Shown piece by piece: positions 1 through 64,000 of a DNA stretch of 64,000 nucleotides. Made by a program: the position numbers and the translations under genes. Origin of the DNA: Verrucomicrobiota bacterium (GTDB lineage: Bacteria; Verrucomicrobiota; Verrucomicrobiia; Verrucomicrobiales; Akkermansiaceae); the NCBI GenBank assembly GCA_030835305.1, contig JAURPJ010000015.1, forward strand, positions 124,001 through 188,000, written 5' to 3'. How positions within the stretch are numbered: position 1 is the first letter of the stretch; each line of letters begins with the position of its first letter. The notes beneath the pieces were generated by a model. It ran no database searches. It was not told the origin of the DNA and worked only from the letters and a program-made list of their open reading frames with translations.

Positions 1-2209
1 TTCCAGCTCCGGTGGGGTCCGCCGGGTCGACGAGTTCGAGGGACGTTTTGCGCTCCCAGGCCTGGCCTGATGACCCGGGATTCGAATAGATGCCGGAGCT
101 GCCGAACATGTCGTTCGTGTCGATCGCGATGGAGAGACTCGGGACGGTTTTAAGGTCCTCGGTGACCTCGTTTGGATCCACATTGGCGTTGTTATCCATT
201 CCGTAGTAAGGGGCCTGGCCACCCCAATTTGGAGGAAGTCCGTAAAGGCTTTGGGTGCTCGAGGCCGTCTGCCCCGCAACAGAATCGACAAGAATGTAAG
301 TGTGGGTGTCGATGTTGGTGGAGACAAATCCAGCTTTGTAAGCGATGGCTTTTACCGCCATGGTTCGGTTGACGGTAATCGGACCGGTGTAAATGGTTCC
401 CCTTGTCTCGCTGGGCCAGCTGCCATCGGTGGTGTAGCGAATACTTGCTCCCGGAGTTGCGGAGATGATGGAGAGGGGAAAGGGATTGTCGTAAAAGCCA
501 CGACTGACGCTGTAGTCGGTGTCTTTAACGAAGCCCGAGACTCCACTTGATGAGTCGTTCTCTCCATCCGGAGTGGGTTTGAGGAGGTAGCCGATTTGAA
601 GGGGGTCGCCAAAGAAGCCATAGCTGATTCCGGCATTCTGGGGCGGATAGTCTTCGGTAGCCGATCCAAATTCAGAGAGGACGGTGGTGCCATCTGCCGC
701 AACCAAAGCGAGGTATTCACCGCCTGCGCCGAGGCTGAAGTTGGTGTGAAGATTCTCTCCGTTGGTGGGTCGACGATCTTTTGAAGACGCAAAGATGACG
801 AGGTAACCATTTCCACCAAGGCTGACATTGGGTATGGGCCATTTTGTAAGATTGGTTGGATCGTCGGTGAGATACATACCGCCAAGACTGATGGATCCAC
901 TGTCGGGATTATGGAGCTCAATCCAGTCGGGAGTATCACCATCTTCGTCGGCGAGGCTGGTTGGACTGCTGTTGGCCAGGAATTCGTTGATCCGAACAGA
1001 AGAGCTGACAATGGTGAGCAAGAAAGTTGATTCAATGCTCAAGCCCGAGAGGTCGGTGCTGCGAACCCTGAATGAAAGGTTCGCTCCAAGACCGGGAAGG
1101 TCTGTGGCTGTTGACAGGGTGTTTTCACTGATAGAGAAGAGGGCATTGTTGGTGTCGCCCGCACCGGCCACAAGTTGATAGGTGTGGTTGTCGGCACTGT
1201 TAGGATCTTCGGTGGTGAAATTTGAGATATCGGTGCCTGGCGGGGTTCCCAAAAGAACGGTGTTTGCCGGGAAGGTTATGGCGGTGGGAGCCATCGCGGA
1301 CTCGACGTTGAGAGTGAACGATTTCTCGAGTGTGAGACCATCGCCATCGGTGGTGCGAATGCGAACGGAATAACTGGATCCAAATCCACCTAAGAGCGAG
1401 GCCGCGCGGAGCTCGTCTCCATTGGCGATTGAGAAAAGATTATTGTGAGTGCTGCCAGCACCTGAGACGAGTGAGTATGCGTGGGCATTGTCGCCATTGG
1501 GGTCGCTGGTAGTGAGGCTGCCAATCAAAGTGCCTGAGGCTGAATTGGGGGCGAGGTCGGTATTGCTGAGGTCAATGTTGCTTGGTAGCTGTGGAGTGGG
1601 GGGGGCAATGGATCTAAGGATGTAGGCGCTGAGACCGGGATCGACTCCGTTGTTGAGTCCAGGAAGGACATTGATGGTCTGAGTGGTTCCTCCGGCGGTG
1701 AAAGTTCCGATCACCGAACCGACTCCGCTGCGGGAGAAGTCGCCACTGACATTTTCAGGTGATTCGTCATCGCCGCCTCTTTGGTTCCGAGCAGAGCAGC
1801 AACCACGGGTGTCACCGGCGCCGATGAGTTGAATCTGATAGTCGGATCCCGCGCTCAATCCAGTCAATTGAATTGCCCAGCCACCGCCTCCGTAGCTATG
1901 GCTGTTTAGGACTGTGTTGAGACTGGCATTTCCAGTGTTGCCCCCGCCTCCCGTGAAAAATGTTCCTGTATTGGTGTTGGCCGGGCCGATGCCATTCGCA
2001 TTGAAAGTGATATTTTCGTCGCCAACATTAACTGTTGGGCTGTCGCCGCCGCTGGTTGCATTAACTGCATCCACTAAAGTGCCATTGGTATCAATGCTGT
2101 TGACCGAAGTGATGTTGAATGGTGCTTGCCAGGTGACTTCGGCACTTTGAAGAGCCATGGGGAGGGCCAGGACAAAAGGGAGGATCAGTAATTTTGCGAA
2201 GGAGATCAT
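1..2209 (-). CDS. Secreted lamin-tail / CotH-type surface protein, C-terminus cut by window edge
   Basis: The frame is open from ATG at 2209 to the window edge, giving 736 residues with no stop. A signal peptide covers about residues 1-21. Next comes an N-terminal module of about 150 residues with the motif GAGDTRGCC, shared with the next gene. Two cadherin-like repeats follow (about 180-395). A lamin-tail domain begins near residue 403 (RINEFLANSSP, then DTPDWIELHNP). A chitobiase-C-terminal-like segment (IRYTTDGSWPS) is near 580. The last visible part (SGIYSNPGSSGQAWERK) matches the segment that precedes a CotH kinase domain in PVC proteins, so a CotH domain beyond the edge is inferred. There is no clear ribosome binding site. 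Likely extracellular; substrate unknown. Confidence 0.85.
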   Translation of the reverse strand, partial: MISFAKLLILPFVLALPMALQSAEVTWQAPFNITSVNSIDTNGTLVDAVNATSGGDSPTVNVGDENITFNANGIGPANTNTGTFFTGGGGNTGNASLNTVLNSHSYGGGGWAIQLTGLSAGSDYQIQLIGAGDTRGCCSARNQRGGDDESPENVSGDFSRSGVGSVIGTFTAGGTTQTINVLPGLNNGVDPGLSAYILRSIAPPTPQLPSNIDLSNTDLAPNSASGTLIGSLTTSDPNGDNAHAYSLVSGAGSTHNNLFSIANGDELRAASLLGGFGSSYSVRIRTTDGDGLTLEKSFTLNVESAMAPTAITFPANTVLLGTPPGTDISNFTTEDPNSADNHTYQLVAGAGDTNNALFSISENTLSTATDLPGLGANLSFRVRSTDLSGLSIESTFLLTIVSSSVRINEFLANSSPTSLADEDGDTPDWIELHNPDSGSISLGGMYLTDDPTNLTKWPIPNVSLGGNGYLVIFASSKDRRPTNGENLHTNFSLGAGGEYLALVAADGTTVLSEFGSATEDYPPQNAGISYGFFGDPLQIGYLLKPTPDGENDSSSGVSGFVKDTDYSVSRGFYDNPFPLSIISATPGASIRYTTDGSWPSETRGTIYTGPITVNRTMAVKAIAYKAGFVSTNIDTHTYILVDSVAGQTASSTQSLYGLPPNWGGQAPYYGMDNNANVDPNEVTEDLKTVPSLSIAIDTNDMFGSSGIYSNPGSSGQAWERKTSLELVDPADPTGAG

Positions 2210-2228
2210 TGATAAGAGTCTGTTGGAC

Positions 2229-2260
2229 AAAAAATAAGCCCCCTCCGTTTGGAGAGGGCT
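2229..2260 (-). terminator. Rho-independent terminator after the TSP3/F5-8C protein
   Basis: On the minus strand a 10-bp stem (AGCCCTCTCC / GGAGGGGGCT, one G-T wobble) closes a 4-base AAAC loop and is followed by TATTTTTTG. It lies between the stop of the gene ending at 2294 and the start at 2209, so the two related secreted proteins are probably transcribed separately. Confidence 0.85.
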
Positions 2261-2293
2261 AGCAAGGTAAGCTATTTGAGCTGCGATGGAAAT

Positions 2294-4480
2294 TTAGTTC
2301 TCCACAACCTGAAAAAACTGCTTGGGTGCTCCGGGACTTGGATTAGGGAAGGTCAGCGTAGTGCTGTCACCGCCTGATTGAACCGAGTCGTTGATATCTG
2401 TTTCGAAGATCATGAGGTCATCGTTGGCAAATACGGTGTAGGTTCTGCCGGGCTTGGAAGTCCAGGTCAGCGTAATGGCATCCGAATCTTGATTATAAGC
2501 AATGTCGGTGATGGTGAGGGGTTGACCTCCAACTTCTCCGAAGTATTCGATTTCATTGAGCTGGTGGACATTGATTCCTGTCGCAGTCACCGAGTAGCGG
2601 ATGAATTTATAAGGGTCCGAAGGTGATGTCAGGGTCACCAGGGCGGTCTGATTCCGGTCGGTCCAGATGGAAGATCCGGTGTGAGTGAAGATTGGGGTGA
2701 AGTTCAGCCCATCGTCGGATCCTTGAATCTGCCAGTCGACAGGATCACGTCCAGGAGTATCGTTTCCGGATGTAATGGTAAAGTGAGTCAGAGAGACAGC
2801 TTCTTCAAATTCGACCGTGATATCCTGGGGGGCGTTTCCGCAGCACCACTTGGACTCACCTCCGCCGACTTTGTTGTCGAAGATGTCAAAGGAGCCTTCA
2901 TTGACACCTCCGACGGTGGCGTCGCTAAAGAAGGATTTCTCGCTGGAGGAGATGCTGACCCAGTTGAAGTTCTCACCTGCGGTGTTTTCGGTGTCGATGC
3001 CATCGTTTTCAGGGTCTGTCAGATCACCCCCGAGTAGGCCGGGGAGGAAGATGATTTCTGGCTGGGCGGTGAAGCTATTTGGATCCGTGGGGTTTGATCC
3101 TTCCGAGAGTTCAAAGTCATCCGAACGTAGATCTCCATCGGAGTCGGCGAGGTTGGGATCCGTTCCAGGCTGTCCTGTTGGATCGCCGGGATTGAAAGGG
3201 AGGTCATGGTTTTCAACGCCATCAAGAATGGTGTCACCGTCGGAGTCTTTATTGAGAGGATCTGTTCCAGTGTCGTTTGCGCTGACCCATGTTCCGGTAT
3301 TGGTTTCAGCACCATCCTTGAATCCATCGTCATCGGTATCGTCGTCTGCAGGATCGGTACTGCGTACGAGTTCTTCGCCGTTGCTTGAACCGTCGGCGTC
3401 GCTATCTTCCCCGTCATCGTTGGTTCCGTTGCCGTCGGTATCTTCATTATTGGGGTCGAGGAGCAGGGTGACTTCGACGCCATCCGGAAGGTTGTCGGAG
3501 TCCGTGTCAACGAGGTTGGGGTTGGATCCTGTTTGTGCAGCGTTGACAAAATTGAGATCGGGATTCTCGACACCATCTTTCAAACCGTCACCATCGGAGT
3601 CATCCTGGATCGGGCTGGATCCGGTGTCATTGGCATCTTTCCATGTTCCGGTATTGGTTTCGACTCCATCAAGGTAGCCATCATCGTCGGTGTCATCTTT
3701 TGTGATGTCGGTACCTTGTTCTTGTTCTCCGAGATTGGTGAGACCGTCCATGTCCTCATCTTCGTTCCCATCAAGAATGGTGTCGCCGTCGGAGTCGTCA
3801 TTGTTTGGATTGAGCCCGTTGGCTGTTTCCCAACCGTCAAAAAGTCCGTCGTTGTCGGCATCGTCGGCGGAACCCAAGTCACGAACAATTAAACCACTGA
3901 GGCCTGGATCGTTTTCGCCGGTCACGAAGAAGGACTGGTTAGGGGTATCCGCAATAAAAGTTCCGACCACCCAATCGCCTGTCCCTCGGGTCAGGCCGCC
4001 GCTGATATTACCATTTCCGTCTGCGACGAATTGGACTCTTGTTCCACAACATCCACGATCATCACCCACCCCGATAAACTGGACCATGTAGGAATTTCCA
4101 GGAGTAACAGGAATGTCGATTTGTCCCTGGCCCGTTGGATTTCCACCTGAAATATACGTATGGCTGTCCATGATAACATCAAGATTTGCGTCACCGCTTG
4201 ATGGCGTGTAAAAACCACCGTTTCCAGTGTTACTAACCGTGCCTACGACAGCCGAGTTGATCGGCCCCACCGTAAACACATTGTCACCAATCGTTACTGC
4301 ACCTGCGGCGTCAGATCCTCCATTAACAGCGGCATAGGGAGTACCATCGACAATCAGGTCCCCGACTTGGATTCCTGTTCCAACAGGTCCCCAGCTTACG
4401 ACACCAGCATGAGAGAGCGTAAGCCCTCCTAAAAGCACATAAGCACCCGTTGTGATTTTCGTATTTGTAGGTAGTTTCAT
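2294..4480 (-). CDS. Secreted protein with TSP3 calcium repeats and F5/8-type C domain
   Basis: 728 residues. ATG at 4480 has AAGGAG upstream at good spacing. A signal peptide (about 1-25) is followed by a module of about 170 residues with GVGDDRGCC, matching the neighbouring gene. Residues about 205-470 are thrombospondin type-3 repeats, many copies of DxDxDGxxDGxE, known to bind calcium. A discoidin-like F5/8C domain follows, with the phrases DVTVEF-like, DWQIQGSDDGLNF and IRYSVTATG, suggesting carbohydrate binding. The end (TWTSKPGRTYTVF ... FFQVVEN) is the beta-rich tail common in verrucomicrobial secreted proteins. It is probably an extracellular adhesion or polysaccharide-binding protein. 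No catalytic domain was seen. Confidence 0.85.
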   Translation of the reverse strand: MKLPTNTKITTGAYVLLGGLTLSHAGVVSWGPVGTGIQVGDLIVDGTPYAAVNGGSDAAGAVTIGDNVFTVGPINSAVVGTVSNTGNGGFYTPSSGDANLDVIMDSHTYISGGNPTGQGQIDIPVTPGNSYMVQFIGVGDDRGCCGTRVQFVADGNGNISGGLTRGTGDWVVGTFIADTPNQSFFVTGENDPGLSGLIVRDLGSADDADNDGLFDGWETANGLNPNNDDSDGDTILDGNEDEDMDGLTNLGEQEQGTDITKDDTDDDGYLDGVETNTGTWKDANDTGSSPIQDDSDGDGLKDGVENPDLNFVNAAQTGSNPNLVDTDSDNLPDGVEVTLLLDPNNEDTDGNGTNDDGEDSDADGSSNGEELVRSTDPADDDTDDDGFKDGAETNTGTWVSANDTGTDPLNKDSDGDTILDGVENHDLPFNPGDPTGQPGTDPNLADSDGDLRSDDFELSEGSNPTDPNSFTAQPEIIFLPGLLGGDLTDPENDGIDTENTAGENFNWVSISSSEKSFFSDATVGGVNEGSFDIFDNKVGGGESKWCCGNAPQDITVEFEEAVSLTHFTITSGNDTPGRDPVDWQIQGSDDGLNFTPIFTHTGSSIWTDRNQTALVTLTSPSDPYKFIRYSVTATGINVHQLNEIEYFGEVGGQPLTITDIAYNQDSDAITLTWTSKPGRTYTVFANDDLMIFETDINDSVQSGGDSTTLTFPNPSPGAPKQFFQVVEN

Positions 4481-4618
4481 AGAGTCTCCTTAAAAAACAA
4501 ATAGGATAGGGACATGCAAGGAGGAACGTGTATTGTTGTCCTTTTTCAGGCGCCCCCACCCTGGCAGGAAAGATGGTGCATTCTCTTGCAGATTTAGATC
4601 GAAAATAGGGGGCTCTTT

Positions 4619-6700
4619 GTGCTAGTCACGCAAATGAAACGCTTGATTTTTTCGATTTTTTTGGTGGTGTTTTCTGCACGTGGGCAGACGACTGATTCAG
4701 ATGCCCGAGCGCTTTATGCAAAGGGTGAAGCTCAATTTTTCGAGGGTCAGATAGAGGAGGCCGTTCGGAGTTGGGACCTCGAAATTGCCGCTAGTCCCTT
4801 TCGAGAGCCTTATCACTGGCAGCGAGGGTTAGCTTTCTATTACGCGGGCGAATTCGAGAGGGGAGTGAAGCAGTTTGAGCTGCATCAAAAGGTGAATCGT
4901 AATGATGTTGAAAATGCGGCATGGCATTTTTTGTGCGTTGTCCGGGCTGGGGGTGGTTCGGTTGAAAAAGGCAGGAAAGCATTGATTCCCATCGATGGAG
5001 ACTCGCGGGTGCCGATGAAGGAAGTTCACGATCTTTTTGCGGGAAAGGGAACAGAGCAGGATGTTCTCAATGCCGCCTCAAAAGATGCCGTTGGTCCCTT
5101 ATTACGGAACCAACTTTGTTACGCCCACCTCTATTTGGGACTCTATTATGAAGCACTGGGTGAGATCAAAAAATCAAGAGAGCATATCAAAAAGTCAGCG
5201 GTGGACTTTCAGATGGATCACTACATGGGCAAGGTAGCCCAGCTTCATCATATGCTAAGAAAGAAGCGCCCCAATTTCATCTTTCTTTTTGCCGATGATC
5301 AAAGGGCTGACACAATCGCAGGACACGGAAATCAACACATCAGAACTCCGCATTTGGATCAGCTGGTTGAGCGTGGTTTCAGCTTTCGAAACAATTATTG
5401 TGCGGGCTCCTTCAGCGGCGCTGTTTGCGTGGCGAGTCGGGCGATGTTGATGACCGGGAGGCAATGGTTGAATTTGCCCAAGAAGAATCCCGGTTCGAAT
5501 TGGGGTGACGCCAAGCTCCTGCCCTCATACTTGACTCAGCAAGGGGCCTATCGCTCTCACATCATCGGCAAATGGCACAATGGAGAGGCGACGCTTAAGC
5601 GTGCTTTCACCGAAGGGTCCTCGGTGTATTTGGGCGGGATGGCGAATCACACTGCCTTCGAAGTGCAGGATCTTTCAGCTGGGAAACTCTCAGGTAAGCG
5701 TCCGGCGGGAGGATTCTCAAGCGAGGTTTTCGCCAACGATGCGGTGAAGTTTATCGAAGGAGCAAAGGTCGAAGAAAATTTCTTTCTCTATGTGGCATTC
5801 ATGGCTCCTCATGATCCCAGAAATCCACCGGAGAAATATCGCGAGATGTATTATCAAAATCGTCCTCCGCTTCCGAAAAATTTTCTTCCGCAGCATCCTT
5901 TTAACATTGGGCCTGCCAGTGTTTCCGGGCGCGATGAAGGGCTGGCACCATGGCCCCGGACCAAGGAGGTGGTCGGTGACCAGCTTTGTGAATATTATGG
6001 TTTGGTCACTCATCTCGACGAGCAGGTGGGGAAGATTATGAAGTCGCTGGAGGAGAGTCCTCATGCCGATAATACCTACGTGATTTACACCGCTGATCAT
6101 GGTCTCGCGATGGGAAGCCACGGATTACTTGGAAAGCAGAGTATTTACGAGCATAGCATGAAGTGTCCACTGATCATTTGCGGGCCGGAGGTCCCCGCAG
6201 GTCAGTCAACCGAAGAGTTTTCATACGTGCATGATCTCTATTCGACCGTTCTAGGACTTGCTGGCTTGGAGCCGCCCAAGCTGATTGATGCCAAAGATCT
6301 ACAACCCGTTATGGAGGGGAAAGAGCCAGGTCACCCATATGTTTTTCTTCCGTTTCAAAATCATCAGCGGGCAATTCGGGTTGGAAATTTGAAGATGAAT
6401 ATTTTCCCTTACATTAATCACCGGGAGATCTTTGACCTGGAAAAAGACGCTGAAGAGTTGCATCCGCTGGCAGATGGAGCCTCTTCTTTTCCTTCAAAGC
6501 ATCTGGAATCCTGGCTGGAGACTGCGAGGATAAGATACACCGACAAGGCTCCGCTGAAAGTGGAGAATCCAGCGCCCAAGGAAGCTGTCTATGACAACTC
6601 AAATCGCAGTATGGATATCTGGCAGCCCAAGTGGATCCGCGAAAAATACTTCGGTGGCAGAACTGAGCCCGATCATGGGCCGGGTGTGCGCAAGAAATGA
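4619..6700 (+). CDS. TPR-sulfatase fusion protein
   Basis: 693 residues. The signal peptide is MKRLIFSIFLVVFSARG. The first about 210 residues form TPR-like helices (ALYAKGEAQFFEGQIEEAV, YHWQRGLAFYYAGEFERGV). A type-I sulfatase domain follows, with metal-binding FADDQRADT at about 224 and TADHG and LLGKQSIYEH later. The formylglycine site reads C270-V-A-S-R: the Cys is present, but the usual Pro at +2 is Ala. GTG at 4619 is preceded by AGGGGG at 6 bases; ATG at 4634 is an alternative start. Predicted to cleave sulfate esters outside the cytoplasm. Fusion to TPRs is uncommon and could mediate complex formation. Activity is less certain because of the altered motif. Confidence 0.85.
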   Translation: MLVTQMKRLIFSIFLVVFSARGQTTDSDARALYAKGEAQFFEGQIEEAVRSWDLEIAASPFREPYHWQRGLAFYYAGEFERGVKQFELHQKVNRNDVENAAWHFLCVVRAGGGSVEKGRKALIPIDGDSRVPMKEVHDLFAGKGTEQDVLNAASKDAVGPLLRNQLCYAHLYLGLYYEALGEIKKSREHIKKSAVDFQMDHYMGKVAQLHHMLRKKRPNFIFLFADDQRADTIAGHGNQHIRTPHLDQLVERGFSFRNNYCAGSFSGAVCVASRAMLMTGRQWLNLPKKNPGSNWGDAKLLPSYLTQQGAYRSHIIGKWHNGEATLKRAFTEGSSVYLGGMANHTAFEVQDLSAGKLSGKRPAGGFSSEVFANDAVKFIEGAKVEENFFLYVAFMAPHDPRNPPEKYREMYYQNRPPLPKNFLPQHPFNIGPASVSGRDEGLAPWPRTKEVVGDQLCEYYGLVTHLDEQVGKIMKSLEESPHADNTYVIYTADHGLAMGSHGLLGKQSIYEHSMKCPLIICGPEVPAGQSTEEFSYVHDLYSTVLGLAGLEPPKLIDAKDLQPVMEGKEPGHPYVFLPFQNHQRAIRVGNLKMNIFPYINHREIFDLEKDAEELHPLADGASSFPSKHLESWLETARIRYTDKAPLKVENPAPKEAVYDNSNRSMDIWQPKWIREKYFGGRTEPDHGPGVRKK

Positions 6701-6707
6701 GGACTGA

Positions 6708-7721
6708 CTACAACATTCCCCGGTTTTTGAGGTTGTTGAGTCGGCGGACTGTGTCGATTAGGCCGTCGACCATGACCTCTGTGTAGGTGCGGCCCAAGGT
6801 GGTGTCGACTCCGTGGCCCGGCTCGAGCGTCCTTAGTGGTTCGAGCGCGGGGTCGTCGTGACGAAAGAGTTCGACAAAGGCGCTGGGCAGCTTGCCGGTC
6901 TTAGCATTTGCGGTGAGAAGGGCTCCGACCCAGCCATCGTCGGAGGAGAGGCATCCCCGGGTGGTGGGAACCGAGCAGTGGAAAGGTCCGATCTCATCCG
7001 CTTCGCCCATGGAGGCGATGATGGCTTCATTTTCCGGGATGTTCAGGCCGGAATCACCGCAGTGGGCGGCGTCAATGAGCGCTTTGAAATAGGGGCTCCC
7101 GATTTGCTCGTTCAGTCCGGTCAGGATGGGCCGTAGTTTTGCGAGGGAAGTGAAATTTTGAAACTCACCGGGGCGGAGAAATTCGATGTTCCAATTCCTG
7201 ATACAGGAATCGGCAAGTCCCGCTTCGTGGTAAGCCCTCAGATGAAGCTTGATATTCTGTGTCACCCGGGCCTGAAATTCCTCTTCGTTGGCAGGTGGCG
7301 TTCCTTCCATCCAGGTTTCCACCGAGGTTGAATTGACCTGCACGATATTATTGCGAAGGGCGGCGTTGAGATTGACCATGAGTTGGGCAAGGGCCTCGTC
7401 CTCATCGTCCGGTTCCATGGGGTTGACGCCACCGACCATCATGACGAGTTGGGGCTCGAGCCCTAGTTCACGAACAGCTGCGATGAGCTCGTCTTTTTCG
7501 TCGGGCTGGGTCGTGCCAAAAGATGAAATTTGAATGAGGTCAACTTTGACGGGAGAAAGCTCAATGATTTCGCGGGCGCCTGCCGCAACCACAAACTCAC
7601 CATCGGCATTACGCGGAAGCTTACCGTTTTTGTCGGGAACCAGGGCGTCAAGAAAGCCGAGGTGGGTTCCGAGGATGCCAAGCTGGATGCCGGAGGTATT
7701 TTCGATGGGAGCGATGATCAT
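6708..7721 (-). CDS. TIM-barrel protein, probable sugar phosphate isomerase/epimerase family
   Basis: 337 residues, no signal peptide, so cytoplasmic. The pattern looks like an AP-endonuclease-2/xylose-isomerase-like barrel: strand LIQISSFG near 60, QLVMMVGG near 95, NIVQVNSTSVETW near 145, WNIEFLRPGEF near 200, and ALIDAAHCGDSG near 240, where acidic and His residues usually bind metal. The exact sugar substrate cannot be told. The gene converges on the TPR-sulfatase gene with a 7-base gap. A role in processing sugars released by sulfatases and hydrolases is an inference from context. Confidence 0.6.
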   Translation of the reverse strand: MIIAPIENTSGIQLGILGTHLGFLDALVPDKNGKLPRNADGEFVVAAGAREIIELSPVKVDLIQISSFGTTQPDEKDELIAAVRELGLEPQLVMMVGGVNPMEPDDEDEALAQLMVNLNAALRNNIVQVNSTSVETWMEGTPPANEEEFQARVTQNIKLHLRAYHEAGLADSCIRNWNIEFLRPGEFQNFTSLAKLRPILTGLNEQIGSPYFKALIDAAHCGDSGLNIPENEAIIASMGEADEIGPFHCSVPTTRGCLSSDDGWVGALLTANAKTGKLPSAFVELFRHDDPALEPLRTLEPGHGVDTTLGRTYTEVMVDGLIDTVRRLNNLKNRGML

Positions 7722-7777
7722 AAGGAAAGATTTTCAGATGTGAGAAGGAATTGAAACTGGAAAAATTTGGGCGGTTT

Positions 7778-8536
7778 TCACTTTTTAAGGAGGAGAGCTT
7801 CGAATTGGTTCAGGAAGCCATGATGCTTTTTGTGAGTGACCTTACGCCAGGCGGCGAAGTGCCTGGCGAGTGAGGCTCCTTTGATGCGGGGAAATTTGGC
7901 AAGGATTTTCCAGTGTTCGGGTTCTTTCTCGAGGAGCGGGAGGATGAGGTTAGCGAAGGCTCCATTGATCTCGCGTTCAGTGGCTGATTTCCGGAGGGTG
8001 TCCCTGTGCCTTTGGTAAAAAGCGGGGGCGGTCTCCGCCGTGAGGGGCTCGCGGGACTTCATTACGGTCGAAGCATACGAGGCGAGGTGTTTGCGAAATC
8101 TTTTGAGGGCGTTGTTGGGGGCGTTTGTTTCCCAATACTTATTCAGTTTGCGAAGAACAAAAAGTGAGGCGGTCTCGCAGAGGGTTTCTTCGAGCCATTT
8201 GTTTTCGTGATCAATGGGCTGGAAGTTGGCCCGAACATGAGCGACTTCGTGGGCAAATTGGTAGATGATTTGGGCGTAGTAGTAGTCTCCAGTATTGAGC
8301 TGGATGGCGACTTCTCCGCGCGGTGTCCGCTGAAACAGAGTGATGGGGCCACGCCGGTGACGTGAGATAAAGAAGGGAGGCTCCTTGAAGGCGTCCGCTT
8401 TCGGCAGTGCGGCGAGGGTGGATTCGAAAATATTACGAAGGTCGTTCTCGGTCATCTTGAAGTCCTTGGCCTCGATTCGAAGCTGGGCGTGCGATGTGAT
8501 GGCGAGCGCAAACAGAAGTAGGGCGATGGTCTTCAT
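7778..8536 (-). CDS. Secreted gluzincin-like zinc metallopeptidase
   Basis: 252 residues from ATG at 8536. This start is chosen because it gives a clean signal peptide (MKTIALLLFALAITSHAQ) and forms an ATGA overlap with the stop of the Fur-type gene; the open frame extends further upstream but the sequence there is low-complexity. HEVAH at residues 96-100 is the zinc-binding HExxH motif. WLEETLCETASLF about 16 residues later supplies candidate third zinc ligands (E116, E117, E121), as in gluzincins. The rest is helical and basic, and the family is not recognised. Overlap with the metal-responsive regulator suggests translational coupling and possibly zinc-linked control, which is an inference. 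Confidence 0.7.
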   Translation of the reverse strand: MKTIALLLFALAITSHAQLRIEAKDFKMTENDLRNIFESTLAALPKADAFKEPPFFISRHRRGPITLFQRTPRGEVAIQLNTGDYYYAQIIYQFAHEVAHVRANFQPIDHENKWLEETLCETASLFVLRKLNKYWETNAPNNALKRFRKHLASYASTVMKSREPLTAETAPAFYQRHRDTLRKSATEREINGAFANLILPLLEKEPEHWKILAKFPRIKGASLARHFAAWRKVTHKKHHGFLNQFEALLLKK

Positions 8537-9033
8537 TTCTTTCGATTTGGAAGGCGTTTTCCTCTGACCCGGGCTTGGATGAGGTCGGGGCAGCTGCCTC
8601 CATTGCGAAGACGCTCGCAGGCGGCTTCGATTCGCAGACTCTGGCGCACGGGCCGAAAGCCGAGTCGGCGGGTCAGGCAATCGTTCTGAAGGTCAAGGTG
8701 GCTGTCCTCGAATTCCACAACCTTGCCGCAATCAACACAGATGAGGTGGTTGTGATTGGGGTGGTCGACAAAGTTTGGATCGTAAGTGGTTTGGCCGTCG
8801 CCGAGTTCGATTTCGTGGATGAGGTCTGCTTCCACGAGGAGTCCGAGGGTTCGGTAAACGGTCGCGCGGGAGGCGCGGGAGCCTGCGTTGCGGAGGCGGT
8901 CAAAGAGTTCTTCAGGAGTGAAGTGCTCGTCGGAGGCGAAGATGATTTCGAGAATTTCATCCCGTTGGGAGGTCTGCCTTAGCCCCTTTTTACGGATGAA
9001 ATCGTCCAGTCGTTCGCGAATACCCTCGTCCAT
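8533..9033 (-). CDS. Fur-family metal-responsive transcriptional regulator
   Basis: 166 residues. An N-terminal winged helix (GLRQTSQRDEILEIIF, then RATVYRTLGLL as recognition helix) is followed by the metal and dimerisation domain. HPNHNHLICVDCG (about 91-103) gives the His-rich regulatory site and first CxxC. The usual second CxxC is replaced by a spaced pair, C139 and C148 (CERLRNGGSC). It could be Fur, Zur or PerR; the sequence does not decide. The stop overlaps the start of the metallopeptidase gene by 4 bases (ATGA). The divergent region with the lipoprotein gene at 9095 is only 61 bases, so a shared operator is possible. Confidence 0.88.
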   Translation of the reverse strand: MDEGIRERLDDFIRKKGLRQTSQRDEILEIIFASDEHFTPEELFDRLRNAGSRASRATVYRTLGLLVEADLIHEIELGDGQTTYDPNFVDHPNHNHLICVDCGKVVEFEDSHLDLQNDCLTRRLGFRPVRQSLRIEAACERLRNGGSCPDLIQARVRGKRLPNRKK

Positions 9034-9057
9034 ATTGTGTTCAGGTTAGGGAATTTA

Positions 9058-9073
9058 GATTGAATAATGAATC
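9058..9073. promoter_or_regulatory. Imperfect AT-rich palindrome between fur-type gene and lipoprotein gene
   Basis: GATTGAATAATGAATC is a partial inverted repeat (6 of 8 half-site positions agree), centred in the 61-base divergent intergenic region. Fur-family proteins bind AT-rich palindromes and often control themselves, so this is a candidate operator. The match is weak and AT-rich palindromes arise by chance. Confidence 0.25.
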
Positions 9074-9094
9074 CCGAATATCGAGGATTAAACC

Positions 9095-9535
9095 GTGAAG
9101 AGTTTTTTTGTGGTTTTTGCCATGTTTTTGGTTTCTTGCGGGGCCCCTGAAATGCTCAGGGTGCGTCAGTTTCATCTTCAGGATATCGATGTGTCGACCG
9201 GTCATCCGTTCATTCGGGCGGAGATGAACAAGTGGCTTTACGGTGCGGTGACAGCCCGGGAGCGGATCTTACGGAAGGGGAATTATTACCATGTCCGCTG
9301 GTCTGGCTTGACAAGGCAAAGGCCCATCAGGGTGGTTTTTGAATACCGGCAGGCAAGAACCAGTGCAAAAGTGAACCGGCGTGAATTTCGTGCTCCCGGC
9401 TCCCGCAAGGGAGAGGTGGAGATCGCGGTTTCCGGGTTGGAATATTTGAAGCATGGTCACGTTCAAGCTTGGCGCGTGACTCTCTTCGAAGGAGATTCCA
9501 AAGTTGCCGTAAGGAAGTCTTACCTCTGGGATTAA
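9095..9535 (+). CDS. Small predicted lipoprotein of unknown function
   Basis: 146 residues from GTG at 9095. The short signal peptide ends in a lipobox (FLVSC), so lipid anchoring is predicted. The mature part is a basic beta-rich domain (LYGAVTARERILRKGNYYHVRW, then RPIRVVFEYRQARTSAKVNRREF) containing an acylation-free immunoglobulin-like pattern. Family not recognised. Its stop codon touches the GTG start of menC (no gap), so it is probably co-transcribed with menC-menE, although no functional link is evident. Confidence 0.7.
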   Translation: MKSFFVVFAMFLVSCGAPEMLRVRQFHLQDIDVSTGHPFIRAEMNKWLYGAVTARERILRKGNYYHVRWSGLTRQRPIRVVFEYRQARTSAKVNRREFRAPGSRKGEVEIAVSGLEYLKHGHVQAWRVTLFEGDSKVAVRKSYLWD

Positions 9536-10456
9536 GTGGACGATTTGTGGATTTGGAGGTATGAGCTGCGCGCCGTTGGAGCGCTGAACTCAAGAACTGC
9601 CCGCAAAACACACGAGGGGGTGCTCGTCAGAAATGGAGCGGGGTTTGGATGTCTTCACACCTGGCCTGAGTTGGGGGATCCGACTTTGCCAGAGTGCTTA
9701 GAGGATCTGGCAGGGGCGCAGGAGAGTGCATTGGTGCGTCGAACCCTGGATTGTACGCAGGCGGATGGACAGGCACGTGAAGAAAAGCGCTCATTGTTTG
9801 AAGGTCTAGAGGTGCCCCGAAGTCATGCGACCTTACCGGTGTTGAATGAAATGGTTTTGAGGGAAGTCGTTGAACGAGGCTTCACCCATGTGAAGGTCAA
9901 AGGCGGCAAGGAAGGTGGGCGGGATCTACACCAGGTCAGGAGGATGATGCCGAATTTCCCAAACCTAAAATGGCGGATTGATTTTAATGAGAACGGAGAC
10001 GTGAACGAGATTCTTGAGGAGCTGGGGCGTTGGTCACAGGAGGAGAAAGCTGCAATCGATTTTTTGGAAGATCCGGTGCCCTATTTTGGGGGTGACTGGG
10101 ATCGTTTGGCTACGGAATCCGGGTTGACGATGGCTCTTGATCGCAACCTGGAAAGGGATCGAGGTGACTCGGAGGTGCTGGTGGTGAAGCCGGCGGTGCA
10201 GGAGATGAAGTCGGGTTTGCGGGTGGTGGTGACAAGCTACATGGATCATCCACTCGGGCAGGCTTTTGCGGCGTGGGAGGCGGCCAAGGCAGGAGGGTCT
10301 GAGGTTTGCGGCCTTCAGACGCATGGGCTCTTTGAGGCGAATGAATTTATCGAGGAGCTTGGGGAGGTATCTCCGGATTTTAAGGTTCCGGGCGGGGCTG
10401 GCCTGGGTTTTGACGACTTGCTTGATGCTCTTCCTTGGTCGAAGCTGGGGGCGTGA
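9536..10456 (+). CDS. menC: o-Succinylbenzoate synthase
   Basis: 306 residues. Enolase superfamily: dehydrates SHCHC to o-succinylbenzoate in menaquinone synthesis. Catalytic pattern is visible: K120-V-K122 (VKVKGG), metal ligands D149 (WRIDFNEN), E178 (FLEDPVP) and D202 (ALDRN), and general base K218 (VVKPAV). The GTG start directly follows the stop of the upstream lipoprotein gene. It overlaps the next gene by 4 bases (GTGA), and that gene is MenE-like, which strengthens the call. Slightly shorter than typical MenC (about 320-370). No other men genes lie in the window. Confidence 0.85.
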   Translation: MDDLWIWRYELRAVGALNSRTARKTHEGVLVRNGAGFGCLHTWPELGDPTLPECLEDLAGAQESALVRRTLDCTQADGQAREEKRSLFEGLEVPRSHATLPVLNEMVLREVVERGFTHVKVKGGKEGGRDLHQVRRMMPNFPNLKWRIDFNENGDVNEILEELGRWSQEEKAAIDFLEDPVPYFGGDWDRLATESGLTMALDRNLERDRGDSEVLVVKPAVQEMKSGLRVVVTSYMDHPLGQAFAAWEAAKAGGSEVCGLQTHGLFEANEFIEELGEVSPDFKVPGGAGLGFDDLLDALPWSKLGA

Positions 10457-11445
10457 AGGAGGTTGAAGTTTGGGCTAGAAACAGCGGTGGCTTTGAGGGA
10501 CATCGCTTTTTTCGAACATCCCGATCGAGTGGTGAAGAAAAGTGGATTGCTCTTTCCGATGCAGCCTTGGAATGGTCGGCACGATCTGTGATTCAGGCGC
10601 TTAAGATTACCCCGAATGATGTTTTGGGGTTGGCGTTGCCGGTCATTCACGTGGGTGGCTATGGCGTGGTGTTGAGAGCGGAATTTTCCGGAGCGGCCTT
10701 GGTGAAATTCGAGGGGCGTTGGAATGCAAAGAGCTTTGCTGATTGGTGTGATGTTCATGGCGTCACCATCTCCTCGCTCGTCCCAACACAGGTTCATGAT
10801 TTGGTTTCGGCCAGATTGTCATGCCCCACCGCGATGAGAACGATCGTGGTAGGTGGGGCAGCGTTGGATGAAGCACTTGCCCGGCAAGCGAGGGCGCTGG
10901 GATGGCCAGTGGTTCCGAGCTATGGCATGACCGAGACTTCCTCGCAGGTGGCAACCGGTGATGGTCTGCCCTTGCTGCCGGGCTGGGAGGCTAAAATTGT
11001 AGACGGACGACTTGCTTTAAAGGGCGGCGGATTACTGACCGCGGTCATTCGTCGGAAAGGCGGCGAATTTGTTGCCGGGGATCCAAAGGTCGACGGATGG
11101 TATGTCACAAATGACCGGTGTGAATTGACCGGGGGTGGTCTGCGGATTTTGGGACGGGCGGACCGTTTGGTCAAAGTCCTGGGAGAGCTGGTCGATTTGG
11201 AGGAGTTGGAATGTTTTTGGCGGGAAAAGCTTGGAGTGGAGGTGGCATTGGTCAGCCGTCCGGACGAAAGGCGCGGGGTTCGCTTATTTGTTTTTTATGA
11301 AGGGGCGGAAGTTGAATTGTCGCGATGGAATGCGAGTCTGCCCGGCCCGGAGAGAATTGCCGGGGGAATGGCGGTCGATCTTCTGCCTCGATCGGCGTTG
11401 GGGAAAATTGATCGTTTGGCATTGAGCCAGTTTCATGAGGATTAG
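10453..11445 (+). CDS. menE: Short o-succinylbenzoate-CoA ligase (MenE-like)
   Basis: 330 residues from GTG at 10453, which overlaps the menC stop. Adenylate-forming ligase motifs in order: a divergent P-loop TSRSSGEEKW near residue 22, LPVIHVGG near 60, YGMTETSSQ near 155, ND..GGLRILGRADRLVKVLGE near 215-235, and C-terminal LPRSALGKIDR with the catalytic Lys. Full MenE proteins are about 450-500 residues and carry roughly 100 or more residues before the P-loop, which are absent here. The P-loop also departs from the TSGTTGxPK consensus. Context with menC supports the role; catalytic competence is less sure. Confidence 0.78.
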   Translation: MKEVEVWARNSGGFEGHRFFRTSRSSGEEKWIALSDAALEWSARSVIQALKITPNDVLGLALPVIHVGGYGVVLRAEFSGAALVKFEGRWNAKSFADWCDVHGVTISSLVPTQVHDLVSARLSCPTAMRTIVVGGAALDEALARQARALGWPVVPSYGMTETSSQVATGDGLPLLPGWEAKIVDGRLALKGGGLLTAVIRRKGGEFVAGDPKVDGWYVTNDRCELTGGGLRILGRADRLVKVLGELVDLEELECFWREKLGVEVALVSRPDERRGVRLFVFYEGAEVELSRWNASLPGPERIAGGMAVDLLPRSALGKIDRLALSQFHED

Positions 11446-11509
11446 CGTTGCATTGGCAACCGTTGTGGTAGAATTTAACTTAACTTAATGAAGGAGATTC
11501 TTTCAACCA

Positions 11510-11548
11510 CCGCTTCAGGAGAACAACGGCTCCGGTTGCGGTTTTTTT
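11510..11548 (+). terminator. Probable terminator after menE
   Basis: CCGC and GCGG form the base and GGAG/CTCC the top of an interrupted stem, followed by a run of seven T at 11542-11548. It lies between menE and the PhoH gene. The middle of the stem has mismatches. Confidence 0.5.
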
Positions 11549-11587
11549 GTATTCCCGTCTTGCGAAGAAATATTCGCTTTTTAACAC

Positions 11588-13102
11588 ATGGCCAAAGCCA
11601 ACTCAGATCTTCAAGCCGCCTTGAATGTTGTCTCTCCTCCGGAGGAGAAAATTGATACCCTGCTGACTGCAGATCAGCTCGAAAATTTTGGACTTAAGTC
11701 GCCGGAGGGGCCGGGGAAGCACTACGTTCTCGATACCAATGTACTCCTGCACGAACCCGGTTGTTTGAATCGTTTTCAAGACAATCATCTGTGCATTCCG
11801 ACAGATGTTCTTTCTGAACTTGATCGTTTTAAAACCGAGCAGACTGAGCGAGGGGCCAATGCGAGGCGGGTCCATCGGAAGTTGACCGAAATTTTTGGGA
11901 CGCAATCGCAGGTGACCCAGGGGGTTCCGACTGATGGAGGTGGGACGGTTCGTTTGGTGATTTATGACCCGAGTTTATGTGAAAAGAGCAGCAAGGAATT
12001 GCGAAGATTTCATCGGATTTTTCCGGATCGCGAACGCGTGGATCACCGTATTCTGGCCTGCACCTTGTTGCTTGCCGAGCACGTCGATCCGCCGGTGGTG
12101 TTGGTCACGAAGGATCTGAACATGCAGCTGAAGGCCCGTGCAGTTGGGATCACTTGCGAGGATTATTTGAACGACAAGGTGGCTCCGCAGGATTCGGCCA
12201 AAAGGAAGATGGTAAGGTTGCCGCTAGATCAAAACGAGCTGCAGCGCTTCGCGAGTTCGGGAGAAATTGAATTGGGGGCCGAGAGGACCGAAGGCCTGCA
12301 TGTTAATCAATACGTCCTCCTAGAGGCGTGCGAGAAGCAAACGATTCCAGCCCGCCTTGCAGATAGTGGAAAGTTGGTGCGTCTGGTGGTCCCCGAGGTT
12401 CTGAGAATCCCGGATGGTAATCATTTGAAGCCGCTCAACCTGGGACAGAAGTGTTTCATCGACGCTCTGCTCAATCCGGAAATTTCGCTGGTGACCTGCT
12501 TCGGCCAGGCCGGGACCGGCAAGACGCTGGTCGCAATGGCGGCGGGGTTGCATGGGGTTTTCGCAAGGGAGTTTAATGGACTCACGGTGAGCCGTCCGGT
12601 GGTCGCAATGGGTGATCAGATGGGGTATCTTCCGGGGTCTCTTGAGGAAAAAATGAGGCCTTGGTTGCAGCCAATTTACGATGCCCTGGAGCTTTTGATG
12701 AGCCCGCAGAATCCGCAGGGGCCGAAGCGAAAACGCAATAAGCCCGAGTCGGAAGGCGCCCAACAGAAGCCTTATGATGATCTTATGAATCAAGGCGTGA
12801 TTGAGGTGGAGGCCCTAGCGTACATTCGGGGGCGTTCGATCCCCAATCGTTTTTTTATTCTGGATGAGGCCCAGCAGTTGACGCCGCAGGAGGCCAAGAC
12901 GGTGGTGACCCGGATGTCTAAGGGGTCAAAATTGGTCATGGTGGGTGACCCTGCTCAAATTGATCATCCGTATGTCGATAGTCGGAGCAACGGCTTGGTA
13001 TACACCCGCCAGCGGATGCGGGGACAGAGTTTTGCAGCGCATGTGACTCTGAGCCGCGGTGAACGTAGTGATTTGGCGGAGGCAGGTGCACGTTTGATGT
13101 AA
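11588..13102 (+). CDS. PhoH family protein with N-terminal PIN domain
   Basis: 504 residues. The PIN nuclease domain (about 44-190) starts HYVLDTNVLLHEP, with acidic SELDRFK, and VLVTKDLNMQLKA near 178. The PhoH ATPase domain (about 290-504) has Walker A GQAGTGKT near 307, the typical VSRPVVAMGDQMGYLPG, Walker B FILDEAQQLT near 422 and MVGDPAQIDHP near 453. This PIN-PhoH architecture is known as PhoH2, reported to act as an RNA helicase/RNase. Predicted cytoplasmic role in RNA metabolism. ATG at 11588 begins the only suitable frame. It is followed closely by the lipoprotein gene at 13133. Confidence 0.9.
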   Translation: MAKANSDLQAALNVVSPPEEKIDTLLTADQLENFGLKSPEGPGKHYVLDTNVLLHEPGCLNRFQDNHLCIPTDVLSELDRFKTEQTERGANARRVHRKLTEIFGTQSQVTQGVPTDGGGTVRLVIYDPSLCEKSSKELRRFHRIFPDRERVDHRILACTLLLAEHVDPPVVLVTKDLNMQLKARAVGITCEDYLNDKVAPQDSAKRKMVRLPLDQNELQRFASSGEIELGAERTEGLHVNQYVLLEACEKQTIPARLADSGKLVRLVVPEVLRIPDGNHLKPLNLGQKCFIDALLNPEISLVTCFGQAGTGKTLVAMAAGLHGVFAREFNGLTVSRPVVAMGDQMGYLPGSLEEKMRPWLQPIYDALELLMSPQNPQGPKRKRNKPESEGAQQKPYDDLMNQGVIEVEALAYIRGRSIPNRFFILDEAQQLTPQEAKTVVTRMSKGSKLVMVGDPAQIDHPYVDSRSNGLVYTRQRMRGQSFAAHVTLSRGERSDLAEAGARLM

Positions 13103-13132
13103 TTGACTTTTTGTGTTAAACCGTCCCCAGCG

Positions 13133-13729
13133 ATGAAAGTAATTAACCTTTTTCTTCCATCAATGCTCCTGCTTGGAGGATGTGGATCCGGCCCGGACCG
13201 GACCCCTCCTCTCTGGGCGGGAACAGTGGAGAGGGAAGTTGATGCACTGGGAGTTCAGAATTGGATTATCGTCGCTGAGTCTTCATTTCCCGTGGTTTCG
13301 CGGGGTGGAGTCCGGACTTTGGTCGTGGACGGAGAGATTCCGGAAATTGTTGATTTCGTCGTGAACCACCTTGAGAAATCCGAGAATGTAACCCCGACTT
13401 TTAACACCGCCCGCGAGCTGCCTTTCGTTAGTAACGATCGGGCGCCCGGGATAGATTTCTTTCGCAAACAACTTAAGGAGGCGTTGCATGGGCATCAAGT
13501 CCGGCAGATGGATAATCGCTCACTGACTTTATTGGCTCACAGCGACGCGTCCAAATTTGCCGTCCTGGTTCTCAAGTCAAAAACAGCTCTGCCATATTCC
13601 AGTGTATTTATCGAGCTTGATAGTGGCTATTGGGACCGTGATTCCGAGGATCGACTCAGGCAGGAGATGAGGTCCGCGCAAGAAAGAGCACGGCAGAAAA
13701 AAAACGAGGAAAATGAAACGAACAACTGA
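13133..13729 (+). CDS. RbsD/FucU-like lipoprotein
   Basis: 198 residues from ATG at 13133. That start gives a signal peptide with lipobox LLLGGC. The mature part begins WAGTVEREVDALGVQNWIIVAESSFP and continues GGVRTLVVDGEIPEIVDFVV. The pattern of an alternating-strand region ending in AESSFP resembles RbsD/FucU sugar pyranase folds (typically IADANFP), but those are cytoplasmic, so an exported version is unusual. The catalytic His near the N-terminus of RbsD is not evident. The last 17 bases overlap the next gene. Function uncertain: sugar binding rather than catalysis is possible. Confidence 0.55.
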   Translation: MKVINLFLPSMLLLGGCGSGPDRTPPLWAGTVEREVDALGVQNWIIVAESSFPVVSRGGVRTLVVDGEIPEIVDFVVNHLEKSENVTPTFNTARELPFVSNDRAPGIDFFRKQLKEALHGHQVRQMDNRSLTLLAHSDASKFAVLVLKSKTALPYSSVFIELDSGYWDRDSEDRLRQEMRSAQERARQKKNEENETNN

Positions 13730-14021
13730 AGAGATTGATCAGGAGCGTGAGGAAGCCTGGGTGGGGGATGCGATTCTGGCGCTCTACATGAGGGAGTGGC
13801 TACTTCGCGAGAAGGGTAAGATCGATGGAGAGGCCTTCATTAGAGCGACCTCAAATGATTTCTTACGATTGCAAGGGAAACCGACGGCTGTTGAGGCAGA
13901 GATTGGTCGTGAGTATCAGGAAAAGGGGCTTCAAGCTGGTTTCGATTACGTTGAGCGGAAACTTGTGCCGCTTTTCATTCAGCGGGAGAAAGTACGGGAG
14001 CGCCAAAAAGCCAGGCGTTAA
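13713..14021 (+). CDS. Mini-ribonuclease III-like protein
   Basis: 102 residues. The N-terminal stretch EEAWVGDAILALYMREWLL fits the RNase III signature (GDAVLELxxxxxL), with acidic residues at the expected places. ATSNDFLRLQG corresponds to the later conserved helix. It lacks a double-strand RNA binding domain, as does MrnC, which matures 23S rRNA in Bacillus. It is shorter than MrnC (about 130-140), and the C-terminal acidic catalytic pair is not obvious, so activity is uncertain. It overlaps the preceding lipoprotein gene by 17 bases, indicating coupled translation. Confidence 0.65.
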   Translation: MKRTTEEIDQEREEAWVGDAILALYMREWLLREKGKIDGEAFIRATSNDFLRLQGKPTAVEAEIGREYQEKGLQAGFDYVERKLVPLFIQREKVRERQKARR

Positions 14022-14073
14022 AAAGCTCCGGCCAGTTCCATTGAGCCAGAGCTGGATTTGTGAGACCGGTTGC

Positions 14074-14854
14074 TTAGGAACGCTTGCGGCGAATCAGGAA
14101 TCAGAATAGTCAGGATGCCAAGGCTTCCGAGCAAGGTCACGGCAGGCTTCGGCATGAGGGTGATGGTGACGCGCCCGAGGGCGTTGTTTCCAACCCCGCT
14201 AGTGTTGAAGTCGAAGGCTGTGGAATCAAAAGTGTCGGGTGGAATGTTGGCGAAAGAGCCAAAGGGTCTATACCGGATGCGAGGGAGATTGGATTATCCG
14301 CGGTTGTGCCGCCTCCGGGAGTTGCAATGGGATCGATTCCAACGATAGGGTTGCCCGGCAAAAATTGAAAGTCTTCGAGCTCTGTCCCGGCATGATAGAC
14401 TCTGCCGAATTCGAAGGTGAGGCTGCTGCCCACTCCTCCGGTGATCAGGCCGGAGATTTCGAGCGCGTCGTTGTTACCAATGAACCAATCGTTGGAGGGC
14501 AGGATCATGGAGGCTAACGAAAAATGGTATTGGTGTCAGTGATGTTGAACACTACGGAATTGCTACTGCCGGGAAGAAAAAGGCCCGGAGTTTGCGATGG
14601 TGATGTTGTTTTCAGTCGAGAGAGATAATCGAAGAGTGGAGGGGGCTCCGGTTAAGGCTAGATTTTCGAGACCGGTGGAAGCCGTGGAGGCAGTGTCAAA
14701 AAAGTCGTTCGATCCGTCATGAAATGAGAGAAGAGCCGGAGCGAGTCCGATGCTGGATGGCGTTTCGACGGTGATCTTCAGGGCGGCGGCATTCGTGGCA
14801 GCGGGAGCGAGGATGGCGGCTGCTAAGATGTTTTTTGTGTGTAAGTTGCGTCAT
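14074..14854 (-). pseudogene. Relic of a secreted spondin-N domain protein with several frameshifts
   Basis: Reading the minus strand in changing frames reconstructs one protein. The signal peptide is HKKHL/AAAILAPAATNAA. Next come TVETPSSIGLAPALLSFHDG, NDFFDTASTASTGLENLAL, LSLSTENNITIANSGPF, a one-base shift, then LPGSSNSVVFNITDTNTIF, another break, then SMILPSNDWFIGNNDALEI, GGVGSSLTFEFGRVYHAGTE, a shift, IPPDTFDSTAFDFNTSGVGN, and finally PAVTLLGSLGILTIL/IRRKRS, a PEP-CTERM-like tail. At least five lesions separate these parts. Spondin-N-like proteins with PEP-CTERM tails are known from Verrucomicrobia. No intact open frame covers more than about 120 residues, so it is not functional as read. 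Confidence 0.8.
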
Positions 14855-14960
14855 AGGACAGGGAAGAGTTGCCCCGTCCTGTTGCTATTCCGAAAAGAAC
14901 GCCCTTTTAAAATATAGATTCTTTAGGGGAGTAATATGCTAAGGTGCATCTCCTACTCCT

Positions 14961-15692
14961 TCATTTTGCCCGTTCATTTCCCCATAGGAGAACATGAAGT
15001 CGTGGGCTAAAGCGGTATCCCTGGTCGCGACAAATATCAGCAAGCCAAAGTGAACGTTGCTGAAGTGTTTCAGCATCACGACCCTCGGGCATTAAGTAGA
15101 TACGGCCGGATGAAAGGTTCAGCTTTGACTGCAGTAATTTGACTTCATTTAGGTCGGCCTGATTGCAGACGACATACTTGAAGACGGCTGTCTTGAGCGA
15201 AGCAAAGAGCTCGAGTGCTTCGAAGTTCAAGCGAAGCTTTTCGTTCATTCCCGAGTTTGAGAGCTTGGGAGAGACATTGAATTGGGTTGGAATTCCAATG
15301 AAATCGTCAGACGGGATCTGAGTGCCGTTTGTTTCGACTTCGATGAATGAGGCTCCGGGGAGCAGGCGGATGAGTTTGGCCAACTCAGTTTGTTGAAGCA
15401 ATGGTTCGCCTCCAGTGAGGACGAGGCGGTCGCAGTCATAGCTTGAAACGAGTTGTGCGATCTCAGCCGGCGCAAGCTCAATAATTTGCTCGGCCTTTGA
15501 GAATTTGATTCCATCCTGATGTTTCCAGGGTGTTTGTTTCCAGTTCCACGTGTAGGGGGTGTCACACCATTGACAGTGAAGGTTGCAAAGAGAGAGTCGG
15601 AGGAAGACCGCAGGTACTCCGAGTGACGCCCCTTCGCCCTGTAGTGTGTGAAAGATCTCTGGTGACCCGTCAGCGAGGCGTGAGACTTTCAT
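14961..15692 (-). CDS. queE: 7-carboxy-7-deazaguanine synthase
   Basis: 243 residues from ATG at 15692. Radical SAM enzyme making 7-carboxy-7-deazaguanine for queuosine and preQ0 synthesis. EIFHTLQGEGASLG near residue 13 binds substrate; CNLHCQWCDTPYTWNW holds the CxxxCxxC cluster ligands. LVLTGGEPLLQ is the GGEP SAM-binding motif, and ETNGT and NVSPKLSNSG follow as in QueE. Length is normal. dapA lies 35 bases upstream on the same strand, so co-transcription with dapA and nuoA is likely. No preQ1 riboswitch is visible in the short gap. Confidence 0.93.
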   Translation of the reverse strand: MKVSRLADGSPEIFHTLQGEGASLGVPAVFLRLSLCNLHCQWCDTPYTWNWKQTPWKHQDGIKFSKAEQIIELAPAEIAQLVSSYDCDRLVLTGGEPLLQQTELAKLIRLLPGASFIEVETNGTQIPSDDFIGIPTQFNVSPKLSNSGMNEKLRLNFEALELFASLKTAVFKYVVCNQADLNEVKLLQSKLNLSSGRIYLMPEGRDAETLQQRSLWLADICRDQGYRFSPRLHVLLWGNERAK

Positions 15693-15727
15693 GGTATGGG
15701 GACACAAGCGGTCGCTCGTGCTACGGA

Positions 15728-16606
15728 CTAGAGTAGAGCGTAGGTTTTGAGGAGGCTTCGAAGAGTTTCCGTCTTTTCGTCAGTAAGATTGACGAGAGGA
15801 AGGCGGATTTCGTCCGTGCAATGACCTTGGAGAGCGACGGCTGATTTGATGGGAATCGGGTTGGTATCAAGTCCCATCAGACTGGAAAGTAGCGGGTAAT
15901 AGCGCTTTTGGATTTCGAGGGCTTCGGCAAATTCACCTTCGAGGCAGCGATTGACGAGGCTCGCCATGACCTCGGGAATAATATTGGAGGCCACGCTTAC
16001 GAGGCCTACCGCTCCGCAGGACATGAAGGGAAGGGTGAGGGGATCGTCTCCGGACAGAATTTGAAACTCTTCGGGGACTGCCTGCACAAGTTGGTTGATC
16101 CGATCGACCGAGCCACCTGCTTCCTTATTGGCGACGATGTTTTCGCAATCGGCGGCGAGGCGCGCGATCGTCTCAATGCTGATTTCGATCACAGAACGTC
16201 CAGGGATCGAGTAGAGCATAATGGGAAGTCTGGTATTTGCGGCAATCGTCTTGTAGTGCTGATAGAGGCCTTCCTGTGATGGCTTGTTGTAGTAGGGGCA
16301 AACTTGCAGTGAGGCATCCGCTCCGGCTTTTTCGGCAGCCTGAGTGAGGTGAATGGCTTCGGTGGTGGAATTGGCTCCGCTTCCCGCAACCACCAGAATC
16401 CGCTTTTCGGCGTATTGCACAGCCGCGCTGATGACTTCGAGGTGCTCATCCGCATCAAGTGTGGGTGATTCCCCGGTCGTGCCGACGGGCACAATACCGG
16501 TAATTCCGGCGGCAACCTGGCGATCGATGAGAGCCTTGAAGGCCTCGTGATCGAGAGAGCCATTGCGAAAAGGGGTAATGAGGGCGGTAAAGGTGCCGGC
16601 GAACAT
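15728..16606 (-). CDS. dapA: 4-Hydroxy-tetrahydrodipicolinate synthase
   Basis: 292 residues, full length. Condenses pyruvate with aspartate semialdehyde in the lysine/diaminopimelate pathway. Motifs: FTALITPFRNGSLD at the start, GTTGESPTL near 43-51, and PYYNKPSQEGLYQHY near 130 with catalytic Tyr. The Schiff-base Lys is in IVANKEAGGSVDRI near 160. SGDDPLTLPFMSCGAVGLVSV follows. Upstream nuoA ends 75 bases away and queE follows 35 bases downstream, suggesting one transcript of mixed housekeeping genes. No lysine riboswitch is seen. Confidence 0.95.
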   Translation of the reverse strand: MFAGTFTALITPFRNGSLDHEAFKALIDRQVAAGITGIVPVGTTGESPTLDADEHLEVISAAVQYAEKRILVVAGSGANSTTEAIHLTQAAEKAGADASLQVCPYYNKPSQEGLYQHYKTIAANTRLPIMLYSIPGRSVIEISIETIARLAADCENIVANKEAGGSVDRINQLVQAVPEEFQILSGDDPLTLPFMSCGAVGLVSVASNIIPEVMASLVNRCLEGEFAEALEIQKRYYPLLSSLMGLDTNPIPIKSAVALQGHCTDEIRLPLVNLTDEKTETLRSLLKTYALL

Positions 16607-16681
16607 AGGAGTGTCTTAGGGGGAAATCTCCGGAATGTATAGAGCGCGTCTCTGAAAAATAAGACAGGATTTGGGAGGTTG

Positions 16682-17053
16682 TTAGCCTTTCCAGTTTAAG
16701 GCCCCTTTCTTGAGCGCGTAAACGTAGGCAATGGTCAGGATTCCGGCGAAGCTGGCCATGCTCCAGAGGACCATGGCGTTGTCGCGCACAAGATCGGCAA
16801 AGCTAACCGCCCAAGGATACATGAAGACAACTTCGATATCGAAAATTACGAAAAGCATTGCCACGAGGTAGAATTTCACGCTGAAACGAGGAGCGCCAGC
16901 GCCGATCGGGAGCATGCCGCATTCGTATGGAGTTTCTTTGGTTGCGTTGAGGCTCCCCTTTTTTCCGAGAAGAACACTAAGGCCGAGTGCGGTGCCGGCG
17001 AATCCAACTGCTGCAAGAGCCTGAAGGATAACGGGAAGATAATCGTTCAACAT
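16682..17053 (-). CDS. nuoA: NADH-quinone oxidoreductase subunit A
   Basis: 123 residues, three predicted transmembrane helices. Membrane subunit of respiratory complex I. The conserved loop ETPYECGMLPIGAGAPRFSV and FYLVAMLFVIFDIEVVFMYPWA carry the expected Glu, Cys and acidic residues. Length matches the family. It stands alone here: the other nuo genes, usually starting with nuoB directly after, are absent from the window, and dapA follows instead. Menaquinone made by the menC-menE pathway in this window would be a plausible electron acceptor. Confidence 0.93.
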   Translation of the reverse strand: MLNDYLPVILQALAAVGFAGTALGLSVLLGKKGSLNATKETPYECGMLPIGAGAPRFSVKFYLVAMLFVIFDIEVVFMYPWAVSFADLVRDNAMVLWSMASFAGILTIAYVYALKKGALNWKG

Positions 17054-17113
17054 GATTTGAGAGCGTGGTTGGTTGGGGGCGCGAATGTCTGGAAAGGATA
17101 ATCGCCATTTCTA

Positions 17114-17152
17114 GAAAAACAATTACCCGCGACGCTGCCGACGCGGGTAATT
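17114..17152 (-). terminator. Strong hairpin terminator downstream of the 17214-17519 gene
   Basis: A perfect 11-bp stem (AATTACCCGCG / CGCGGGTAATT) with a 10-base loop is followed on the minus strand by TTGTTTTTC. It separates the small conserved gene at 17214 from nuoA. Confidence 0.85.
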
Positions 17153-17213
17153 AAGGGATTCGGCACTGGTAAAACCAGCATCAATTTTTGCGAAATTCGC
17201 TGATTCCAGCGAA

Positions 17214-17519
17214 TTAGCCTTCTTGCTGGGCAAGATTGTCGCTGTGCGCTTCCTGAATGCGCTCGAGTCCGCGATATTCCTTGCCATCTTTTTCGGCAAG
17301 GCCACGGGTAACCAGATTTTGCAGTTTTTCATAAGCGCGAAGACGAAGCATTTCTTCTCCACCACTTACTGCATTACGCTCTTTCAACCGCTCATAGACA
17401 TCCTCGAAAAGCTCATTGAACCCGAAAAGTTTTGGGTCAGAACTTAGAACATTCACCAGTTCATCAGTGACATGATCGGGGAGTCGACGGGAGAAACGCG
17501 TCCGTTTTGTAGTTGCCAT
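17214..17519 (-). CDS. Small basic protein of unknown function
   Basis: 101 residues from ATG at 17519 (MATTKRTRFSRRLPDHVTDE). The longer upstream frame is rejected because it reads hydrophobic unsupported sequence. A basic N-terminus is followed by predicted helices (NELFEDVYERLKERNA, EEMLRLRAYEKLQNLVTRGLAEKDGKEY). The second half resembles a small winged-helix domain with a beta hairpin at GLAEKDGKEYRG, so nucleic-acid binding is possible. No family is recognised. It has its own terminator and a 180-base gap to ruvA on the other strand, so it is probably monocistronic. Confidence 0.7.
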   Translation of the reverse strand: MATTKRTRFSRRLPDHVTDELVNVLSSDPKLFGFNELFEDVYERLKERNAVSGGEEMLRLRAYEKLQNLVTRGLAEKDGKEYRGLERIQEAHSDNLAQQEG

Positions 17520-17699
17520 AACGCCGCGATAATAGCAGAAATTTGCGGAAAAAGCGACTGAAAAAAACCACAAAGAATGTGGGATCTAAAAATTTAGTAA
17601 ACAATTAAGTTAGGTTTTCTTAAGGAAAGTTCCGTCCCATTCCCAAGCTGGGGTGATTGTCCTTTGTGAAATGATCGGTTTTGACTAGTTTCCGGTCAG

Positions 17700-18281
17700 A
17701 TGATCGCGCGATTAAAAGGTGTAGTTTGGGAGGCTCTGCCCGGAAGAGTGGTTGTGGGAGCTGGAGGGGTCGGTTATTTGGTCCAGTTGCCGCTTTCGAC
17801 TTATGATCAGCTGAATCCGCTTGAGGGAGACTCGATTGACCTGCGGATTTACCAGCACGTGCGGGAGAATTCATTGACTTTGTATGGGTTTGCGCGGGAT
17901 GAGGAGAAGGATGTCTTCATGCTTTTGATTGATCGGGTGAGTGGGATCGGTCCGGCGACTGCTTTGGCTGTTCTGGGTGGATTGCCGGTTGAGGGGTTTA
18001 AGCAGGCAGTGATTCAGGGCGATGCCGAGGGAATTTGCGGAGTGAAGGGAATCGGAAAGAAAACCGCCGAGCGAATTATTTTAGAGCTGAAGGACAAGGT
18101 GGGGGTTGTCGAGACCTGGGATTCAGGTCCCGACCGGACTACCTCGGCCCGCGATGCGGAAATGGGTCTGATGGCCCTTGGATTCAAACAAGCGGAGGCA
18201 CGGAAGGCGGTTGATCGGGTTTTGAAGGAGAAACCTGGGGCCGATAGTGCCGAGCTGATCCGCCTTGGTTTGAGGGGCTAG
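17700..18281 (+). CDS. ruvA: Holliday junction DNA helicase subunit RuvA
   Basis: 193 residues. Binds four-way junctions and loads RuvB for branch migration. The N-terminal OB fold reads MIARLKGVVWEALPGRVVV through RIYQHVRENSLTLYGF. The helix-hairpin-helix pair is RVSGIGPATALAVLGG near 82 and ICGVKGIGKKTAERIILELKDK near 108. The C-terminal domain III (AEMGLMALGFKQAEARKAV) contacts RuvB. Length is normal. ruvB and ruvC are not in the window. The remnant at 18292 is on the opposite strand just downstream. Confidence 0.95.
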   Translation: MIARLKGVVWEALPGRVVVGAGGVGYLVQLPLSTYDQLNPLEGDSIDLRIYQHVRENSLTLYGFARDEEKDVFMLLIDRVSGIGPATALAVLGGLPVEGFKQAVIQGDAEGICGVKGIGKKTAERIILELKDKVGVVETWDSGPDRTTSARDAEMGLMALGFKQAEARKAVDRVLKEKPGADSAELIRLGLRG

Positions 18282-18291
18282 CAGTCCCTCG

Positions 18292-18686
18292 AAAAAGCTC
18301 TGGGCGCTTATATGTCCGAGGCTTGTCTGTTGGTTCGAGATAGTACGATGTTGTTCCTCTTTTGGATCTTTAAAGCTTTTGCGAAGAGCGTCATATTCTT
18401 TGCGAAGCGAGCTCAATTCGCTTTCGCGCTCTGAAATTTGATGGAGGAGGTTAGCGAGTTCACGAAGGATCACGGAGTGGTTTGGGGCAACCCGGAGACC
18501 TGAGTTTCTGCCTATTGCCGCGCCGCCCTGACGAACCCAGTTGTGCATTTTCAATTGGTTGATTCCAAACTCTTTGAAAGCGTTTGCAACACCTTCACGC
18601 CCGTCCTTGGCGTTGTAGTTGTTTACTCACTTGAGAACCACGGCCTTTTCAGCTGAGGTGTAGCGCTTCCAATTCTTGCTGGCCAA
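18292..18686 (-). pseudogene. Relic of a transposase-like HTH protein
   Basis: From a TTG at 18686 the minus strand reads LASKNWKRYTSAEKAVVLK, then an in-frame TGA (18627-18629). It continues VNNYNAKDGREGVANAFKEFGINQLKMHNWVRQ, a transposase-type helix-turn-helix, and then a coiled coil (LANLLHQISERESELSSLRK). The pattern resembles short HTH proteins related to IS3 OrfA. The stop in mid-domain and lack of a natural end suggest a dead copy; the frame runs on antisense into ruvA without meaning. No flanking inverted repeats were found. Confidence 0.55.
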
Positions 18687-18738
18687 GTGGAATAGTTAAT
18701 AACAGAAATCAAGCTGGCGTCAGGAGAATGCTATACTT

Positions 18739-19392
18739 TCATAGCTTTACATGATCTCTTATAATTTCATAGACTTCAGTCATCGAAACAGCGATTTCCA
18801 TGCAGTTTTGCGCAACAGTGTTCCTATGAGCATACTTTAAGAAGCCGATAAAAATATCAACTTCGGGGGTTGTTTCCAGATCACTTACCCCATCACCAAC
18901 CATAATAAACATGTTTGGTCCAAGACTGGCGCGAATTGATTTAACGATTTCAGGTTTCCCGCCGGATCTCGTCGTCGGGTAATCTTTGTCAAATCCGAGG
19001 TACTCCCCAGCCTTGCCAAATTGCAAGGGAACTGCTTCGACCCTTGAGATTCCCAGCTCTTGGGCCAGTGGGGCAATACAGGGAGCGAAGCCTCCTGAAA
19101 TGATGATGCTCTCCCATCCCAGCTCCTTCAGGTTTGCGATTGTCTCTTTCGCGGTGGGCTCGATGGTTTGAAGATACATTTTGCCGACCTCTTCACACTG
19201 TGCCCGTGTGGGCCGAATGAGATTGAGACGTCTCGTAAAGACTTCTTCGACAGGCACTACTCCATCCATGGCGAGATTGGTCAGATCTTCCACTTCCTTG
19301 AAAATCGGGTCCCCGGCGATCCGGGCCAATTCGTCTACTCCTTCGATCGATGACAGGGTGGAGTCGCAGTCAAAAGCGATGACTTTTTTCAT
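18739..19392 (-). CDS. serB: Phosphoserine phosphatase (HAD family)
   Basis: 217 residues. Last step of serine synthesis. HAD motif I is FDCDSTLSSIEGVDELA, with D8 as nucleophile and D10; motif II is IISGGFAPCI with Ser near 99. Motif III Lys is in GGKPEIVKSI near 145, and motif IV is MVGDGVSDLETTPEVD near 168. The ordering and spacing are those of SerB. A related HAD phosphatase specificity cannot be excluded. The L,D-transpeptidase gene ends 6 bases upstream and bioB is before that, so these are likely one operon. Confidence 0.85.
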   Translation of the reverse strand: MKKVIAFDCDSTLSSIEGVDELARIAGDPIFKEVEDLTNLAMDGVVPVEEVFTRRLNLIRPTRAQCEEVGKMYLQTIEPTAKETIANLKELGWESIIISGGFAPCIAPLAQELGISRVEAVPLQFGKAGEYLGFDKDYPTTRSGGKPEIVKSIRASLGPNMFIMVGDGVSDLETTPEVDIFIGFLKYAHRNTVAQNCMEIAVSMTEVYEIIRDHVKL

Positions 19393-19398
19393 AATAGA

Positions 19399-19860
19399 TC
19401 AGGAAATGTGGACCGTTGCTCCAATCGGGGTTAGGTCAAAAAGACGCAGCATGTCTCGATTTCGGAGTCTGATGCACCCTTGTGACGCTGGGTTTCCGAT
19501 TTGATCTTCGGCATGGGTGCCATGAAAGTAGATATAGCGGCAATAGGTGTTGGAGTTTTTTTTGTCGAGGCCTTCAAGCCAAAGGATGCGAGTGAGAATA
19601 GCGTCGTCACTTTCTTCGCCGTTCCAGACGGCCCGTGGAATACGGCCTTTAAAGCTGGTGAAGATGGGCGCGCCTTCGCCGATACGCTCGCGGATCACGA
19701 AGTTGCCGGTAGGGGTGCGGTAGGAACCCTCTTGGAATCCCGGGCCCTTGGCTGCTGTTGAAACAGGGGCTTGGAAGACTCTCTTGTCGTTTCTGAAGAG
19801 AATGACTTCCTGGCGATCGAGAGAAACCTCGATGCAACAATGATTGTCCTGCCCATTCAT
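19399..19860 (-). CDS. L,D-transpeptidase (YkuD domain)
   Basis: 153 residues with no obvious signal peptide: the YkuD domain begins almost at once (CIEVSLDRQEVILFRNDKR). The catalytic block is YFHGTHAEDQIGNPASQGCIRLRN, with the His and the Ser-x-Gly-Cys motif (nucleophile Cys near 128). The family forms 3-3 peptidoglycan cross-links or anchors lipoproteins. Lack of an export signal is odd for a periplasmic enzyme; a start further upstream is limited by bioB, which ends 14 bases away. It could be a cytoplasmic or non-classically exported form. Confidence 0.85.
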   Translation of the reverse strand: MNGQDNHCCIEVSLDRQEVILFRNDKRVFQAPVSTAAKGPGFQEGSYRTPTGNFVIRERIGEGAPIFTSFKGRIPRAVWNGEESDDAILTRILWLEGLDKKNSNTYCRYIYFHGTHAEDQIGNPASQGCIRLRNRDMLRLFDLTPIGATVHIS

Positions 19861-19874
19861 CGGTGCGCTGAAAA

Positions 19875-20870
19875 TCAGGCAAGCTGCGGCTCTGCGGGGC
19901 GCGATTCGTCAGAATCCGGGGCTTCGAGGCTGCGGTTTGGTTCCTGCGGTTTCATGCCGAGGCGATCGATGAGAGAGAGGTCTTTTTCGATGGCCGGATT
20001 CTTGGCAGTCAGAAGCTTGTCGCCGTAGAAAATAGAGTTGGCTCCCGCGAAGAAGCAAAGGGTCTGGGCTTCCTCGGAAAGTTGGGTGCGACCAGCGGAA
20101 AGGCGGACTTTGGCCTTGGGAACTGCCAGTCGGGCCAGGGCAATGATGCGGACGAGTTCGAAGACATCGACTCCTTGCTCCTCAGCCAGCGGGGTGCCGG
20201 GCATTGGCATGAGTGAGTTGATGGGGACAGACTCGGGTTGCGGATTAAAGCTTGAGATGACTTCCAGCATTTTGAGGCGGTCTTCCGTGGTTTCGCCGAG
20301 TCCGAGGATCCCGCCGCAGCAGATGGACATTCCGGCATCCTGCGCGTGGCGGATGGTATTAAGACGATCCTGAAAGGTGTGGGTGGTTACAATGTTCGGA
20401 TAGTGTTCCGGCGAGGTGTCGATGTTGTGATTGTAAGCGGTCACTCCGGCTTCCTTGAGCTTTTCCGCTTCGGAAGGTCCGAGTTCACCGAGGGTGACAC
20501 AAACTTCCATGCCGAGTTCGGAAACATCGCGGACGATGTCGAGGACTTGTTCGAAGCGCTGGGTGCCTTCGCGGACTCCGCGCCAGGCGGCGCCCATGCA
20601 AAAACGGGTGGAGCCGCTCTCGCGGGCTGCTTTGGCTCGCTCCATGATGTCGCATTTCTCCATGAGACGTTCGGCATCGACACCGCTTTTGTAGCGGGCG
20701 GACTGCGCGCAGTAGGAGCAATCCTCGGAGCAGCCTCCGGTTTTGATGGAAAGGAGGGTGCAAAGTTGGACTTCCGCGGCGGGCCAGTTTTCCTCGTGGA
20801 TCCGGCGGGAACACTGGATGAGGTCAAAGAGGGGAAGTTGGTAGAGTGTATTGAGTTCTTCGAAGGTCAT
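19875..20870 (-). CDS. bioB: Biotin synthase
   Basis: 331 residues. Radical SAM enzyme inserting sulfur into dethiobiotin. The cluster motif is CSEDCSYCAQSARY near residue 45-60 (CxxxCxxC). Other BioB signatures are RFCMGAAWRG, AYNHNIDTSPEHYPNI and GGILGLGETTEDR, and an Arg in the second cluster region is in RLSAGRTQLSEEAQ. Length is normal, with a short extension after the conserved core. A secreted protein gene ends 18 bases upstream. No other bio genes are present. Confidence 0.95.
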   Translation of the reverse strand: MTFEELNTLYQLPLFDLIQCSRRIHEENWPAAEVQLCTLLSIKTGGCSEDCSYCAQSARYKSGVDAERLMEKCDIMERAKAARESGSTRFCMGAAWRGVREGTQRFEQVLDIVRDVSELGMEVCVTLGELGPSEAEKLKEAGVTAYNHNIDTSPEHYPNIVTTHTFQDRLNTIRHAQDAGMSICCGGILGLGETTEDRLKMLEVISSFNPQPESVPINSLMPMPGTPLAEEQGVDVFELVRIIALARLAVPKAKVRLSAGRTQLSEEAQTLCFFAGANSIFYGDKLLTAKNPAIEKDLSLIDRLGMKPQEPNRSLEAPDSDESRPAEPQLA

Positions 20871-20888
20871 GAAGTTGGTGGTCGAAAG

Positions 20889-21560
20889 TTAGCGAATCCA
20901 CTTGCCGGATACTGTGGGCAGCTTACCGAAAGAGAGTGCGGAGTAGTCGGTCTTCCCTTTTGCTCCGATGAGGGGAGTGCCGACGCGACGACTCCAGACA
21001 GCCGACATGCTTTCGCCGGTGTGGCATCCCCAGCTCTGGCAGTGGGCATTTTTGTTGAAGGCGCGGCGTCTGATTTTGCCAAGGTCGCGCTCGTGAATCC
21101 AGGCTTGGCTTACGGCCATCACGTCACTGCCGTAATCGAGCATGAAGCAGTGGCGATTTGAATGGCCGAAAAAATCGAAGGTGAGGATGTCGCGCTGGCG
21201 GTTGATCGCGGAGATGGCCTGGTCGCCTGAGTTGATCCAGACAAGCCTGGCGCCGCGTTTGGCGGCCTGTTCCGCGATCCATTTGGTGTAGGGTTTTTTG
21301 TCTTCGCGACCGCGCGTGACGTAGCCGTTTTGATAAACGATCCAGGTGAGCGAGGCGCTTGAACCATAGGATTTACGAAGTTCGTCCATGCGCATGGTCG
21401 AGGCGCGGACGAAGTTGGCCCACCAGCGGTCGTGCCGGTCCCGCTCGACACGCAGGTTTTCCCACTTTCGTGAGGCGGGTCCTCCGCAAAGAATGACGTG
21501 CTCTTTTCCAAAAAGAGGCAGTCCGAGCGCGAGTAAAAGTGAGAGGACCAAAAACTTCAT
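20889..21560 (-). CDS. Secreted protein of unknown function, possible caspase-like fold
   Basis: 223 residues from ATG at 21560, which gives a signal peptide (MKFLVLSLLLALGLPLFGKE). The domain starts with a strand HVILCGGPASRKWENLRVE, then helices. Two elements suggest a clan CD cysteine peptidase fold: a strand ending in His (ILTFDFFGHSNRHCF) and a later strand followed by Cys (NAHCQSWGCHTGESMSAVW). This is the usual His-Cys dyad arrangement of caspase, gingipain and CHAT families, but the sequences are too distant to be sure. Probably co-transcribed with bioB. It may instead be an unknown secreted hydrolase. Confidence 0.55.
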   Translation of the reverse strand: MKFLVLSLLLALGLPLFGKEHVILCGGPASRKWENLRVERDRHDRWWANFVRASTMRMDELRKSYGSSASLTWIVYQNGYVTRGREDKKPYTKWIAEQAAKRGARLVWINSGDQAISAINRQRDILTFDFFGHSNRHCFMLDYGSDVMAVSQAWIHERDLGKIRRRAFNKNAHCQSWGCHTGESMSAVWSRRVGTPLIGAKGKTDYSALSFGKLPTVSGKWIR

Positions 21561-21741
21561 GGGCGGAGTATGTCCCTGCTTGGAGGCGGCTTCAAGGCTG
21601 GAGGCGATTAGTTCGGCTCTCAATAGGGAGGGGCAGGCGATTCGCGGTGATCTGTTTCAGCCGGCCCATTTCTGATGTTTTGGATGGTTTGCTTCGCGGG
21701 TGGAGAGGACTCCGTATGCTTTGCGAAAATAGCAGCATTTT

Positions 21742-22734
21742 TCAGCCGGCCCCTTCACCGGTTTTGAAAGCAACTAGCATTTGCCCAGATTCCTGCGGTG
21801 AGGATCCTTTGCTGTGAAGGAAGGCGGTAAGGATCAAGAGTTCTTTTCCGCTTTGATCTCTGATTTTGGAAACCGCCGCGTTTGCGAAGGCAATCGATTT
21901 CCCGGGTGTTTTTAGATCCAGTTTTTTCAGTGGGAACCCATCGGAATCGCAGAGAAAGAGGCCCCATGTTCCCCAGTTCCCGCGGCTGCCCTGAACTTCC
22001 TGTAAGTAGAAGGATCTGTCTTTCCAAATGAACTTGCTTCGGTCGCCGATATTGCCGTTTGCACCCCGTTTGATAAATGCCTGATTTAGTGCCCGTGACG
22101 GGGACGCCTCCCATCTTTCAAAGTTGGTCAGGGTGCCTGAAGCCAGTTGATCGACCTGCGCACGCTTGTAGTAGTGAAAGCGAAGCCGGATCTTCGACGT
22201 CGAGAGATGGCCCTTCATGAACTCCACGGTTTCAAAGCTGGGCGTGCCTTCGGCGGTCGGGGCGAGAGTTCGGGGCAGGTCGATTTCGCGATCATGTTTC
22301 CCGGAGCGCAGGGCTTTGAGGTCGGGGTAGGATCTCAAGCGAATCCAGCATGAATTGGGAGCATCCTTTTCGTATGCGAGCAGGAAGGTGCCATCATCAG
22401 CCTGGTGAACCGTTGCTTGCGAGCCATGTTGATCCAGTTCGACGAGATGCCTCCAATTCTTAAGATCTATCGACTCGGAAAGATGGACCGAGAACACACC
22501 ATTCCTCAGAGTGTGCGAAACTCCGAAGCAGGCACCGTTTTTTGTGGAACGAGCCTGGAAGACATCAAGGCAGTCCATCCCGTGTCCTTTGTCGTCACGG
22601 AGTTTGAAGATAAGAAGGTCTGCTTTGCTGGTATTTTCCAGCCGTGTGGCGAGAGCCAAATCCTCTTTGGGGATCCCCTGACAGGACTGAAGACAATAGA
22701 GCAGTGCGAAAAAGAAAATGTGGGAAGTCACCAT
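21742..22734 (-). CDS. Secreted protein, probable glycoside-hydrolase-like five-bladed propeller
   Basis: 330 residues. An N-terminal signal peptide includes ALLYCLQSCQG, possibly a lipobox. The sequence has repeated propeller phrases: SVHLSESIDLKNWRHLVELD, TFLLAYEKDAPNSCWIRLRSYPDLKAL, FIWKDRSFYLQEVQGSRGNWGTWGLF. The ES.DL.NW motif is typical of GH43, GH32 and GH117 propellers. Acidic catalytic residues are not confidently placed. The PatB-type C-S lyase gene is 81 bases upstream on the same strand. Substrate unknown; a polysaccharide is likely from the genome context. Confidence 0.5.
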   Translation of the reverse strand: MVTSHIFFFALLYCLQSCQGIPKEDLALATRLENTSKADLLIFKLRDDKGHGMDCLDVFQARSTKNGACFGVSHTLRNGVFSVHLSESIDLKNWRHLVELDQHGSQATVHQADDGTFLLAYEKDAPNSCWIRLRSYPDLKALRSGKHDREIDLPRTLAPTAEGTPSFETVEFMKGHLSTSKIRLRFHYYKRAQVDQLASGTLTNFERWEASPSRALNQAFIKRGANGNIGDRSKFIWKDRSFYLQEVQGSRGNWGTWGLFLCDSDGFPLKKLDLKTPGKSIAFANAAVSKIRDQSGKELLILTAFLHSKGSSPQESGQMLVAFKTGEGAG

Positions 22735-22815
22735 CTTTTTTACCTGCGTTTTTCGGGAGTGTTATCAGCAGGTTTGTGGGGCGGAGTTTTTCGTGGCTGG
22801 CGTGGTCGCGAGCAT

Positions 22816-23952
22816 TCAGGAGCCCACTACCGTGCAAAACTTATCGAGAGCTGATTTGAGTCGTTCGGTTTGGGTGCCGAAGTTCATGCGGACACATCGG
22901 GGGTGGCCGAAGAAGGCTCCGTCGGAAAGAAAGAGGCCGGCGTCTTCCACAGCCCGAATCGGGTTCTCGATTTGAAGTGCCGTGCAGTCGATCCAGGCCA
23001 GATAGGTGGCTTCGATTTGAGGCACTTTGGCGCCCGGGATTCTTTCACGAATGGTCGAGGTGAGGAGGTCACGGTTGGTGCGCAGGTAGGCGAGGAGGTC
23101 TTGTCGCCAGGGCTCGCCGTGTTTGTAAGCAGCTTCGGCTGCGTAGTATGCGATGCAATTGATTTCGGGAAGGGTGTGACCGCGGGCGGCGGTGAAGCGG
23201 CGACGGATGGAGTCGTTTGGAATAACGGCGAAGGCGTATCCGAGTCCCGCGATGTTGTAGGTCTTGCTGGGAGCGAGTAAAGTTATGGTGCGGTCACGAA
23301 GTGCTTCGGACAAATTGAGAGCGGAGAAGTGCGGGGTTTCTAATTCGTCAAGGATGAGGTCGCAGTGGATCTCGTCGGACAGGAGAATAAGGTTGTGTTT
23401 TTCGCAAAAGCTTGCGAGTTGCGTGATTTCATTTTCCGTGAACACGCGACCCATCGGGTTTTGTGGATTGCTGAGGACGAAGATCTTGGTGTCAGGAGTG
23501 ACCTTGTCCTCGAGCGCCTGCCAATCAAAGGTCCACTTGCCGCCGGAATCGACGTGATCGACGGTGAGGAGTTCCATGGCAGCATCGTGATGAATGCCCA
23601 GGAACGGTGGGTAAACCGGAGTGCAGGTGAGGACTTTGTCCCCGGCTTTGCCAAAGGCACGGGCTGCGAGCGAGAGAGCCGGGACTAGGCCGCCGAGGTG
23701 AACAATTTCCTCCTCAGGCGCAGAGTAGCCGATGCGATTTTGAAGGTAGCTTTGCAGGGTTTCGACAAGAGAAGGATGCGTTTGAGCATATCCAAAGACG
23801 CCGTGGTCGACGCGCGAGCGGATGGCCTCAATGACTTCGGGAGGCGAGACGAAGTCCATGTCGGCGACCCAGAGCGGATTGAGCTCGGGGCGCTTGTCCC
23901 ACTTGAGTGAACCGGTCCCGCGCCGGGCGATGGGCGTGTCGAAGTCTGTCAT
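22816..23952 (-). CDS. PatB/MalY-type pyridoxal-phosphate C-S lyase
   Basis: 378 residues, fold-type I aminotransferase. The start SLKWDKRPELNPLWVADMDFVSPPEV is diagnostic for the MalY/PatB (cystathionine beta-lyase) subfamily. LSNPQNPMGRVF near 170, SDEIHCDLI near 203 and APSKTYNIAGLGYAF near 235 with PLP-binding Lys are present. It would cleave cystathionine or other cysteine conjugates to pyruvate, ammonia and a thiol. Length is normal. It is transcribed towards the propeller protein gene and divergently from the sulfatase gene at 24077. Confidence 0.88.
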   Translation of the reverse strand: MTDFDTPIARRGTGSLKWDKRPELNPLWVADMDFVSPPEVIEAIRSRVDHGVFGYAQTHPSLVETLQSYLQNRIGYSAPEEEIVHLGGLVPALSLAARAFGKAGDKVLTCTPVYPPFLGIHHDAAMELLTVDHVDSGGKWTFDWQALEDKVTPDTKIFVLSNPQNPMGRVFTENEITQLASFCEKHNLILLSDEIHCDLILDELETPHFSALNLSEALRDRTITLLAPSKTYNIAGLGYAFAVIPNDSIRRRFTAARGHTLPEINCIAYYAAEAAYKHGEPWRQDLLAYLRTNRDLLTSTIRERIPGAKVPQIEATYLAWIDCTALQIENPIRAVEDAGLFLSDGAFFGHPRCVRMNFGTQTERLKSALDKFCTVVGS

Positions 23953-24076
23953 GTCGGGATGATGACGAAGTTGAGGAAGCGGCCAACAACGAAAGGAGGG
24001 AAAATGAAGAGTCGAATCTGACTTTCATCGACATTCGTCCTTGTTCCCTGAAAAATTCAGAGGGAGGATCGAGGCG

Positions 24077-25528
24077 ATGAAAAGGTGCACGGGAATTTTG
24101 GCTATTCGGTCTTTGTTGTTGGGCGCTGTAATTGCCGGTGAACGCCCGAATGTTGTGCTGATTCTCGCGGACGATATGGGTTACGGGGATGTGCAGGTCT
24201 TGAACGAGGAATCGAACATTCCGACGCCGCATTTGAATGAGTTGGCAAAGGGCGGAGCAATTTTTACGGATGCACACAGTGGCTCGGCTGTTTGCACGCC
24301 CACGCGGTATGGATTGATGACGGGGCGGTATTGTTGGCGTTCCCGCCTGAAGCGCGGAGTGCTCTTTCCGCCGAATGACAAGCCGCTCATCGAAAGCGAC
24401 CGGGTGACCATTGCCAACTTTTTGAAGAAGGAAGGATACCGAACGGGGATGGTCGGGAAGTGGCATTTGGGGATTGGCTGGGCGCGGACTGAAAAGGAGA
24501 ACGTTGTTTTTGACGAGCCCTTTACCGACGGGCCGATTGAGAAGGGCTTTGAGGAATGGTATGGCGTGGCGGCTTCACTTGATATGGTGCCTTATGTCAT
24601 GTTGCGGAATCATCAGGCGGTCGAGAAGACTACGGAGATACAACCAGCGATTGGCTTTCCCAAGTATATCCGGAAGGGGCCAAAGGATCCGAATTTTGAT
24701 CCGGGCGATGCGCTAGATTTATTCGCGAAGGAGGCTGGGAGATTTATTAAAAAGGAGGATGATAAGCCCTTCTTCTTGTATCTGCCACTGACGGGACCGC
24801 ACAAGCCTGTGTGGCCGCACGAGCGCTTTGTGGGGAAGACCAAATTGGGGCCTTACGGTGATTTTGTGCACCAGGTGGATGCGACCGTGGGGATGGTGTT
24901 GAAGTCTCTTGAGGAGTCTGGAAAGGCTGATAACACGATTGTGATTTATACCTCGGACAACGGATCATTCATGTTTCGCCGAGGGGAGAAGGATGATCAT
25001 CATCTCAAGAATGAAAAAGATCAGGGGTATCGGCCGGAAGACCACTCAGCCAATTATCATTGGCGGGGGACAAAGGCCGATGTTTGGGAAGGAGGGCATC
25101 GTGTTCCCTTTTTTGTGACATGGCCCAAGCAGATCAAGGCCGGGACAAAGGTGGATGATGCTGTTTGTCTTACTGATGTTTTGGCGACGGTTGCGGATGT
25201 TATTGGCTCGGAATTGCCAAAGGGAGCGGGCGAGGATAGCTATAGCTTTGCACCCCAGTTAAAGGGCGAAATAAGGGGGACTCGTCCGGGTGTGATCAAT
25301 CACTCCGCTTCGGGGATTTTTGCGATTCGGAAAGGACCGTGGAAGTTGGTTTTGGGCGATGGTTCAGGCGGCCGGCAGAAGCCGAAGGGCAAAGCCTTTG
25401 GACAACCATACCACCTTTATCATCTCGGTGATGATCCCAGCGAGGCCCATAATTTGATCGAGCAGAAGAGTGAGATCGCGCAGGAGATGGAAGCGGAGTT
25501 CGAGAAAATCGTCGGGAAGGACCGGTAG
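24077..25528 (+). CDS. Secreted type-I sulfatase (arylsulfatase-like)
   Basis: 483 residues from ATG at 24077, preceded by GGAGG. The signal peptide is MKRCTGILAIRSLLLGAVIAG. Metal ligands ILADDMGYGD near 29; formylglycine motif C73-T-P-T-R77 followed by YGLMTGR; KWHLGIGW; IYTSDNGSFMF; and FFVTWPKQIKAG. All type-I sulfatase catalytic elements appear, so it is probably active after Cys oxidation by a formylglycine-generating enzyme (not in the window). Predicted periplasmic or extracellular, removing sulfate from polysaccharide or glycan fragments. Confidence 0.93.
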   Translation: MKRCTGILAIRSLLLGAVIAGERPNVVLILADDMGYGDVQVLNEESNIPTPHLNELAKGGAIFTDAHSGSAVCTPTRYGLMTGRYCWRSRLKRGVLFPPNDKPLIESDRVTIANFLKKEGYRTGMVGKWHLGIGWARTEKENVVFDEPFTDGPIEKGFEEWYGVAASLDMVPYVMLRNHQAVEKTTEIQPAIGFPKYIRKGPKDPNFDPGDALDLFAKEAGRFIKKEDDKPFFLYLPLTGPHKPVWPHERFVGKTKLGPYGDFVHQVDATVGMVLKSLEESGKADNTIVIYTSDNGSFMFRRGEKDDHHLKNEKDQGYRPEDHSANYHWRGTKADVWEGGHRVPFFVTWPKQIKAGTKVDDAVCLTDVLATVADVIGSELPKGAGEDSYSFAPQLKGEIRGTRPGVINHSASGIFAIRKGPWKLVLGDGSGGRQKPKGKAFGQPYHLYHLGDDPSEAHNLIEQKSEIAQEMEAEFEKIVGKDR

Positions 25529-25576
25529 TTGGGAGCTCCCGAGTCCACGTTTGACCTGAATGGTTGGCTTTGCCGG

Positions 25577-25936
25577 ATGGACAGCGTTTACCAAAAGCCT
25601 ATTTGGGTTTTACTATTACCCCTCGCGCTTTTTGTGGCCTTGTATTTTGCCTGCCGGAAAGAGAATGGGGCGATTGACGTGGTTGAGCTATACCGGCTGG
25701 CCGTGTGTGCGTCATTGACGAATTTGATGTGGGTGCTTGTTCGGTCTTTTGGTGGGAGGGATGCCGCGAGGATTAGGGCCGATCTGTCTTGCACCGCGAG
25801 TGTTGCCTGTGCCTGGGCGCTGGCTGTGCCCCCTTGGAGGGTGATAGTGAAAAAGCCGGTTGCTGCAATCGTGTTGACGATACTAACAACCTTGAGCCTC
25901 GGTTATTGCGGCGTGTTTTGGGCTGAAAAATTTTGA
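25577..25936 (+). CDS. Small membrane protein of unknown function
   Basis: 119 residues from ATG at 25577 (MDSVYQKPIWVLLLPLALF). Three or four hydrophobic segments are visible: IWVLLLPLALFVALYFAC, the segment around LTNLMWVLV, CTASVACAWALAV and AIVLTILTTLSLGYCGVFW. No family is recognised. It follows the sulfatase gene by about 50 bases and converges with plsX. A shorter protein is also possible; no ribosome binding site decides the start. Confidence 0.5.
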   Translation: MDSVYQKPIWVLLLPLALFVALYFACRKENGAIDVVELYRLAVCASLTNLMWVLVRSFGGRDAARIRADLSCTASVACAWALAVPPWRVIVKKPVAAIVLTILTTLSLGYCGVFWAEKF

Positions 25937-25970
25937 TGCTTGGCCTCTTGGGACACGGGCACGGGCTCTG

Positions 25971-27002
25971 CTACGTGGGGTAGGGAAGGGTGATTGTTGC
26001 GATCGCTTCCTCGATCTTCGGGTTGACCTCGTGCTTAAGAGCTTCGGCGGACATTTTGAGGGCGTTTTTAATCGCGAGGGCGGATGAACCGCCGTGGGCG
26101 ATGATGACGATACCATTCACTCCGAGGAGGGGGCTGCCACCGTAGGATTCGTAGTTGGTGCGGTCCTTGACAGCCTTAAAGGCCCCCTTGCCAAGGAGGG
26201 CTCCGGCGATGCGGACCGGGTTCTTTTTGAATTCTTCCTTCATCCACTTGGACATCGCTTTTGCGGTGGCCTCGCAGCTTTTGAGAACGATGTTCCCGGT
26301 AAATCCGTCGCAGAGGCAGACGTCGAGTTGGGTTTGGAAAAGGTCGTGGCCTTCGACATTTCCGCGAAGGGTGAAAGGTGCGTTGCCTTGCTCGACGAGG
26401 TGCTTGAGGAGAATCAGGGTCTCCTTGGTGAAGGCGGTGCCTTTTTCTTCTTCCTCACCATTGGACATGATGCCTACTTTGGGGTCGGCAACTTTGAGGA
26501 CTTCGCGGGCGTAAACGCTGCCCATGATGGCGTAGTCGAGAAGGTGACTGGGCTTTGCTTCGGGATTGGCTCCGGCGTCGAGGAGGTTGCAGACGCCGAA
26601 TTCGTTTGGCATGGGGGAGGCGATGCCGGCTCGTTGCACCCCTTTGAGGAGGCGGAGTTTCACGGTCGCGGCTGCGACGGCTGCTCCGGTGTTGCCGGCC
26701 GAAACGAGGGCCTGGGCTTCTCCATTTTTGACAAGGTCGGCCGCGATCGAGATGGAGGACTTCTTTTTGCGCCGGAGGGCTTTGGCTCCGGATTCCTCCA
26801 TGCCGACGACTTCGGGGGCCTCGATGAAGACGGCGCGAGGGTCGGTGAGTCCGCATTCGGCGGCCGCTTTCCTCAACTGGTCGGCGGGACCGGTGAGGAG
26901 GATGGATTCGATCCCGGAGTTTTCGGCGAGAATGTCGCGCGCTCCTTCGAGGTTGACTCCGGGGGCGTGGTCGCCGCCCATGGCATCAAGTGCAATCTTC
27001 AT
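25971..27002 (-). CDS. plsX: Phosphate acyltransferase
   Basis: 343 residues from ATG at 27002 (GTG at 27005 is also in frame). Converts acyl-ACP to acyl-phosphate for phospholipid synthesis. KIALDAMGGDHAPG opens the protein, with VSAGNTGA near 103, LLDAGANPEAKPSHLLDYA near 140, and VLCDGFTGNIVLKS near 230. LLGVNGIVIIAHGGSSALAIKNAL near the C-terminus is typical. Upstream lies rpmF then yceD, the classic cluster. A terminator-like hairpin sits directly before the start codon (27008-27036), and no Shine-Dalgarno sequence is visible between the hairpin and the ATG. Confidence 0.95.
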   Translation of the reverse strand: MKIALDAMGGDHAPGVNLEGARDILAENSGIESILLTGPADQLRKAAAECGLTDPRAVFIEAPEVVGMEESGAKALRRKKKSSISIAADLVKNGEAQALVSAGNTGAAVAAATVKLRLLKGVQRAGIASPMPNEFGVCNLLDAGANPEAKPSHLLDYAIMGSVYAREVLKVADPKVGIMSNGEEEEKGTAFTKETLILLKHLVEQGNAPFTLRGNVEGHDLFQTQLDVCLCDGFTGNIVLKSCEATAKAMSKWMKEEFKKNPVRIAGALLGKGAFKAVKDRTNYESYGGSPLLGVNGIVIIAHGGSSALAIKNALKMSAEALKHEVNPKIEEAIATITLPYPT

Positions 27003-27007
27003 CACGG

Positions 27008-27036
27008 TAAAAAAGCGCGGAGGGTGCCCCCGCGCT
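27008..27036 (-). terminator. Terminator or attenuator between rpmF and plsX
   Basis: On the minus strand a 7-bp perfect stem (AGCGCGG / CCGCGCT) with a 9-base loop is followed by six T and ends six bases before the plsX ATG. Full termination would separate ribosomal and lipid genes; partial read-through would set their ratio. Confidence 0.75.
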
Positions 27037-27072
27037 CAGTGAAGTGTTGGAAAATGTGTCGGGTGACGCGAT

Positions 27073-27255
27073 CTAGACGAGATCGACGTCGACCACCTGG
27101 CGATCGCGGTATGTTCCGCAAGATGGGCAGGCGATGTGTCCGGGGACATTGGAGCCGCACTCAGGACAAGTCTTGAGCAGGGGCTTGCGCCAACGGTTGG
27201 CTCCGCGGCGGAGCTTTTGTTTGTGCTTGGAGGTGCGACGTTTCGGTGAGGCCAT
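27073..27255 (-). CDS. rpmF: Ribosomal protein bL32
   Basis: 60 residues from ATG at 27255; the longer frame is rejected because [17 protein letters not shown] is the standard L32 start. Zinc-binding pairs CPECG and CPSCG are both intact, so this is the C-plus, zinc-containing form. ANRWRKPLL in the basic N-terminal part is typical. It lies 20 bases after yceD, as in most bacteria. Confidence 0.95.
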
Positions 27256-27275
27256 GAGTCTGGTTGGTAAGAAGG

Positions 27276-27758
27276 TTAATCTTGAGAGTCCAACGCGTCG
27301 AGAGCACCCCATGGGTTGGGCTTTTTCGGCGCGGGGGCGGGTTCTACTCCATCATCGGTTGGTTTGTCTACTGCTAAATACTTCGGATCTATTTCGCAAT
27401 TTCCGGGCGAGTCTCCGTCCTCGCAGCGCGGGTTGGTGGGGAGCTCGATCAGGATTTCCTCCCGTATTTGGGGAGCGGGATCGATGAAGCCGTCGTTGCC
27501 TAGCTCAATGCTGACGGCGGCGGAAGGCATTGAGATGGTTTGTTTGAAGGGATGGAGGCTGCGCATACAGGTGAGCTCAAAGGTCGCTTCCAGGCTGCCG
27601 GTGAGAAGGAGTTCAGTGTCGAAGCGCTGGGCGAAAAGGGAGTATTTGAGAGGGCTAACGCTGATAATGTCACTTTCCTGGAGGTCAAAAACCTCGGGAG
27701 GAAGCTCCCCTTCGAAGTGCTGGCCTTCTGAGGGTAAATTTGCGAGATCGATCTTCAT
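27276..27758 (-). CDS. yceD: YceD/DUF177 family protein, 23S rRNA accumulation
   Basis: 160 residues. DUF177 pattern: [22 protein letters not shown], then an opening [13 protein letters not shown] with a lone Cys where family members often have CxxC, then [18 protein letters not shown] (usually xLxLPxxPxC). The acidic C-terminus ends [13 protein letters not shown], the PFAxL-like motif of this family. In other bacteria YceD proteins influence 23S rRNA levels. The gene directly precedes rpmF, which is the strongest support. Its start faces the aat gene in a divergent gap of only 20 bases. Confidence 0.88.
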
Positions 27759-27778
27759 GGGGGTAATTGTAGATTGAA

Positions 27779-28369
27779 ATGGAGACTTTGTATCGCGAAA
27801 ATACCGTTGTGGAGAAAATTCCGACCGAAGTTCTTTTGGGCGCCTATGTGGAGGGGGTCTTCCCGATGTCGGAAGATGGGGAAATCTATTGGTTTCAGCC
27901 GAAGGAACGGGGGATCATCCCGTTGGATGATCGTTTTCACATTCCGCATGGTTTGAAGCGGGCGATGAAGAAGCGGCCTTTTGAGATCCGGTTCGATACT
28001 TCATTCCGGAAGGTGATGGAAGGATGCAGTGATCGGGATGAGACGTGGATCGACCCGGTGATAATGGAGAGTTATTGCGCCCTTTTCGACCAAGGCTTTG
28101 CCCATTCGGTGGAATGTTGGGATGAAGATGGGCTGCAAGGCGGGCTATACGGGGTTCGATTGGGGCGGGCGTTTTTTGGTGAGAGCATGTTTAGCCGTAA
28201 GACCGATGCGAGCAAGATTGCGTTGGTGAATCTGGTGGAGTGGCTTCGCGAAGAGGGGGCAATCCTGCTGGATACCCAGTGGATGACCGATCACCTGAGG
28301 ACCTTTGGCGGCTTCGAAGTGCCTGTCGCCGAGTATCGCAAGATGTTGGAGGAAGCTGTGGAGATCTAA
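27779..28369 (+). CDS. aat: Leucyl/phenylalanyl-tRNA-protein transferase
   Basis: 196 residues. Adds Leu or Phe to N-terminal Lys or Arg of proteins, marking them for degradation by the N-end rule through ClpS. Conserved phrases: LLGAYVEGVFPMSEDGEIYWF near 22, WIDPVIMESYCALFDQGFAHSVE near 90, GGLYGVRLGRAFFGESMFSR near 120 and LLDTQWMTDHLRTFGG near 165. All are hallmark segments of Aat. Length is slightly short of E. coli (234). It diverges from yceD. Confidence 0.95.
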   Translation: METLYRENTVVEKIPTEVLLGAYVEGVFPMSEDGEIYWFQPKERGIIPLDDRFHIPHGLKRAMKKRPFEIRFDTSFRKVMEGCSDRDETWIDPVIMESYCALFDQGFAHSVECWDEDGLQGGLYGVRLGRAFFGESMFSRKTDASKIALVNLVEWLREEGAILLDTQWMTDHLRTFGGFEVPVAEYRKMLEEAVEI

Positions 28370-28468
28370 TGGGGCCTGATTAGGGGCAAATGACGCGGAA
28401 GAACACCGGGCCGGAGATTTCTGACAGTGTGGGAGACTGACAGATATGCCGGGCTCTCCAATGGTGGT

Positions 28469-29047
28469 CTAGTTCTTGAGATCAGAGGACCGTTGGATCA
28501 CGCTTATCAGGTTAAAGTCGGAGTCTTCGATAACGACGCGACCATTTGTGAAGGTCATGATTGGTGCTCTTGGAGGAGTAACCTCATTTTGTGAGACGAT
28601 GCTAAGACCAGAATCCTTGTCATAGCTAATGTGCACCCATCCCTCTTCTCCCTCGATGTCACTATTAAAAGTCAGGAATTGTGTGCTGCCGGATGACATC
28701 GTGAAAGGAGCACTCAAATCATGATCGCCATGGTTCGACGCGATCTGCTGTCTCTCTTCTGAATCCAGTGAATCGACTGCGTAGAATCGATAGCCTTGTG
28801 CGATCCCCCAGGTGCGTGCTGCGATTGTGACATTTTCCGGATCAGCCGGATCAGCCGGATCAAAGGTCAATGTGGCACCGATCAATCCCCAAGGAACATT
28901 GACGTCCAGGTAGTAGAATTCGTTGGTTGCCGGGACACCCAGGAATTCCGCATCACAAGAGCCGTCATACTTTTCGAGAGTGATCTCGTAATACCGCGCC
29001 AAGGCTGGGGAAGAAAGTAAGATGGAAAGAAAAAGCAATAATCTCAT
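28469..29047 (-). CDS. Secreted protein of unknown function
   Basis: 192 residues. A clear signal peptide (MRLLLFLSILLSSPALA) precedes RYYEITLEKYDGSC. The body is beta-rich (YYLDVNVPWGLIGATLTF, WVHISYDKDSGLSIVSQNEV) with no recognised family. A 9-base direct repeat encodes DPADPADPEN near 71. The last residues, SVIQRSSDLKN, resemble the usual beta-strand ending of verrucomicrobial secreted proteins that lack their closing domain, but no truncation is obvious. Separated by about 43 bases from the large kinase-transferase gene and in the same direction. Confidence 0.6.
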   Translation of the reverse strand: MRLLLFLSILLSSPALARYYEITLEKYDGSCDAEFLGVPATNEFYYLDVNVPWGLIGATLTFDPADPADPENVTIAARTWGIAQGYRFYAVDSLDSEERQQIASNHGDHDLSAPFTMSSGSTQFLTFNSDIEGEEGWVHISYDKDSGLSIVSQNEVTPPRAPIMTFTNGRVVIEDSDFNLISVIQRSSDLKN

Positions 29048-29089
29048 GCTTGGAAGAAATACTTTTTCAGAAGAGCTTCAACGTCGCAT

Positions 29090-32000
29090 TTACCACTCAC
29101 ACAGTGACTCGATATGATCAGCCGAGCCGTCGCGGAGCCAGGCATCGAGCTGGGCCGGGTCTTTGAGTTGTTGGCCGCGTGATCTTGGAACGACGATAAA
29201 TTTTGATTCGATGCCGGAAAGCGTGGTGAGGTCGCCCCAGAGTTTTTCAAACTGGGTGACGGGGAAGACGTCTTCTTGTCCGTGCCCCCAGCGCTTTTTG
29301 ACCTCCTTGAGTGTAATGTAGGTCGGAAGGCGTGAAGCGACTTTCCGGATCCCGGCGATGATTTTCGTTTCGTCGCGCGCGAGAATGTCTTCGCGGCTGA
29401 GGCCGAAGAGTTCGAGCAGACGGTCCAGATCGATCCAAGTCGTCATCGAGTTGTAATAGGAGAGGGCGAATTCGTCTTCCTCTCGAGGCATGGCAAGGCC
29501 CTCAAGGAGTCGCGGGCGTCCTCCGATGGAGGCCAGGCCGCCGCCGCGGTCCTCGAGTCGACGGGTGATGATTTCGAAGGTGAGGCCGGTTTCGCTGGCG
29601 AGGTGGTGTCCTAGCAAGGCTGGATCCACATCGGCGCCGAGGGTGTCAATATTGTGGAGCATGAGGGTTTTGAGTTGGGGGCGCTCTTCGAGAAGGTTGG
29701 CGAGGATTCCGTTGAGTAGAAGGTGGGGGACTTCGTAAAAGTGGCCAACCGGGTGGAGGCATTGCAGCGGAAGGTTGTCGGTGTAATCGCTGGCTTCTCC
29801 GGTTGATCGGGCCCAGTTGAGCAGGGCTGCTCTGACCGAGTCCCGCATCTTTTGCTGCTGCTCGTCGAGGACCTGCTGGGGCATCTCTTCCCAGGCAAAG
29901 CGGAGATCGCGGACGGTCGGGATCATGCGGAGACCGACCGAGCGGCCTTGGGACAAGTGAAGCGAGCCGGGATAGTTGTAGCCGTCGACGGTGTCCAAAA
30001 ACTGACGGGTCGGTTGGTGGGTGAGATAAGAAGTGGTGAAGATGTGCGGAATGGTTGTTCCCACCTCCTGTCCGCGTTTGCGGGATTTCGCGAGGTGGGT
30101 TTCGATAAAGGTGCGATGGCGTCCGGCAAGGCGAACGAAGGGATGAAGGGCCTTGCAGACGCCGGCTCCCTGGGTCCAGCGGGATCCGGCTCCGGCGGCT
30201 AGAGTGATGACTCCGACCTCTCCGTCTGCAAGGGCTTGTTCCCCGAGTGCGAGATCTTTTGTGGCATCTGAGTTGGTGAAATCAATGACGTCTTCAGGTG
30301 CGACATCTTTGATCACGGTGGTGGCAGGGAGACGGTTCTGAGCGAGACCGATTCTTCCTTTGACGAGATCCTTGCGGATTTGCTCGTGCTGACGACGATC
30401 GAATCCGTTTTCGGTGAGGAGCTTTGAAAGTGAGTTATCCCCAGCCGATTGATCGCCGATCCGCGGGATGAGGGTTTCGAAGAGTGATTCAACCGAAGAA
30501 GAGAAAGCGGAGTTTGTCCGGCAGGCCCGGGCAAACTGATCGAGCTCGGCCCGCGCGGTCGGAGAGAGGTCTGCAGGCGGAGTCCGCAGGGTATCGGCGA
30601 GAGCGAGGTGGTAGTAGGAGGGCGGGAGAAGGGCTTCTTCTCCGTGATGAATTTGGCCAAAGGTCCCGTGTGGGTTGATTCCGAAGTCATAAACGACCGG
30701 GTCCATGGCGAAGGGGAGGGCGTTTTCGAGCTCCCGCTTGGTTTGGATCATGAGGTCGTGAATGATGTTCAGGGCCTCTTGCTTGCGTGAGGGGTCGACG
30801 ATGAAGCCCATGCCGCCGCCGGACATGCCGCCGAGCATCCAGAAGCCCCAAAAGTCGTCGCCGAATTTCTCCGATACGCGCGTGATGAGAGTTTCGGTAA
30901 AGTGGTTGGTGGCCCAGGGAATGATGGTTTGGAGCGGGCCGCGAAAGTTTGCGGTGGTGAGCCGTCCGAGTTCGCGGATGTCTCCTCCTGCGAGGGCCTT
31001 CACGATTTGATCGAGGAGGTCGAGGGCTTTCTGGCGGGCCTTCCATTCGGCGGAGGATCGCAGGAGGTATTTTTCGGTGACCATCTCGAGGATGGGGCCG
31101 ACGTTTTGGGCCATGCCGCCGTGGACCAGGATGAGCGAATCAGTGAGAGCCTGTCGGGCGGAGTCCGGGATTTCCTCCTGATTGAAGACCTTGTGCTTGG
31201 GCATGAGGCGCCCACGGGAAATTCCGTGTTCCGGATCGGTTTCACCCGCAAGTTCGCCTTCAATGAGCTTGATCCCGGGCCAGACACCCCCGGAGTCCTG
31301 CCAACCTCCCCCGGATCCGCCAATCCATTCTCCGAGAATGGCGCGGGCAAGGACGAGGCGTCTCTCACTTTCGGTAAGTTCGCCGGTGAGTGAATTGGTT
31401 TGTCCCGTGGCGCGCATGCAGGCGCTGATGAGTGCGGCAAGGAGATTGGTGGAAACGGCCAGGCGGGACCCCTTGGGGATGTCGTTGACGGAGGAGATGA
31501 TTTCGATACCGCGATTGGGGCCTGCGAGCCGGTTGAGGAGGTCGGCGAGTGATTTGCCGGAGCCCTCGATGCCTGGAGGGATAATTCCGGAGGCAATGAC
31601 AGCCGCTTTGAGGAGTCCAAGGTAGTCTTTGGCGAAGTCGAAAACGTCGCCAAGCGAGGAGATGACAGCGGTGGCCTTGAGATCAATGGAGGTGAGTTTA
31701 AGGATAGGCTCGTCGATGATGCGAAAGTAAGCTTCGACCGGAGGTTTTGGTTTTGAATCGCGACCATGAACGGCGAGATCGACGGAGACATTGACGACGC
31801 GGGCTCCTTGCGGGAAGTCCATGCCAAGGAAGAAAATGTCAGACCAGGCCGAGTGGGTCAGGTCCATGCGAACGGGAGTGCGTTCGCAAAGGATAGGGAA
31901 GCGGTGTTCGTCTTGTTCGAGGAGTTCACGACGAATGCGGAGTGGGTGGTCGGCGGGGTGTCCCATGCGGAACATCCACTGGTTGCCGCGGACGGTGCGG

Positions 32001-32401
32001 ACCGATTTGCGGACTTGGTCGGCAAGGGTCTGGAAGGCGAGTTGATGGTAGGCGGATGCCAGAGCGGAGCAAATGCCATCGGAGGGGCCGTCCTGATCTT
32101 GGATCTCAAGAAAGGCGTCGATGGCCTCCTCAAAATGCCGCCCAAGGAGGTATTCGTAACCTTCGAATGGAATGGATCCGGTCGCTGAAACCGGGAGCTT
32201 CCCGGGAAGGTGGAAGCGATGAATCGCTTGAAGGAAGAAGATGGCGCGGACCCGATGATACAGATTCTCCGAGGTGCGGCGGAAGGCATCCAATTCCGAG
32301 CATTCCCGAAGGAGTGAGTCGGTATCGAGGGGGGCGCAGGACTCCGCCAATGAACGATCACGAATGACGGGGTCCTCTGCGGTGATGAGTGAGACTAACA
32401 T
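29090..32401 (-). CDS. Fused GHMP sugar kinase and UDPGP-type nucleotidyltransferase
   Basis: 1103 residues. N-terminal about 170 residues are unassigned. A GHMP kinase of the fucokinase/FKP type follows: motif 1 RTPVRMDLTHSAWSD (174-188), motif 2 IPKGSRLAVSTNLLAAL (308-324), GGSGGGWQDSGGVWPGIKL (361-379, very like fucokinase) and motif 3 GGMSGGGMGFIVDP (524-537). The C-terminal part (about 728-1103) begins LAAGAGSRWTQGAGVCKALH (734-753), a nucleotidyltransferase signature, and has HNIDTLGADVDP near 916, as in UDP-sugar pyrophosphorylases. Inferred reaction: sugar to sugar-1-phosphate to NDP-sugar. Bacteroides FKP carries the same two activities in the opposite order. Sugar identity unknown; L-fucose is one candidate. 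Start is ATG at 32401; no Shine-Dalgarno seen. Confidence 0.8.
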   Translation of the reverse strand: MLVSLITAEDPVIRDRSLAESCAPLDTDSLLRECSELDAFRRTSENLYHRVRAIFFLQAIHRFHLPGKLPVSATGSIPFEGYEYLLGRHFEEAIDAFLEIQDQDGPSDGICSALASAYHQLAFQTLADQVRKSVRTVRGNQWMFRMGHPADHPLRIRRELLEQDEHRFPILCERTPVRMDLTHSAWSDIFFLGMDFPQGARVVNVSVDLAVHGRDSKPKPPVEAYFRIIDEPILKLTSIDLKATAVISSLGDVFDFAKDYLGLLKAAVIASGIIPPGIEGSGKSLADLLNRLAGPNRGIEIISSVNDIPKGSRLAVSTNLLAALISACMRATGQTNSLTGELTESERRLVLARAILGEWIGGSGGGWQDSGGVWPGIKLIEGELAGETDPEHGISRGRLMPKHKVFNQEEIPDSARQALTDSLILVHGGMAQNVGPILEMVTEKYLLRSSAEWKARQKALDLLDQIVKALAGGDIRELGRLTTANFRGPLQTIIPWATNHFTETLITRVSEKFGDDFWGFWMLGGMSGGGMGFIVDPSRKQEALNIIHDLMIQTKRELENALPFAMDPVVYDFGINPHGTFGQIHHGEEALLPPSYYHLALADTLRTPPADLSPTARAELDQFARACRTNSAFSSSVESLFETLIPRIGDQSAGDNSLSKLLTENGFDRRQHEQIRKDLVKGRIGLAQNRLPATTVIKDVAPEDVIDFTNSDATKDLALGEQALADGEVGVITLAAGAGSRWTQGAGVCKALHPFVRLAGRHRTFIETHLAKSRKRGQEVGTTIPHIFTTSYLTHQPTRQFLDTVDGYNYPGSLHLSQGRSVGLRMIPTVRDLRFAWEEMPQQVLDEQQQKMRDSVRAALLNWARSTGEASDYTDNLPLQCLHPVGHFYEVPHLLLNGILANLLEERPQLKTLMLHNIDTLGADVDPALLGHHLASETGLTFEIITRRLEDRGGGLASIGGRPRLLEGLAMPREEDEFALSYYNSMTTWIDLDRLLELFGLSREDILARDETKIIAGIRKVASRLPTYITLKEVKKRWGHGQEDVFPVTQFEKLWGDLTTLSGIESKFIVVPRSRGQQLKDPAQLDAWLRDGSADHIESLCEW

Positions 32402-32418
32402 CGGAAGTAGGAAGAGGA

Positions 32419-33255
32419 TTAGCGCCTGGTCACCGCGATTAGTTCAATCATGGCCCCCATCACTTCGTCGCGACCTTCTCCGGAGAGCGCCATTCCAAGT
32501 TGGGCCCGCAGGAGGCCATAGGGTTCTTCGATATTGAACCGAAGGCCTTCGATTTCGCAGGCGAGGTATTTTTCACCGCGGGCGGCCGCCGCAAGGCTTG
32601 GCGTGAGGGGTAGGTCCCCTTCTCCAGTGAACGATTGATCAAGGTGCTCCACAACCGGAGCGGTCAGAACGTGCATGCCAAAGAAGCAAAGATAGTTTCC
32701 GGATCTTAAGCCCGGAACGATCAGCTCTTGTTCCGCGATCGTGGGAGTGGGCTTTTCGATCATGTGAGAGACCTTATAGAGCCCCTGAACTCCTACGACA
32801 GGTGAAGCTGCGACTGTTCCGTAAAAGGGTAACTTGCTCTCGTGGGTGGGTTGCACTGCTGAAACCGGGCCGCTTGCCTGTGAGGCGAAATCGAGAAGCT
32901 GTCGCACACAGGATTCCTTCGCGAACGAAAGGTAAAGATGGTCTCCCATCATGAGGAGGAAGGGGTCACTTCCGGTGAAATCGCTGGCGCACAGGACGGC
33001 GTGGCCATATCCCATAGGAGTTGCTTGTTCGATAAATGTGACCTTGTCCAGATGGTCCGCGACCGCGGATGAGAAATCGGTTTCAGTTCCCGGCGCGATG
33101 ACAATCGCAACGGATTCAATTCCGCTGGCGAAGATTTCATCAAGGAGAAATGCGGCGACGGTTTTGGTCTCGCCGGTGGGGCTGACCAGGGTTTGCAATG
33201 GGAGGTGCTGTTGCTTTGGGCCGGCTGCAGTGATGACCGCTTTCTTAATCTTCAT
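32419..33255 (-). CDS. GalU-like nucleotidyltransferase with degraded signature
   Basis: 278 residues from ATG at 33255. The Rossmann-like start KKAVITAAGPKQQHLPLQ corresponds to the GalU signature AAGxGTRxxPxTK, but the Gly-Thr-Arg part and the distal Lys are missing. Later segments fit the family: TFIEQATPMGYGHAVLCASD, PFLLMMGDHLYL with the metal-site Asp, IEKPTPTIAE, and SGNYLCFFGMHVLT. It is 17 bases upstream of the kinase-transferase fusion and co-directional, so probably one operon. It may be a non-catalytic or altered-specificity partner; classical UTP-glucose-1-phosphate uridylyltransferase activity is doubtful. Confidence 0.7.
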   Translation of the reverse strand: MKIKKAVITAAGPKQQHLPLQTLVSPTGETKTVAAFLLDEIFASGIESVAIVIAPGTETDFSSAVADHLDKVTFIEQATPMGYGHAVLCASDFTGSDPFLLMMGDHLYLSFAKESCVRQLLDFASQASGPVSAVQPTHESKLPFYGTVAASPVVGVQGLYKVSHMIEKPTPTIAEQELIVPGLRSGNYLCFFGMHVLTAPVVEHLDQSFTGEGDLPLTPSLAAAARGEKYLACEIEGLRFNIEEPYGLLRAQLGMALSGEGRDEVMGAMIELIAVTRR

Positions 33256-33396
33256 GGACTTTAGGGGACCATGAGCAAGCGATCCCTGATTGACAAGGCG
33301 CAAGAAGGGAGAGGAATGCTCGTTGTTAATGAATGGGCATTTCCGGGGAGTTCTTGACAGGAAGCCATGTCTGCGGCACCAAAAACCCGTCTAATT

Positions 33397-34596
33397 ATGA
33401 GTAAACTCACCATTCGCGATATCGATGTCGCCGGTCAGGAAGTGCTGATGCGTGCCGACTTTAATGTTCCCACCAACGACGCCTTCGAAATCACGGATGA
33501 CACCCGCATTCAGGCGGCTCTTCCGACAATCAAACAGCTGCTCTCCAGCGGGGCCCGCCTCGTTCTCTGCTCCCATTTGGGGCGGCCGACCGAAGCTCGC
33601 GAGAAAAAGTATTCGCTCGAGCCGGTTGCGGCGCGGCTTGGTGAATTGGTGGGGCAGGATGTCACTTTTGCGGAAGACTGCATCGGTGAGGATACCGCGG
33701 CCCTTCGCAAGGGCTTGAAGGACGGTGATATTCTGCTTCTGGAGAACACCCGTTACTATCCCGAGGAAAAAAAGAACGATGCTGAATTTGCGAAGGCTCT
33801 GGCCGGAAATGCGGAAATTTTTGTGAACGACGCCTTTGGCACCGCTCACCGCGCCCACGCCTCGACCGAGGGAGTGACGCATCATGTTTCCAAAAGCGCG
33901 ATGGGATTACTCATCGAGCGTGAGCTTGAATATCTCGAAGGGAAGCTGGCCAATGCCGAGAGACCTTTCGTCGTCATCATGGGGGGGGCGAAAGTGAGCG
34001 ACAAAATCGAGGTTATTTCCGCACTTCTTGAGAAGGCCGACACTATCCTGATTGGCGGAGCCATGGCTTACACCTTCCGGAAGGCACAAGGTTATGAAGT
34101 CGGAATGAGCCTGGTCGAAGATGACAAGCAGGAACTTGCTCTTGAGATCTTAAAAAAGGCCGAGGAAAAAGGCGTGAAATTCCTGCTTCCTGCCGACACG
34201 CGGATCACGAAGGAGTTCAAGGAAGGTGCCGAGACCTGGAACACCGAAGTTTATGGTGAAGGCGGAGCGATCCCGGCGGATAAGGAAGGCATCGATATTG
34301 GCGACGTGGCAATTGCCGAGTTCAAGGAGGTGTTGCTGACCGCCAAGACAATACTTTGGAATGGGCCCATGGGTGTCTTTGAAAAGGACTGCTTTGCGAA
34401 AGGGACCAAGGAAATTGCCGAGGCCGTTGTCCAAAGCGGTGCGCTAAGCATTGTTGGAGGAGGTGATTCCGTGACTGCAGCCGTGAAGTTCGGCGTTGCA
34501 AACAAGATGAGTTTCATCTCCACCGGTGGTGGAGCGAGTCTCGAATTGCTTGAAGGCAAGACTCTCCCTGGAGTTGCCACCCTTACGGAAGCCTGA
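33397..34596 (+). CDS. pgk: Phosphoglycerate kinase
   Basis: 399 residues from ATG at 33397, where family alignment begins (MSKLTIRDIDVAGQEVLMRADFNVP). ATG at 33367 is in frame with AGGA close upstream, so a 10-residue longer form is possible. Substrate-binding SHLGRPTEAREKKYSLEPVA, FVNDAFGTAHRAHAST, VVIMGGAKVSDKIEV, NGPMGVFEKDCFAKGT and the nucleotide loop IVGGGDSVTAAV are all intact. Glycolysis and gluconeogenesis. Followed by a strong terminator, so monocistronic; the preceding GalU-like gene is divergent. Confidence 0.97.
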   Translation: MSKLTIRDIDVAGQEVLMRADFNVPTNDAFEITDDTRIQAALPTIKQLLSSGARLVLCSHLGRPTEAREKKYSLEPVAARLGELVGQDVTFAEDCIGEDTAALRKGLKDGDILLLENTRYYPEEKKNDAEFAKALAGNAEIFVNDAFGTAHRAHASTEGVTHHVSKSAMGLLIERELEYLEGKLANAERPFVVIMGGAKVSDKIEVISALLEKADTILIGGAMAYTFRKAQGYEVGMSLVEDDKQELALEILKKAEEKGVKFLLPADTRITKEFKEGAETWNTEVYGEGGAIPADKEGIDIGDVAIAEFKEVLLTAKTILWNGPMGVFEKDCFAKGTKEIAEAVVQSGALSIVGGGDSVTAAVKFGVANKMSFISTGGGASLELLEGKTLPGVATLTEA

Positions 34597-34617
34597 TTTT
34601 GCCAATCGATTTCCCGG

Positions 34618-34652
34618 GCCCGGTCTCCTTGCGCGGAGGGCCGGGCTTTTTT
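34618..34652 (+). terminator. Rho-independent terminator after pgk
   Basis: Stem GCCCGG/CCGGGC with an upper stem CTCC/GGAG and short internal bulges, a 6-base loop, then six T. It isolates pgk from the regulator gene at 34795. Confidence 0.88.
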
Positions 34653-34757
34653 GGTCAAACCAAAGACCATGTTCGAATGTCATTCGCCAAAGTCCTGTGG
34701 TCAGTCACTCAACGGCAGCGGTAAGGGCGATAAAATTGAAATTCTCCAATCCTCAAC

Positions 34758-34790
34758 TTGACAAAAATGAACTTTCAGTAAATACTGAAA
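34758..34790 (+). promoter_or_regulatory. Sigma70-type promoter overlapped by palindromic operator
   Basis: TTGACA (34758-34763), a 17-base spacer and AATACT (34781-34786) form a near-consensus promoter for the regulator gene. A perfect palindrome TTTCAGTAAATACTGAAA (34773-34790) covers the -10 element. The predicted start site, about 34793, is next to the ATG at 34795, so the transcript would be leaderless or nearly so. A near-identical palindrome lies at 35365 before the DUF393 gene. This layout suits autorepression by the GbsR-type protein. Confidence 0.8.
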
Positions 34791-34794
34791 ATTG

Positions 34795-35316
34795 ATGGAG
34801 GAAGAAATTGTCAAACTTGAAGAGGCACGTGAGGAGTTCGTGGCCCAATGGGGGATTATGGGGGCCCAGTGGGGAATCAATCGGACGATGGCTCAGATTC
34901 ATGCGCTTTTGATGACAGCCCCCGAGGTTATGAGTACCGATGAGGTCATGGAGACTCTAGCGATTAGCCGGGGAAACGCTCACACCAATCTCAAGGACCT
35001 TGTGAGCTGGGGGTTGATCCGGATCGTCACCAAAAAGGGGGAACGAAAGGAATTTTTCGAGGCCGAGAAAGACGTCTGGGAAATCTTCAGGCGGGTTGCG
35101 CGGGAGCGTAAGCGGCGCGAGATTGATCCGGCGCTTGAGACTCTAAGAAACTGCAAAGCAGCGTCTGAAGACATGAAGTCAGCCGAAGGGAAGGCGTTCC
35201 ATGATCAGATGGGCCAACTCGAAGATTTTGTGAGCTTCGCCTCAAAAATGGGGGATCGCGTCGCTTCGATGCAGCACGGGAAGGCGATCAAACTAGCGAT
35301 GAAGTTCTTCAGCTAG
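34795..35316 (+). CDS. GbsR/MarR-like winged-helix transcriptional regulator
   Basis: 173 residues from ATG at 34795; a TTG one codon upstream is also in frame. The N-terminal helix reads ARERFVAQWGI-like (AREEFVAQWGIMGAQWGIN), then RTMAQIHALLMTAPEVMSTDEVMETLAISRGNAHTNLKDLVSWGLI, the GbsR-type winged helix with recognition helix SRGNAHTNLKDL. KKGERKEFFEAEKDVWEIF follows. C-terminal helices likely mediate dimerisation or ligand sensing. The palindromes over its own promoter and before the next gene indicate it represses itself and the DUF393/MBOAT operon. The effector is unknown. Confidence 0.88.
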   Translation: MEEEIVKLEEAREEFVAQWGIMGAQWGINRTMAQIHALLMTAPEVMSTDEVMETLAISRGNAHTNLKDLVSWGLIRIVTKKGERKEFFEAEKDVWEIFRRVARERKRREIDPALETLRNCKAASEDMKSAEGKAFHDQMGQLEDFVSFASKMGDRVASMQHGKAIKLAMKFFS

Positions 35317-35364
35317 AGCCTCACGAGAGGAAAAACGAGAGATGACACACGACGCGAATCAAAG

Positions 35365-35382
35365 TTTCAGAAAATACTGAAA
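35365..35382 (+). promoter_or_regulatory. Second copy of the palindromic operator, before the DUF393 gene
   Basis: TTTCAGAAAATACTGAAA differs by one base from the palindrome over the regulator promoter at 34773. It lies 29 bases before the DUF393 ATG. A good -35 is not evident; ATGACA at 35342 is too far from the AATACT at 35373. The repeat of an 18-base element in two promoter positions is strong evidence for a shared regulator. Confidence 0.75.
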
Positions 35383-35410
35383 AAACAAAACAAGTAGAAA
35401 GAACAAAAAG

Positions 35411-35896
35411 ATGAATCTCCCAATGTATGTCAATTCGATCGAAGTTTATTACGATGGTCGCTGCGGAATGTGCTGCACCTTCCATGAGTGGATCAATCGT
35501 CAGACGCGGGCCTTTAAGATTCAATTTATTCCGTATCAGTCACCGGTTGCCGAGGAGGTTTTCCCGGGAGTCGGGACCCTCGATCCTGCCCGTGAAATGA
35601 TTGTCCGGACGGACGAAGGTGCAATTTTCCGGGGAGCCGAGGCTTGGGTGTGGTGTCTCTACAGTTGCGCCGATCACCGTGCATTGGCCCGTCGGCTCGC
35701 CAAGCCCGTGATGCTGGCGGTGGCGGTCCGGATGTGTCGCCTTCTTGCTTCCAACCGCCATGGTCTTAGCAAGATCTTTTTTCGCCGGAAAGACCGGGAA
35801 GTCCGAGAAACGCTCCACTCGATGGTGCTTCCGGATTGCGACGATGGCGGATGCGCCAGTGATCACGATGAATGGCGCGCGGAGTTGATGCATTGA
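35411..35896 (+). CDS. DUF393 (DCC family) thiol-disulfide oxidoreductase-like protein
   Basis: 161 residues. The N-terminal motif VYYDGRCGMCC has the DCC-family pattern, with C18-x-x-C21 as the likely redox pair. The following residues show a thioredoxin-like layout (IQFIPYQSPVAEEVFPG, then MIVRTDEGAIFRGAEAWVWCLY), standard for DUF393. The C-terminus is Cys-containing (VLPDCDDGGCASDHDEW). Function of the family is largely unknown. It is the first gene after the second operator and probably starts an operon of four or five genes through the MBOAT protein. Confidence 0.85.
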   Translation: MNLPMYVNSIEVYYDGRCGMCCTFHEWINRQTRAFKIQFIPYQSPVAEEVFPGVGTLDPAREMIVRTDEGAIFRGAEAWVWCLYSCADHRALARRLAKPVMLAVAVRMCRLLASNRHGLSKIFFRRKDREVRETLHSMVLPDCDDGGCASDHDEWRAELMH

Positions 35897-35934
35897 AACT
35901 TCACCCACCCAAACCCCAGACCAGTAAACAAAAA

Positions 35935-36024
35935 ATGATCACTTGGATAAAAAAACTCTTACGCCGGGCGGATGACCGCCACCGGTCAAGACCGCGTCGC
36001 CTGACCAGACTCATGGAAATATGA
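35935..36024 (+). CDS. Possible 29-residue Arg-rich peptide
   Basis: ATG at 35935 starts a frame of 29 residues: MITWIKKLLRRADDRHR, then SRPRRLTRLMEI. It lies between the DUF393 gene and the first membrane gene, with its stop 4 bases before the next ATG. An amphipathic start followed by Arg-rich sequence is plausible for a small membrane-associated peptide. Size makes chance occurrence quite possible. Confidence 0.3.
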   Translation: MITWIKKLLRRADDRHRSRPRRLTRLMEI

Positions 36025-36028
36025 AACG

Positions 36029-36436
36029 ATGAATGCTGAATATACGATTATTCTCCTTCGTCTGGCCGGGTTGATTTGTGTAGGCTTGGCCGTGGCCAAT
36101 TTTGTGGTAGCACCGCGGCTTGGGTATGCCAGAAGCCTGGCCGGTGCCGAGAAGTTGGTCCGTCAGATTTTCTATGTGCACTGTGGTTATATCGTCATGC
36201 TCATTTCGGGACTTGCGATTCTCTGCCTCGGTTGGCCGCACTTGTTTTTGGAAGGCGGGATGTCAAAGGTAGTGAGTGGCTTTTTTACGGTCTTTTGGGC
36301 AAGCCGGGTAGTGGTTCAACTGACTTACTACGATTCTGAATACCGTCGTCGCGAGCGATTCTGGGATGTTTTCTTCCTGATGGTGTTTTTCACCCTGACG
36401 CTTGTTTTTGGCGCCGTCTTTTTGTTCGAAAGATGA
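36029..36436 (+). CDS. Four-helix membrane protein of unknown function, copy 1
   Basis: 135 residues with four predicted membrane segments: IILLRLAGLICVGLAVANFVV, YIVMLISGLAILCLGWPHLF, a segment around SGFFTVFWASRVVVQL, and VFFLMVFFTLTLVFGAVF. Conserved phrases: FYVHCGYIVMLIS and FWASRVVVQLTYYDSEYRR. The next gene codes for a sequence-related protein (YAAYILASHLFFAILSLGF and WWSVRVYLQFFGFD align with these). The two probably act as a pair with the MBOAT protein. The stop overlaps the next start by 4 bases (ATGA). Confidence 0.75.
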   Translation: MNAEYTIILLRLAGLICVGLAVANFVVAPRLGYARSLAGAEKLVRQIFYVHCGYIVMLISGLAILCLGWPHLFLEGGMSKVVSGFFTVFWASRVVVQLTYYDSEYRRRERFWDVFFLMVFFTLTLVFGAVFLFER

Positions 36437-36861
36437 GGGAGGTTTTGAATTACGGTTTGTTGTTTGCAGGGCTTGGGTTGCTTGTCCTGACGGTTGCAAG
36501 TTTTTGGATCCCCCGGATTCTGGGTTGGAAGGAGAAGCTTGCCGATCTGAGTCCGCTGATGCGGGAACTCTTCTGGACGTATGCGGCCTACATTCTTGCC
36601 AGCCATTTGTTCTTTGCGATTCTTTCGCTGGGTTTTCGAGATTGGTTGTTGAGTGCGAGTCCGGCTGCTGCGGCGATGTCGGGATTTATTTGTTTCTGGT
36701 GGTCCGTCAGGGTGTATCTTCAGTTCTTTGGCTTCGATCTCGCGGAGGTTAAAGACACTCGTTTCAATCGGCTTGCGAAGCATTTGCTAACTCTGCTCTT
36801 TTTATATCTCATGACCTTCTTTGCGATCATGGTTTGGTGGAATCTGGGAGGCGGAGGATGA
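36433..36861 (+). CDS. Four-helix membrane protein of unknown function, copy 2
   Basis: 142 residues, about four membrane segments, related to the preceding protein. Aligned features are LGWKEKLADLSPLMRELFWTYAAYILASH against LVRQIFYVHCGYIVML, and WSVRVYLQFFGFDLAEVKDTRF against ASRVVVQLTYYDSEYRRRERF. Both gene junctions (36433-36436 and 36858-36861) are ATGA overlaps, so translation of three membrane genes is coupled. It could be a scaffold or substrate-delivery partner for the acyltransferase, an inference from gene order. Confidence 0.75.
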   Translation: MREVLNYGLLFAGLGLLVLTVASFWIPRILGWKEKLADLSPLMRELFWTYAAYILASHLFFAILSLGFRDWLLSASPAAAAMSGFICFWWSVRVYLQFFGFDLAEVKDTRFNRLAKHLLTLLFLYLMTFFAIMVWWNLGGGG

Positions 36862-37739
36862 TTTGGATTGTCGTTCTGATCTTCCTTGGCCTGCTTTTCG
36901 CGAGGTTGAAGTTTTCCATGTGGATTGCCTGGATTTTAGTTCTTTTGTCGTTGTGGTTTGCCAACCATATCCTTTTGTCCGCTGATCCGATTTGGCGAAT
37001 GGTGGGAATTTGTGGCGTGCTTCTCGCCGGGATGAAAGGTCTCGTCTATCGGGCGTGGGGCGGCCATCTCAGCTGGCGCCGTTACCTTGTTTTTTGCTTG
37101 GGTTGGTTCGGAATGGATCCGGCGACATTTGCAAAAACCCGGAGGAACCTGGTTTGGAAGGAAGATGTCGCTTTGGGGTGCGTTTTGATGGTGACAGGCA
37201 CTTTGGGAGCTTGGCTGGTTTGGGGAATGGAGTGGCGTCAGATTCTCGTGATGTTTTTGCCGATGAGTCTCGGGTTTCACTTTGGAGCGCTTCGAGTTCT
37301 CAAGGGGGGGCTCCGGGCGGCCGGCTTCCCAGTGCGCACCTTGTTTCCGAATCTTCTGAAAGCACGCGGAGTAGCGGATTTTTGGAGTCGAAGATGGAAC
37401 GTTGGATATTCGCAAATGATGCAACGGTTGGTGGGAAGGCCGATTGGAGGCTTGTTGGGACGCGAGGTGGGGACGATGGCAGTCTTTGTAGGGTCGGGGC
37501 TCCTCCACGAGCTTGCCATTACCTTGCCGGTGGAAGCGGGTTATGGTCTGCCAACCGCATTTTTTACGGTGCATGGCCTGCTGGTGGTCCTGGAGGGAAG
37601 ATGGGGGAGACCGCTTGGAAAGATTCCAGCCCTCCTTCTGGTTGCCGTGCCTCTCGGGGTTCTCTTTCCCCCTGAGTTTCAAACCCAGGTGATTGCGAGA
37701 TGCCTCCGGATTTTCGATTTCATCGGCCCCGTGCTTTAA
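36858..37739 (+). CDS. Membrane-bound O-acyltransferase, wax-synthase-like
   Basis: 293 residues from ATG at 36858, chosen for the 4-base overlap with the previous stop. Multiple hydrophobic segments span the protein. FWSRRWN (175-181) corresponds to the FWxxRWH motif of plant-type wax synthases, and SGLLHEL (213-219) contains the MBOAT catalytic His. RPIGGLLGREVG lies between them. The family transfers acyl chains to alcohols, sterols or other hydroxyls at the membrane. Acceptor unknown. It ends the operon controlled by the GbsR-type regulator. Confidence 0.75.
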   Translation: MIWIVVLIFLGLLFARLKFSMWIAWILVLLSLWFANHILLSADPIWRMVGICGVLLAGMKGLVYRAWGGHLSWRRYLVFCLGWFGMDPATFAKTRRNLVWKEDVALGCVLMVTGTLGAWLVWGMEWRQILVMFLPMSLGFHFGALRVLKGGLRAAGFPVRTLFPNLLKARGVADFWSRRWNVGYSQMMQRLVGRPIGGLLGREVGTMAVFVGSGLLHELAITLPVEAGYGLPTAFFTVHGLLVVLEGRWGRPLGKIPALLLVAVPLGVLFPPEFQTQVIARCLRIFDFIGPVL

Positions 37740-37810
37740 GTCGATATTGGAAAGTTTCGGACCGGGTAATTTTCGTTTGTTAGACCGGGAATCGCGGCGA
37801 TGATTGTCTC

Positions 37811-38023
37811 ATGGCAATCGAAATTGAATATTGCGAGCAATGAAACTATCGTCCCGAGGCAGACCGTGTGTCGGCCGAAATTGAGAAAACCGCCGGTCAA
37901 AAAGTGATTTTGGTTGGAGGAAGTGGGGGGATTTTTGAGATTCGTCGGGATGGCGAAGTGATTTGGAAGAAGGAGAGAAGCGGGCACTTCCCGCTTCCCG
38001 GCGAAGCTGCCGCGCTCTTTTGA
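37811..38023 (+). CDS. Candidate SelW-like (Rdx family) selenoprotein with in-frame TGA
   Basis: 70 residues if TGA at 37841-37843 is read as selenocysteine. The start MAIEIEYCEQ is followed by TGA, then NYRPEADRVSAEIEKTAG. Later VILVGGSGGIFEIRRDGEVI and KKERSGHFPLPGEAAALF match the Rdx (SelT/SelW/SelH) fold: EIEYCxxC, GGxFEIxxDGExIW, GxFP. The family redox motif is CxxC or CxxU, and the TGA falls exactly at the second position (C8-E-Q-U11). A hairpin suitable for a bacterial SECIS lies just downstream (37854-37874). ATG at 37811 lacks a good Shine-Dalgarno. Frame and length (70-90 expected) fit. Alternative: a nonsense-mutated Cys homologue. Confidence 0.7.
37854..37874 (+). promoter_or_regulatory. 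Candidate bacterial SECIS hairpin
   Basis: Beginning 14 nt from the U of the in-frame UGA, CCGA pairs with UCGG, then GCA pairs with UGU (one G-U wobble), with a single G-G mismatch between the two helices. The apical loop GACCG starts 22 nt after the UGA and has G in first position. This matches the known model for bacterial SECIS elements (upper stem plus small loop with a G at position 1 or 2, about 16-37 nt downstream). The stem is short. Confidence 0.5.
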
Positions 38024-38078
38024 TCGTTCCTTTTTCTTGGGTTCGGGAAGAAGACCGATTAAGTAAAGCTACCGCCTA

Positions 38079-40931
38079 ATGATGTCCCCTCGATTCATTT
38101 TTGTCTCTGTCTTCGCCCTCTCTATCGCCGGTGCCCATGCCGATCTGGATTTTAATCGAGACATCCGCCCGATCCTCTCGGCGAATTGTTTCGCCTGTCA
38201 TGGTCCGGACGAAGAATCCCGCGAGGGAAAGCTACGTTTGGATACCGCCGGGGGGGCACAAAAAGCGCTCAAGCCGGTGGATGATCCGGAGTTGCTCTAC
38301 CGGATCGAGACCGATGACGAGGATGATTTGATGCCGCCGCCGGACTCGGGGCATCAGCTCACCGGCTTGCAAAAAGAGCTTCTGGGAAAGTGGGTTGCAG
38401 CAGGTGCTCCCTATGACGAGCACTGGTCGTTTCAAAGACCGCGAAAGCAGGCTGTTCCCGAAGGTGTCCACGCGATCGATCATTTTGTCTCCAAACGCTT
38501 GCAGAAGGACGGGCTTGAAATGTCGGAGCCGGCGGACCGGTATGCCTTGATCCGAAGACTGTCACTCGATTTAACAGGCCTTCCTCCAACCCTGGAGGAG
38601 GCGGAAGAATTTCAAAAATCAGGGGACTTGAACAAGGCGGTCGACCGGCTCTTGGCCTCCGGGGCATTTGGTGAACATTGGGCCCGGATGTGGCTCGATT
38701 TGGCGCGCTATGCCGATACCAAGGGATATGAAAAAGACCGGGGGCGAAATATATGGCGGTATCGTGACTGGGTGATTGACGCTCTGAATGCCGACATGCC
38801 TTTTGATCAGTTTACCTCCGAACAATTGGCCGGGGATCTTTTGCCGAATGCGAGTGTCGATCAAATTTTGGCCACGGCCTTTCATCGAAACACGATGGAG
38901 AATGACGAGGGCGGAACCGATGATGAGGAATTCCGGGTGGCAGCGGTGAAGGATCGTGTCGATACCACAATACAGGTTTGGATGGGGCTCACCATGGGCT
39001 GCGCCAAATGCCATACTCACAAATATGATCCGATTAGTATCAAGGATTACTATTCCTTTTACGCATTCTTCAACCAAACCGAAGATGCCGACCGGGGCAC
39101 TCCGGTGATGGCGACTCCGACGAACAAGCAACAAGGTGAGATTGAAGTCCTCGAAGCTGAAGTTAAGGATTTGGAAGAGAAACTGAAAGCGAGGTCTGAA
39201 GAGTTTCATTCCGCGTTTGCCAAGTGGAAAACGAAGATTGGGGAAGGCCCACTCTGGGTTCCGCTGCGTCTGCATGGCCAGAAAACGAGAGCGGCCAAGT
39301 TGCAACAGAGTGCTGATGGTGTTTTAACGGTGAATGGTGAGCTTCCGGAAAAGGATACCTGGATTTTGACTTTTGATCTTCCGGCAGGCCAGCCGGTGAC
39401 CGCGCTTCGCATCGATGCTCCGACCAAGAAGCCTGGCGGGAAGTGGAAGGACAAGAATGTCGCGCTGCGAGAGTTGACGGCCGAGCTGATGGTTGATGGT
39501 GAAGAGCCCCGGAAGCTCAAGCTGGTTAATCCCCGCGCTGATTTCTCGCAGAAGGGTTGGGACGTGGCAAAGGCGATCGATGGAAGCACGGAGGCCGGGT
39601 GGGCTTTTTCCCCCCGGGCGGACATGCCCCATGTGGCTATCTTTGATTTTGATAAACCGATCCCGGGAGGAAAGCTCAGGTTGACGCTGGAGCAGGAATA
39701 TGGACAGGGGCTGATCTTCGAGACCTGTCAAGTTTCGGTGAGCCGCGTTTCCTCGAAGTGGTTGGCGGCAGAGGTTGATTCGCAGGGTGGACTGAAGTCG
39801 GTTTTTTTAACCAGGGTTTATGAACCGACGCGAAAGATGAATGCCCGTGTCGCGCAAGTACTAGAAAAGCTAGAACAAGTGAAGCGAGATATCCCGAAAA
39901 CTCCGATCATGAGAGAGCTGGCGGCAAACCGTCGTCGCGTGACCCGGGTTCATCGGCGGGGTAGCTTTCTCGATCAAGGTGAGGTCGTTGTGGCGCGGCT
40001 GCCCGGGATGTTTGGAGCCTTGCCCGATGGGGCGCCGGCCAATCGACTTGGGGTGGCGCGTTGGTTGACTCATTCCGAGAACCCGTTGACGGCACGGGTG
40101 ATGGTGAATCGAATTTGGGCACGGCTTTTTGGGAAGGGGATTGTTGAAACTGAAGAAGACTTCGGCATGCAGGGATCCGTGCCGACTCATCCGGAGCTGC
40201 TCGATTGGCTGGCGGTGGACTATCAGGAGCAGGGATGGTCTTTGAAGCAGTTGCTGAAGACGATGGTTCTCTCGAAGACCTACCAACAGAGTGCGAAGGT
40301 GACGCAGGATCGCTTGGCGAAGGACCCTCGTAATGCTCTGCTCTCGCGCGGAGCTCGTTTCCGACTTTCCGCCGAAATGGTTCGTGATCAGGCGCTTGCC
40401 GCTTCCGGCCTTTTGACCCGTGAACTTGGCGGACCTTCGGTGATGCCGCCGCAACCGTCCGGAGTTTGGAAATCAACCTACAGCGGTGAAACCTGGAAGA
40501 ATGCCACGGGGGCGGATCGCTATCGCAGAGGCGTTTACACATACTTGAAACGAACCAGTCCCTATCCGGCATTCACGACTTTCGATGCGGGTTCCGGGGA
40601 GGTTTGCCAGATCCGGAGAATCCGCACCAATACGCCTTTGCAGGCGCTGATTACACTGAATGACACTTCTTATCTCGAGGCGGCGGGAGCTCTTTCCAAA
40701 AAGATGAAGGACCTGGAGCACGGGTTTCGCTTGGTTCTCATTCGCCCGCCTTCTACCCGGGAACTAACCCGCTTACAGGATCTCTATAAAACAATGAAAA
40801 ATCATTATCAAAACAATGTGGAGGCAGCCGCGGAGTTTTTGAAATCTGCCGGCCTCAGGGAAGGTGATGCCGCCATGGTGTCGGTGGCAAACGTTCTCCT
40901 GAATCTCGACGAAACCCTGATGAAACCATGA
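38079..40931 (+). CDS. PSCyt1-DUF1549-DUF1553 cytochrome c-type PVC protein
   Basis: 950 residues. Signal peptide [21 protein letters not shown]. The planctomycete-type cytochrome C domain holds CFACH (37-41), the heme c site, in a segment with [13 protein letters not shown] and LMPPPDS. DUF1549 (PSCyt2) spans about 130-350 with [15 protein letters not shown] and [20 protein letters not shown], plus [11 protein letters not shown], a second CxxCH. DUF1553 (PSD1) is about 655-930, with [17 protein letters not shown]. The family is abundant in PVC bacteria; it is proposed to act with DUF1501 proteins in extracellular oxidation or polysaccharide breakdown. It overlaps the DUF1501 gene by 4 bases. 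Confidence 0.95.
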
Positions 40932-42421
40932 ATTTTCATAACGAAAAAGTCCGCGCGCAAACCCGCCGCCATTTCTTCGGTCAGGCCGGGTTGGGGTTTG
41001 GAGCCCTCGCTCTAAATCAACTGCTTGCGGACGAAAAGGGCGGGTCTGAGAATGGTATCAGAATCCCGGCAAAAGCCAAATCGATCATTTATCTACACAT
41101 GGCGGGTTCGCCCTCGCAAATCGATCTCTTTGAAAACAAGCCCGCGCTGACCAAGTTTCACGGCAAGGACTGTCCCGAGGAGTATCTTAAGGGCAAACGT
41201 TTCGCCTTCATCAAGGGGACTCCCAAGATGATGGGGCCGGTTTTTGATTACAAAAGGCGGGGACAGAGTGGTCAATGGGTGAGTGATCTTTTGCCGGGTT
41301 TGAGTTCGGTGATCGATGACGTTTGTGTTATTCGCTCGATGAACACCGACCAATTCAACCATTCGCCGGCGCAATTATTGCTGCAAACCGGAAACCCGCT
41401 TTTGGGTTATCCCTCGATGGGATCGTGGGTTAACTATGGGCTGGGAAGTGAAAACAAAAATTTGCCCGGCTTTGTGGTTCTGGCTTCCGGGGGGAAAACT
41501 CCCAGCGCAGGGAAATCGCTTTGGGGATCCGGTTTCTTGCCGACCCTTTATCAAGGGGTGCAATGTCGAACCGATGGTGGCGATCCCATTCTCTATCTTT
41601 CCGATCCCAAGGGGATGAACCGGGAGGCCCGGCGCAAGACCCTGGATGCCCTGAAAGATCTTAATGAATATCAAAATGAGCATATTGGTGATCCCGAAAC
41701 GCTTACCCGTATTGCCCAGTATGAGTTGTCTTATCGGATACAGATGTCGGTTCCCGAAGTGATGGATATCGGAAAAGAGCCGCAGCATGTCCTCGATCTT
41801 TATGGGGCGAAGCCGGGATTTGTTTCCAATGTCGAAACGGCGGCTGATCCACGGAGACTCTACAAAGGGGATGATCCGACTTTTGCGAACAACTGCGTCT
41901 TGGCGCGTCGACTCGTTGAAAAAGGTGTCCGTTTTGTGCAGCTTTATGATTGGGGGTGGGATCACCACGGGTCCTCGCCCGGGGAGTCGATTGATGAGAC
42001 CCTGCCAATCAAATGCCAGCAGATTGACAGGGCGATCGCCGGACTGATCAAGGATCTCAAACAGCGGGGGCTTTTTGATGAAACGCTGATTGTTTGGGGA
42101 GGGGAGTTTGGCCGCACACCCATGATGCAGAACAATGTGAACTCGACTCTTAAGCCGGGCTATTTCGGTCGCGACCACCATCCCCATGCCTTCACAATGT
42201 GGATGGCGGGGGCGGGAATTATGCCCGGGGCCTATGGGCAAACCGATGATATTGGATATTATATTGGAGAGAATCCGGTTGGAATCCGGGACCTTCAGGC
42301 CACTATTCTCCATCTGCTGGGTCTCGACCCTCATCGTTTTAACTTTGCCTACCAAGGTCTCAACCAGCGACTGATTGGCCCTACCGATGACGGGCAGGTG
42401 GTAAAGGGGATCTTGAGTTAG
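40928..42421 (+). CDS. DUF1501 family protein with Tat signal
   Basis: 497 residues. A twin-arginine signal appears near the start (TRRHFFGQAGLGFGALAL). The alkaline-phosphatase-superfamily-like body has IIYLHMAGSPSQIDLFENKP, MNTDQFNHSPAQLLL, VRFVQLYDWGWDHHG and LIVWGGEFGRTP, then GRDHHPHAFTMWMAGAG. These are standard DUF1501 phrases. DUF1501 proteins usually pair with PSCyt/DUF1553 proteins, as here, where the start overlaps the previous stop. Enzymatic activity is unproven in the family. Exported folded through Tat. Confidence 0.93.
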   Translation: MNFHNEKVRAQTRRHFFGQAGLGFGALALNQLLADEKGGSENGIRIPAKAKSIIYLHMAGSPSQIDLFENKPALTKFHGKDCPEEYLKGKRFAFIKGTPKMMGPVFDYKRRGQSGQWVSDLLPGLSSVIDDVCVIRSMNTDQFNHSPAQLLLQTGNPLLGYPSMGSWVNYGLGSENKNLPGFVVLASGGKTPSAGKSLWGSGFLPTLYQGVQCRTDGGDPILYLSDPKGMNREARRKTLDALKDLNEYQNEHIGDPETLTRIAQYELSYRIQMSVPEVMDIGKEPQHVLDLYGAKPGFVSNVETAADPRRLYKGDDPTFANNCVLARRLVEKGVRFVQLYDWGWDHHGSSPGESIDETLPIKCQQIDRAIAGLIKDLKQRGLFDETLIVWGGEFGRTPMMQNNVNSTLKPGYFGRDHHPHAFTMWMAGAGIMPGAYGQTDDIGYYIGENPVGIRDLQATILHLLGLDPHRFNFAYQGLNQRLIGPTDDGQVVKGILS

Positions 42422-42449
42422 GCAAAACGGGTGTTTAGTCTTCGCACAG

Positions 42450-42662
42450 ATGGTCAAACGAATTTTCTCCTCAATCTTCGGTGCGATCCTGTTCGCGATT
42501 GTGGTGCCGGTCGGCTACTATCTCGGCTTTGACTCGGTACCCTTCGGAGAGTTTAAGGGAGTGATTCTTCTCGCAGGACTGGGGGCAGTGGGCGGGGCGG
42601 TTTTGGGGGCCTGTTTTCCGAAGGTCTTCGGATTCATCTTTGATAACCTAATCGATTACTAA
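42450..42662 (+). CDS. Small membrane protein of unknown function
   Basis: 70 residues with two hydrophobic segments (SSIFGAILFAIVVPVGYYL, then GVILLAGLGAVGGAVLGACF) and a short hydrophobic C-terminal stretch (PKVFGFIFDNLIDY). It resembles small two-helix membrane proteins with a Gly-rich second helix. It follows the DUF1501 gene by 28 bases. No family recognised, and no obvious ribosome binding site. Confidence 0.6.
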   Translation: MVKRIFSSIFGAILFAIVVPVGYYLGFDSVPFGEFKGVILLAGLGAVGGAVLGACFPKVFGFIFDNLIDY

Positions 42663-42717
42663 ATGGAGAGTGATTCCTCTCCAGGTCGCTTCCAGGTTTG
42701 ACCGGCTGCGCTGATAA

Positions 42718-42948
42718 TCATAGCGGGCGTTTTGATTCGAAAGGCCTTAGCGATAGCAGAATGGCCAGCCCCTCGATCTCGGGGCGCATGAGATCCAGAA
42801 TGATTGCCCTGTGGTCGCTACTCTCGTCATCCCATGGCCTTTCATCGCCTGTTGCCGAGACATCGACCGCGTAGCTTCCTTCAGTGAGACTTTGGGCGAT
42901 GTTCTACGGAAGCGGGGCATGGTCTTCGATGAGCAGGGCGCAAATTTT
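42718..42948 (-). pseudogene. Relic of a response-regulator receiver domain
   Basis: One minus-strand frame reads KICALLIEDHAPLP, TAG (42904-42906), NIAQSLTEGSYAVDVSATGD, DDESSDHRAIILDLMRPEIE, GLAILLSLRP and then TGA at 42718. The acidic pocket (ED), phosphoacceptor region (ILDLM) and the PEIEGLAIL segment are those of an OmpR-type receiver. The start codon is missing and the rest of the gene (Lys/Thr region and winged helix) is absent. The gap 42663-43056 holds nothing else that I recognise. Confidence 0.7.
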
Positions 42949-43056
42949 AGCGGTTGTTAAAATGAGCCTGGACTGACAGGCATTAAGGAATGATTAGAAA
43001 CTTACTAAGTTTTCTCATGAGTTTATCATTATTGGGTCGGTAGCGTGTTGCCTTAC

Positions 43057-44471
43057 ATGATTTCAAAGGCTACCACTGAAAAGTTCGATCGCGTTCTTGC
43101 TCCATTCCAACTCATGGTCCTGTTCTTTACTTTGGGCCTACCACTGCTTTCGTTGTCCAGATTGGGACTGGGGATTTGGCAGGCCGAAAGGATCAACACT
43201 GCGGATATCGGTTGAGCCACGTTTTCCTCCAAGGGGTTCGCTCGGATATCATTCTTCTTTCGATTTTGTCGGTGCCCTTGCTAATCCTCATTCCAGTCTT
43301 GGCGACTCGCTGGACTTGGCCGACCTATCGATCCCTGTCGTACTGTTGGTTTCTGCTTTCGATCACCGTTTTGGTTTTCATGGAGGCCTCCACGCCAAGT
43401 TTTATCATGCAGTATGACCTAAGGCCCAATCGCTTGTTTGTGGAATATCTCCGCTATCCCCGTGAAGTTTTGGCGGCCCATTTGGAATGGATTTCGTGTC
43501 CCTTTGCTGGTGGGGGTGGCCGTTTCAGCCCTCCTTTTTTACGGGGCTGGAATGGTGAGTTATTTTTGGCTAAAGGCGGAGCGGAAGTGGTCTTATCTCA
43601 AGTAGCTTTGCTGGTTCCCGCTTGTTGGTTTCATGCTCTTTGCAGGCATTCGATCCACGGCCGATCATCGTGCGGCGAATCCCGCCCTCTTTGCGGCTAC
43701 CGGAGATCCTCTGGTCAACGGACTGATTATCAACTCAAGTTGGTCGGTCTTGCATGCGATCCATAATCTGAAACACGAAGCCCGGTCCAGCGGGGTCTAT
43801 GGCAAGATGTCGGTAGAGGAAATGCTGAAGGAAACCAAGCTTTGGGTCAGTGAGGAGAGGGCGGCCTCGGAACCACCTCTGCGGAGTTTGCATGTGGCTT
43901 CACGGGAGAGAGAACGGCCGCTTAACCTTGTCATCATTTTGGAAGAGAGCCTGGGGGCAACTTTCGTGGAATCCCTGGGAGGAATTCCGGTGACGCAAAG
44001 TCGCGTGCTTACTGGAAGGATACTCTGTTTCTGGTGGTGGCGGATCATGACACCCCGGCCTATGGGAGCGAACTGGTCCCCGTGAAGAATTTCCATATAC
44101 CCGGGCTCTTTCTCGGAGCCGATTTGGAAGCAAAGACGATCAAAACGGTAGCCAGCCAGATCGACCTCCCGACAACCGCGCTGTCGCTCATGGGCATCAC
44201 GGCGGAACATCCCATGATCGGGCGTGACCTGAGCTCCGGGAGCGAAGGTGTGCCAGGTCGTGCGTTAATGCAGTTTTCTGAAAACTTCTGTATGATGGAG
44301 GGAAATGATCTCGTCATTTTGCGCCCTGAGAAGCCTCCTGCCTTCGGGGTGTATCATCGTGACTCCAAGTCGATGGGGCTTGTCGATGTCGAAAATGCCG
44401 TGCGTGCGCGCCGTGCTTTGGCATTCGCCCTTCTTCCTTCCTGGCTTTATCGTGAACAGCTATATCGATAG
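43057..44471 (+). pseudogene. Relic of an LTA-synthase-like membrane phospho/sulfo-transferase
   Basis: From ATG at 43057 the first frame gives membrane segments (LMVLFFTLGLPLLSLSRLGL) and stops by TGA at 43213. The next frame continues RLSHVFLQGVRSDIILLSIL and LLILIPVLATRWTWPTYRSL; another holds FMLFAGIRSTADHRAANPAL and NLVIILEESLGATFVESLGG. There the sequence jumps, out of frame, to YWKDTLFLVVADHDTPAYGS and FHIPGLFLGADLEAKTIKTV. The central catalytic part, including the nucleophile Thr, is deleted, and several frameshifts are present. The gene ends naturally at TAG 44469-44471. Adjacent to a receiver-domain relic; such genes are often found with two-component systems. Confidence 0.8.
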
Positions 44472-44517
44472 CGCATGGAAAAATGGTTTTGGCAGACCAG
44501 GCTTTGGCTTTCTGATC

Positions 44518-47500
44518 CTACTGTTTCTTTTTGGGATCCTTCAAGGAGGCCAGATAAGCAATGACGTCGCGGATTTCTGATTTTTTAAGAATGCCAATCA
44601 TTGGAGGCATGGTGGAAGCCGGGCGAGTGATCCCCTTGATTTCTTCCCGGAGGTAGGTGTTCTTTTCGCCGTTGGTGATGTCTGCGATGATCACTTGCTT
44701 GGCGTTCTCCTTGTGAAGGTTGCCGGCGGCAATAGTGCCGTCCTTCAATGTCACTGAAACCATGCCATAACCCGGTGCCACGTGGGCGTTGGGCTTGACC
44801 AGGGATTCGAGGAGATAGTCTCGTTTGTGAAGGCTGCCGACGTTCCAAAGATCAGGGCCGGCGATGCCCCCTTTGCGGCCTCGTTGACCCTTGTGGCAGC
44901 GGGTGCATTGGGCTGCGCCGTGGTTGTAAAAGACAAAGCGCCCCTGGTTGATATCGCCTCCTTCGAGAGTGACCGAATGAGTGGCAAGGGGATCGGACTG
45001 ATCCACTTTGGCCTGATAGGCAGCAAGAGCTTCGACGATTTGAACGTCGTCCTGTTTTTCAGCAGCCTCGATGATGTCGAGATGCACAGCTGCTGGTTGC
45101 CCCGATATTGTTTTTAAGGAAGTGAGAATGAATTTGGCCACTTCGGGGTCCTTGATTTCACCAAGAGTGGCAAAGGCGTTTTGAAGGTCGTGGATTCTCT
45201 TCGATGATAGAATTTTCTGAGCTTGAGCGACGGCTGCCCGGGGATCGATTTGAGCCAATGCATCCAAGCTTCTTGCGCGAATCTCCTTATCGCCATGGTT
45301 GAGGGTCTTTGTCAGTGTCGCCGAGAGTTGGGTGTTCGCTGTTTTTTGCAGATTTTCGAGAGCGGCGAGACGAATGCTTGTAGCGTTTTTGGGGTTGGCA
45401 AAGTGAGCGAGCAAGGTGTCTGCTTCGATCTCAATATCAAAGCTTTCGGTAGTGCGAATCACTTCAGCGAGGAGTTGTCCTTTCGAAGTTTTGAGAAGTT
45501 TATTCAGGGCAGTCGCGATGGCGTCTTCATGGGCTTCAAGCGAACGATCATTGGAGAGCGGACGATGTTTGCCGGTGGTAGGATCTGCCGCGGGTGGATT
45601 CTCCCAGCGTTGCAGGACGAAGAGTGCTTCCATGCGAAGGTTTTCGGGGTGATCCGGATCGCCTGCGATTTCCAAAATCCGCTGGACGTTGTCGGACCCA
45701 CCCACACGGTAAATGGCATTGATGATACGGTAGTCGACCATCGCGGTGGACTTGCCGAGCCATTGGGTGGCACGGGCGAGAGCAGGGCGGGCTTCTTCGA
45801 TATAACTGTCGTTGATGGCCTGGATTGCCTCGATGACGACGCTTGAGTCTGAGTCATTGAGGAAGGCGGCGACGCCGGCGTGTTTTAGTCTGCGAAGGAC
45901 CATGATTGCTCCGAGGCGGACTGCGTCAGAAGGATGGTCTTTGAGCGCCACGATTTGGTCAGCGGAATCGGAAGACCGAGCGATGAGTTCGAGACCATAA
46001 ATGGCACCGTGGCGAAGGTAGGGGTCGGTGTTTTTCTCAATAAGAGAAACGAGAGCGGGAATGTCATCAGGGTTTACCGCTTTGCCGAGCGCGATGGCGG
46101 AGAGCATTCGTGTGTTGAGATTTTCGTCGCTCAGAAGGGCAGAGAGGGTCGTTCGAAATGGCTTGGGGTTGGTTTGTCCAAGGGCTTGTGCGGCCTGTCC
46201 GCGGATCCGCCAGTTTTGATCGGAGCAGAGACTCTTCAGCAGAGTTTGGGAATCCTTGTCATTTTGAAGGCGTGCCAGTTGTGCCAGCCCCCAAAGCCCG
46301 TGAAGGCGTGTGACAAGACTGTTCTTGGGATGGGTGGCATCGATCAGGAGATCACGATTCCCGACGCTTTTTGCCAGGGCGAACTGGGCGCGTTGGCGGA
46401 CCCGGTGGTCCTGGTGCCGGAGAAGCTCTGATAGCTTCTCGGGCGCAAGATTTTCGAAGCCTTTTGCGAAGAGTGAAAGGACTTCAGAGATGACGGGCTT
46501 GGCAATTTCATCAGGGTTCTCAAAGACAAAGATGGTGCCTTTATCATAGGTTTTCCAACTGCCGGTGAAGTCACTAACGTAGACGCGGCCATCGTAACCA
46601 AACTCCATGTCAGTGTTGAGGAATCCTTTGATGAAGGTTTCGTTGTTGGTGACCGAGAAGGAAGCTCCGGTTGGCTCCACTTTGAATCCGATCACGCTGC
46701 TGCGACCGCCGCAGTAATCGCAGATAAAAAAGTGCTCGTCCCAATGATTGGCGAGACCGGTTCCGGGGTTGTAGGTGAGTCCGGAGGGGCCGGTACTGAG
46801 GTGGGTGATGGGCGGAAGGAAGGCATTCGGGCGATTTTCACCTTTGAGATCCCAGCCGCTTTCTTCCATCCACGGGATCTTGTGACGATTCCTGACATCG
46901 ATGGCGTGGCGAAAGTTGCGGAGGTTTTGGTTGCCGCGATGCCAGCCGGAATCTCCACCTTCGACCATGTAAACGACGCGGGCCTTGTCGCCCATGTCCG
47001 CATTGTTATCGACTGAGAAGGCAGAACCATATTGATCAAAAGCAATTTCCTTGGGGTTTCGTAGGCCGGAATGAATGACTTCGAGGTTACTGCCATCGGG
47101 TTCCATGCGGAAGATGGCGCCCGCGTATTGATCGTAAAGGTGTCGTCCGTCGGTGGTCTTGAGATTGTAGCCACGATCGCCAATGGTGAAATAGACGCGT
47201 CCATCCGGCCCGAAGGTGAAGCCATTGAGGTCGTGGCCGCTGAGGCTGACGCTGATACCGTAGCCTTCTTGAAGCGATTCGCGTTTGTCGGCCTTTAAGT
47301 CACCGTCGACATCTTCGAGCATCCAGACATGGGGGATGCAGGCAAAGTAAACCTTCCCATTTGCGGCGAAGATGCCGGCGGCGGTGCCATCAAGAGGATT
47401 GTTGAATCCATCGGCAAAGATTTGAGACTTATCCATTTTGCCATTGCCGTCCTCGTCTATCAGGACCCGGATTTTGTCGGAATGCTCGGTGTAATAAGAG

Positions 47501-47880
47501 AGAGGTTTGATTTCGGCGTGCTTGCGATACATTGCAAGTCGCCCAGCGGTTGAGGTGAGGGCGATGTCGTCGCGCAGCCAGTGTTGGTTGCGACGGTTGT
47601 CCTCGATGCCGCGGTCGAAGCGGTGGGTCTCGGAGAGATAGAGACGATTCTGTTCATCAAAGGCGATTGCAGTGACGTTAAGAGCGTCCGGCTCGCGTGC
47701 ATAGACACGGGCCGTCATTTCCCCGGGGTACTGAATGGTGGAGAGAAGTGCTTCGTCCGGGTCCTTGGCGGGAAATTTTTCCGGGTTGGCGGTGCCTTCT
47801 ATCTTTGGACTCTCTCCGTCATTGGGGCACGCGAGCAGCGGGGCGCAGAAAAGAGCACTGAGAAAAGCTTTCAGAATCAT
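44518..47880 (-). CDS. PVC-type heme-binding CxxCH protein with propeller and HEAT repeats
   Basis: 1120 residues from ATG at 47880, which gives a signal peptide (MILKAFLSALFCAPLLA); the upstream extension is rejected. Residues about 45-460 form a PQQ/sorbosone-dehydrogenase-like propeller (NVTAIAFDEQNRLYLSETHRF, LRNPKEIAFDQYGSAFSVDNN). HEAT-like repeats follow (about 480-960: HRVRQRAQFALAKSV, WRIRGQAAQALGQTN). The C-terminal cytochrome c domain has C992-T-R-C995-H, then PDLWNVGSLHKRDYLLESLV and distal Met region MPPMIG. This architecture is characteristic of Planctomycetes and Verrucomicrobia. Predicted extracytoplasmic oxidoreductase; substrate unknown. Confidence 0.93.
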   Translation of the reverse strand: MILKAFLSALFCAPLLACPNDGESPKIEGTANPEKFPAKDPDEALLSTIQYPGEMTARVYAREPDALNVTAIAFDEQNRLYLSETHRFDRGIEDNRRNQHWLRDDIALTSTAGRLAMYRKHAEIKPLSYYTEHSDKIRVLIDEDGNGKMDKSQIFADGFNNPLDGTAAGIFAANGKVYFACIPHVWMLEDVDGDLKADKRESLQEGYGISVSLSGHDLNGFTFGPDGRVYFTIGDRGYNLKTTDGRHLYDQYAGAIFRMEPDGSNLEVIHSGLRNPKEIAFDQYGSAFSVDNNADMGDKARVVYMVEGGDSGWHRGNQNLRNFRHAIDVRNRHKIPWMEESGWDLKGENRPNAFLPPITHLSTGPSGLTYNPGTGLANHWDEHFFICDYCGGRSSVIGFKVEPTGASFSVTNNETFIKGFLNTDMEFGYDGRVYVSDFTGSWKTYDKGTIFVFENPDEIAKPVISEVLSLFAKGFENLAPEKLSELLRHQDHRVRQRAQFALAKSVGNRDLLIDATHPKNSLVTRLHGLWGLAQLARLQNDKDSQTLLKSLCSDQNWRIRGQAAQALGQTNPKPFRTTLSALLSDENLNTRMLSAIALGKAVNPDDIPALVSLIEKNTDPYLRHGAIYGLELIARSSDSADQIVALKDHPSDAVRLGAIMVLRRLKHAGVAAFLNDSDSSVVIEAIQAINDSYIEEARPALARATQWLGKSTAMVDYRIINAIYRVGGSDNVQRILEIAGDPDHPENLRMEALFVLQRWENPPAADPTTGKHRPLSNDRSLEAHEDAIATALNKLLKTSKGQLLAEVIRTTESFDIEIEADTLLAHFANPKNATSIRLAALENLQKTANTQLSATLTKTLNHGDKEIRARSLDALAQIDPRAAVAQAQKILSSKRIHDLQNAFATLGEIKDPEVAKFILTSLKTISGQPAAVHLDIIEAAEKQDDVQIVEALAAYQAKVDQSDPLATHSVTLEGGDINQGRFVFYNHGAAQCTRCHKGQRGRKGGIAGPDLWNVGSLHKRDYLLESLVKPNAHVAPGYGMVSVTLKDGTIAAGNLHKENAKQVIIADITNGEKNTYLREEIKGITRPASTMPPMIGILKKSEIRDVIAYLASLKDPKKKQ

Positions 47881-48086
47881 GTTCGCCTTTAACTTGAATG
47901 AAGAAGTGATTCTTACAAGTGAACTCTGTTTTCCGCTGCCCTGACCCGGGGGCAGGTAAATTGGGTATAAAACGATAGCGGGGTGCGGCCGAAGGATCAA
48001 GTGGGGAAGTATGTTCATCTTGTCCCTGATTAAGGGGACGTTTTTGATGGTCGATTTGAGGCTGCTTTTCCCGTAGTTTTTCGTTC

Positions 48087-49382
48087 ATGACGCGTTTCCT
48101 GTTTTTCGTTTTAGCCGCCAGCGCGGCGGGCTTGCCGGTTTTTGGTGTTTCACTGGACGAAGCATACTCGATCCTTAAGCCATCGCCGGAGCCGTCTTCC
48201 AGGCGCGTGAATCCATCAGGACTGAAAGGGAGAATCATGACCGGCTATCAAGGCTGGTTTCGGGCGGAAGGGGATGGTGCCGGGATGGGGTTTCATCACT
48301 ATGGCATAGGACAGAAGCTCGGGCCCAAGCATCTGACGATCGATCTCTGGCCGGATATGTCGGAATACGACGATGATGAGAGGTTTGAAACGGTGTTTCG
48401 CCACAAAAATGGAAAGACCGCGGAGGTGTTCAGCTCAGTGAATCCCAAGACGGTTAACCGACATTTTCGATGGATGAAGAATTACGGGATCGACGGAGCC
48501 TTCGTGCAGAGGTTTGGGGTCGTCGGCGCGAAGAATTATCGCTCGTATTATCATCTAAAGGCCGATAACCAAAAGTTGTTGAACTGTCGTGAAGCCGCCA
48601 ACGCAAACGGACGGGCCTATGCGCTTATGTATGACCTTTCCGGGTTGAAGTCGGAGGATTTTGAGAGGCTCAATCGTGATTGGAAGAATCTCCGAAGTCG
48701 AATGAAGTTGGGAACGCATCCAAATGACCAAGCTTACCTGCAATACAAGGGCAAGCCGCTGGTTGCGATTTGGGGAGTGGGTTTCAACGACGACCGTGGT
48801 TACTCGCTCGAAGACGCCGGGGAATTTATTAGGCTCTTGAAACACAATCCGGAATGGGGAGGCATGAGCGTAATGCTCGGGGTTCCTTTTGGGTTTCGTA
48901 AGTTGGAGCGTGATGCGATCGATGATCAGCAGCTTCATGAGGTTTTGAAATTGGCTGATATCGTTAGTCCCTGGTCGGTGGGACGCTATCACCAGGTGGA
49001 TTTCAAGAGCGGGAAGCACGTTGCCAATTTGGTGGAAGACCGGAAGTGGTGTGAGAAGAACGGGCTCGACTATCTGCCGGTGATTTATCCCGGTTTCAGT
49101 TGGCACAATATGAAAGGTGAGAAGCTGGATGTGATCCCCCGCCGCGGCGGGAATTTTTACTGGGATCAATTCGTGGGCGTGAGAGCCGCGTGCATCGAGA
49201 CGGCTTACCTCGCAATGTTTGACGAGGTCGATGAAGCGACTGCGATTTTTAAGGTGAGTAATGATCCACCGGTTGGAGAAGGGTTCCAGTTTCTGGATAA
49301 CGAGGGACTTCCACCCGACCACTATCTGAAACTCTCGGGGCAGGGCGGCAAACTTTTGCGTGGCGAAGTGCCGGCGAAGTGA
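48087..49382 (+). CDS. Secreted GH71/GH99-like glycoside hydrolase
   Basis: 431 residues, signal peptide MTRFLFFVLAASAAGLPVFG. The TIM-barrel pattern is MTGYQGWFRAEGDG near 51, NYGIDGAFVQRFG near 137, YALMYDLSGL near 180, LVAIWGVGFNDDRGYS near 233, VMLGVPFG near 270, and VIYPGFSWHNMKG near 337. These match GH71/99-like proteins annotated in PVC genomes, related to endo-alpha-mannanases and alpha-1,3-glucanases. Catalytic acids are not firmly placed. Diverges from the heme-protein gene across about 206 bases, so a shared promoter region is possible. Confidence 0.8.
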   Translation: MTRFLFFVLAASAAGLPVFGVSLDEAYSILKPSPEPSSRRVNPSGLKGRIMTGYQGWFRAEGDGAGMGFHHYGIGQKLGPKHLTIDLWPDMSEYDDDERFETVFRHKNGKTAEVFSSVNPKTVNRHFRWMKNYGIDGAFVQRFGVVGAKNYRSYYHLKADNQKLLNCREAANANGRAYALMYDLSGLKSEDFERLNRDWKNLRSRMKLGTHPNDQAYLQYKGKPLVAIWGVGFNDDRGYSLEDAGEFIRLLKHNPEWGGMSVMLGVPFGFRKLERDAIDDQQLHEVLKLADIVSPWSVGRYHQVDFKSGKHVANLVEDRKWCEKNGLDYLPVIYPGFSWHNMKGEKLDVIPRRGGNFYWDQFVGVRAACIETAYLAMFDEVDEATAIFKVSNDPPVGEGFQFLDNEGLPPDHYLKLSGQGGKLLRGEVPAK

Positions 49383-49514
49383 AGTTTTGGGCAGTTCCTC
49401 ACGGTCGTTTTCTCCGGGGCCTCGCCCTTCCGGATTCGGTGATTGATGAAACGAATTGCCTTTATTCCTGACATACAAGGAAGGAATTGTCCGTATCCTG
49501 ATGAATCCAAATCC

Positions 49515-50774
49515 ATGAAGAGTATCTCCAATCGCGTCTGTTTCGTTCGTTTTATCCTCGCCACCTTCACGGTGCTGCTAGGGCTTCCCGGTCTGCAGGC
49601 GGAAGACAACTGGACGCAGTTCCGCGGGCCCACCGGGCGCGGACATTCGACCGCCGGTGATGTGCCCATCAAGTGGAACATGGACTCGGTAATCTGGAAA
49701 AAAACGCTCAAAGGGCAGGGGCAATCGTCTCCCGTGAACTGGGGTGATCGAATCTTCCTCACCAGTGCTTCGGAAGACGGCAGGGAACGCTACGTCTTCT
49801 GTCTGGATCGCAAGGACGGCAAACTTCTTTGGGAGAAAACGATCACCTGTGCTGCTCCGGAAAACCCGCACAAGATGAACAGCTATGCCACTCCCACTTG
49901 CGCCACCGATGGCAAACGGGTGGTGGCTTTCTTCGGCCCGGGTGGGCTGCATTGCTTTGATCTCGATGGGGAAAAGCAATGGTCACGACAGCTTGGGGCT
50001 TTTCCCGGTCCCTGGGGTGTGGCGGCTTCTCCCATTTTCCTCGGTGAGCTCGTGATTCAGAATTGCGATGCGGAGGGCGCTTCCTCCCTCGTTGCTTTCG
50101 ATCTCAAAACAGGGGAGCAAGTCTGGAAGACCGAGCGCGAAGCAAAGCCGCGCGGTGGTTGGAGCACGCCGATTGTCATCGGAGATGGTGAGAGTCAGGA
50201 GCTAATTTTAAATGGTGAACTGGGAGTGCGCGGATACGATCCCAGAACGGGAAAAGAGTTATGGTTCTGCAAGGCCTTCAACGGACGAGGATCGCCCGTT
50301 CCGGATTTTGCAAACGGGCTTCTCCACGTCGTGAGCGGTAAGCCGGGCGACACCTACGCTGTCAAACCGGGCGGTAAAGGCGACGTCACCGGGTCACACA
50401 TGGTCTGGCATACCAAGCGCCGTGGTGGCCGCGATTTGCCATCGCCTGCAGTGGTTGATGGTTACCTGCTCGTCGTTTCGATGTCGGGCAAGGCCACTTG
50501 TTATGACGCCAAGACCGGGAAGATTTACTGGAAGGAAAAGCTCGGTGTGAAAGGGGAGTTTGCGTCGGCCCCCTTGGTTTTGAAAGGACATGTCCTTCTC
50601 CAGAATGTCTATGGAGGTGGCGTTCTCGTGATCAAGCCCGGCAAGAATCTGGAGATCGTCGCCAACAATTCATTGGGTGCCGAGGTCTCGGAAATGTTCC
50701 GTGCTACATTGGCTCCAATTAAAGGCCAGATCTTCGCGCGCTCGTTTTCGACGGTCTATTGTATTGGGAGGTGA
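49515..50774 (+). CDS. Secreted PQQ-like beta-propeller (BamB-like) protein
   Basis: 419 residues from ATG at 49515, which gives a signal peptide (CFVRFILATFTVLLGLPGLQA). DNWTQFRGPTGRGHS is the usual opening of PVC PQQ-like proteins. Blade repeats include FCLDRKDGKLLWEKTI, LVAFDLKTGEQVWKTERE, RGYDPRTGKELWFCKA and TCYDAKTGKIYWKEKL. No PQQ-dehydrogenase catalytic domain is seen, so it may be a structural or quinoprotein-like propeller. The 289 bases after its stop hold no gene I recognise. Confidence 0.88.
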   Translation: MKSISNRVCFVRFILATFTVLLGLPGLQAEDNWTQFRGPTGRGHSTAGDVPIKWNMDSVIWKKTLKGQGQSSPVNWGDRIFLTSASEDGRERYVFCLDRKDGKLLWEKTITCAAPENPHKMNSYATPTCATDGKRVVAFFGPGGLHCFDLDGEKQWSRQLGAFPGPWGVAASPIFLGELVIQNCDAEGASSLVAFDLKTGEQVWKTEREAKPRGGWSTPIVIGDGESQELILNGELGVRGYDPRTGKELWFCKAFNGRGSPVPDFANGLLHVVSGKPGDTYAVKPGGKGDVTGSHMVWHTKRRGGRDLPSPAVVDGYLLVVSMSGKATCYDAKTGKIYWKEKLGVKGEFASAPLVLKGHVLLQNVYGGGVLVIKPGKNLEIVANNSLGAEVSEMFRATLAPIKGQIFARSFSTVYCIGR

Positions 50775-51063
50775 AAGGCTTTCCCAAAGCCCGGATGACG
50801 CCCAAGTGTCACGTGGGGCGGAGTTCGGAGCGGGAAGATGATCGCTTGGGGTGACCTACTTGTCGATGAGTTCGAGGGCCATTGGGAGCTTGCTTTTTAC
50901 AGGCAGGAGGTTGGAAGGCCCCATTCCTCGATATTGGGCTGGCATGGTTCTGTGAGTCACGTTACGGCGGACCCTTACGCGCAATATTCCTGTTTTCAAT
51001 TATCAAACAAAACACTCAAAATTTTTGATTCCTGACCCATCCCATATTGAGCAGCCCAAGACC

Positions 51064-51639
51064 ATGGATTCGGACCTCACCTTAGTAAAAGCGGGCACTG
51101 GCGTTCTGACCAATACACTGACGGTTTGTTGGATCGTGCGTCTCTCGTGTGTTTGGTGGCGGCGATTGCCGGTTTGATAAATTCCGGAAAGCGTTGTTTG
51201 TATTTCTCGTCGGGTTCAGTGGGTTCCGGTGTTTCAGCTTTCGGGCTGACAAAGTATCCGGAGGACATTGTCACGCGCCAGGCCTGTGCGGGAGTCGGAC
51301 AGGCCCGTTTGATGGAAACCTACGGCGCACTTTTCAGTAATTTCGACATTACGGTGGCGCAGGTTCTTTTGACCGCAACGGATTTGGCCACCCTGGAGAA
51401 GGCAGGTTATGTGTCCAGCAAATTGGAGCGTATCCTTGAGGAGCCGAGGGGCTGCCCATCATCAACGAGAACGATTCCGTGGCGATCAAAGGAGTTAACC
51501 TTTGGCAACAACGACATGTTGTCGCTCACGGTTTGCCAAGATGGTGGGGGCTTCAAAGATTATTTTGCTGACTAGTGTAGAGGGTCTGTTGGACCCTGTT
51601 CGCAAGGAGTTAATTCCCGAGGTCGTTGCCGTAGCCTGA
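51064..51639 (+). pseudogene. proB: Frameshifted and truncated glutamate 5-kinase relic
   Basis: The frame from ATG at 51064 reads MDSDLTLVKAGTGVLTNTLT, matching VVKVGTGVLT at the start of ProB, then shifts. The next frame gives LDRASLVCLVAAIAGLINSG, LTKYPEDIVTRQACAGVGQA, RLMETYGALFSNFDITVAQV and LLTATDLA. A third frame gives LPIINENDSVAIK, then ELTFGNNDMLSLTV and [20 protein letters not shown], ending TGA at 51639. Phrases are unmistakably ProB (IINENDSVA, FGDNDMLS). Multiple shifts, a short internal deletion and loss of the C-terminal part mean it is dead. A second intact proB should be sought. Confidence 0.85.
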
Positions 51640-51710
51640 CCTCCCTAAAAAACCTCCCCGGATTGGAAGCTGGTTATTCCGGTGACGAAAGTGTTCACTA
51701 TCCCAACCCC

Positions 51711-54635
51711 ATGATGATTCGGATTGTGAAACTTCTTAAAGCAGGATTTTTCTTGTGGTGCCTGACGGCGGATGCCGCATTTGCGAAACGGCCCAATGTC
51801 CTTTTCCTCGCGGTCGATGACATGAACGATTGGATCGGTTCTTTGGGCACGACTCCGCGGGCGGTCACACCAAATCTTGATAAGTTGGCGGCGCGAGGAT
51901 TGAACTTCTCGAACGCACACACCCCGGGGGTCTATTGTGCTCCGGCGCGGGCGGCCATTTTTTCAGGGCAGTTTGCTTCGACAACGGGGTGTTACCGGTC
52001 GACCGATTACTTCACCGACCATCCGGAGATCGAGGGGCTTCCGCTGAGTTTTTCACAAGCGGGATACACCACCCTGGGTGTCGGAAAGCTTTACCACCAC
52101 ATGCCTGGCAGTATTGATGTGCGGGGGTGGGATGAATTTTTTCTGCGGAAACCATCGCAGCGCAAAGCGGGCTGGGCCTTGGACAACTGGACCGAAGAGA
52201 CGCCGTTCCCGGATCCTTTTCCGGCGAGCATTTTCAATAAAGGCAAAGAGGTGAAGGGCGGGTTGTTTCTGGAGTGGGCCGGATTGCCCAATGAGAAAGA
52301 GCAAGAAATGGCGGACACCATTCGGGTGAATTGGGCGGTGGAGCAGTTGGGAAAAAAGCATGAGAAGCCTTTCTTTTTGGCGTGTGGCATTTATGCCCCG
52401 CATTTTCCGAATTACTGCCCGCAGAAATATTTTGATTTATACGACCGGGACAAGATCGAGTTGCCGCCAATCAAAGTGGATGACCTTGCCGATCTTCCCG
52501 AGCGGATCAGGAAGCAAAAAATGGCTCGTTCGCGAATTCACAAGGAGCTCAAGGCCAAGGGGGCGGTAAAAGATGCCATTCACGGGTATCTCGCTTGCAT
52601 GAGCTATGCAGATGCCATGATGGGCCGGGTGCTCAATGCTCTGGAGAAGAGCCCATACGCCGATAACACCATTGTGGTATTTTGGAGTGATCACGGATAT
52701 CACCATGGTGAAAAGTATGACTGGGGAAAGCACACCCTCTGGGAGCGGACTTCAAATGTCCCCTTCATCTGGGCGGGTCACGGTGTGAAGAAGGGAGCGG
52801 TCACCGATGTGACGGCGAGCTTGATCGACATGTATCCCACTTTGGTCGAGGTGTGTGGACTGCCCTCTCCGCCTCAAAAACTGGAAGGGGTTTCCTTGAA
52901 GGAGACCCTGGCGAATCCGGAATCCGCCAGAGATCGGAATGTTTATCTGCCCTACATGGATCCGGGTGAGTATGCCATCATCAACCGTGACTGGCGTTAT
53001 ATCACCTATGGGGAAGACGGGGAGGAGCTTTACGATCTGAAGACTGATCCCAACGAGTGGAACAACCTGGCAGGCGAGCCCAAGTACGAGGAAACAAAAA
53101 AGTTGCTCCGAAAGTCAGCACCGAAGGAGTTTGCTCCGGCGGCACCCAAGAGGACGATTGGAAAAGATCTGATCATCGAGGGTGAAACTTTCCGTTGGCG
53201 CAGAGCGGGCGAGAAGGTTGATCGAAGCAAGAAGGCGCAAGTTGGAAAGACAAAGGGGAATAAAAAGAACGTTCTACTTATTGTCTGCGATGATTTGAAT
53301 ACCCACGTTTCGCCGTCGGGATACGATCATATCAAGACCCCGGCACTCGCGAAGTTTGCTTCGGAAGCGATGATCTTCAACCGCGCTTTTTGCCAGTATC
53401 CGGTGTGTGGTCCGTCGAGGGCCTCGATTCTGAGCGGGCTTTATCCGGCTTCGACCGGAGTCTTGGATAACAAGTCGGACATTCGCCAAACCCGCCCCGG
53501 AACGATTTCAATGCCGCAGTTTTTTAAAGAAAATGGTTATTGGACCGGGAGCGTGGGGAAAGTGTTTCATTCTCCCCGCCACGAGCAGGGTGAAGTCGCC
53601 TGGAACGAATTCCTTCGCTTTGACAACGACGAACTCCCGATGGTGGCGGAGGCCCGGAAGAAATTCGAAGCGACGAATGGTTCGGTGGAGTTGGCTGGGA
53701 ATCGCCAGGCTTGGCGGGTCCTCGAGAAGCAGGCCGGATCAAAGCTCGATGCCCAGACTCCGCCGGGATATGGTCCGAGTGGACTAACCGATCAGCAGCA
53801 CAAGGATGGCAAGAATACCCGGATGGTCGCGCGCTGGTTAAAGGAAAAACCCAACGGGAAGAAGCCATTTTTCATCTCCTGCGGAATTCAAAAACCCCAC
53901 GTCCCTTTTCTGGCTCCACAAAAATACTTCGATCTCTATCCTCTTGAGTCGATCGTTTACACGCCCGAGAAGGCAGATCTTTGGGACAGGATTCCCCGCA
54001 AGGCAATCAATACCCGGTTCAAGGAATTTGGTTTTAAGGCATTCAAGGAAAACGATGTTCTGCGTCGGAAATACATGCAGGCCTATCATGCCTGTGTTTC
54101 CTTTATCGACGCTCAGACCAAGATCGTTTTCGATGCCCTCAAGGAGTCCGGAGAGTGGGAAAACACCATCATCATTTTCACCTCCGATCACGGGTATCAT
54201 CTCGGCGATCATTTCCTCTGGGGAAAGGTCACCCTCTTCGATATCGGGGCCAGGGTTCCCTTCATCATCCATGCTCCTGGGCTCACCAAACCGGGAACAC
54301 GTTCCGAGGCCATGGTCGAGTTAATCGATATTTATCCGACCCTGGCACAGTTGACGGGGCTGAATCCTCCGGATCACCTCGAGGGAATGTCACTTCGTCC
54401 GCTTCTCGATCATCCCGGGCGTCTGGGGAAAAAGAAGTATGCCTACAGTATTGTGAAGCGGGGGAAAGATCTCGGTTATGCCCTGCGGAATCAAAAGTGG
54501 CGCTACGGCAAGTGGCCTGATGGCGAGGAACTTTACAATTTGACGAATGATCCGGAGGAAAAAAACAACCTCGCGGATCGTGAGCAGGTGGAGGAAAGGC
54601 TGATTGAGTTTCGGGAAATCCTAAAGTCCCGATAG
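51711..54635 (+). CDS. Tandem two-domain sulfatase
   Basis: 974 residues from ATG at 51711 (the next ATG at 51714 is equally good), signal peptide to about residue 26. The first sulfatase domain (about 27-490) begins [18 protein letters not shown] and has C76-A-P-A-R80, [20 protein letters not shown]. The second (about 530-974) begins [18 protein letters not shown] and has C566-G-P-S-R570, [20 protein letters not shown]. Both have formylglycine motifs and metal ligands intact and resemble iduronate-2-sulfatase-type enzymes. The second is not a recent copy of the first. Two sulfatases on one chain would suit a substrate with neighbouring sulfate groups. Exported. Confidence 0.92.
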
Positions 54636-54732
54636 AGGAAGAGCCGGGTCCGTCCCTACCAAAGCGGTGCGCCAATCGGCGATCGAAATGACAGCATCCC
54701 GGCCAAATTTCCTGTCTCTCAACATTGGACCG

Positions 54733-54749
54733 GGGGGACGCAGTCCCCC
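54733..54749. repeat. Short perfect inverted repeat
   Basis: GGGGGAC, GCA, GTCCCCC forms a 7-bp GC-rich hairpin in the gap after the double sulfatase gene. Neither side has a T run, so it is not a typical terminator. It could be a dispersed intergenic palindrome; the copy number elsewhere is not known from this window. Confidence 0.4.
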
Positions 54750-54894
54750 TCTACATGTCTGGACCTTGCTCGCGCACGACCCCGGAGAGTAGAAGGGGGA
54801 TCCTTGGTCGTTTCGTGACCTGAATGCACGGGCAGGAGAGTGAATCTACGAATTACCCCGTGCCTATTCCCAAAGATGATTTTTCGCTCTCCTC

Positions 54895-57800
54895 CTATTC
54901 GGTCTTCACGGGGTCGGCAGGGCGCTCGGGCAGCTTCATGGGGTTCTTCTTCATTTTTCGAAGAACCTCCTTGAGGCCGCGCTCCAGCTGCGGGTCACGG
55001 CCCTCGATCACCGCTCGGGGGTCGTTCTCCACCACGATGTCCGGCTCAACCCCACGACCCTCGATAATGTAGCTGCCATCCGTGTCATTGGTGGCCTGCA
55101 AAGGAACCTGGACGGTGCCTCCGTCGAGCAAGGGCCCGCGACTCGAAATCCCGACGACTCCCCCCCAGGAGCGCTTCCCCACCAGGGGGCCGAGTCCGGC
55201 CTTGCGGAATCGATGGGGAAAGATGTCGCCGTCGGATGCCGAGGTCTCGTTCATAAGGCAGACCTTGTGGCCATGAAAAACGGTGTAGGGATAGGTTCGT
55301 GGTTCATCGCTCGCGTAGCCAAAGCGGGTTCCTAACAATTTGGTGTCGAGGCGCTCGATGATCCACTGTGACACGTTGCCGCCGCCGTTGCTGCGCACGT
55401 CGACGATCAAGCCTTCTTTTCGAATTTGCGGGTAGAACCACTTGATGAACTCGTAGATTCCGGGTGCACCCATGTCAGGAATATGCAGATACCCGACGCT
55501 GCCATCGGTCATTTCATCGACCTTGGCCATGTTCATCAACACTTGGTTGAGATAGAGCAAATGTTCTTCGGTGGCAATGGGGCGGTAGGTCTCCTCGCGG
55601 GCCCCGGCCTCTTCCGGGTTGTCGTTCACCAAGAGAACCACAGGCCCCGTCTTGTGCTGCAAGAGGCGATAAGGATTGTCGTTCCCCGTGAGCGGTTCTC
55701 CGTCGATCGCCAGGACGTAGTCTCCTTCGTTCACATCGACCCCCACTTCGGTAAGAGGGGAACGGTATTGGGCTTCTTCATTGTGGCCGCGCATGATTCG
55801 AGCAATGCGGTATCTGTTGGCTTCGGCATCGAGCTCAAACCTCGCACCCGGCAAAGCCACCTTGGGCCGCTCGGGAATTTCGAAATCGCCTCCTTCGATA
55901 TAAGCGTGCCCCACGTTCAACTCGGAAATCATCTCGCCAATCACGTAGTTGAGATCGGAACGGTGGGACACGTGTTGCACCAGGGGACGGTATTGGTTGC
56001 CAATGGCCTCCCAATCGAAGCCGTGCATGTTTTCCACATAGAAAAAGTCGCGGTAACGCCGCCAGACTTCATTGAAGATGGTCATCCATTCCTCCCTGGG
56101 ATCGCGATCGACCATCAGACCCGATGTGGAAACGGCTTTCTTGTCCGGGGCCTCCGGCTTGACGTCGTAGCGGGTAAATTCACCCTCGCTTCGTACGAGA
56201 ACCTTTTTGCCATCGGCCGAGAGAGTCCACCCTCCGGTGCCTTCGACAAATGGCTTGGCTTCGCGTTGTTCGAGATCAAAGAGGTGCAGGGCGGGTTTTT
56301 CGTTACTCTTCCGGCCGTAAAAACCCGAGCCAAAGGTCGAGTAGAAAAGCCCCCCCCTGGTCGCGGCCAGGTTTCTAATGTTCCCGGGTTTCACCGGAAC
56401 GCGGACGCTGCGTTGGGCCAGGCCATCAAAGTCGATGACGATTGGCTCCTTTTCCGCGCCTTCTTTTTCTGCCTCGTCATCGTCCTCTTTTTTGCCTTCT
56501 TTCCCGCTCTTCGGGGAAACCTCGTCCGATTCGGGGGCAAAGGGGTTCTCCACGTCCTTGCGCAGGGCCAAGGCGTAGATCTGCCGGTCGTGACTCCCGG
56601 CGTAGTTCCACTCAATGGATGAAATCTGCGGTGCAAATTCGCGGCGGGAAAGGTAATAGAGATAATTCCCCTCGGGATCCCAGGTGGGTGAATCGACATC
56701 AAAATTAGGGTCCGTCACCGGTCGCAGCTGCCGGTTGGCCACCGACCAAAGGTAGAGTCGATCGAAGTCGTTCGATTCCTTCATCGTGAAAGCGAGGTGA
56801 CCACTGCAGGTGGACCAGGTGTAGTCGTTGATACCTCCGCGCGGTGAGTCCACGATCTCCGCCACCTCCTTGGAATCGACTTTGAGTACGAAGAGTTTGC
56901 CGTCCTTGTCGGAATAGGCCAGGCGTTCGCCATCGGGTGACCATACCGGTGCACCCAACATCACCTTGTGTTCGGTCGTGAGGGCCTCCGGTTTGCTACG
57001 ACCGAATTGATCGATGAGATACAGCTGCTCTTCGCCCGAGAGGTCGGACACAAAAGCGATCTTTGCGCCATCCGGAGACCATCGCGCGTGCTTGTCGTGC
57101 GCGTTGGACGAATTGGTGAGGTTCCGCGTTTTTCCCTTTTCCACCGGCGCGGTGAAAATATCGCCGCGGGCTACGAAGAGGGCTCGTTCTCCCTTGGGCG
57201 ACAGTCCGTAGCTTTCGATGTTTTTGTCGGCCGGATAGCGCGAGGGGCGCATTGCCAACCCGTCGTTGGGAACCGAAATTGAGAGACGGGTTTCCTGGTT
57301 GTTTTTGATGTCGTAGATCGCGAGGCTCCCGTCGATTTCAAAGACGATACGCGATTTCTGGTCCGACGAAGGCCAGCGCACCTCCCATTCCTTGTGGTCG
57401 GTGAGGGCCTCTGAGTTTTTACCTTTGCGATCGTAACGATACAAGTTGAGGCGCCCACCGCGATCGGAGGCGAAATAGAGATGGTCTCCAATCCACATGG
57501 GGTCGCGCTCGGTTCGCACGCTGTTATCGATGGCGGTGGCCTGATTGCTTTCGAGGTCGAAGATGTAGAGGTCCTGGGCCCATCCACCTTCATATCGTTT
57601 CCAAGTCCGGAAGTCGCGGAACAGGGGTGAGTAGAGGAGTTGTCGGCCATCCGGCGAAAAGTCGCCCGCTCCGGACGTGGGCATTGGCAACATCTTTGGC
57701 AAGCCACCGTCGACACCCACTGTATAGAGTCCGGTGAGTGTTTTGAGTCCATCGGCATCGCGCAAGGAACGGAAGAGGACGCGTTTGCCGTCGGGCGTCC

Positions 57801-58170
57801 AACCGTAGACCTGATGGTCATAGCCCCAACGGGGAGGCAAGGGGCCGGCCGCCGGGTAGTAAGTCAGTTGTTTCGGGACTCCGCCGGCGGTCGGGATGAG
57901 GTAGACCTGTTCATCACCATCATACTGGCCGGTGAACGCGATCCATTTTCCGTCAGGCGAAAATTTGGGGAAAAGTTCCTGTCCGGGATGAGCGGTCAAT
58001 CGCACCGCCTGCCCTCCCTTCGTTGAGGCCTTCCAGAGATCGCCCCCATGACAAAAGACCACCAGATCTCCGGAGATGTCAGGAAATCGCAGGAGCTTGG
58101 TTTCGGTCTTGGCCCCGACGGCAGTCATTACAGCGACCGCCCAACTTGCTAAATGGATCTTCCAGTTCAT
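54895..58170 (-). CDS. Tricorn-like protease (propeller, PDZ, S41 peptidase)
   Basis: 1091 residues from ATG at 58170, which gives a signal peptide ending about residue 20; the longer upstream frame is rejected. Repeated WD40-like/TolB-type propeller blades fill residues about 25-640 (FPKFSPDGKWIAFTGQYDG, ARWSPDGAKIAFVSDLSG). An acidic Lys-Glu linker precedes RVPVKPGNIRNL. The tricorn core helical bundle (RRYRDFFYVENMHGFDW) is followed by a PDZ domain (about 830-890) and an S41 peptidase domain. It contains GLIVDVRSNGGGNVSQW and the nucleophile Ser in NETSASDGD near 975. Degrades peptides outside the cytoplasm, presumably nutritional or quality control. Confidence 0.92.
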   Translation of the reverse strand: MNWKIHLASWAVAVMTAVGAKTETKLLRFPDISGDLVVFCHGGDLWKASTKGGQAVRLTAHPGQELFPKFSPDGKWIAFTGQYDGDEQVYLIPTAGGVPKQLTYYPAAGPLPPRWGYDHQVYGWTPDGKRVLFRSLRDADGLKTLTGLYTVGVDGGLPKMLPMPTSGAGDFSPDGRQLLYSPLFRDFRTWKRYEGGWAQDLYIFDLESNQATAIDNSVRTERDPMWIGDHLYFASDRGGRLNLYRYDRKGKNSEALTDHKEWEVRWPSSDQKSRIVFEIDGSLAIYDIKNNQETRLSISVPNDGLAMRPSRYPADKNIESYGLSPKGERALFVARGDIFTAPVEKGKTRNLTNSSNAHDKHARWSPDGAKIAFVSDLSGEEQLYLIDQFGRSKPEALTTEHKVMLGAPVWSPDGERLAYSDKDGKLFVLKVDSKEVAEIVDSPRGGINDYTWSTCSGHLAFTMKESNDFDRLYLWSVANRQLRPVTDPNFDVDSPTWDPEGNYLYYLSRREFAPQISSIEWNYAGSHDRQIYALALRKDVENPFAPESDEVSPKSGKEGKKEDDDEAEKEGAEKEPIVIDFDGLAQRSVRVPVKPGNIRNLAATRGGLFYSTFGSGFYGRKSNEKPALHLFDLEQREAKPFVEGTGGWTLSADGKKVLVRSEGEFTRYDVKPEAPDKKAVSTSGLMVDRDPREEWMTIFNEVWRRYRDFFYVENMHGFDWEAIGNQYRPLVQHVSHRSDLNYVIGEMISELNVGHAYIEGGDFEIPERPKVALPGARFELDAEANRYRIARIMRGHNEEAQYRSPLTEVGVDVNEGDYVLAIDGEPLTGNDNPYRLLQHKTGPVVLLVNDNPEEAGAREETYRPIATEEHLLYLNQVLMNMAKVDEMTDGSVGYLHIPDMGAPGIYEFIKWFYPQIRKEGLIVDVRSNGGGNVSQWIIERLDTKLLGTRFGYASDEPRTYPYTVFHGHKVCLMNETSASDGDIFPHRFRKAGLGPLVGKRSWGGVVGISSRGPLLDGGTVQVPLQATNDTDGSYIIEGRGVEPDIVVENDPRAVIEGRDPQLERGLKEVLRKMKKNPMKLPERPADPVKTE

Positions 58171-58356
58171 CGCCGAAGAGGCTGGCAAGCCCGAAGCCGT
58201 TTGGCAAATCACGAGTTTCAGCCAGATGATGCTGGCCGAACCCTGTCCTTTTCGTAAATTTCCGTCCAGTGAGAGGATTATCAGGATACCTTTCAAAACC
58301 GCCGGGTCCTCCAGGTTTAGCGAAACCAGAGATGGCTCCGGATTCTTTGATCGCCC

Positions 58357-59958
58357 ATGAAAGACCCAAATAAAGTTTCCACGCAGAGCGGTTTCCTCGG
58401 ACATATCGAACGCCTTGGGAATAGACTTCCGGACCCGGTGTTCCTCTTCGTTTATCTGATTGGGATAGTCATTCTGATCTCGGTTGTTTGTTCATGGGCG
58501 GGCGTGTCCGCCGAACATCCCACACAAATGGTCGCGGACGGATCCGGGCCTTTGGTGCTGAATGCGAAGAGTCTTCTCTCTGCTGAGAACATCCAAAACG
58601 TCTGGGTTGAGATGCCAAAGACCTTCACCCACTTTCATCCGCTTGGGTATGTTCTGGTGGTGATGCTGGGTGCCGGAGTCGCCGAGCGCTCGGGGCTTTT
58701 CGCAAGCGGAATCAAGTCGGTCATTCGATACACGCCCAAAAGTCTGCTGACCCCGACCGTGGCCTTGGTCGCGATGCTCTCAAACCATGCCGCCGATGCG
58801 GGCTACGTGGTGGCCATTCCCCTGGCCGCCATTGTCTTCGCTGCCGCTGGCCGCCACCCTCTAGCCGGAATTGCGGCCGGTTTTGCCGGAGTTTCCGGCG
58901 GGTTCTCGGCCAACTTCACGCCCGGGCAACTGGACGCTTTGTTGTTCGGGGTTACCGAGGCAGCCGTCGAAAGCGCGCAGCTTAAGGCTGGTTGGACCAT
59001 GAACATTGCTGGCAACTGGTTTTTCATTGTTGCCCTCTTGTTGGTCTACCTCCCCGTGATTTGGTATGTCACTGATAAGATCATCGAACCACGGCTCGGA
59101 ATCTGGACTCCGGGCGAATCACATCAGGATTCCTTCGGCGAGAACGACAAACCGCTTACGGACGGTCAACTCAAGGGCCTGCGCCACGCCGGACTCGCCA
59201 TCCTGGGCGTTGGTCTGTTCTGGTTGGCGATGACCTTCGGCCCGGGAACCCCGCTGCTGGACGACAGCCCCGGAACCGAAAACCAAGCCTGGTATGTCAC
59301 CGCAACCCCGTTCTTCAAATCCCTCGTCGGGGCGTTCATGATCGTCTTTCTTGCCGCTGGATGGTTTTACGGCAAGGCGGCCGGCACAATCAAAACGAGT
59401 GACGATCTCGTCTCGATGATGACTGATTCGATGAAGGACATGGGGTATTATCTCGTGCTCTCGTTCGTCGCCGCCCATTTCGTCGCCATGTTCGGTTGGT
59501 CGAACCTCGGGCTCATTTCGGCCGTGCATGGGGCCGGCGCGATCGAATCCAGCGGCCTTCCCCTGCCCGTCGTGATTGGCCTGATCGTCCTTTTTTCAGC
59601 GGTCCTCAACCTGTTTGTGGGCTCGGCCAGTGCGAAGTGGGCCCTGCTCGCGCCGGTTCTTGTTCCCATGTTGATGTTGCTGGGAGTGAGCCCCGAGGGC
59701 GCTACCGCGGCCTACCGGGTGGGCGATGGCGCCACCAATATCATTTCGCCCCTGATGGTTTATTTCCCCTTGGTCCTGATTTTTGCCCAACGTTGGCAGA
59801 AGGATTTTGGGATCGGTTCACTCACCGCGATGATGATCCCATACTCGATCTGGATGTTGGTCACCGGAACTGTTTTGATGATTCTCTGGATGACGCTGGG
59901 AATCAGCCTGGGGCCCGGCGCACCCATGGGGATCGAGTTGCCGGGCTCAAACCCCTAG
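58357..59958 (+). CDS. AbgT family transporter
   Basis: 533 residues, about 11-13 membrane segments. The start FLGHIERLGNRLPDPVFLFVYLIGIVILIS and the repeated elements GVAERSGLFASGIK, MLSNHAADAGYVVAIPLAA, GFSANFTPGQLDALLFG and LNLFVGSASAKWALLAPVLV are typical of AbgT (p-aminobenzoyl-glutamate) transporters. The last is the hairpin region that forms the binding site. Members import p-aminobenzoyl-glutamate or export sulfonamides; substrate here is unknown. It starts close to the divergent tricorn gene. Length is normal. Confidence 0.93.
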   Translation: MKDPNKVSTQSGFLGHIERLGNRLPDPVFLFVYLIGIVILISVVCSWAGVSAEHPTQMVADGSGPLVLNAKSLLSAENIQNVWVEMPKTFTHFHPLGYVLVVMLGAGVAERSGLFASGIKSVIRYTPKSLLTPTVALVAMLSNHAADAGYVVAIPLAAIVFAAAGRHPLAGIAAGFAGVSGGFSANFTPGQLDALLFGVTEAAVESAQLKAGWTMNIAGNWFFIVALLLVYLPVIWYVTDKIIEPRLGIWTPGESHQDSFGENDKPLTDGQLKGLRHAGLAILGVGLFWLAMTFGPGTPLLDDSPGTENQAWYVTATPFFKSLVGAFMIVFLAAGWFYGKAAGTIKTSDDLVSMMTDSMKDMGYYLVLSFVAAHFVAMFGWSNLGLISAVHGAGAIESSGLPLPVVIGLIVLFSAVLNLFVGSASAKWALLAPVLVPMLMLLGVSPEGATAAYRVGDGATNIISPLMVYFPLVLIFAQRWQKDFGIGSLTAMMIPYSIWMLVTGTVLMILWMTLGISLGPGAPMGIELPGSNP

Positions 59959-60303
59959 AAGTTTGCCAATCTCCATCCGTTTTTCCTTCCCTGGCTTGCA
60001 ATCGAATTTGAGAGGTCATGCGTTTTGGCATGGTCTGAATGATTGACGGATCATGTTTTTTCGGGGCTCATCGATTTCTGACCAAGCCCGCCGGCAGGTG
60101 ATTGCGTGGAGTGAGGCGGACTGTTGGGAGCATCCTGGCAGCCCGGTATTTTGATTTCATGGTTCGATGTATTTTCCGGTGTTCGTTGAAGGGTGTGGCG
60201 TTGCCATTCCCGTTTGCGAGGAAACACCGGATTGAGGATTTCCGATGGAGTTCCCAGTATCAGGCAAGAACAGCCTGCCTCGAAACGTATCCTGATTTTA
60301 GCC
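59959..60303. other. Intergenic region without a recognised gene
   Basis: 345 bases between the AbgT transporter and the GMC oxidoreductase gene. Short frames exist but show no codon pattern or family resemblance. No terminator with a T run, tRNA or clear promoter was seen. Confidence 0.6.
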
Positions 60304-62094
60304 ATGCCCACTATTCCCATTTCCAAAGCCCAATCGGAATACGATGTCATTATCGTCGGTTCCGGTGCCGGAGGCGGCCAGATGGCCTATACGCTCACCC
60401 TTACTGGAATCAAATGTCTCATGCTGGAGGCGGGGCGATCTTATGACGTGGAGAAAGAGACCCCGATGTTTCAAACCGGAAAAGACGCTCCGCTCGGCGG
60501 GGTTTCGACACCGGATAAGAATTTTGGGTTCTTCGACGCCACCATTGATGGGGGGTGGCAGGTGCCTGACGAACCCTATACCCAGGCGAGTGATAAGCCC
60601 GAAGAACAGTTCATGTGGTGGCGGGCCCGGATGATGGGGGGGCGGACCAATCACTGGGGGCGGATTTCGCTGCGGAACGGACCCTACGATTTCAAGCCGT
60701 ATTCGCGGGATGGGTTGGGATTTGATTGGCCGATTTCCTACGAGGATCTGGAACCTTACTACACCAAGGTCGAGCAGCTCATCGGAGTTTATGGAACGAA
60801 CGAGGGATTGGAGAATACGCCCGACTCCCCGAAGGGTGTCCTGCAACCACCGCCAAAGGGACGGGTGGGAGACCTGATGATTCAGAAGCACGCCAAAAAA
60901 CTTGGTGTGCCGGTCGTGCCGATTCACCGGGCGGTTTTGACAAAGCCGCAGGATGGGAAAGATCTCGCCCCCAAGCTTCATCCCGATAATCCGAAGGCGC
61001 AGAAGATTGTCGAGAACTCGATGTCATCGCGTGCGGCCTGCTTCTGGGCGACCGACTGTGGCCGGGGTTGCAGCATTCGTGCGAATTATCAAAGTACGAC
61101 GGTTCACTTACCTCCGGCATTGGCGACGGGGAATCTCGATATCATTCCGAACGCTCATGTGCGGGAGGTGATTGTTGGGAAAGACGGAAAGGCCAAGGGC
61201 GTGCTCTTTATTGATAAGACGACGGGTAAGGAAGAGCGGGTGAAAGGGAAGGCCGTGGTTTTGGCCGCGAGTAGCGGCGAGACTGTGCGGATACTTTTAA
61301 ACTCGGCGAGTGGTGACGGAATCGCCAACTCCAGTGGTCTTGTGGGGAAATACATCATGGACACCGTTGGTTCCGATATGGTCGGGCAGATTCCGGCGCT
61401 CGAGAATTTACCGGCGCACAACGACGATGGAGCGGGCGGGTGTCACTTCTATTCACCTTGGTGGCTTTATAAGGAACAGAAGGCAGGGAAGATGGACTTT
61501 GCCCGCGGCTATCACATCGAGATTAGCGGAACGCGGGGCATGCCAAAAGGAAACAGTCCGGTTCCGGGGCATGTTTTGCAGGGGCTCTATGGAACGAAGC
61601 TTAAGGAGGCAGCGCGGCGTTACTATGGTTCCTTCATCCACGTCGCTTGTCGGGGAGAGATGATTCCCAATGAGGGTTCCTTTGCCGAACTTGATCCCGA
61701 GGTGAAGGACAAGTGGGGGATTCCGGTCATGAAGTGGCATTGGAAGTGGAGCGATCACGAGTGGAACATGGCGGTTCATGCGCAGAATACTTTTGCGGAG
61801 ATCTTTGAATCAGCGGGCGGGAAGGGGCTCTTTGATCCCAAGCGCGATCCGAAGAAGACTCTGCTCAAAGGTGGTCAGGTCATTCACGAGGTGGGTGGTG
61901 CGATCATGGGGGCCGATTCGAAGAAGTCGGTTTGCAACCAATGGAACCAGACCTGGGATATCAAAAATCTCCTCCTTTGTGACGGAGCGCCCTTTGCCTC
62001 GAATGCCGATAAGAATCCCACCGAAACCATCATGGCCTTGGCTTGGCGGGCCGCGGACCGCCTCATTGAACAAGCACGGAAAGGAAACCTTTAA
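60304..62094 (+). CDS. GMC family oxidoreductase (FAD-dependent)
   Basis: 596 residues from ATG at 60304; upstream frame rejected as non-coding. The FAD-binding fold begins YDVIIVGSGAGGGQMAYTL (13-31) with GxGxxG, then LEAGRSYDVEKE. WWRARMMGGRTNHWGR near 110-125 is the GMC flavin-contact region. NADKNPTETIMALAWRAADRLIEQ is the C-terminal GMC motif; HEVGGAIMGADSKKSVCN carries the His region. It has no signal peptide of its own. The next gene codes for a gluconate 2-dehydrogenase subunit 3-like protein with a Tat signal, which may carry it across the membrane. Probably oxidises a sugar or alcohol. Confidence 0.92.
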   Translation: MPTIPISKAQSEYDVIIVGSGAGGGQMAYTLTLTGIKCLMLEAGRSYDVEKETPMFQTGKDAPLGGVSTPDKNFGFFDATIDGGWQVPDEPYTQASDKPEEQFMWWRARMMGGRTNHWGRISLRNGPYDFKPYSRDGLGFDWPISYEDLEPYYTKVEQLIGVYGTNEGLENTPDSPKGVLQPPPKGRVGDLMIQKHAKKLGVPVVPIHRAVLTKPQDGKDLAPKLHPDNPKAQKIVENSMSSRAACFWATDCGRGCSIRANYQSTTVHLPPALATGNLDIIPNAHVREVIVGKDGKAKGVLFIDKTTGKEERVKGKAVVLAASSGETVRILLNSASGDGIANSSGLVGKYIMDTVGSDMVGQIPALENLPAHNDDGAGGCHFYSPWWLYKEQKAGKMDFARGYHIEISGTRGMPKGNSPVPGHVLQGLYGTKLKEAARRYYGSFIHVACRGEMIPNEGSFAELDPEVKDKWGIPVMKWHWKWSDHEWNMAVHAQNTFAEIFESAGGKGLFDPKRDPKKTLLKGGQVIHEVGGAIMGADSKKSVCNQWNQTWDIKNLLLCDGAPFASNADKNPTETIMALAWRAADRLIEQARKGNL

Positions 62095-62095
62095 G

Positions 62096-62725
62096 ATGAA
62101 TTCTCAAGATCAAGAAACCAGACTTCCCCGTCGCCGCGTCCTGCAATGGTTTGCTGCGGTCGCGGCAGCTGAAAGAGTGGCCCTGCCCCCGGCATTGGCT
62201 CAAGAGGCGAGACCTGCCGCGAGCGGTTATGGCCAGGATCCCGTCATGGCGAAGAGCTACGAGCGGGGTGAGGTTTGGCCTTTGACGATGACCAAGGCGG
62301 AAAAGAAGGCTACCGTTGCCTTGGCCGATATCATCTTTCCGGCAGATGATTTGGGGCCCTCAGCCAGCGAGGTGCGCGTGGCTGATTTTATTGATGAATG
62401 GGTCAGTGCTCCTTATCCCAGACAAAAGGGTGATCGGCGAGTGATCATTCCCGGAATCAAGGGGATGAACGAGGAATGTCGGAAACACTTTCAGAAAGAC
62501 TTTGCCGATCTTAAAGATTCAGAGAAGAAAAAAGTATGTGACGTCATGGCGAAGGGAAACCATTTCTTCAACGTTTTCGTCGGGTTGGCATCCGGGGCAT
62601 ACTACAGCGATCCGCGATGCTGGAAGGCGCTCGGGTATGTCGGGAATGCTCCCTATGGAGGGCCCTTCAAAGGACCTCCCGAAGAGGTTCTGAAAAAGGC
62701 GGGCGTGGAGCAGACGGTGGAATGA
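62096..62725 (+). CDS. Gluconate 2-dehydrogenase subunit 3 family protein
   Basis: 209 residues from ATG at 62096, preceded by AAGGA and 2 bases after the GMC stop. The N-terminus RLPRRRVLQWFAAVAAAER is a twin-arginine signal. The mature part contains ALADIIFPADDLGPSASE, ADFIDEWVSAPYPRQKGDR, FNVFVGLASGAYYSDPRCWKALGY, typical of this family, which partners GMC-type dehydrogenases in periplasmic complexes. A four-base overlap joins it to the next gene. Role: membrane attachment or export partner of the preceding flavoenzyme. Confidence 0.9.
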   Translation: MNSQDQETRLPRRRVLQWFAAVAAAERVALPPALAQEARPAASGYGQDPVMAKSYERGEVWPLTMTKAEKKATVALADIIFPADDLGPSASEVRVADFIDEWVSAPYPRQKGDRRVIIPGIKGMNEECRKHFQKDFADLKDSEKKKVCDVMAKGNHFFNVFVGLASGAYYSDPRCWKALGYVGNAPYGGPFKGPPEEVLKKAGVEQTVE

Positions 62726-63240
62726 GGCTGACAGCCATAGTCGCTCTTCGTGCGGTCCAGGCGTTGGTGTCTTGTTCTTCGGATGAGCCATTCTCCGAGA
62801 CCTCCCACACCAGGAGAAAGGAAACTGAGTGGCAAGCGCATCCACGCAAGCCGGTTCCGAATGTTTTCGGGGGAAGCGGTCGGAAGAGATCCTTGGAGCA
62901 CGGCTTTTATGAACAGGCTGGCAGTGTGCCTTCCAATGTCACCTGGGAGTCTGTCGCTCATTATGACTTTCTCGGGTATCGCGGGTCCGTGATTGGGAAT
63001 TCCGGTCATCCTTATTCAATTTCACCGTCAGGTCGTTTCGTAGTCATTCCGGTCACTTATCTTGTTGGTGAGGAAAGGCGCGAGTTGAAGATTTATGACA
63101 AGAAACGGAATCGCTTTATCCTCCGAAAGGTGGCCGGTTTGGCCATTCAGGATTTCGAGTGGTCGGCGGATGAGCGTTCCATCGTAGTCGTTTTCGATAA
63201 TGATCAGAAAACCGGAATCCCTTTGGGTGAGTTCGACTGA
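62722..63240 (+). CDS. Predicted lipoprotein of unknown function
   Basis: 172 residues from ATG at 62722, which overlaps the stop of the preceding gene (ATGA). The N-terminus MRLTAIVALRAVQALVSCSS has a lipobox-like LVSC. The mature domain ends in propeller-like strands (PYSISPSGRFVVIPVTYLVG, LKIYDKKRNRFILRKVAGLA, FEWSADERSIVVVFDND). Related sequence families unknown. Possibly co-translated with the GMC oxidoreductase and its partner. Not certain: the upstream part of the frame also lies in an open region. Confidence 0.55.
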   Translation: MRLTAIVALRAVQALVSCSSDEPFSETSHTRRKETEWQAHPRKPVPNVFGGSGRKRSLEHGFYEQAGSVPSNVTWESVAHYDFLGYRGSVIGNSGHPYSISPSGRFVVIPVTYLVGEERRELKIYDKKRNRFILRKVAGLAIQDFEWSADERSIVVVFDNDQKTGIPLGEFD

Positions 63241-63261
63241 TTTCCGAACGATCGTTCAAGT

Positions 63262-64000
63262 TCAGAAGCGGTGGACAAAGTTTACGCGGACTTGCCGGGG
63301 CTCCATGGGTTGGAAGTGGATGTCGTTCACACCTCCGGTTTCGCCGGGGAGGCGGCTTTTGTAAAAGTATTCGATGTCGCGGTCATCGCGGTCGAAGAGG
63401 TTAAGGACATCGAGCGAGATCTCCCAGTTTTCACGTCGATAACCGAGGCGGGAGTTGACGATGAAGCTACTCTGGGAATTGAAGGTTCCGCTTTCTTCCA
63501 AGGGTCGGGCGGAGAAAAAACGTCCGCGAAGGGCGCCGAACCATCCTTCGTTTTGACCAATCGTGATGCCGGTGGACAAGGTGTGCTCGACGGCATTGGG
63601 GATGGCATCAAATCCGGATGGGGCATTGACGAAGCGGGCATCGCTCCAGGCGTATTCGGCATCGAAGGTGAACCATTCGGTTGGTCGCCATTAGATGGCG
63701 GCTTCGACTCCCCATCGCTCCGAGGCGTCGCCAGCTTCGCTCGTGCCGGCGTCGCCGATGTAGACGGGCTCGCTATCACTTTCTAGAAACCAAAGACCGA
63801 GGGATGCGGTGAGATCTATGATGGCGTGGGTGCGGAGACCAATCTCGGCGCCCCGGGTTTGCACGAGAGGATCGACGGGATCGAGCGGGGTGATCCCATC
63901 GGTGGGGTCGATGCTAATGGTAGTGCCGCGGGCGTCATTACTATGAAAGCCGTACCCCGCATTGAGGTAGACTTCGGTCTCGTTCCACGGACCGAAGGCG
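63262..64000 (-). pseudogene. TonB-dependent receptor, C-terminal part, with in-frame stop; 5' end outside window
   Basis: The minus strand reads as the beta-barrel end of a TonB-dependent receptor: GPWNETEVYLNAGYGFHSND, then DPLVQTRGAEIGLR, WGVEAAI, TAA, WRPTEWFTFDAEYAWSDARF, VEHTLSTGITIGQ, WEISLDVLNLFDRDDRDIEY and the terminal Phe (FVHRF). The TAA at 63691-63693 stands where a Tyr would be expected (AIYWRP) in an otherwise clean frame. This would remove the last about 143 residues of the barrel, including the C-terminal Phe used by BAM. The remaining gene continues beyond the window. A sequencing error remains possible. Confidence 0.75.

Follow-up and report, generated by a model that had tools for sequence, protein, structure and literature searches.

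In the dlt and alginate acetylation operons an MBOAT, DltB or AlgI, is encoded alongside an acyl-carrier protein or an SGNH/AlgX-like partner. The operon described here is like these in combining an MBOAT with other operon products, and DltB matches the fold of its MBOAT at Z 14.5, but no acyl-carrier protein or SGNH/AlgX-like partner was seen, the fold is nearer to that of DGAT1 and the companions are other ones. With the wax-synthase-like PF13813 proteins and the DGAT1/ACAT branch the MBOAT shares the fold (Z 17.5 to DGAT1) and the Asn/His catalytic pair (RWN...SGxxHE), whereas it differs from them in being bacterial, just 293 aa long and flanked by membrane proteins in an operon, and its identity to DGAT1 is approximately 14%, a likeness at fold level that does not fix the acceptor. 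DCC1-like (DUF393) proteins, characterised by a DxxCxxC motif and a domain of about 110 residues, are represented by a protein with the same features, which differs in sitting in an operon of a putative repressor, membrane proteins and an MBOAT.

For the GbsR family of MarR-type regulators Mj223 serves as the structural model, the four studied members are all repressors, an aromatic cage is the inducer-binding site in the osmostress subgroup, and several GbsR groups are without an assigned process (PMC6207618). An AT-rich inverted repeat serves as the operator of GbsR (PMC7396694). The regulator found here, REG, resembles GbsR, OpcR, OpuAR and CydE in its homology to the Mj223 template and in its AT-rich inverted-repeat candidate operator, but is linked to an MBOAT operon and not to the uptake or synthesis of compatible solutes, and it scores below the CudC cut-off. 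Literature searches on DUF393 with MBOAT, on DUF393 with DUF2071 and on bacterial MBOATs in Verrucomicrobia/Planctomycetes found nothing; the chemistry is of a known kind, and the gene assembly, the membrane protein family and a small protein of the operon appear undescribed.

Layout of the operon and its small protein

The window, meaning the whole stretch of 64,000 nucleotides that was analysed, comes from an Akkermansiaceae-type MAG of the Verrucomicrobiota (4.45 Mb, 133 contigs, 96.9% complete), whose named relatives are Akkermansiaceae and Verrucomicrobiales MAGs. A phosphoglycerate kinase gene lies upstream, followed head to tail by REG, DCC, a 29-aa ORF, MP1, MP2 and MBOAT, all on the plus strand. 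The features are as follows.

34773 to 34790, no strand: candidate operator 1 (palindrome TTTCAGTAAATACTGAAA), lying 4 bp ahead of the start of REG and downstream of a TTGACA box
34795 to 35316, plus strand: REG, GbsR/MarR-type regulator, likely start ATG 34795 (PDB 1ku9, E 1e-11)
35365 to 35382, no strand: candidate operator 2 (palindrome TTTCAGAAAATACTGAAA), located between REG and DCC
35411 to 35896, plus strand: DCC, DCC1-like (DUF393), thiol-disulfide oxidoreductase-like protein (PF04134, E 1e-12; DGRCGMC motif)
35935 to 36024, plus strand: new small protein MITWIKKLLRRADDRHRSRPRRLTRLMEI of 29 aa, conserved in the genus, with pN/pS and third-position excess as evidence
36029 to 36436, plus strand: MP1, four-TM protein of an apparently undescribed family, without a Pfam/NCBIfam family, paralogue of MP2
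36433 to 36861, plus strand: MP2, four-TM protein of the MP1 family (invariant W90, R93 and Q97; model pLDDT 91; tree)
36858 to 37739, plus strand: MBOAT, MBOAT_2-family O-acyltransferase of 293 aa (PF13813, E 9e-9; N181/H217; DGAT1 fold match)

MP1 and MP2 overlap by 4 bp (ATG 36433 against a stop at 36436), and so do MP2 and MBOAT (ATG 36858 against TGA 36859-36861), the likely MBOAT start being ATG 36858 rather than TTG 36834. An earlier note on this DNA had DCC, the two membrane proteins and the MBOAT all joined by stop/start overlaps; this is true of the latter two junctions and not of DCC, which has its stop at 35896 and is separated from MP1 by 132 bp. The 29-aa ORF occupies this gap, beginning 38 nt downstream of DCC and stopping 4 nt short of MP1. 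The genes that the note placed at 35411-37739 are present, but the operon is larger, as the regulator and the candidate operators lie upstream and the small protein had been overlooked.

Homologues of MITWIKKLLRRADDRHRSRPRRLTRLMEI with 27-29 aa were found in 13 genus genomes at E <= 3.1e-12, with W4, R10, R22, L23, R25 and E28 invariant. The nucleotide changes are mostly in third positions, and pN/pS is 0.34 for seven 29-codon sequences and 0.29 for three shorter ones. The protein is basic, possibly amphipathic, and judged by these substitutions it appears to be an undescribed product with purifying selection acting on it. In G014, G016, G023 and G025, which have lost DCC, the MPs and MBOAT (G016 keeps a broken DCC start), it still stands after REG; among these lineages alone the constraint is weaker, and the retention may be due to chance. 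That the 132-bp gap is a remnant of the F5 gene of related loci was ruled out, since L065, L177 and L181 have both the ORF and an intact F5.

Downstream of the operon, at window positions 37811-38023 on the plus strand, a SelW-like selenoprotein gene with an in-frame TGA and a CEQU motif was observed, which a normal gene caller would miss. With the TGA read as Cys it reaches 52 bits against TIGR02174 (cut-off 34), 22 genomes from the genus and the family have the same single TGA, and the home genome encodes SelB and tRNA-Sec (anticodon tca). Its membership in the operon was ruled out, as it is present in many genus genomes lacking the MBOAT and elsewhere is on a different contig.

The regulator and its candidate operators

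REG belongs to the GbsR family by its homology to Mj223/GbsR (PDB 1ku9, E 1e-11) with an N-terminal wHTH. Against the CudC model it reaches E 9e-14 and 51.6 bits, short of the cut-off of 218, and by this equivalog cut-off it would fall outside the GbsR osmostress subgroup (CudC/GbsR/OpuAR).

The candidate operator is an 18-bp palindrome, TTTCAG-N6-CTGAAA. Palindrome 1 is located 3-4 bp before the REG start with at most one mismatch in all 20 aligned family loci (18 perfect and 2 with one mismatch; the L032 row took the REG start 3 nt downstream), and palindrome 2 is located 20-54 bp after the REG stop with at most one mismatch in 18 of the 20 (10 perfect, 8 with one mismatch, 1 with two, 1 absent). 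Both are perfect in the home genome. The chance expectation in the window is 0.28 matches at one mismatch or fewer, and among random 60-bp stretches from the same loci 38 of 4000 reached this level, some of which overlap the operators themselves. Two distant loci carry a related palindrome, TTTCTGTCTTAACCGAAA, upstream of REG. The start of REG was assigned to ATG 34795 because the spacing to the palindrome is constant at 3-4 nt. A TTGAC box precedes palindrome 1 in most loci, so that the -10 region would lie under the palindrome and the REG mRNA would be nearly leaderless; at candidate operator 2 there is no conserved -35 box, and a separate promoter there is therefore uncertain. The earlier suggestion that the genes share one regulator is strongly supported by this pair of palindromes, conserved before and after REG, and the regulator is the gene just upstream.

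Most AT-core palindromes in the genus genomes inspected are at REG loci. In L175, L178, L180 and L182 an AT-core operator-like palindrome occurs without a REG match nearby, and these may be further regulon members. GC-core palindromes elsewhere in the genus genomes, whose contexts were partly inspected, were discounted as being probably chance occurrences or parts of coding sequence.

The acyltransferase and its companions

The MBOAT, ACYLTRANSFERASE of the operon, matches MBOAT_2 (PF13813) above the cut-off with E 9e-9. A check set in advance was that the MBOAT motif residues be conserved in alignment, and this was found: N181 (RWN) is present in 40 and H217 (SGLLHE) in 41 of 41 aligned proteins, one member of the alignment being a different MBOAT (L066). 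In a fold search the predicted model (pLDDT 83, pTM 0.79) matched human and plant DGAT1 first (Z 17.5-15.9), followed by ACAT1, DltB, PORCN and HHAT; the 25 best structural matches are all MBOATs, and the first match outside the MBOATs has a Z of 6.6, down from 11.1. A profile search also matched plant DGAT1 (E 3e-4). Fold and conserved Asn/Asp and His residues place the protein in the MBOAT superfamily. Its earlier description as wax-synthase-like fits PF13813, but among solved structures DGAT1 and ACAT come closest in fold, and on the model the name wax synthase is reasonable as a guess. The proposed membrane acyl-transfer system is supported at the level of family and fold (PF13813, DGAT1 fold); its activity and its response to a signal are putative.

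Since MBOATs include protein acylators, and HHAT and PORCN match the model at Z 12-14, the enzyme might acylate a peptide or protein like HHAT, PORCN and GOAT, the 29-aa protein being its substrate or regulator; a conserved basic, possibly amphipathic peptide encoded in the same operon 4 nt before MP1 would suit such a role. This appears improbable, as the best fold matches make neutral lipids and not acylated proteins, the peptide persists without an MBOAT match in G013, G014, G016 and G025, and it is not recognisable in many MBOAT-bearing loci.

MP1 and MP2 are paralogous (32% identity, E 1e-8), and no Pfam or NCBIfam family was matched by either. MP2 was modelled with confidence as a four-helix bundle (pLDDT 91; helices 2-30, 41-67, 77-100 and 110-137), in agreement with the two related four-helix membrane proteins first described, and in two alignments its residues W90, R93 and Q97 do not vary. 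The fold search with MP2 against the PDB gave generic helix bundles only and no informative match; TMEM97 and NACHO (Z about 8 to the MP2 model) were not accepted as evidence. The two proteins appear to represent an undescribed four-helix family. In the tree the MBOAT-adjacent MPs of all families group together as the MP2 lineage, and MP1 of the Akkermansiaceae and the second MP of other families form separate clades on a weak backbone.

In a sample of 288 genomes from across the phylum the MP profile had matches in 20, and the module is thus patchy. An MBOAT of the operon type adjoins the MP in 12 of the 20 MP-positive genomes, and the others are without it, most of them belonging to one family that has no module genes near. 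The claim that the paired membrane proteins never appear apart from the MBOAT is true of the window but not elsewhere, where some MP homologues have no adjacent MBOAT. The MP homologues of L110-L115, which represent one family of the same class, are found without other module genes around them and perhaps have another role. No match for MP2 or MBOAT was found in plasmid records.

DCC scores 49.8 bits against PF04134 (cut-off 27.8, E 1e-12) and carries DxxCxxC as DGRCGMC, the CxxC being kept in all 18 DCC sequences listed, and it is thus a DCC1-like protein, the thiol-redox-like DUF393 protein of the earlier note. No solved structural relative of DCC was found.

Conservation, decay and proposed function of the module

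The module searches covered the home phylum, the Verrucomicrobiota. The MBOAT profile of the home protein was matched in 29 of 97 relatives, and nearly all full-length MBOAT loci have an adjoining MP2. Fuller loci of the family read REG-DCC-F5-MP1-MP2-MBOAT-SDR, to which some add DUF2071 or SRPBCC (L059, L060, L062, L064), and the module SDR consists of Epimerase and DUF1731 domains. Loci in other families of the phylum read REG-(weak DCC)-MBOAT-MP-SDR-MP-DUF2071-DoxX_3, or parts of this (L050-L057), or REG-MBOAT-MP-SDR (L097, L100, L104 and L109; L103 with F5). Conservation of the gene set in related genomes, also to be checked from the outset, was therefore found within the family and also, with another gene order, in further families of the phylum. 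Lacking from the earlier inventory were the 29-aa protein, the operators, the companions in relatives (SDR, F5, DUF2071, DoxX_3) and the recurrent decay. Some module genes are duplicated, with two SDRs in L060 and L061 and two DCCs in L064. The operon, its conservation and its regulator, taken together, are regarded as very probably correct.

Whole or partial loss of the module at one syntenic place is common in the genus. REG and the small protein only are left in L169, L170 and L172, REG, DCC and the small protein in L171, DCC with an SDR tail in L174 and L177, and DCC, F5, a truncated MBOAT and SDR in L065, while DCC and F5 are fused into a short remnant in L032. From this pattern of gene content the module is judged to be accessory and lost several times. 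The home locus is without SDR and F5; a truncated, frame-shifted copy of a module-type SDR, approximately 67% identical to the module SDRs of relatives, was observed on this contig some 65 kb farther upstream (C127, ~95.3-95.6 kb, outside the window). These absences, the truncated SDR and the many genus members that lost parts of the locus could mean that the home operon is itself a decaying remnant without present function. This is very unlikely, given that both palindromes are perfect and that there are intact copies of REG, DCC, MP1, MP2 and MBOAT, for which comparison with the nearest relative (G021) gives dN/dS values of 0.11, 0.04, 0.19, 0.09 and 0.26, respectively; on sequence grounds the five products are intact and constrained by purifying selection.

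The companions in fuller loci, SDR (Epimerase, DUF1731), DUF2071, which has an acetoacetate-decarboxylase-like fold (PMC4520260), DoxX_3 and SRPBCC, together with the retention of DCC in the MBOAT-less loci L171, L174 and L177, would be in keeping with a module that mainly serves a redox or stress response (DCC, SDR, DoxX_3, DUF2071), with MBOAT and the MPs acting in membrane repair or quinone/terpenoid modification. We consider this rather unlikely, as distant families share a REG-MBOAT-MP-SDR core in which DCC is often undetected, and DCC is for that reason not a constant part. DCC and the MP-MBOAT pair are perhaps not one obligate complex either, because MPs occur without MBOAT and DCC or MP-MBOAT have been lost independently.

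The reading that we favour, if by a modest degree, is a repressor-controlled membrane operon that O-acylates a lipophilic alcohol. REG, as a GbsR-family dimer, would bind the palindrome over its own promoter and the second palindrome before the operon, and would repress itself and DCC-sORF-MP1-MP2-MBOAT until released by a small-molecule inducer. The MBOAT would then move an acyl group, most likely from acyl-CoA, by way of N181/H217 to a hydrophobic membrane alcohol, with MP2, and in Akkermansiaceae also MP1, as its putative membrane partners. DCC may supply a thiol-redox step, the companion SDR of fuller loci may make or modify the acceptor, and the small protein may be a membrane-bound regulator. 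It is doubtful that the MPs are obligate partners of a DGAT1-like acyltransferase, that the GbsR-type REG controls an undescribed, repressible route of membrane-lipid acylation and that the 29-aa protein, the last output kept in several lineages, is the actual effector or regulator, all of these together.

What is gained is a precisely predicted DNA site for the regulator, a named pair of catalytic residues for the acyltransferase, a linked and apparently undescribed MP family and a hidden small protein that appears to be under selection. If the proposed acyl transfer is true, a regulated ester-forming lipid pathway would be added to the Verrucomicrobiota, and a new type of target to the GbsR regulators.
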